Below, one piece after another: positions 1 through 22,206 of a stretch of DNA of 22,206 nt. Numbering within the stretch: the stretch's first letter is position 1; every line of letters begins with the position of its first letter. This stretch comes from a virus: IMG/VR virus record IMGVR_UViG_3300044712_000831, positions 1-22,206 of that record; one strand, written 5' to 3'. Below the pieces are notes generated by a model that saw nothing but the letters and a program-made list of their open reading frames with translations, was not told the origin of the DNA and searched no databases. The translations under genes and the position numbers were made by a program.

Positions 1-144
1 CTCCAAGAACAAATACTTAGATGAAAATATTGAAAAATCCACGACTCGCAGCGCGCACGCCCCACAACCTTTGAGAACAAGAGCGCAGGGCGCGACCTTT
101 TGCGGCAGCGTTTCTATTGAGGGGGTACGGGGGAGGTTAAACAT
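1..144 (-). CDS. Possible partial ORF at left edge (N-terminus only)
   Basis: An open frame begins with ATG at 144-142, overlapping the last codons of the primase-helicase gene, and runs without a stop to the window edge (48 codons). A GGAG about ten bases upstream, inside the primase 3' end, could serve as ribosome binding site, and the tight overlap matches the style of the operon. The visible peptide (starting MFNLPRTPSIETLP) has several Cys and no motif I recognise. Forty-eight open codons can occur by chance, so this is only a candidate. The alternative is a non-coding 136-base tail containing a G-rich tract at 119-136. Confidence 0.3.
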   Translation of the reverse strand, partial: MFNLPRTPSIETLPQKVAPCALVLKGCGACALRVVDFSIFSSKYLFLE

Positions 145-2950
145 TGTGAATAATCTCCGGTTTACTGGCATACAGGCCGTAGGCCTCCAGCTTTGAGCGG
201 GATAACGCCACCAAATGCCCGACACGCCGATGATTGATCGTCCGTTCCAGCTCCAACGGCTCACCGTCCGCACTGGTCACCAGCACACCGGCATTGCGCA
301 TCTGCTTCTTAAATACCCGATCAGACTTTACCGGCAGACCGTTCCATTTCTCGCGCAGGGCAGGGGTATGAGCCAGATGATCCATCACATGGCTGGTGCG
401 CAGCAGAATGCACTCTTCCTCGCCGACATTGCCCCAATCGAACGGATGCTGATACTGATTGCGTGAAATCTCGCTGAACAGCGTCTCCACAATCCACACC
501 CAAGGCTCTCTATCCGCGCTGGTTTCCTTGATGTGCCGATTCATCTCCGCGAGCAGATCATGGGTGAAATCACCCTGCTTAGAGTCGATACCCGAGAACT
601 CGCACAAATAGCGCCAGCAAGTCAGCAACGCCGCATAGTTGCTGGCCATACGCACCGCACCGTCATCCTCACCGCTGGCCAGCGAACGATCCAGACAAAA
701 CTCCCGCATGCGGCCATACAAATCCAACACCTGGCTGCGCTGCAACGTGGACAAAAACTCAATCCACTGCCGCACAGGGAAACGCGGCAAATCATGCGGC
801 ATGATGGGGCCCTTCTTCCCCGTCAAATCAGTACGCACGATCTTACCGATCAGCGAACGCACCGGAACATCCTCACCGGCCAACAGAACAGGTGCCGAAA
901 TCAGGAACTCAGTCATATCTGCACCGCGGCGGTTCACCGTGTACTGATAGTTCTCCTGTAGCAGCCCGACAGCCTTATCAATAATGTCCTGCCGACGTGC
1001 AGAAAGCTCCTCCCACCCAACAGGATGAGACGTATGCGAAATCGAAGTCAGCAAACGGAACTCGGTTTGCAGCGATTGCCCCGAAAACATCGTGAACCCA
1101 ATCGTCCGCTCCAGCCGCTTAATCAGCGTCGATTTACCTTGCCCCTTATCCGCCTGCATCATCATGTGCGGCCAGAAACCCAGCAGCACCTTCAAATGCC
1201 CACCCAATCCCCACACCAGCGGCAGCAAAGCCGCGTTTTGCTTAAACGTGGACTGATACGCCTCGAACACCCGGCGCGCATCGGATACCGTCCCTGAATT
1301 GAATGACAAGTTGTAATACGGACACTGCTGCTCAGGGCTGGAAAAATAACAATCCGGCCCCTCATTCACGATCAACTTCCCATCGCGGTAGCACAACCCC
1401 ACAAAATTGGCCGCATTGCGCGCCCCGATATGCGCCGCCCGCTCCAAAATATTCACCATGCGTGAAAACGCGGACTGATTGAACACCGGCCCCAACTTCT
1501 TCCACGTCTCAATGTTATGCAGCCGCTCATCCTCCACCACACGCCGCACCAGCGTCGCGCCGTGGCGAGGAGTCTGCACACTGATTGCGAAAGAAACCTT
1601 CGGCTGATTGTCATCGTCACCGGTCATCGTGGACGTTGCCCCCGCAATCGTCACCCGTGAAATACCTGCCACGCGAAAGCCGCACAGCTCCGCATACTCC
1701 ATCCGCTCCTCTTTAGTTTCAGGATCAGTCTTCACCGTCACAAAGCTGGTGAAATCATCCCGCACCCGATAGCGCCAATACTTCAAATCATCGTGATAAG
1801 GCAGATACACCCTACGCTTGCCGACATACCCCTCCAACTTATCGCTACCCGGCATCCCCGGTATCAGCCATGACTCCAGCTTTTGCAGTGCCGCCCTCAG
1901 CTTCTCGACCCCCATCGGCTTTCTGGACTCATTCGGCTTAATCCAATCATTCACATCATTGATCGGCTCACCGTCCTCGTACTCCCAATGCTGCTGATCC
2001 ACCATCAGCGCCGAAATATCCAACGCAGTAAGACGCTCGTGCAGCTCCCATGCCGCTTTCAGGCCGGGACGCTCACCCGCCCTTGGATTAGGCTTATCGT
2101 TGGCCAACTTATCCGGCAGAGGCTGATCGTTATCCATACAGATCACCACCTTCTTACCGCGCAAGAACCCCCAATCAATCGCTTTCACATTCGTTCCCCG
2201 CACCGCAAAAGCAACCGCACCGGGCAAAAAACAACTCTCTATCGACAACGCATTAATCGGCGACTCCACCACATACACCGTATGAGCTGTTTGCAGCCTC
2301 TTCAAATCAGAAGTCCAGCCGTAGCCATACTTCTCGCCCTGACACTGCGTCTTCACATTCCCATTCTTCTCCGCATCGAGGTAACGCAAATCAACCGCCA
2401 CCACATTTCCCGGATTAAGCGAGCGGACAATAAAAGCAGCAGCAGGCCCACCATGCCCCGGCTCTCCCTCCTGAATCTTGTCGCTAGTCCAATCGTTAAA
2501 ACCCACGCTCCCTTTCTTAATCGCATGGCGCACCACATCCTCATGAATACCGCGCCCAACCAGATAATCCATAACCCGCTCAGGTCGGTCAGCGCATAGC
2601 TTCGCTATATATTCAGCACGGCTTTTCTCGCGCTGCGGCTCATTCTCATTGCGCTCCGGCTTATCCATTGGAAAACCGTAAAGCGTATGCAGATACTTGA
2701 CCGCCTCACCCACATCGCTCATGCCCAGCACATACATCACCAGATCAATGCACGAACCACCATCCTCATCACCGCCGGAGTAATCGCGCCACGTCTTCGG
2801 ATTTCGCGCCGGCGCGATCTCCACCGACGGAGACTTATCCGCATGATGCGGACTGCACCAATTTCCCGTTTTACCCGGACGCTTCATACCAAGACGCTCG
2901 GCAAGGTCTTCAAGATCAATGCGATTTTTCAATTCTTCTATGCTTGCCAC
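137..2950 (-). CDS. Phage primase-helicase (TOPRIM plus P-loop ATPase)
   Basis: A 937-residue replication protein, expected to prime and unwind phage DNA at the fork. The N-terminus (residues 30-80) resembles a CHC2 zinc finger: C32, H35 and H36 are present, but where DnaG has Cys-x2-Cys there is only C67 in GGSCIDLV, so zinc binding is doubtful. A TOPRIM domain follows, with VYVVESPINALS (Glu229) and CMDNDQ (Asp273, Asp275) as metal-binding acidic residues. The C-terminal half has a Walker A, DKGQGKST, near residues 601-608 and a Walker B-like VGWEELS near 644-650, as in D5/RepA-like phage helicases. Translation starts at GTG 2950, with AGGGA upstream. It is the last complete gene of the early operon. 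Helicase oligomerisation and primase activity are inferred from the family. Confidence 0.9.
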   Translation of the reverse strand: MASIEELKNRIDLEDLAERLGMKRPGKTGNWCSPHHADKSPSVEIAPARNPKTWRDYSGGDEDGGSCIDLVMYVLGMSDVGEAVKYLHTLYGFPMDKPERNENEPQREKSRAEYIAKLCADRPERVMDYLVGRGIHEDVVRHAIKKGSVGFNDWTSDKIQEGEPGHGGPAAAFIVRSLNPGNVVAVDLRYLDAEKNGNVKTQCQGEKYGYGWTSDLKRLQTAHTVYVVESPINALSIESCFLPGAVAFAVRGTNVKAIDWGFLRGKKVVICMDNDQPLPDKLANDKPNPRAGERPGLKAAWELHERLTALDISALMVDQQHWEYEDGEPINDVNDWIKPNESRKPMGVEKLRAALQKLESWLIPGMPGSDKLEGYVGKRRVYLPYHDDLKYWRYRVRDDFTSFVTVKTDPETKEERMEYAELCGFRVAGISRVTIAGATSTMTGDDDNQPKVSFAISVQTPRHGATLVRRVVEDERLHNIETWKKLGPVFNQSAFSRMVNILERAAHIGARNAANFVGLCYRDGKLIVNEGPDCYFSSPEQQCPYYNLSFNSGTVSDARRVFEAYQSTFKQNAALLPLVWGLGGHLKVLLGFWPHMMMQADKGQGKSTLIKRLERTIGFTMFSGQSLQTEFRLLTSISHTSHPVGWEELSARRQDIIDKAVGLLQENYQYTVNRRGADMTEFLISAPVLLAGEDVPVRSLIGKIVRTDLTGKKGPIMPHDLPRFPVRQWIEFLSTLQRSQVLDLYGRMREFCLDRSLASGEDDGAVRMASNYAALLTCWRYLCEFSGIDSKQGDFTHDLLAEMNRHIKETSADREPWVWIVETLFSEISRNQYQHPFDWGNVGEEECILLRTSHVMDHLAHTPALREKWNGLPVKSDRVFKKQMRNAGVLVTSADGEPLELERTINHRRVGHLVALSRSKLEAYGLYASKPEIIHNV

Positions 2951-2985
2951 GATGTCATCCCTATAAAAACTTGTTTTTGTTACCG

Positions 2986-3864
2986 CTACTCACGCGACTC
3001 AGCCGCTACAATCAACCGCCGAACCTCCGCTGCTCGCGCCTGACCGCATTTCAAAAACTCGCGAATGTCAGCCACCTTTGCACCGCAAATACCCGACTTA
3101 ATCGCCTCGCTGACCGCCGTGACTTGCTCAGTCACAGAAGCAGTCACGCCCCCGTTACCGCCATCCTCCACCGAGTCACCATCCCCCGCATCCCTGATAC
3201 TGGCGGGAGTCATGGCCGAGTCACGCGGGCGCAGCGCCTCGCACCACAGCAACGCGCCGATCAACTCGATCAGCACGGCGAACGTCATCCCCACCGCCAC
3301 CGACACACCGCCCTCCGTCCACCCCGTGACTGCCGCCAGACGTGCAGTCACCGGATCGGACGCGCCCGTGACTACCCGCACGGCGGTGGACTCCGCCTCC
3401 AGCCGCGACAACGCATCGCGCAACCCCTCCGCCCGCCGCGCCTCATCCAACTCCACCCGCAGCGCCGCCCGCATGCGCCGGTCGCCCACCTGCGCCAACT
3501 CCGCCGCCACCGTCGCCAGCGGACGCGCCACCACCTCCGCCAACGCCTCCCGCGCCGCCGCAATCTGCCGCTCCGTGCCGACCGACAACGCCGACTCCTG
3601 CGAGCGCAGATCGGCGGCGCGCAAGCTCGCGTGAGTTAAAAAGGTGAGGTGCCCAAAAACCGCGCACAACAAACAAACCGCCCACACCGCCCAAGCCACC
3701 GGACGGCGAGACAGCGTCGGAATCAAATGCACGGCCAGCACGATCACCACCGAGAGGGCAACCAGCAACGCCTTGTCGATGATCGTGCCGCCGCGATCCC
3801 ACGCGGCCACAGCAGCCATTGCGGTGGCGGTGAGGGTGGCGAAGACGGCGAAGGATCGGATCAT
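2986..3864 (-). CDS. Four-helix membrane protein with coiled coil and possible winged-helix tail
   Basis: A 292-residue protein of unknown function. Three hydrophobic segments lie near residues 4-20, 30-50 and 55-78. They are followed by a long Ala/Arg/Glu-rich, probably coiled-coil stretch (about 85-165), a fourth hydrophobic segment (about 186-208), a Gly/Asp-rich linker, and a C-terminal segment (ICGAKVADIREFLKCG) that looks like a small helix-turn-helix or winged-helix motif. The start overlaps the stop of the upstream gene (ATGA at 3861-3864). Its DNA is visibly more GC-rich than its neighbours, especially at 3200-3600. Its place next to the primase gene suggests a link between membrane and replication, but that is inference. 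Confidence 0.75.
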   Translation of the reverse strand: MIRSFAVFATLTATAMAAVAAWDRGGTIIDKALLVALSVVIVLAVHLIPTLSRRPVAWAVWAVCLLCAVFGHLTFLTHASLRAADLRSQESALSVGTERQIAAAREALAEVVARPLATVAAELAQVGDRRMRAALRVELDEARRAEGLRDALSRLEAESTAVRVVTGASDPVTARLAAVTGWTEGGVSVAVGMTFAVLIELIGALLWCEALRPRDSAMTPASIRDAGDGDSVEDGGNGGVTASVTEQVTAVSEAIKSGICGAKVADIREFLKCGQARAAEVRRLIVAAESRE

Positions 3865-4106
3865 TGTTTTTTCATCTCCGGCTTATCCGTTCCCAGCATT
3901 TGTGGCTGTAGCGGTGTATGGAATGTCAGAACTTGATGCCACAGCACCCCTGTAAATAGAACCTTGAAACGTTCACGCCAACTCAACTGCCAGCAGAATG
4001 CGATCGTTCCTTCGTTGTCGTGAAATTGATGTGCAGGTAGCGGAAGGTATTCCGGCTGATCCTTCGCAATAATTACGGTTTGTTCTGGAAACTCGATCAG
4101 CTTCAT
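3861..4106 (-). CDS. Hypothetical protein, 81 aa
   Basis: A small protein starting MKLIEFPEQTVIIAKD, with a strong GGAGG ribosome binding site just upstream. It overlaps both neighbours by four bases. The N-terminal half resembles a beta-rich fold and carries LPLPAHQFHDNEGTIAFCWQ; the middle is hydrophobic and aromatic (FKVLFTGVLWHQVLTF) and could touch a membrane or partner. I do not recognise the family. The coupling on both sides makes it a real gene of the operon. Confidence 0.7.
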   Translation of the reverse strand: MKLIEFPEQTVIIAKDQPEYLPLPAHQFHDNEGTIAFCWQLSWRERFKVLFTGVLWHQVLTFHTPLQPQMLGTDKPEMKKQ

Positions 4107-4276
4107 TCTTTAACCTCCTCTTCATATTCACAAAGTGATTGATGGTTGCCGCAAAACTTATGTCCGGTAGTCGTTACCTGAACCATATTGCAGCCGCAAT
4201 GCGGGCATTTGGTATCCAGCAGTTTGTGGATGCATTGGCCGTTACCGCAATTCAAAACATTGCATTTCCAGCTCAT
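4103..4276 (-). CDS. Small Cys/His-rich zinc-ribbon-like protein, 57 aa
   Basis: A 57-residue ORF, short enough to be missed by common length cut-offs. It fills the gap between two genes exactly: its ATG (4276) overlaps the stop of the upstream gene and its stop overlaps the next start (ATGA at 4103-4106). It contains C5, C10, C15, H17, C24, H26, C27, C29, H39, C42, H45 and C49, including KCPHCGCN and FCGNH, enough ligands for one or two zinc sites. The end is acidic (EYEEEVKE). It is probably a zinc-binding adaptor or DNA/RNA-binding protein of the early operon; that role is inference. Confidence 0.72.
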   Translation of the reverse strand: MSWKCNVLNCGNGQCIHKLLDTKCPHCGCNMVQVTTTGHKFCGNHQSLCEYEEEVKE

Positions 4277-4488
4277 ATCACCCCCACCACGCGAGCCATG
4301 TTCACCTTGTTGATCGGCATCCCCATGAAAGTGGAATGGCAGCCGTCAAACTGGCCGGATGACCATGGCTCTTTGCGCTTCATGCAGTTATACAGCGCCT
4401 CGTGCAGCTCATTCTCGAACTGGTCAGGGCACTCAATGCGTACCAGTTCCCCGCTGTCTAAAACGAGATCGACGTAAATGGTGCTCAT
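4273..4488 (-). CDS. Hypothetical protein, 71 aa
   Basis: The frame is open further upstream, but that part is antisense-like and Arg-rich because it overlaps the methyltransferase. The start chosen is ATG 4488, which overlaps the methyltransferase stop (ATGA) and has an excellent AAGGGGGGAGG site in front. The product begins MSTIYVDLVLDSGELVRIE and contains an acidic helix (DQFENELHEALYNCMKRKE) and a Gly/Met-rich end. No family is recognised. It is probably co-translated with the methyltransferase. Confidence 0.7.
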   Translation of the reverse strand: MSTIYVDLVLDSGELVRIECPDQFENELHEALYNCMKRKEPWSSGQFDGCHSTFMGMPINKVNMARVVGVI

Positions 4489-6278
4489 GCCTCCCCCCTT
4501 GCCACACTCAACGCCACCGCCACCGGCCGCACCCATATCGGTGTCGCCGACAGCGCAAACGTCTCGCCGCTCCACGCCAGCAACAGCGTCCTGCCCATCT
4601 CGCTGGCGATGGCTTGCGCAGCGGGTGCGGGCACGGCGTTGCCGATGCGTTCGCGCCATGCCTGATCGCTGAGGCCGTCCAGTTCGAGCTGCTCTTCGGG
4701 GTCTACCAGCCCTTGCAGAGCGGCCAGCTCCAGCGTGGTGAAAGGTCTGTGCCAGGTGCCGTCCAGCGAACGGATGATCGCGATGAGCTTTTCGTCCGGC
4801 GCGGGGATGCGCGGGTCGGCGATGGAAAATCTGCCGTTGTCGTGGCAAGCGGCACTGCTCACCGCGCCGCAATGCTCGTTCCAGTCCAGCACGCCGTAGT
4901 GCCCGCCCGTCAGGAACGCATCGCCCTTCTCGCGAGACATCGCCCTCGGGTCGGCCACGGCAAACGCGCCTTGCCCCGTCGTGCTGCCGCTAATCACCGT
5001 TCCCGTGCTGCCATTAAAATCGGTGACGGCATACTTGCCGAATGTCGGCCCCACACGGCGCGGGTCAGCCACCGACATCGCGCCGCCGCCCACATGGCTG
5101 CTGCCCGCCACCACGTTGCTGGACTTGTCCCAATGAATCACCCGGTACAGGTTGTAGTGGCGCGAAGCAGAGGGAGACATGCGCGGATCGGCGATGGTGT
5201 ACTTGCCGCCGCCCGGCTTAGATTGCCCGCTCACCGCGCCCATGTGCTCATCAAACTTGAGCACACCGTACTGGCTGTAGTCCTGTCCTTTGTAGCGCGG
5301 ATCAGCCACCGAATACGCCCCATTCAGCGGCAAGCTGCGACCGGGTACCACGCCCATCGGCGCATCCCACTCGCGCACCCCCAGCACACCGTTGCGCATC
5401 TCCGGGCAAATCAAATAATCGCGCAGCGCGCCATCCTCCACCGCCAGCTTATTGAGGCTGCGCCAATCGCTGCCCGCCTCCACAAACGCCAGCCGCACCC
5501 ACGTCTTCCACTGCAACGCGGGGATGCGGTGCATCACACCGCCGCGACCGTCTCCCGGCACCGGCATGCGCCCCAGCACCGAGCCCACCGATTGCAGCAT
5601 CTTCTTCGGCGGCTCATAGAGGAAATGCGGCACCTTCGCCACATTGCGCGCCACCAGCAAAAAGCGCTTGCGCGACTGCGCCAGCCCGCCGATCTCGCCG
5701 CAGTCGTGCGTCGTCTCCGCCGTCGCGTATCCGTAGTGCTGCAACATCGACTGAATCTGATCGAGCAAATGCCGCCCACGGTTCGCGATGCGCGGCACGT
5801 TCTCAAACACAAACAACTCCGGCAGATCGTCCTTGAATGCCTCCAGCGTCAGCCACACCCCGCGCACCGTCAGCCGGTTCAGCGCTTGGTATTTGTCCGT
5901 CTTGCTCTTACCCTCGGCCAGCAACCCGCTGAACCCCTTGCACGGCGCGGAGAGGAACACGATATGCGGGCATTCATTGCCCGCCGCGCGCTGAATGTCC
6001 ACAGGTGTGGCCTCGCGCCAAGCGGCTGGCGGCTCTTTGCCGTGAAAGTCGGTGTACTGGTCGCGGTCGAACATATCCAGCACCGTACCGCGCACACCGG
6101 AGAGCTTGTTGAAATCCTTGATCGCCGCCGCGTCCACGTCGATACCGCCGATGCAGCGGAACCGCGCCGCCATCGCCCCGACGCGCGCCTCGCCCTTGTT
6201 AAACCCGGCAGCACCGCCACCGAGGCCGCAGAAGAGGTGGAAGTGGCGGATTTCTTGAGTGGTGGTGGGGTGTCTCAT
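4485..6278 (-). CDS. C5-cytosine DNA methyltransferase with five ADPR repeats
   Basis: A 597-residue enzyme that transfers methyl from S-adenosylmethionine to cytosine C5. Motif I FCGLGGG lies near residues 16-22, motif IV APCKGFS near 111-117 with catalytic Cys113, motif VI ENV near 159-161, motif VIII QSRKRF near 201-206, and motif X RIGNAVPAPA near 544-553. Between VIII and X, where the target-recognition domain sits, are five copies of a unit of about 32 residues, each ending in ADPR (residues 325, 363, 404, 442 and 487; spacing 38-45). The start is ATG 6278, overlapping the upstream stop; the frame is open for 20 more codons but lacks that coupling. No partner endonuclease is visible, so it probably protects phage DNA from host restriction or modifies it; this is inference. 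Confidence 0.93.
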   Translation of the reverse strand: MRHPTTTQEIRHFHLFCGLGGGAAGFNKGEARVGAMAARFRCIGGIDVDAAAIKDFNKLSGVRGTVLDMFDRDQYTDFHGKEPPAAWREATPVDIQRAAGNECPHIVFLSAPCKGFSGLLAEGKSKTDKYQALNRLTVRGVWLTLEAFKDDLPELFVFENVPRIANRGRHLLDQIQSMLQHYGYATAETTHDCGEIGGLAQSRKRFLLVARNVAKVPHFLYEPPKKMLQSVGSVLGRMPVPGDGRGGVMHRIPALQWKTWVRLAFVEAGSDWRSLNKLAVEDGALRDYLICPEMRNGVLGVREWDAPMGVVPGRSLPLNGAYSVADPRYKGQDYSQYGVLKFDEHMGAVSGQSKPGGGKYTIADPRMSPSASRHYNLYRVIHWDKSSNVVAGSSHVGGGAMSVADPRRVGPTFGKYAVTDFNGSTGTVISGSTTGQGAFAVADPRAMSREKGDAFLTGGHYGVLDWNEHCGAVSSAACHDNGRFSIADPRIPAPDEKLIAIIRSLDGTWHRPFTTLELAALQGLVDPEEQLELDGLSDQAWRERIGNAVPAPAAQAIASEMGRTLLLAWSGETFALSATPIWVRPVAVALSVARGEA

Positions 6279-6709
6279 GCTGCACCGCCTTTCGCCTTGA
6301 ATTTCTCCAGCGCTTTTAAGTGATAGGCTTCCGCCCATTGCTTTGCGAGATCAATGGCCTCTTCAAGCGTGTCGGCATATATCCAGTTGATGGCGTAATT
6401 CCCCCAGCTCGAACTCCAACTATTTGCCGTGAAATATTTACGAGCAGGCGTTGCCAATTCAATGAGGAAACCAAACTTGCGGTGATGTACCAACCATTCG
6501 CGAATGTCTTTCGCATCCCAGCTTTCAACATGCGCCTTTCCGGCCGGCAGCCCGAAAAGTTTTTCCAGCAGCTCGTAATCCTCTTCTTCGAGAATCTCTT
6601 GCAGATCCTCCGACATGCTGTCTTCGTTAATTGCCACAGCCAGCAGGATGATTTTGTCGATGCGAATCGTCAGGTCGAAAAGTTCTTCGTGCAGTTCAGG
6701 TAAGTTCAT
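6275..6709 (-). CDS. Hypothetical protein, 144 aa
   Basis: An acidic, mostly helical protein starting MNLPELHEELFDLTIRIDKI. It has a very acidic stretch (SEDLQEILEEEDYELLEKL), a middle part with WDAKDIREWLVHHRKFGFLIEL, a Trp/Ser patch (NSWSSSWGNYAINWIYADT) and a C-terminal helix ending in KFKAKGGAA. It overlaps both the methyltransferase start and the upstream gene by four bases. I do not recognise the family. Confidence 0.75.
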   Translation of the reverse strand: MNLPELHEELFDLTIRIDKIILLAVAINEDSMSEDLQEILEEEDYELLEKLFGLPAGKAHVESWDAKDIREWLVHHRKFGFLIELATPARKYFTANSWSSSWGNYAINWIYADTLEEAIDLAKQWAEAYHLKALEKFKAKGGAA

Positions 6710-6972
6710 GATTTTCTCCGTTTGATAATCCGCACAAGATGCGGATGCGCGACCATGGCCGCATAAATTCCGAATGGGCCACCTAGCAGGAAAGCAGCCG
6801 TCTCAAATAAGTCTGCGGATGGCGCAAGTTTGAACAGCACCATTTGGCTAGAGCCGATGAAAAAGCTAGTGAACATCGCCGCCATGCGGTGTCCGTTGTT
6901 GACGTTCAGGCTCTGGATACCGAGAGCAAAAACCAAGATGAAAGTGCTGGCGAATAGCGCTAGGACAATCAT
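6706..6972 (-). CDS. Small integral membrane protein, 88 aa
   Basis: Three hydrophobic segments, near residues 1-20 (IVLALFASTFILVFALG), 30-50 (MAAMFTSFFIGSSQMVLF) and 60-77 (AAFLLGGPFGIYAAMVA), are followed by a short basic tail (RIIKRRKS), which suggests a cytoplasmic C-terminus. The first segment may be a signal anchor. Its position inside an early operon argues against a holin. The function is unknown. Confidence 0.72.
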   Translation of the reverse strand: MIVLALFASTFILVFALGIQSLNVNNGHRMAAMFTSFFIGSSQMVLFKLAPSADLFETAAFLLGGPFGIYAAMVAHPHLVRIIKRRKS

Positions 6973-7238
6973 GCTTGCTCTCCCAATGCGCCGGAAACGT
7001 CCGCGACCATCATGCTGAAATTAGCCAGATCAACGGCGTGTCGGATGGTCGATGAAATGTCGTTGTCAGTTACCGCGCAGCGCAGTCGATGTGCTGTCAG
7101 CCCGGTATCGCAGATCAAATCGAACGGGTCTTTAGATTTCCAGCGCGTTCCCTTGTCTTCATCCTTTTGGCTCAAGCGTTTTTCCATCAGCATGGCAAAG
7201 GCCATCACTTCGGGGCGGAGTTGTTGTGTAGTAGTCAT
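6969..7238 (-). CDS. Small phage protein, possibly MazG-like helical fold, 89 aa
   Basis: The start chosen is ATG 7238 (MTTTQQLRPEVMAFAMLMEK), which overlaps the upstream stop; the frame is open for 15 more codons upstream but those overlap the neighbouring gene. The pattern of an early FAMLMEKRL helix and a late HAVDLANFSMMVADVSG helix resembles small phage proteins related to nucleotide pyrophosphohydrolases. That resemblance comes from pattern recall and is weak. If correct, it would act on nucleotide pools during replication. Confidence 0.65.
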   Translation of the reverse strand: MTTTQQLRPEVMAFAMLMEKRLSQKDEDKGTRWKSKDPFDLICDTGLTAHRLRCAVTDNDISSTIRHAVDLANFSMMVADVSGALGEQA

Positions 7239-7849
7239 GCTGCAATCCTTTCTTCTTCGCCGCGCACAGCCTTGTATGCGCATAGCGGTTTGTTGGTTTC
7301 ATCCATCTCGACGATGGTGACGCTTTGAATATCGCGAATATCAATGCTGACCGTCTGCTCGCCGTTTTTAACGATGAACTTCTTCTCAGCACTCCGATCC
7401 TCGGCCTTCATGATGTTGATCTGCTCGATAGCCTTGTTCAGCGTGAACACATCCAGCCGGAGCAAAATCTCTTCCGCCTTCTGAATACCGGCCATAACCG
7501 CCGCCTGCTCCCAATCGCGCAGCACCCACACATCGGTTACATCACCGCGCCGCCCGGCATCATTCACCGCCCGCATCGCCCCCTCGATCACCAGCTTGGC
7601 CGCTGCCGATCCCTTGGGCGGACGCAGCTCCAGCGCGCCCCAGATGGTGTTGATCGCCTGACCGATGCGGTCGTACTGGTCTTTGCTGAAATGCCCCAGC
7701 TCCGCCGCCGTCAAAGCCGAATGCAGCACCAGCGCGAACTCATCACGCAGGCCTTTCATCACCGGCAGATGGATATGCTTGGGCTTGTAGCGCTTGTGGC
7801 TACGATCGCGCGGCGGTTTGTTTTTGCGGTGCTCTTGGCGGCGGCTCAT
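7235..7849 (-). CDS. Hypothetical phage protein, 204 aa
   Basis: The N-terminus is strongly basic (MSRRQEHRKNKPPRDRSHKR), as in nucleic-acid-binding tails. A long helical middle follows (residues about 35-150, with LRPPKGSAAAKLVIEGAMRAV and WVLRDWEQAAVMAGIQKAEE), then a beta-rich C-terminus (KKFIVKNGEQTVSIDIRDI). Four-base overlaps link it to both neighbours. No family is recognised. Its place between the recombinase and methyltransferase suggests an accessory DNA-metabolism role, which is only inference. Confidence 0.72.
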   Translation of the reverse strand: MSRRQEHRKNKPPRDRSHKRYKPKHIHLPVMKGLRDEFALVLHSALTAAELGHFSKDQYDRIGQAINTIWGALELRPPKGSAAAKLVIEGAMRAVNDAGRRGDVTDVWVLRDWEQAAVMAGIQKAEEILLRLDVFTLNKAIEQINIMKAEDRSAEKKFIVKNGEQTVSIDIRDIQSVTIVEMDETNKPLCAYKAVRGEEERIAA

Positions 7850-8088
7850 AGGTGCAAATCCTCCTCGCCGGATTCATCCACCCCGATCACCGCGCCCAAC
7901 TGTTCGCAAGCGTCATAGGTACGCTCAACGATGCCCTGAACGCGCGCCTTCTCCTCCAACGTCAGCGCCGCCGCCACCTTGAGGCCGTCCACCTCGGCGG
8001 CGAGATCGAGCGATGACTTGATGAGCACGGCGACTTTCTGGTGATGACACGGATGCCCGCAAGGTGCGTGATGTGGCTCACAGTTCAT
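7846..8088 (-). CDS. Hypothetical protein with Cys/His-rich N-terminus, 80 aa
   Basis: The product starts MNCEPHHAPCGHPCHHQK, with three Cys and five His in the first 16 residues, which could bind a metal. The rest is helical and acidic (LDLAAEVDGLKVAAALTLEE) and ends in EESGEEDLHL-like acidic residues. Both ends overlap neighbours by four bases. The family is not recognised. Confidence 0.68.
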   Translation of the reverse strand: MNCEPHHAPCGHPCHHQKVAVLIKSSLDLAAEVDGLKVAAALTLEEKARVQGIVERTYDACEQLGAVIGVDESGEEDLHL

Positions 8089-8513
8089 AAGATCACCTCG
8101 GCGGTCTTCTCTTTGAGAGCGTCAGCCAGCATTTCTCTGGTTATATCGTCAGACTCAAAATCTAGGTCGATGATGTGATGCTCCGGGAGCTGAAGGAATA
8201 TCGTCTTCTGCTTGTAATGCTTTTCGTCGCTCAGCGTTATGCGTCCACCTTGGGTGGCTATCAGCGCGCCCAGCATATCGAAGACGCGTTGCAGTCCAGC
8301 CGCTCTCTGGTAGATGATGATTCGGTAGTCAATCTGCGTCGGTGTGTAGTGCGCATGCACGACGAGGCAAGGGTGGTTGGCTATGTTTGCATCGCGCAGC
8401 AGGTTTGCTAATTGCTCAATCATGTCCGCAGTAGCACGGTTGGCATTCATCACGTTCATGGTGCTGATGAAGCTGCTAGTTATTGTTGATACTTCGGCTT
8501 CAAATAAGCTCAT
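8085..8513 (-). CDS. Hypothetical protein, 142 aa
   Basis: It begins MSLFEAEVSTITSSFISTMN, with AGGGTGA upstream as a plausible binding site and an ATGA overlap with the recombinase stop. It looks like an alpha/beta protein (HPCLVVHAHYTPTQIDYRII, then KTIFLQLPEHHIIDLDFESD). Base composition is more AT-rich than the recombinase gene. I do not recognise a family or motif. Confidence 0.7.
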   Translation of the reverse strand: MSLFEAEVSTITSSFISTMNVMNANRATADMIEQLANLLRDANIANHPCLVVHAHYTPTQIDYRIIIYQRAAGLQRVFDMLGALIATQGGRITLSDEKHYKQKTIFLQLPEHHIIDLDFESDDITREMLADALKEKTAEVIL

Positions 8514-9244
8514 GCTGTCACCCTCCCTTCAAACGCCTTCCGCAACCCCGCAACCCGCACCCGCGGCTTACCATGCACCTTCCCGTCCACCTCGCGCATC
8601 GCCGCCGCCATCTCCTCGCGGTCTACCTTGGTATAAATCTCCGTGCTGCGCCGCGAAATCTGCCCAAGACGAGCCTGCACAATGCGAAGCGGGTCGGTGC
8701 ATTCAGAGGTCGCCACAATGTTTTTCGCATGCGTATGGCGGAACCAGTGCGGAGAAACCCCCTCCGGCAAACCCGCCTGCCGCGCCCAAAACGCCACCCG
8801 CAGCTCAAACGCCCGCACCGTCATCGCCTTGCCGCCCGCCACGCTCCGGCGCGAAACAATCAGCGCCTCATTCACCCCGGCACCCTCGCGCAGTGAAAGT
8901 ATCGCCAGCAACGCCTCGCGCACCGACTTGGTGAGATACACCGACAAATCCGCCGCCACCGCCGCCACAGGCTTATCGCCCGACTTCGCCTTGCCGCGCA
9001 CCGACTTCTTGCGGTGCTCCTTCGGCACAAACAAATAGCCGGACTGCAAAGCATCCGCCGCATCAGCGCAAGACACCGCCAAACACTCCCCGACGCGCAT
9101 CCCGCTGCCGATCAGCAACTGACACACCGCCGCATCGCGCCGCGCAATCGGGCTGGAAAACTGCTTGATCGTGGAGAGCAGCTTGCGCTGCTCATCCAAG
9201 GTCAGAAACCGCTTAAAAACAAAATCCTCATGAGGACTATTCAT
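8510..9244 (-). CDS. Tyrosine recombinase, catalytic domain only
   Basis: A 244-residue protein of the tyrosine recombinase/integrase family, which breaks and rejoins DNA through a phosphotyrosine. Visible active-site residues are Arg50 in SGMRVGE, a likely beta-hairpin Lys in KEHRKKSVRGKAKSG, His166-x2-Arg169 in PHWFRHTHAKN, and Tyr204 in STEIYTKVD. The position usually held by His/Trp in LGH is Gln195 (ARLGQISRRS). The protein starts almost at the catalytic domain, so the N-terminal SAM-like core-binding domain is missing. Compact recombinases like this are known in proteobacterial prophages. The start is ATG 9244, preceded by GGAG. It sits inside the early operon with no recognisable attP beside it, so integration, dimer resolution and a DNA-processing role all remain possible. 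Confidence 0.88.
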   Translation of the reverse strand: MNSPHEDFVFKRFLTLDEQRKLLSTIKQFSSPIARRDAAVCQLLIGSGMRVGECLAVSCADAADALQSGYLFVPKEHRKKSVRGKAKSGDKPVAAVAADLSVYLTKSVREALLAILSLREGAGVNEALIVSRRSVAGGKAMTVRAFELRVAFWARQAGLPEGVSPHWFRHTHAKNIVATSECTDPLRIVQARLGQISRRSTEIYTKVDREEMAAAMREVDGKVHGKPRVRVAGLRKAFEGRVTA

Positions 9245-9270
9245 TTCGCTCGCTCCAATTTAAAAACCCA

Positions 9271-9393
9271 CTACCAACGGCTGCCGATCAACAGCAACAC
9301 CCCCAAACAACACACCACACCCACCACCAGCGACCCCACCAAATCCGCCCGCTCATCCGGCGATAGGGATAACCACCAAGCCGGCGCTCTCAT
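9271..9393 (-). CDS. Tiny single-pass membrane peptide, 40 aa
   Basis: A 40-codon ORF in the gap between the recombinase and the 65-aa gene. It has AAGGA eight bases before ATG 9393 and stops with TAG at 9273-9271. The peptide has an amphipathic start (WWLSLSPDERADL) and one hydrophobic helix (about residues 19-36, VGSLVVGVVCCLGVLLLIG), ending SRW. The ribosome binding site and the clean membrane helix support translation. The function is unknown. Confidence 0.5.
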   Translation of the reverse strand: MRAPAWWLSLSPDERADLVGSLVVGVVCCLGVLLLIGSRW

Positions 9394-9409
9394 ACACATT
9401 CCTTCACGG

Positions 9410-9607
9410 CTATTTAGACGAACTGGATTGACTGACGCGGCCGTTAACGCACGGCTTCCCGCCGCTCAGCAAGCGGGCTTCCAGCTCGGGGCGAAACACA
9501 TTGATAAACGCGCGGCTAATGCTGACCTGCTCGCCAGGCTGCAAATTGTCGGAAAGGGTTGTAATGCCGCGCTTGGACAAAGAAGAGGGGGCAGGGCGAA
9601 AGCTCAC
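9410..9607 (-). CDS. Hypothetical protein, 65 aa
   Basis: It starts with GTG at 9607, which overlaps the stop of the cII-like gene (GTGA) and has a strong GGAGGTG site upstream. The product begins VSFRPAPSSLSKRGITTLS, with a middle segment QVSISRAFINVFRPELEARLL and a Ser-rich end. Coupling to cII argues it is real; no family is recognised. Confidence 0.6.
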   Translation of the reverse strand: MSFRPAPSSLSKRGITTLSDNLQPGEQVSISRAFINVFRPELEARLLSGGKPCVNGRVSQSSSSK

Positions 9608-10077
9608 TTGGCACCTCCCGACATCTCTTTCATACGCACCAAACCTTCAAGAATGGCCGCAATCCACTCGTGCGCCTCTTTCTCGATAGCGGTGAACTCA
9701 TCCGCGCTGATCGAATCGTCTTTCTCAAGAGACTGATGCAGCACACGGTAAAAATCACCGCCCTCATGCTCGATCTTGAGGATGTGCAACATCAACGTAT
9801 CGGTGGATAAACTGGAAAGATCGGGCAGCTCGACATGAGCGCCGCCGACAGTACGGCTGAATGCCTGAGCGATGCGCTTATCGCCGGTGAGCAGTGTCGC
9901 CAGAACGAGATCGCGCACGGTAGGCTTATTGTGGTTGTTCTCGTTTTCGTTTGAATTGCACTTGTTGTACAGCGTGCCGCGCGACATGCTCATCATCGCG
10001 GCAAGCTTATCCACGCCGAAATCAAAAACCACGTCATGGAAAGCCTGCTGCACATCCATAGGGAATTGCTGGCCCAT
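9604..10077 (-). CDS. Phage CII-family transcriptional regulator (CP76-like)
   Basis: A 157-residue protein of the phage regulatory CII / CP76 family. The N-terminal DNA-binding region includes FHDVVFDFGVDKLAAMMSM followed by SRGTLYNKCN; the phrase KPTVRDLVLATLLTGDKRI is typical of the family, and the C-terminal helices (EFTAIEKEAHEWIAAILEGL) complete it. It is second in the leftward early operon after cro, the place of cII in lambdoid phages, and probably tilts the lysis-lysogeny choice. Its ribosome binding site (GGAGGGT, seven bases before ATG 10077) lies in the 3' arm of a strong predicted hairpin at 10085-10120, so translation is probably controlled by RNA structure (inference). Confidence 0.88.
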   Translation of the reverse strand: MGQQFPMDVQQAFHDVVFDFGVDKLAAMMSMSRGTLYNKCNSNENENNHNKPTVRDLVLATLLTGDKRIAQAFSRTVGGAHVELPDLSSLSTDTLMLHILKIEHEGGDFYRVLHQSLEKDDSISADEFTAIEKEAHEWIAAILEGLVRMKEMSGGAK

Positions 10078-10084
10078 CTGTGAA

Positions 10085-10120
10085 ACCCTCCAAAAAGTTA
10101 ACCTTTTGCTGCTGGAGGGT
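10085..10120 (-). promoter_or_regulatory. Hairpin burying the cII ribosome binding site
   Basis: In the leftward transcript, ACCCUCCA (10120-10113) pairs perfectly with UGGAGGGU (10092-10085), which is the cII Shine-Dalgarno. Inside, AAAAG (10107-10103) pairs with CUUUU (10097-10093) around a GUUAA loop, leaving only a five-base GCAGC bulge. That gives 8+5 base pairs ending eight bases before the start codon. No U-run follows, so it is not a simple terminator. Translational control is inferred from the structure. Confidence 0.7.
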
Positions 10121-10126
10121 GCGGGG

Positions 10127-10160
10127 GATACTGCGAACGCCTAACAAGCGAGCGAGTATC
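10127..10160 (-). promoter_or_regulatory. Second hairpin of the cro-cII leader
   Basis: GATACT (10127-10132) and AGTATC (10155-10160) form a 6-bp perfect outer stem. CG/CG and CGC/GCG continue it around the loop at 10141-10147 with small internal bulges. It is weaker than its two neighbours. It could be a spacer element or part of an alternative fold of the leader. Confidence 0.4.
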
Positions 10161-10174
10161 ACGAGCACCCGAAT

Positions 10175-10200
10175 CATCCCTGCACTCCAATGCAGGGATG
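10175..10200 (-). promoter_or_regulatory. Perfect 10-bp hairpin just after cro
   Basis: CATCCCTGCA (10175-10184) and TGCAGGGATG (10191-10200) are perfect inverted repeats around a six-base loop. In the leftward RNA the loop reads UUGGAG, the same six bases as the start of the cII ribosome binding region, so it is complementary to the CUCCA of the anti-SD arm at 10085-10120. No T-run follows. The position matches that of nutR/tR1 in lambda, but no boxA was found. Confidence 0.55.
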
Positions 10201-10207
10201 GTCATCC

Positions 10208-10223
10208 GTTAATTGTGCTTAAC
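10208..10223. promoter_or_regulatory. Outlying operator-like site at the 3' end of cro
   Basis: GTTAAT-TGTG-CTTAAC matches the switch operator consensus (GTTAAG-N4-CTTAAC) at 11 of 12 positions and overlaps the cro stop codon. It lies about 200 bp from the main array. Binding by the repressor or Cro is inference. Confidence 0.45.
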
Positions 10224-10391
10224 AGCTGCTGATGAGACCTTTAGCTTCCCCTTCGTCAAAACCTCTAATTGATATGCTCTTCCTTCTGGAACGAGATCAC
10301 CCCATAAGTACACGGCATGTCTAGTTATTCCCAACTTATTGGCAAGTCGAGTTACCGATCCAAAATGATTAATTGCATCTTTAGTTTTCAT
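10209..10391 (-). CDS. cro: Cro-like repressor
   Basis: A 60-residue protein with a single helix-turn-helix. It starts MKTKDAINHFGSVTRLANKL, with the recognition part GITRHAVYLWGDLVPEGRAY, which closely fits the short Cro family of proteobacterial phages (YQLEVLTKGKLKV). It is the first gene of the leftward early operon, divergent from the repressor gene, with the operators between them. The predicted transcription start near 10414 gives a leader of about 23 bases without a clear ribosome binding site. It probably binds the same operators and shuts off the repressor gene. Confidence 0.88.
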   Translation of the reverse strand: MKTKDAINHFGSVTRLANKLGITRHAVYLWGDLVPEGRAYQLEVLTKGKLKVSSAAVKHN

Positions 10392-10398
10392 TTGATTT

Positions 10399-10414
10399 GT
10401 TAAGTTTGCTTTAC
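10399..10414. promoter_or_regulatory. Operator A of the switch
   Basis: GTTAAG-TTTG-CTTTAC, one mismatch from the palindrome GTTAAG-N4-CTTAAC. It overlaps the predicted start of the leftward transcript, in front of cro. Confidence 0.65.
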
Positions 10415-10420
10415 GGATGA

Positions 10421-10450
10421 ATGTTAAGTGAGCTTAACATTATGTGTCAA
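10421..10450 (-). promoter_or_regulatory. Leftward early promoter (PR-like)
   Basis: On the minus strand there is a perfect -35 TTGACA at 10450-10445, an 18-bp spacer, and a -10 TAACAT (four of six consensus bases) at 10426-10421, placing transcription start near 10414. Operator B lies over the spacer and -10 and operator D over the -35, so a bound repressor would block polymerase. It drives cro and the early operon. Confidence 0.65.
10423..10438. promoter_or_regulatory. Operator B of the switch (perfect palindrome)
   Basis: GTTAAG-TGAG-CTTAAC, both half-sites perfect. It sits over the -10 and spacer of the leftward promoter. Centre-to-centre it is 24 bp from operator A and 23 bp from operator D. 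Confidence 0.75.
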
Positions 10451-10461
10451 GCATATTTAAC
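10446..10461. promoter_or_regulatory. Operator D of the switch (weaker)
   Basis: GTCAAG-CATA-TTTAAC, one mismatch in each half-site. It overlaps the -35 box of the leftward promoter. Its centre is 23 bp from B and 21 bp from C, keeping the phase of the array. Confidence 0.5.
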
Positions 10462-10466
10462 GCATA

Positions 10467-10482
10467 TGTAAGTAGACTTAAC
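10467..10482. promoter_or_regulatory. Operator C of the switch
   Basis: TGTAAG-TAGA-CTTAAC, one perfect half-site and one with two mismatches, ending three bases before the repressor ATG. Occupancy here would probably block the repressor's own gene (autoregulation). Confidence 0.55.
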
Positions 10483-10485
10483 AAA

Positions 10486-10854
10486 ATGACAAATACTTCT
10501 GAGCGATTAGTTGAACGACTTAAAGAAACAGGAATGCAGCAATCTGACCTAGTTAGAGCTGCAAAAGTAAGTCGTGCAGCCGTATCTGGGTGGATTAGTG
10601 GAGAAACAAAGGAAATAAAACCTCGCCATTTATTTCATGTTGCGCGGGCGCTAGGAGTAGATCCTGAATGGTTATCAACAGGGAATGGAGAGAAGTTCCA
10701 ATCGATTACAAATTCAGAAAAAATAAATAAATCATATGTAGCTAGAGAAAAAGCTGGAAATTATTTAATAAATGAAGAAAAGCGTGAGTTGATAGCGATG
10801 ATCGAATCAATGCCGGAATCAAAAATACGCGCATTGCTTGAGATATTTAAATGA
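10486..10854 (+). CDS. Short CI-like repressor, no S24 self-cleavage domain
   Basis: The chosen start is ATG 10486 (MTNTSERLVERLKETG); an in-frame GTG at 10444 is rejected because it would place the operators inside the gene. The 122-residue product has a classical XRE helix-turn-helix at about residues 17-45 (MQQSDLVRAAKVSRAAVSGW), then the family phrase HLFHVARALGVDPEWLSTG. A short helical C-terminus (about 90-122, EEKRELIAMIESMPESKIR) probably mediates dimerisation. The LexA/CI-type peptidase (Ser/Lys dyad and Ala-Gly cleavage site) is absent. There is no Shine-Dalgarno before the start, so the mRNA may be leaderless, as for lambda cI. It is divergent from cro and is the likely prophage repressor. 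Confidence 0.85.
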   Translation: MTNTSERLVERLKETGMQQSDLVRAAKVSRAAVSGWISGETKEIKPRHLFHVARALGVDPEWLSTGNGEKFQSITNSEKINKSYVAREKAGNYLINEEKRELIAMIESMPESKIRALLEIFK

Positions 10855-10863
10855 GGAGAGTTA

Positions 10864-11094
10864 ATGCTTGAATTCAGATGTATCTGCTGCGAAAAGACTT
10901 CTCCGCATAGCATCAACTGGGATGTGTCCGGTGAAATCGCAACTGTATATACTCAATGTGTATCTTGTGGAGCTGCGGGAATAAGCTCGATAGGGAAAGA
11001 AATTTATCGTGCGCCTAACAGCGCGAGAATCCCCAAAGATTTTCAGATAGCGATGTTAAACGCCGTCTCTATTGCGCTTAGTCATGCCCATTGA
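10864..11094 (+). CDS. Small Cys-rich protein downstream of repressor, 76 aa
   Basis: It begins MLEFRCICCEKTSPHSINWD, nine bases after the repressor stop, with GGAGAG as ribosome binding site. Cys6, Cys8, Cys9 and the later CVSC suggest a zinc-ribbon fold. The second half is helical (PKDFQIAMLNAVSIALSHAH). Expressed with the repressor, it would be made in the lysogen. No specific family is recognised; candidate roles such as immunity or host interaction are speculation. Its 3' end overlaps the end of the minus-strand ORF at 11056. Confidence 0.65.
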   Translation: MLEFRCICCEKTSPHSINWDVSGEIATVYTQCVSCGAAGISSIGKEIYRAPNSARIPKDFQIAMLNAVSIALSHAH

Positions 11095-11262
11095 TGCCAG
11101 CGAGACGCGCCCCTTTATCATGGCTATGTTTAGTCTATACAGCATGCGCTGCCCGTGTGGGGTATGCGCCCCATCCATGATGATAGACTGCATCAACCGC
11201 TTCGCCTTAAACCGTGATGAGCGTATCTGATTATTTTTTGTCTTCATGATTTTTCCATTCAT
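11056..11262 (-). CDS. Possible small basic protein, 68 aa
   Basis: An ORF opposite the repressor operon, convergent with and overlapping the 3' end of the Cys-rich gene by 39 bases. The product (NQIRSSRFKAKRLMQSIIMD then HGQRMLYRLNIAMIKGR) is basic and amphipathic and looks more like a protein than most antisense shadows in the window. A second Met (MKTKNNQ) six codons in, with a weak GGAA upstream, is the better start. There is no strong binding site for either. It may instead be chance. Confidence 0.35.
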   Translation of the reverse strand: MNGKIMKTKNNQIRSSRFKAKRLMQSIIMDGAHTPHGQRMLYRLNIAMIKGRVSLASMGMTKRNRDGV

Positions 11263-11279
11263 TGATTGAGGAATTTAAA

Positions 11280-11804
11280 TTGAAAAAACTAACCGCTCTA
11301 CTCATCACCCTGCTGCTCATCACCGGCTGTGCTACATCAACACCGGGAGTTGATCCAAACGATAAAGCGGCCGTAACCGCAGGTATTACAACTTTTCGAG
11401 ACAACTTCAAAAAAGTAACCCACTATCAAGCTCCCGAAATACATTTTCGCGATGATGGGTTTGATCGCGTCAGCATTCGATCATGGAAGATTGATATAGA
11501 TACCGACGAACCTCCATATCAGATATACGTCAGCACAACACGCGGTCAATGGATATTTTTCGACACCACCTACGATTCAAACGGTACCAAACTTGAAACT
11601 CGTGTGATTGAGCGCGAAGTAGGATACTGCGATCAATATGGATGCAGGCTAAATGAAGCCATTGGCATCAACATCACCCGCGACTATCTGGAAAAATCCG
11701 CCGCCACCGGAATCTCATTCCAGATCAGCGGCTCAGGCGGTAAAGCCGCCTACACCATCCCCCCCGCCTACATACAAGCCTTCCTATCATCCGTTAAACC
11801 TTGA
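11280..11804 (+). CDS. Lipoprotein, possible lysogenic-conversion product
   Basis: The start chosen is TTG 11280, six bases after GAGGAA, giving a classic lipoprotein signal MKKLTALLITLLLITGC with lipobox LITG-Cys16; a TTG at 11262 in the same frame would put charged residues before the signal. The mature part of about 159 residues is predicted to be beta-rich, with two Cys (VGYCDQYGCRL) that could form a disulphide and no enzyme motif I can see. Position +2 after the lipid Cys is Ala, so outer-membrane sorting is expected by the usual +2 rule. It follows the repressor gene on the same strand, the classic place for genes expressed from the prophage, such as superinfection exclusion or surface change. 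That role is inference. Confidence 0.75.
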   Translation: MKKLTALLITLLLITGCATSTPGVDPNDKAAVTAGITTFRDNFKKVTHYQAPEIHFRDDGFDRVSIRSWKIDIDTDEPPYQIYVSTTRGQWIFFDTTYDSNGTKLETRVIEREVGYCDQYGCRLNEAIGINITRDYLEKSAATGISFQISGSGGKAAYTIPPAYIQAFLSSVKP

Positions 11805-11877
11805 TCCGCTGTGCGCAAGAACGATGTCTTTGTCCAAGCTCAGGGAGGTGGCCGTTAAAGGTGGTGAGACACCGATA

Positions 11878-11896
11878 ACGGTCGCACCGTCTTTTT
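11878..11896 (+). terminator. Possible terminator after the lipoprotein gene
   Basis: ACGGT-CGC-ACCGT is followed directly by CTTTTT. The stem is only five pairs, but it sits in the gap between two converging transcription units, where a stop is expected. The T-run ends inside the last codons of the leftward gene. Confidence 0.5.
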
Positions 11897-12443
11897 AAGG
11901 CAATTTGATACGCGGGCGAATATCGACATAGAGGTTGCGCACCTCGCCCGTTTTGAATGGTTCAGACAGATTCCAACCAAAGCGCAGCATATAGCCGTAA
12001 TCCTTGCTCTGCCTTCCCAGCCAGTCACGATGCCCGACCCACTTCCAATCGAAGTAGCGTTTGCCGTTGATCGTGGCCGTGCGGTAGCAGATTCCAAAGC
12101 GCGCGCCAAAATCACCGATGTCGATCAGCGGATCACCGACGCAGGTGTACTGTAATCCCGTCGAGATCACCACACCGCGCGCAGCCAGCCATCCGTAAGC
12201 CGGATTTCTCCGTAGCCACGCGGAACAGATCACATATAGATCGGTAACGCCTGCCATTTCTTTTTGCTTGAACGAATCGTCCCCGGTGCAGAGATTGTCA
12301 TCGGTCTGAAACCATCCCGGCCAATGGGGAAGCATCTGCGTTTTAACGTCCATGAAACGCGCAATGACTGGTGAGAATACCCAGCAGATAAGTGCGAGCA
12401 CGATCCAGATAATGGCACTCAATATATAGCGCAGGAACATCAT
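11895..12443 (-). CDS. Phage membrane-anchored protein at end of tail module
   Basis: A 182-residue protein with an N-terminal hydrophobic segment (residues about 4-25, RYILSAIIWIVLALICWVF) and a soluble part containing PGWFQTDDN, RRNPAYGWLA and KRYFDWKWVGHRDW. The WFQTxDN...RRNPAYG pattern recalls a family of phage proteins often found near the end of tail operons, whose role is not established. It overlaps the upstream gene by four bases (ATGATG start). It is the last gene of the late transcript in this window and converges with the lipoprotein gene. Confidence 0.75.
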   Translation of the reverse strand: MMFLRYILSAIIWIVLALICWVFSPVIARFMDVKTQMLPHWPGWFQTDDNLCTGDDSFKQKEMAGVTDLYVICSAWLRRNPAYGWLAARGVVISTGLQYTCVGDPLIDIGDFGARFGICYRTATINGKRYFDWKWVGHRDWLGRQSKDYGYMLRFGWNLSEPFKTGEVRNLYVDIRPRIKLP

Positions 12444-12799
12444 GTACCAGCCGGATATAACGGAGTTTTTGGAAGTACCGTCGACGCGGTATCAGTACCA
12501 TTCGCAATCAATCGCAAACTCGCAACATGAGCGATCCATTCCGGAGGGAACGCAATTCCGGCAGCCGCGCATCGCGCCAACGTACCGCGCGCACCGGTAA
12601 TTTGATCCAGCGCAATCTGCGCAGATTCTGCCAATATCATCCGATCATACTTTACAGATATTTCTGCTGCTGTTGGAACTGGAATTCCAGCCGGCCAATT
12701 GCTGAGTGTGCTGATAGCCAAATCAGCTGTTGAATCGTCTTCAATTGCATAACCAACTAGATTGGGATGTAGCGCCTGAATTGCTCGAAAATATTTCAT
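12440..12799 (-). CDS. Tail fibre assembly/chaperone-like protein, 119 aa
   Basis: It lies directly after the tail fibre gene, with an ATGA overlap. The last third, PPEWIAHVASLRLIANG followed by LPKTPLYPAGT, fits the C-terminal signature of phage tail-fibre assembly proteins (W...LR.I...LP..P..P). The N-terminus (MKYFRAIQALHPNLVGYAIE) is consistent with the short beta part of such proteins. It probably helps fold or attach the fibre. The assignment rests on signature and position. Confidence 0.65.
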   Translation of the reverse strand: MKYFRAIQALHPNLVGYAIEDDSTADLAISTLSNWPAGIPVPTAAEISVKYDRMILAESAQIALDQITGARGTLARCAAAGIAFPPEWIAHVASLRLIANGTDTASTVLPKTPLYPAGT

Positions 12800-14502
12800 A
12801 GTGGTAAAGCCCTTATATAGAATTCTTCATAACCAGCAGAACCTTGTAAAAGTTGCGCAGTAACTGTTGAGGTTCCTGATTGATTTAAATATCCGAATCT
12901 AAGTTTGTAAGTTGTTGTAGCCGGAACATCTAATATTGCAGAACCTCGTATAGATTTTGTGTGTGTGTAGTTAAGTGTGTAGCTTATGAAATCACTTAAT
13001 TTAATTACCTTAACCACATTAGCGTTATCAGTTAACTGCAAAACTGCCTGCGCAAATCCTGTACCTGCTGTACAAGTAATTTGCACTAAACCTCCCAGGT
13101 CTATTGCGTATCGACCTTTGTTTAAAGTTATAGTTAGACCACTATCTGTGTAGGTTCCTGATGTAGTAGACCCTGCAACTTGAGTAGTTGCAGATACATA
13201 TAATCCACCATCACCCAGCGTAGCCAATCCACCGCAGCCGGTTACTTTCGTAATGGCATTCCAGCCCGTACCATTTACCCAAGTTGCATCAATCAATCCG
13301 ACGATTTTGAACGGATACAATCCCGCCCCCAGTGCAACCGCTGTATATACAATACCCGCAGAAGATGCCGCGCCGGCAATTGCTGTTGTGGAGTTTAATA
13401 CCCCGGATTCATCCAAATAGAACCCGCTCGCTGTATTTACAATTCCCAGACGCGGGCTTGCCGAACCGTCATCGATTGCCAAAATTTGCAATCTGGCCGG
13501 AACGCCGGTAACTGCACCGAACGATGCTGTAATAGCCGTAGTAGAAAGTGATAATGCAGCAGCAATCAGTTTTCGATTTGCTGAACCATTGGTCACATCG
13601 CTATTACGAAAATCGATTACGCAGGGCTGCAATCCAACAGTAAGCAATCCAGCAGTTGGAGAATTAAATGCAGCAGAAACCGACGGCAAAGAATTTTTTA
13701 CCATGTCGATCTGAGATAACACGCTCGATGTTATGTACGCTTTACCATCCGCATTTACATAATTCACTGTGACCAAACTGCCTGCCAAAATATCGTTCTG
13801 CCCCAAAGCGCCGCCAGCATTTGAAAGCAAGGGAACTACACCCGCACCAAAATTAATTGTTGATGCGCCGTTGTTTGAATTGGCTGCTTTGAACGTCGCA
13901 GTAAAATCCCCTGTGTAAGCAGTAATCGCGGGGTTAAGCGCAATAACGTAAGCATTGGCCGCTCCGGTATCAACCGAATAATCCCCGACACGTGCCTCGA
14001 TCAGCTTTTGCACGGCCACGAGCGGCTGTGTAGGGTCATTCGCATTCGGAGTCATCCCCGCACCAGCCACCAGCGCCGCACGATCTTGTTGCAGCGGAGT
14101 CAGCCCCGCAATGGTTGATCCCCAATTAACGGGGTCGGCAGATGGATCGGCAGCCGTTGTTCCGGCGACTTTGCGCCGATAAGTCGCAAAATCAATCAGC
14201 GAAATTGCGCAGGCACCTTGAGCATAATTCGTTGCGGCATTCCACATCACTGCGTTTGCCGTGGCAGCAACAGTAGCAGCGGCCGCTTGAGTAAATGTTT
14301 TATCGGCAGCGACCTGAACCGCCTCCGCATTAATCTCCGCCGCCACCTCATTCATCTGCGCCGCCATCGCATTCTGCTGCGGCACCATCGCTTTTTCAGC
14401 AGCCACAAAAGTCACCGCGGCCATATTGAATTGCTCCCGCGTCATCGATAAAGAATCTGGAGCTGCAGGAAGCGTATCAACCATCGTAGTAATCTGTTTC
14501 AT
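12796..14502 (-). CDS. Tail fibre / receptor-binding protein
   Basis: A 568-residue structural protein. Residues about 20-95 are Ala-rich and probably coiled coil (AAEKAMVPQQNAMAAQMNEV). They are followed by a small aromatic module (NYAQGACAISLIDFATYRRK, with PVNW) resembling phage CBM5/12-like attachment domains. From about 165 a beta-rich segment common in tail fibres appears (ALNPAITAYTGDFTATFKAA then GASTINFGAG). The C-terminal half is Thr/Ser/Gly-rich beta structure, probably the trimeric tip (ending GSAGYEEFYIRALPL). It is coupled to both neighbours. It is likely to contact the host surface; the receptor is unknown. Confidence 0.8.
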   Translation of the reverse strand: MKQITTMVDTLPAAPDSLSMTREQFNMAAVTFVAAEKAMVPQQNAMAAQMNEVAAEINAEAVQVAADKTFTQAAAATVAATANAVMWNAATNYAQGACAISLIDFATYRRKVAGTTAADPSADPVNWGSTIAGLTPLQQDRAALVAGAGMTPNANDPTQPLVAVQKLIEARVGDYSVDTGAANAYVIALNPAITAYTGDFTATFKAANSNNGASTINFGAGVVPLLSNAGGALGQNDILAGSLVTVNYVNADGKAYITSSVLSQIDMVKNSLPSVSAAFNSPTAGLLTVGLQPCVIDFRNSDVTNGSANRKLIAAALSLSTTAITASFGAVTGVPARLQILAIDDGSASPRLGIVNTASGFYLDESGVLNSTTAIAGAASSAGIVYTAVALGAGLYPFKIVGLIDATWVNGTGWNAITKVTGCGGLATLGDGGLYVSATTQVAGSTTSGTYTDSGLTITLNKGRYAIDLGGLVQITCTAGTGFAQAVLQLTDNANVVKVIKLSDFISYTLNYTHTKSIRGSAILDVPATTTYKLRFGYLNQSGTSTVTAQLLQGSAGYEEFYIRALPL

Positions 14503-15785
14503 ACCAATCCTTTAATTTGGGAATTCAATATCGAAATTCCGTTTTTCAGAGAGAACGACCACGGACCGAGGAATCCGTACAGATACGTCATGCTGTATCC
14601 GGTCATACAGATAAAAACCAACTCCGTCGCACGGTTTTGTTCTAAATAGCGTGTGACCATATCTGCATCAGCCTTGTCGATTTCTACATCCATGCGTAGC
14701 TTTTGACTGTAGGCACGCTTAACCAAATTCACATTTCCCCAGTCATCCGCCTTAGTCACGGAGAAGTCATCAATTTCACGGGTTAATCCCTGCTCTGTTT
14801 TACCGATCAAAGTCCGCGCCCCGGCATGCAAAACCCCGCACTTGGCCACGCCCGCTCCGCCATTGACTACAACATTCAACGTGCCGCCGATCACCGGCGG
14901 AATATCCTCAAAACTCAAATCGTCCGCCGCGACCGGATCGGTAAAGTAAAAGTCATACCAATTATTCACGGGATGTTGGCGTAATGGTCTAGTCTGGCTA
15001 TACCCTGATTCCACCTGTGTCACGGTAGCCGACATTCCCTCCGTATTCAGCAGCACCACCGCATTCACCAAGCTGGCCGTGTGCAAGCTCACATCAATAC
15101 TGCCCATGTTTTGCGTCTGCGATTGATACGCCGCATCGAACATCTGATATTTATTGACCGTCCCGACTTCCAACCAGCTAGTTCCAAGTGTTTTGTACGG
15201 AATATTTCCCGAGTTTGGCGCTGTCAGCGACTCGTAAACCATGTGGCTCGACATCGTGGCTGTATGCACGCCAGCGCCTGCGCTGGAGGCGACAATAGGC
15301 TGTCCGCCTTTGGTTTTTGACAACTTGAAAGAGTTGGTTGTGGACTGCACGATGAAGTATTCCACCCCGGTTGAATATTCCGGCGGCAGCGTCCCGGTCG
15401 TAGAGAGCGTCAGCACCTCGCCATCCTTGCGGAAGTGCGCCAGCGCACTCACCAGCATCGAGGCAATCGTCACCGTGAATGACGGATTATCCAACTGCAC
15501 CACATCGCCTACGGCATACGATTTAGTCGGGCTAAATTGCTCGTACACCACCCCGACCGAAACCCACCACAAAGGCGAGGTCGCCGGATCGTGCCCGATA
15601 TTATTGGCCTGCAACGACTTATAGACAGACTGCACTGTCCCCATCATCGTCCCGGCGAGAGCGCCTGCTGCATAAGCGGTAGCGCCGGAATAAATCGGCT
15701 GGATAGTCGATGGCACATTGCTGCTCAACAACGCCAGATCGCGTATCGATATCGGCTTAATAATGCGGAAAGTAGAGGCGTCCAT
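14499..15785 (-). CDS. Distal tail / baseplate protein with carbohydrate-binding-like module
   Basis: A 428-residue protein whose gene begins one base inside the tape measure stop (TAATG), with AGGA upstream. The N-terminus (MDASTFRIIKPISIRDLALL) leads into a module YSGATAYAAG...VYKSLQANNIGHDP...LWW that looks like a CBM5/12-type carbohydrate-binding fold. A second, shorter copy begins FSPTKSYAVGDVVQ, and then comes the beta stretch YFIVQSTTNSFKLSKTKGG, frequent in phage virion proteins. The C-terminal third contains SQKLRMDVEIDKADADMVTR. Its place between the tape measure and fibre genes suggests a role at the tail tip. Function is inferred from context. Confidence 0.72.
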   Translation of the reverse strand: MDASTFRIIKPISIRDLALLSSNVPSTIQPIYSGATAYAAGALAGTMMGTVQSVYKSLQANNIGHDPATSPLWWVSVGVVYEQFSPTKSYAVGDVVQLDNPSFTVTIASMLVSALAHFRKDGEVLTLSTTGTLPPEYSTGVEYFIVQSTTNSFKLSKTKGGQPIVASSAGAGVHTATMSSHMVYESLTAPNSGNIPYKTLGTSWLEVGTVNKYQMFDAAYQSQTQNMGSIDVSLHTASLVNAVVLLNTEGMSATVTQVESGYSQTRPLRQHPVNNWYDFYFTDPVAADDLSFEDIPPVIGGTLNVVVNGGAGVAKCGVLHAGARTLIGKTEQGLTREIDDFSVTKADDWGNVNLVKRAYSQKLRMDVEIDKADADMVTRYLEQNRATELVFICMTGYSMTYLYGFLGPWSFSLKNGISILNSQIKGLV

Positions 15786-18700
15786 TAGGGAATCCTCACA
15801 GCAGGCATACCATCCACATCGAACTTATCCAACACCCGCGCAGTTTCTTTCGTATTGGTAACCAACTCGCGCTGGCTGGCCTTGGCCTCCGCGCGCAACA
15901 GCGCCAACTCTTTCGCCATCTCCGCATTCGTCGCCATAATTCGGCTCAACAGCGCATTGGTTTCCTCGCGCGCAGCGCGTTGCAAGTCAACGTAAGGGCG
16001 CGGTGTAATTTCCTCGCCGCCGTGTATCTGCGCCACCATATCGCGCGGCACAAAGTTCGTTCCCACGTCGAAAGAGGGCAGCTTCTGCATCTGAATGCCC
16101 AGCATGCGGTAATCGACCCGGTCAAACCCATCGCGGCCAACCGACACCGCACCGGGCATTACCTGACGCACTTCATCGGCCATCACACCGCGATACATTT
16201 GATGGCTTCGGTCAAATTTGTAGCTGAAGTCGTAGAGACCAAGGCCGTGATTCGTCATGCCGACCTGATGGACGTTTTCCTTCAGGCGCGGATCGCTGAG
16301 TCCGGCGAATGGGTTGTCGATGCCAGGAATGATTTGTCCGCTACCACCGCCGCCGATACCGATACTTTTACCGATACCACTCAACGCATCTTTGAATCCA
16401 TTCACGATACCGTTGACGAAATTATTGAATTCCTTTCCCAGTCCATCGAACGCTTTATTCCACTCTTTGCCCAGACCGTCGAAAGCATTGTTGAAGTCTT
16501 TACCCAGCCCGTTAAAAGCTTTATTCAACTCATCGGTAATAAACTTACCCGGATTTCCCCACCATTGATCCAATGAATAAAGTACCGCCTCCTTTAACTT
16601 TTGCAGCAACTGATCGAACGTCCCGTTTCCAGTCTGTGTCTGCGGTGTCGTCGTCTGAGTTGGAACGATCTGATTCGCCGCCGCAATTGCCGCAGCATTA
16701 GCAGAAGTAAACGCCGCTGTTCCCGCCTGATCCTGAGCCGCTTTCTGTGCAGCCGCCAATTGAGCCGATGCAATCGACCCCGCACCGTTCAACGCTTTGG
16801 CGCGGGCGTAATCCACAATGGTTGCGAAGTTGTCCTTGTTAAGCAACGCATTCAACTGGCTGTTTGCATCGCTTGCCGACTTCGTGATCGAGTTAAAACT
16901 ATCGGCTACCGTCATCAACTGACCTACCACCGACGTATTTCCCAGCTCCATCTGCGCCTTCACCAGCGCCGCAAACTCGGCGTTGGTCGAAACACCCGAG
17001 ATACCCAAACGGTTGAACGTCTTGGCCACATCATCCAGCGCGGGCTGGAGTTGTTGCGCCGGAGTCAGAAAATTCTGAATGTACGATTTCGAGCTCGCAG
17101 AAAACGCCTGCAAACCACCCGCCGCCGCAATTAAATCCTCGCGCGCCGCCACCGATTGCAAGCCGAATCCGCCAAACACCTTGCCCGACGAAACCCCCAC
17201 CGCATTGATGAGGTTGTTCGTCGCCGTGAATTCATCCGTCAGCCGCTTCGCCGTCGCCGCGAGGTTTTCCCCCTCGCGCTGAAACAATACGAGGGAAGGC
17301 ACCAACTGCACGCCCACATTTCGCGCCAGCGCATCCGTCACATTGCCAGCGGTCGAAACATTGATCGAGAGCGACTTAGCCCGCGTCCCCGCCACACCCA
17401 GCATATCCCCGGCGGCATACATCGCTTCGGCCGAACTGCGAATATCCGCCGAGTACGCATTCAGCGTCGAGCGGGAAGCCTGCGTGATGATGTTCCAGTT
17501 CTTCTGCCCCTCAAACCAAGTCTGATCCATCTGCATGGCCTTGGACTGATTCCCGCTGCTCGCCCCGGCCAATGTCCCGGTGATATTCGTCGTCGTTCCC
17601 ATTGAGCGGGCAGAGTTGCCAATCTGGGTAGAGACGGCCGCGATGATCGCCATCACCCAGTCGGCAGTATTGATATTCGATGTCATCGCGTTCTGGGTAG
17701 TGATCGCATTCACGATCAACTGCGTTACCAGCTTATTGATCGATGGCTCCAGCGCCGACTTAAACGATCCGGTGAAATTCTCGGTGAAGCTCTTGCCGTT
17801 ATCGGCAAAAAAGGCGTTGGTCGTTGCCCCAACCGTAGAGCCGATTGCGCTGTTTCGCGTCTTCTCATTAAGATTATCCGCAGTATTCGTCGTTTTATTG
17901 TTAGCGGAGTCAGCAATAATTTTTTTCTCGCGATTTTTCTCATCAATCAACTTCTGAAGAGAAACCCGCTGCGTGTCATACGCATCCGAAACATCCAGCG
18001 CCGCCTTCTTCTCACTCAGCGCGGCAATCTCGCTATCAATCGCCGCCACCTGCAAAGCCGCCTGCTCGGCGGCTGTCTTGCCAAGCATCTCGTTTTTCAG
18101 CGCAGTGGCATCGTTCCGCTTCTTCAGCGCATCCGCCTCATGCGTGTAGTGCTCGGCCAGCTTGGCGGAATCGGACATTTCTTTGCTGCGGGCCTGCGCA
18201 TCAATCTCCGCGCTGGCTACCACCGCCAGATTAACCACCTGCCGGTTGTACTCCGCTGCCGTCAACCTCAACGCGGACTGCTCTTGTTCCTTGCCCAGCA
18301 CAATCAATTTTTTCTGGGATTCGGTCAGCTTAACCCCGGCCTGAGCCTCTACTTCGATAATGGCAACCCGTGCCTGAGCGTCGGCAAATTCCTTGGCCTG
18401 TTGCTGTGCCAACTTCTCGGCAATCTGTTGCTTCTTGAGAAAATCCTTGGCATCTTTTTCAGACGATTTAATTTCCAGCTTCGCGAGCTGATCCTCCAGC
18501 TCCGCCTTCTGCCGACCAAGCCCGACTAATTCATCCCGCTTGGCGCTGGCTGTTCTGGCCGCAATAGCCCTCAGCTCGTTCGGTTTGCTCGTATCAGCGG
18601 CCACACTGGCTTCGTACTGCACATCAAAACTCACCGACTGCATCCGGTAGTCCAGCGCCTTTATTCTTTCCTGCGGAGTTAACCGCTGCTCTTTTTCCGC

Positions 18701-19429
18701 CGACTTCTGTGCATCCGCCAACCCCTTGGCCGCTTTCTTGGTCGCTTCCTCGGCTGCATTTCCCCAATTACTCCAAACATACACGCCTGCAGCCACCGCC
18801 GCCGTCACTCCCAGCACAGCCGCACCTACCGGATTCAATGCCACCTTCAAAATATCCGTGCTAGTCGCCAGCGCGCCAAACGTGCGCGGCATCCGCGAAA
18901 AGTCGCCCATCATGGCTTCCTTACCCAGTTGCAGCAGCTCGTGCCGCGCCTCCTGCGTATGCAGCCCTAGGCTCTTGATCGACATGCTGTTGGCTTCAGT
19001 TGCGACACCCGCATCCTTCATCAGCGATTTTGTCCGGCTGATTTCCGCATTCAACATCGCGAAAGTCTTATCCACTGCCGCATCGTTACGCGTCCCCGTC
19101 AGTCCCTGCGAAGCCGCCTTATCCAGCGCGTGAAAATCCGCCTCCAGCGCACGCAACTTCGTTCCTAGAGGGTCATATTTATCGAGGAGTTTTTGAACTT
19201 CTTTCGAGGCGTTGAACATGCCGACGGTGTTTTCCCGCACGGCCTCATTCATCCCGTTGTAACTGCTGGCCATCCGGCCTTGCGCCGTATTCAGCCTTTC
19301 CGCATCGGACATCAGCGCGCGTGCAGAAACACCGAGCCTATCCTGCTCGGTGCGTACCGCCTTGATTGCCTCGACCGCTTCCTTGTTATCGGCGGTCAGC
19401 CGTAATCCGATGATGTGCTCAGCGCCCAT
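15785..19429 (-). CDS. Tape measure protein with inserted S74 chaperone-like domain
   Basis: A 1214-residue protein that sets tail length. The N-terminal half is helical and coiled coil; a hydrophobic segment lies near residues 195-222 (VGAAVLGVTAAVAAGVYVW). From about 220 to 520 there is a long Lys/Glu/Ala-rich coiled coil. Near 969-1012 is an 11-residue repeat (NKAFNGLGKDF, NNAFDGLGKEW, NKAFDGLGKEF). At about 1045-1115 a segment matches the S74 intramolecular chaperone of endosialidase-type tail spikes: SDPRLKEN, YDFSYKF, YRGVMADEV, DRVDYRMLG. After it comes the usual tape-measure ending (VGTNFVPRDMVAQIHGGEEI) and a final coiled coil. No strong ribosome binding site is seen before ATG 19429. 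Confidence 0.88.
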   Translation of the reverse strand: MGAEHIIGLRLTADNKEAVEAIKAVRTEQDRLGVSARALMSDAERLNTAQGRMASSYNGMNEAVRENTVGMFNASKEVQKLLDKYDPLGTKLRALEADFHALDKAASQGLTGTRNDAAVDKTFAMLNAEISRTKSLMKDAGVATEANSMSIKSLGLHTQEARHELLQLGKEAMMGDFSRMPRTFGALATSTDILKVALNPVGAAVLGVTAAVAAGVYVWSNWGNAAEEATKKAAKGLADAQKSAEKEQRLTPQERIKALDYRMQSVSFDVQYEASVAADTSKPNELRAIAARTASAKRDELVGLGRQKAELEDQLAKLEIKSSEKDAKDFLKKQQIAEKLAQQQAKEFADAQARVAIIEVEAQAGVKLTESQKKLIVLGKEQEQSALRLTAAEYNRQVVNLAVVASAEIDAQARSKEMSDSAKLAEHYTHEADALKKRNDATALKNEMLGKTAAEQAALQVAAIDSEIAALSEKKAALDVSDAYDTQRVSLQKLIDEKNREKKIIADSANNKTTNTADNLNEKTRNSAIGSTVGATTNAFFADNGKSFTENFTGSFKSALEPSINKLVTQLIVNAITTQNAMTSNINTADWVMAIIAAVSTQIGNSARSMGTTTNITGTLAGASSGNQSKAMQMDQTWFEGQKNWNIITQASRSTLNAYSADIRSSAEAMYAAGDMLGVAGTRAKSLSINVSTAGNVTDALARNVGVQLVPSLVLFQREGENLAATAKRLTDEFTATNNLINAVGVSSGKVFGGFGLQSVAAREDLIAAAGGLQAFSASSKSYIQNFLTPAQQLQPALDDVAKTFNRLGISGVSTNAEFAALVKAQMELGNTSVVGQLMTVADSFNSITKSASDANSQLNALLNKDNFATIVDYARAKALNGAGSIASAQLAAAQKAAQDQAGTAAFTSANAAAIAAANQIVPTQTTTPQTQTGNGTFDQLLQKLKEAVLYSLDQWWGNPGKFITDELNKAFNGLGKDFNNAFDGLGKEWNKAFDGLGKEFNNFVNGIVNGFKDALSGIGKSIGIGGGGSGQIIPGIDNPFAGLSDPRLKENVHQVGMTNHGLGLYDFSYKFDRSHQMYRGVMADEVRQVMPGAVSVGRDGFDRVDYRMLGIQMQKLPSFDVGTNFVPRDMVAQIHGGEEITPRPYVDLQRAAREETNALLSRIMATNAEMAKELALLRAEAKASQRELVTNTKETARVLDKFDVDGMPAVRIP
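16428..16526 (-). repeat. Three tandem 33-bp units in the tape measure gene
   Basis: Three in-frame units of 33 bp encode the eleven-residue motif (N-x-A-F-x-G-L-G-K-x-aromatic). A fourth, degenerate copy (NNFVNGIVNGF) follows in the protein. Expansion of such units is one way tail length evolves. Confidence 0.7.
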
Positions 19430-19480
19430 GCCAGCGTGATTGATACTTTAAGGACAGACTAAAGTTTCAAATATTTTGCG

Positions 19481-19506
19481 CGCCAATAACAGGCTGTTAT
19501 TTGGCG
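19481..19506. repeat. 26-bp near-perfect palindrome upstream of tape measure gene
   Basis: CGCCAATAACAG (19481-19492), one base, then CTGTTATTTGGCG (19494-19506): 12 paired positions with a single extra base in one arm. The almost absent loop favours a protein-binding site over an RNA hairpin. It adjoins the terminator and is 52 bp from the tape measure start. Confidence 0.65.
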
Positions 19507-19507
19507 A

Positions 19508-19532
19508 ATAAAAACCCCGCCGGAGCGGGGTT
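19508..19532 (-). terminator. Rho-independent terminator between G-T chaperone and tape measure
   Basis: In the leftward transcript AACCCCGC-UCCG-GCGGGGUU is a perfect 8-bp GC-rich stem with a tetraloop, followed by a run of U and AUUCG. It begins nine bases after the chaperone stop. It should stop or weaken transcription before the tape measure gene, which is unusual inside a tail operon. Confidence 0.85.
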
Positions 19533-19540
19533 GTATACGG

Positions 19541-19936
19541 TCAATGCTTCTTGTTAAACACCTTCAAAACTTCGGCTTCCATCACCAGAAAATCTTCGAG
19601 CACCTGGCTGTAGCGGGGTGGTTCAATCTGTAGCATTTGCATCGTGCTCCAAATGTCCGCCCGCTCCATCCCGTAAAAATAACCGCTCATTCCGTCCGCC
19701 ATCCAGCGCGAACCTAGCGATAGAAACACCCGTACGCAATCCCAGTTTTCCGGCCAGACTAAAAAAACATTTTCCTCTTCGGGTTCATCGTCTTCGGGTG
19801 CGGAATTCGTGCCGAGCATCTGGTCGATCTGCTCTTCACCCATGCCGAGATCGCGCAGCCCTTGGCGTTTCTCATCGCTTGTTGCCGTGCTGCTTCCGGA
19901 CGATTCATCCGCCCAATGCAGCGCGGCTCCGGCTAG
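19541..19936 (-). CDS. T-like extension (DUF1799) of the tail assembly chaperone, read by -1 frameshift
   Basis: This open frame lies in the -1 register relative to the upstream chaperone gene and continues directly from the slippery heptamer at 19942-19936 with no stop, so the expected product is a fusion of about 251 residues (120 + 131). The first in-frame ATG is at 19843, but it has no ribosome binding site, which supports the fusion. The residues after the shift read LAGAALHWADE. The body (NVFLVWPENWDCVRVFLSLG, then MERADIWSTMQMLQIEP) fits DUF1799, a phage family found before tape measure genes. By analogy with lambda gpG/gpGT, the T part should bring the tape measure to tail tube protein during assembly. 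Confidence 0.82.
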   Translation of the reverse strand, partial: LAGAALHWADESSGSSTATSDEKRQGLRDLGMGEEQIDQMLGTNSAPEDDEPEEENVFLVWPENWDCVRVFLSLGSRWMADGMSGYFYGMERADIWSTMQMLQIEPPRYSQVLEDFLVMEAEVLKVFNKKH

Positions 19937-20295
19937 TTTTTTCGCTTGCCCTTCTTGCCGATAACCGCATCGAAGTAAGCCGTCATCATGGCCGAGCGGA
20001 TGTTCGGGCGTTTCAACAGGCGGTTCAGCAAATCATCCGAGTAGTCGATTGCCTTGCCATCGGCATCTTCAATACCGGAAACGCTCTTGACCACACGGCG
20101 CAAAACATTGGCATCGCCGCCGCCATCGCCGTCACGCGAAGCCTCGATCACGGTATCCAGTTCGTCCTGCGGCAACAGCGCAAAGTCCACCAAAATTTCA
20201 TTGGTGCTTACGCCGCCGCCGTCCTTGGGGCTAGACACCACAACCGGCCACTTCTTAATCAAAATCTCTTCGCTATCATCCAAACGCAATGCCAT
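19933..20295 (-). CDS. Tail assembly chaperone (G-like)
   Basis: A 120-residue protein starting MALRLDDSEEILIKKWPVVV, with AGGAG seven bases before the start. It contains a beta-rich first half (VSTNEILVDFALLPQDELDT) and a helical end (DDLLNRLLKRPNIRSAMMTA) rich in Lys (IGKKGKRKN). It lies between the tail tube and tape measure genes, the standard place for gpG-type chaperones. The last codons before its TAG are CGA AAA AAC, forming an in-frame A-AAA-AAC slippery heptamer, so a fraction of ribosomes should make the longer G-T protein. Confidence 0.85.
   Translation of the reverse strand: MALRLDDSEEILIKKWPVVVSSPKDGGGVSTNEILVDFALLPQDELDTVIEASRDGDGGGDANVLRRVVKSVSGIEDADGKAIDYSDDLLNRLLKRPNIRSAMMTAYFDAVIGKKGKRKN
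19936..19942 (-). other. Programmed -1 ribosomal frameshift site (A AAA AAC)
   Basis: A canonical X-XXY-YYZ heptamer in the correct zero-frame phase, directly before the TAG stop of the G-like gene. Slipping by one base continues into the DUF1799 frame, which stays open to 19541. No strong downstream pseudoknot was identified by eye; the adjacent stop codon may itself promote pausing. Confidence 0.85.
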
Positions 20296-20310
20296 CGCTA
20301 TTCTCCTCGC

Positions 20311-21477
20311 TCAATAAACCACAAAATTAAACTCGTCGTTGCCGTCCACCGGGGTCACATCCATGCTCATCTGGATCATGGCTGTGCCGTTGCTGTCGGC
20401 ATACTTCGGCGCTTTCGGAACCACAGAAGGGCAGGTCAGCGCAAAGCGGTTGCCCGCCGCCGTGCCGTGGATCACCCCCAGCGCGCCCGGTGTCGAGGCC
20501 GCGCAAATGCCGAACCAATCCTTCACCGCGACCATCACTGCTTCCATGGATACGTTTGCCACGGGTTTGCGCTCGGTAATTTCCACCGTCTGCAACGATC
20601 CGATGCGAGAAACCTTTTGCACCGCGTTGGCGATGTCCAGACTCAACGTATCCAGCGCCGCCGTAGCGAGGCCGTGCATCGAAAAGAAAGGGGTATTGAC
20701 GCTGTTCGCAATCAGCGGGCGCAGCCACTTGGTAAAGTTCACCGTAGGTGCAGGGGAGTCAATCACCGGAACATAAACACCCGTCATCACCGCCTTGCCG
20801 AACGGAATCTTGTCCGCACCCAGCGAGAACGAAACCGTACCGCGGGCACCGAGGAACTTGTGCAACACGCCGTCGATGTTGAAATACATCGTAGCCGCTT
20901 CCAGCGCGTTCGATACCGGGCGATAAGCCACATTCGCGCCGATGGCGTAAGCGCTGGTCGCATCCGGTGCCACCCAATTGGCAGAAACAATGTTCGCCAC
21001 CTTGGTCGTACCGTTGTATTCCAAAATCAGGCCGCTCTTACCCGCGCCGGTTCCGGCGGTAATGCTGATCGGCATACCGGAGTAAAAGTCGTTTACCCCC
21101 GAAGAGTTCGCCGCCAGCACGATAGAAGAGACAGTGCCGCCCGCCTGAGCCATACCCGCCACATCTGCCGCCATAATCGTTTCCGAGATCGCGCAAGCGC
21201 GCAAGATCGGTCCATACGCCGGAGCAACGCCGGGTGTGCCGGAGCCCGCCAGCTCAAACTCGAAATCCAGTTGCCCAAAAGCCGCCGAATTCATCGAACC
21301 CTGATTACCGAAATAGGGCATAAGAATATTGCGCTGATCTTCCGTCATCACCTGCGGTGTGAGAGAAGGTTTCCCGCGCAGCAAAATGGCATTCGCCGCA
21401 CCGGTCGGATTGGCATCCACGCCGAGGGTGGCCTGCATCGCCACCAGCAGTGAAGAAATATTGAGTTTCATTCCCAT
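20311..21477 (-). CDS. Major tail tube protein
   Basis: A 388-residue structural protein, rich in Ala, Gly and beta-type sequence. It starts MGMKLNISSLLVAMQATLGV with GAGGAG nine bases upstream of the first of two ATGs (21477 and 21471); the first has the better spacing. It contains segments typical of siphophage tail tubes: PSLTPQVMTEDQRNILMPYF and AFGQLDFEFELAGSGTPG in the first quarter, and VSMDVTP-type closing beta strands (ending DEFNFVVY). It should polymerise around the tape measure to form the tube. The order tail terminator, tube, G/GT, tape measure supports this. Confidence 0.85.
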   Translation of the reverse strand: MGMKLNISSLLVAMQATLGVDANPTGAANAILLRGKPSLTPQVMTEDQRNILMPYFGNQGSMNSAAFGQLDFEFELAGSGTPGVAPAYGPILRACAISETIMAADVAGMAQAGGTVSSIVLAANSSGVNDFYSGMPISITAGTGAGKSGLILEYNGTTKVANIVSANWVAPDATSAYAIGANVAYRPVSNALEAATMYFNIDGVLHKFLGARGTVSFSLGADKIPFGKAVMTGVYVPVIDSPAPTVNFTKWLRPLIANSVNTPFFSMHGLATAALDTLSLDIANAVQKVSRIGSLQTVEITERKPVANVSMEAVMVAVKDWFGICAASTPGALGVIHGTAAGNRFALTCPSVVPKAPKYADSNGTAMIQMSMDVTPVDGNDEFNFVVY

Positions 21478-21483
21478 AATTTT

Positions 21484-21681
21484 TTACTCCTCGATTGGTT
21501 GTTGGTTGGGGGTGCGGGTTTGTGTGGCATCGTCCACCACATAACTACCGCCCTTGCCGCGATGCGGGCAAACTGTTGGTGCCACCGTAGGCGGGGTAGG
21601 GGAGGAGGTGTTATCTACAGCGCCACTTTCGCCAATACCCGCCGTCTGAATCTCATCTGCCGCTGAATTTTTCTTAGCCAT
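21484..21681 (-). CDS. Small Thr/Pro-rich phage protein, 65 aa
   Basis: The chosen start is ATG 21681 (MAKKNSAADEIQTAG), with AGAGGAAG upstream; the frame is open for five more codons but without a better site. The middle is Pro/Thr/Ser-rich and disordered. The end has CPHRGKGGSYVVDDATQTRT, a short beta-hairpin-like phrase also seen in small phage structural-module proteins. The gene fills the gap between tail-completion and tail tube genes. Function unknown. Confidence 0.62.
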   Translation of the reverse strand: MAKKNSAADEIQTAGIGESGAVDNTSSPTPPTVAPTVCPHRGKGGSYVVDDATQTRTPNQQPIEE

Positions 21682-21701
21682 GACTCTTCCTCTCAAAAAA
21701 A

Positions 21702-22118
21702 CTAATCGCCCTGCATCACCAAATCAAACGCCACCCAGCCCCAAGGCGCTTCAAGCTGCCCGCTCTGCCGAAACCCAATCAAGCGCAATGAATTGGTCAA
21801 CTGGGTGCGGCTGCGCATGAGTGCCTTAACCTCGTCAATCATCATCCCCTCGGCATCCTCCACCGCAGAAGGGGGGGCATTCTCGGCAACCTCAATTTGC
21901 CCCAGCAACCCGATCTTGTGATTACCGTCCGAAGCCTCGCGCCCTATCGTGTGGGTATAGCTATCCTCGCTGCGCGACACCAGTGTATAAATTCCCTTCT
22001 CACGGTCTGCCGCAGAACGCTGCGGAAAATCTTGCAAATCCCGTGTCACCACCCGCGCCGGAAACATCGCCGCCATCTCCGCCTTAAGCGCATTCATCTT
22101 CACGCTCAATGCACTCAC
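21702..22118 (-). CDS. Tail completion/terminator-like protein, 138 aa
   Basis: Translation starts at GTG 22118 (VSALSVKMNALKAEMAAMFP), overlapping the stop of the upstream gene, with GAGGTG upstream. The pattern is a helical N-terminus, a middle beta region (EKGIYTLVSRSEDSYTHTIG, then IGLLGQIEVAEN), an acidic helix (EDAEGMMIDEVKALMRS) and a final sheet (WGWVAFDLVMQGD). This is the layout of siphophage tail terminator proteins such as lambda gpU. It lies immediately before the tail tube region, as expected. The family call rests on layout and context. Confidence 0.65.
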   Translation of the reverse strand: MSALSVKMNALKAEMAAMFPARVVTRDLQDFPQRSAADREKGIYTLVSRSEDSYTHTIGREASDGNHKIGLLGQIEVAENAPPSAVEDAEGMMIDEVKALMRSRTQLTNSLRLIGFRQSGQLEAPWGWVAFDLVMQGD

Positions 22119-22206
22119 GCCATCACCTCGCGCACGCCCATCGCCACACCTTCATCCATCAGCGCAAAGAAACGTTCTTTCGATTGTGCTTCCGTCTTCG
22201 CCACAA
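22115..22206 (-). CDS. 3' end of a head-tail joining gene (partial)
   Basis: The last 29 codons are visible, ending EGVAMGVREVMA and TGA at 22117-22115, which overlaps the GTG of the next gene. The segment (TEAQSKERFFALMDEGVAMG) is helical. By position, just upstream of a tail-completion gene, an HK97-gp10-like or similar joining protein is likely, but too little sequence is present to name it. Confidence 0.6.
   Translation of the reverse strand, partial: VAKTEAQSKERFFALMDEGVAMGVREVMA

Follow-up and report, generated by a model that had tools for sequence, protein, structure and literature searches.

The window, by which is meant the whole stretch of viral DNA analysed here (22,206 nucleotides of IMG/VR record IMGVR_UViG_3300044712_000831), contains a cro-cII region whose genes and features are listed in Table 1. 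The product of the gene labelled cII matches PF06892 far above threshold (hmmscan E=1.6e-21; bit score 77, cut-off 26) and also matches phrog_101, a family of CII-like activators; PF06892 was the only family reported by hmmscan, so that the lambda CII family did not appear among the matches. The "cII-type" label of the original prediction, which had been made from the sequence of the window, is therefore apt in the sense of the CII family of phage 186 but not in that of lambda CII. The CI-like ORF, whose true start probably lies inside the interval given in the table, diverges from cro-cII and is oriented in the direction in which the transcript of a predicted pE-like promoter (see below) would read; a repressor-type gene on the opposite strand is what a promoter of the 186 pE type would lead one to expect.

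Table 1. Genes and features, observed or predicted, of the cro-cII region (positions in the window)
Feature	Position	Strand	Remarks
cII-like regulator gene, 157 aa	9604..10077	-	PF06892 Phage_CP76 (phage 186 CII family)
Predicted CII operator	10078..10104	.	AGGTTAA-N13-TTCACAG on the minus strand; brackets the SD; fixed N13 spacing
SD-closing hairpin	10085..10120	-	8 bp ACCCUCCA:UGGAGGGU and 5 bp AAAAG:CUUUU
Shine-Dalgarno (SD) GGAGGG, strand S3	10086..10091	-	in the 3' arm of the SD-closing hairpin
Shared strand S2, GCACCC	10117..10122	-	alternative partners: S1 or, when extended by 10116-10113, the SD
Predicted -10 GATACT of a pE-like establishment promoter	10127..10132	+	predicted TSS ~10139-10141
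P2 hairpin, GATACT...AGTATC	10127..10160	-	between S1 and S2
Anti-sequestering strand S1, GGGTGC (RNA GGGUGC)	10165..10170	-	competes with the SD for S2
Hairpin I, CATCCCTGCA..TGCAGGGATG	10175..10200	-	follows the cro stop closely, where lambda has tR1
cro-like gene	10209..10391	-	PF14549 P22_Cro; followed by cII
PR-like promoter TTGACA-18-TAACAT	10421..10450	-	upstream of cro; consensus scan 10/12
CI-like HTH repressor ORF	10444..10854	+	HTH_3, phrog_4/phrog_8 repressor matches

The number of promoter-like sites found near cro-cII by consensus scan is not above chance, and the interval 9300-11000 holds no intrinsic terminator of the kind in which a GC hairpin is followed by a U-tract. Hairpin I is the only perfect stem of at least 10 bp in the window and lacks a U-tract; its counterparts have variable stems, with GTTG/GTTA as the apical loop in most relatives and the reverse complement CCAAC/TAAC in others. 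Elsewhere on the minus strand, the ORF at 8085-8513 has an SD near 8526 (GGGAGGGTGACAGC before the ATG), and GGAGGGTG of its leader could pair along its full length with CACCCUCC of S2, a match that may be due to chance, both elements being SD-related.

The SD-closing hairpin and its competing strand

With the cII start codon at 10077-10075 and the SD 8 nt before it, the SD lies, exactly as originally described, in the 3' arm of a two-part hairpin of an 8-bp and a 5-bp stem (minus strand, 10120-10085; ACCCTCCA-GCAGC-AAAAG-GTTAA-CTTTT-TGGAGGGT in minus-strand order; MFE -14.8 kcal/mol). Both of the stems that had been called stacked are there, but in the 5' strand they are parted by five bulged nucleotides, and only in the 3' strand are they contiguous. 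Of 2000 dinucleotide shuffles of 10125-10077, 98% fold less well than the native sequence (-9.7 +/- 2.4 vs -15.4 kcal/mol), and few candidate starts in the window have an SD region as inaccessible as that of cII (open fraction 0.10). One such hairpin could be produced by chance (p ~0.02); its conservation with compensatory changes hardly could.

Homologous leaders stand before PF06892 CII homologues at 24 loci, which are distributed over virus contigs and bacterial genomes of one order. The gene upstream of them varies: it is cro-like in the window, and is elsewhere a short ORF of RHH-like appearance (by eye) or a longer ORF. In L002 (2313-2633), L005 (2303-2620), L014 (3753-4082) and L017 (11871-12170), an opposite-strand ORF of ~100 aa, Arc/RHH-looking by eye, occupies the position of the divergent repressor and faces another short RHH-like ORF, which precedes the leader, so that an RHH-like pair replaces the CI/cro pair of the window.

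Of the 24 leaders, 18 are picked up by a sequence-only model, each directly before cII, and an RNA-model search of genomes returned only two members, both of them before cII as well. A class-level genome search returned the starting genome alone, and a scan of genome contigs with the CII-like protein gave no homologue. GenBank phages searched by tblastn likewise held no homologue of the protein, and blastn against phages and plasmids detected none of the leader. No Rfam covariance model matched the window or its relatives. Pattern scans yielded mostly chance hits with no relation to the leader, which were dropped once their flanks had been read.

Across an alignment of 13 of these sequences, 82% of the pairs of the SD helix are kept and 8 of its 13 pairs have changed on both sides (16 cells). 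The corresponding covariation score was reached by 0/500 shuffles, with far lower values for slid controls, and by 5/500 when a structure-free alignment of 18 sequences was used, while S2 forms stronger duplexes with its cognate SD than with non-cognate SDs (permutation p=1e-4, against p=0.55 for the unrelated strand pair 1:3); many of the leaders being related to one another, such permutation and shuffle figures overstate independence and are optimistic. The comparison of homologous leaders that had been proposed as a check of the hairpin is accordingly in its favour. Given the predicted sequestration of the SD and the covariation of its helix among homologues, cII translation is likely to be controlled by opening of the leader, as had been suggested, although of the triggers then named neither translation of an upstream ORF nor temperature is supported (see below).

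What the earlier reading left out is the competing strand S1, together with the likely operator and opposite-strand promoter. S1 lies ~45 nt upstream of S2, and the S1:S2 helix covaries at 3 of 5 pairs (2/500 shuffles), as scored on an alignment that was not fitted to S1:S2. Its competition with the SD is also apparent from folding: in a longer context the probability of the closed SD hairpin is ~0.6-0.8 with S1 and 1.0 without it, and the cost of opening the SD in the window, obtained here and in the truncation and masking calculations below by folding with unpaired constraints, is predicted to be 5-7 kcal/mol with S1 and 12-13 kcal/mol without it. Truncation of S1 raises this cost by >1 kcal/mol in 21/24 leaders, L060, L067 and L078 showing no effect of S1 on simple truncation; over 18 representatives, the best 9-nt truncation has an effect of 4.4 kcal/mol, compared to 1.4 kcal/mol in shuffled leaders (Wilcoxon p=4e-5). 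The two states are near balance, with P(S1:S2) at 0.3-0.6.

According to these folding models, the hairpin first noticed represents the closed form of a leader that has two states and whose RNA layer is probably bistable. In the transcript from PR, pairing of S1 with S2 would free the SD (on state) and pairing of S2 with the SD would close it (off state), from which we infer an effect on translation; since S1:S2 is transcribed first, new transcripts should begin in the on state.

Conserved half-sites and a predicted opposite-strand promoter

Comparison of the leaders also brings out elements that lie at fixed spacing. The most conserved columns of a gap-free alignment lie outside the stems. 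They are those of two half-sites, the first being (A)GGTTAA or its variant (A)GGTGAA and the second TTCACA, with a gap of exactly 13 bp in which the SD lies, and those of AGTATC, which stands 24-29 bases before the first half-site. The half-sites are 13 bp apart in 16/18 representatives, any other spacing being found in at most 3, and the window has a single operator site with zero mismatches (10104-10079). Strict 7-bp dyads at N13 are perfect in 186 only, and only some members are near perfect as inverted repeats, so the operator assignment rests on column conservation at a fixed spacing and not on perfect symmetry. The CII protein of 186 binds half-sites that are 20 bp apart centre to centre, and the 7-bp half-sites of the window have this same separation.

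On the opposite strand, an A2/T6 hexamer is found at a fixed offset in 24/24 leaders; at offset -29 +/- 1 it is present in 18/18 representatives, compared to a mean of 1.6 at other offsets. That the spacing stays constant while the sequence around it varies is more in keeping with a promoter and a protein-binding site than with an RNA loop. The positions left free by this DNA code are those taken up by S2, which lies in the -10/-35 spacer, and by the SD, which lies between the two half-sites.

From this arrangement we infer both protein binding and promoter activity. CII would bind the two half-sites that bracket the SD of its own gene and activate the opposite-strand promoter, a pE/PRE-like element predicted to read back through cro toward the repressor gene. 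On the strength of these sequence patterns, a DNA layer made of a CII operator and an opposite-strand pE-like promoter is very probably present, and the leader most likely overlaps a CII-activated establishment promoter that reads toward the repressor gene.

At two distant CII loci (L091 and L092), GCAGTATCC and the GGTTTCACACATG start are kept ~40-110 nt upstream of position 1500, in the absence of the S1/S2/SD-hairpin leader; these loci perhaps have the promoter without the RNA layer.

Proposed antisense feedback and competing explanations

The predicted pE start falls between S1 and S2, as a result of which pE RNA would be antisense to S1 and not to S2 or the SD; closure of cII translation by this antisense RNA is predicted for that reason. 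When the part of the window leader that is complementary to pE RNA was masked, the cost of opening the SD rose from 6.7 to 12.6 kcal/mol; masking S1 alone gave 12.0 kcal/mol, and masking hairpin I alone (6.8 kcal/mol) gave no rise. Over 20 leaders, masking by pE RNA added 5.4 kcal/mol on average and >1 kcal/mol in 18, and folding of the predicted pE RNA leaves most of its anti-S1 bases single-stranded. Activation by CII of a pE that reads toward the repressor gene is established for 186 (PMC8538670) and lambda (PMC5869508). CII made from PR would here act in the same direction and, once enough CII-driven pE RNA had accumulated to capture S1, S2 would switch to the SD and translation of cII would stop. 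The small RNA that had been suggested as a trigger may thus exist in the form of the antisense pE transcript. That CII limits its own translation through an antisense RNA from its own promoter is a tentative proposal, and one observation counts against it: in 186, a phage without this leader, transcriptional interference from active pE did not detectably alter the output of pR (PMC7708051).

As a whole, we favour, with moderate confidence, an explanation in which the stretch between cro and cII serves as a dual-coded control element, combining operator and promoter, RNA switch and feedback, with the operator, the -10 and both RNA helices interleaved within ~100 bp.

The RNA switch could also operate in cis, together with the DNA layer and without antisense feedback, either as a kinetic timer that is on while the transcript is nascent and off at equilibrium, or in response to a protein that binds P2. 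This is possible though doubtful: S1:S2 can indeed form ahead of SD synthesis, and the balance between the two states described above suits a switch of this sort, but with the -10 and the half-sites assigned to the DNA layer no conserved site for a ligand stands out, and a purely cis-acting switch gives no reason why the predicted pE start should lie between S1 and S2 in every leader.

Somewhat less plausible, and on the whole unlikely, is an explanation confined to DNA, in which a 186-type operator and pE account for the conservation, while the RNA hairpins arise incidentally where a GC-rich spacer adjoins a G-rich SD. The best-conserved bases are those of the operator and the -10, at fixed spacing, and pE of 186 works without a leader hairpin; in single leaders, S2/SD pairing is often not significant, being no better than in shuffles. 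SDs are G-rich and S2 strands C-rich by composition, and a GC-rich promoter spacer alone could pair with the SD. What this leaves unaccounted for are the compensatory changes in S2:SD and S1:S2, located at positions that the DNA code leaves free, the advantage of cognate over non-cognate pairing, and an S1 effect far above that of shuffles.

It is improbable that the leader gives rise to a C4-type antisense RNA, with the S1-P2-S2 domain being excised and acting in trans on the cII RBS as in P1/P7. The leader shares with C4 (RF01695) its place in a phage immunity region and the order of the transcript, in which a structured RNA precedes an RBS that it matches and can pair with, and the S1-P2-S2 domain begins with GGGTG/GGTGG, like the processed end of C4; however, RF01695 has no match in the window (even at E<=10) or in the relatives, against 68.8 bits for the P1 control, the SD complement is in a stem arm here and in a loop in C4, and C4 controls icd/ant whereas the leader of the window precedes a CII gene.

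Opening of the hairpin by translation of an upstream ORF, the first of the two unsupported triggers, is very improbable. One 35-codon frame does exist (10205-10098), beginning 3 nt after the cro stop and ending in the hairpin loop, but this sole fitting ORF is not conserved: it has no good SD, lacks an in-frame start codon in L005, L007 and others, matches no protein family, and lies downstream of genes that differ among the relatives. Separately, the QYP.HPP..KG end of the 10098-10205 (minus-strand) ORF recurs in frame in some relatives that have no start codon. An RNA thermometer is the least credible of all, for although the SD is inside a hairpin that becomes easier to open as the temperature rises, the cost declines gradually and by little (from 7.1 to 4.7 kcal/mol between 20 and 42 C), no FourU-type motif is present, and neither S1 nor the fixed spacing would be needed.

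Relation to known CII systems

Phage 186 (U32222 23400-23462) resembles the window in having a PF06892 CII, inverted half-sites with an inner spacing of 13 bp at the start of cII and an opposite-strand promoter toward cI: its annotated CII site (23435-23462) is ATGTTTG-N13-CAAACAT, and its pE, annotated on the opposite strand from 23400, has a candidate -10, TAAAGT, at offset -28 (-29 in the window). The two differ in the sequence of the half-sites, which are (A)GGTTAA/TTCACA in the window, and in the place of the operator, which lies within the start of the cII coding sequence in 186 and around the SD in the window. Moreover, only 30 nt separate apl from cII in 186, which consequently has no hairpin I, S1 or S2 leader; the RNA layer is hence not general for the CII family.

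Lambda, in turn, has a proposed stem-loop at the cII RBS, an overlapping opposite-strand pE (PRE) activated by CII, and a comparable gene order of cro - nutR/tR1 - cII (PMC5869508), so that the contrast with lambda cII is weaker than originally stated. An RBS stem-loop before cII with a nearby pE is in this respect already known (lambda, PMC5869508), as are an operator and promoter of the 186 kind. Lambda CII is an unrelated protein, and the stem-loop and pE of lambda overlap in a different way. To our knowledge, no three-strand competition has been described for the lambda cII leader. Mutually exclusive SD-sequestering and anti-sequestering helices are familiar from riboswitch-type platforms and from the alternative mRNA structures of lambda cIII; the window differs from these in that no ligand domain was identified and that the arms of the switch lie inside a predicted promoter and operator. 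For the phage group of the window, no description of a three-strand leader interleaved with operator and promoter was found in the literature searched.

The level of CII decides lysogeny in both lambda and 186. If the dual-coded reading is correct, an establishment promoter would directly limit its own activator by means of an operator, a promoter and an RNA switch contained in the same 100 bp, and the region would provide an example of a promoter and a folding RNA that share one sequence. The 186-type rule of half-site - N13 - half-site, with an opposite-strand -10 ~28-29 bp away, would moreover extend to phages and prophages beyond the enterobacterial 186 group.
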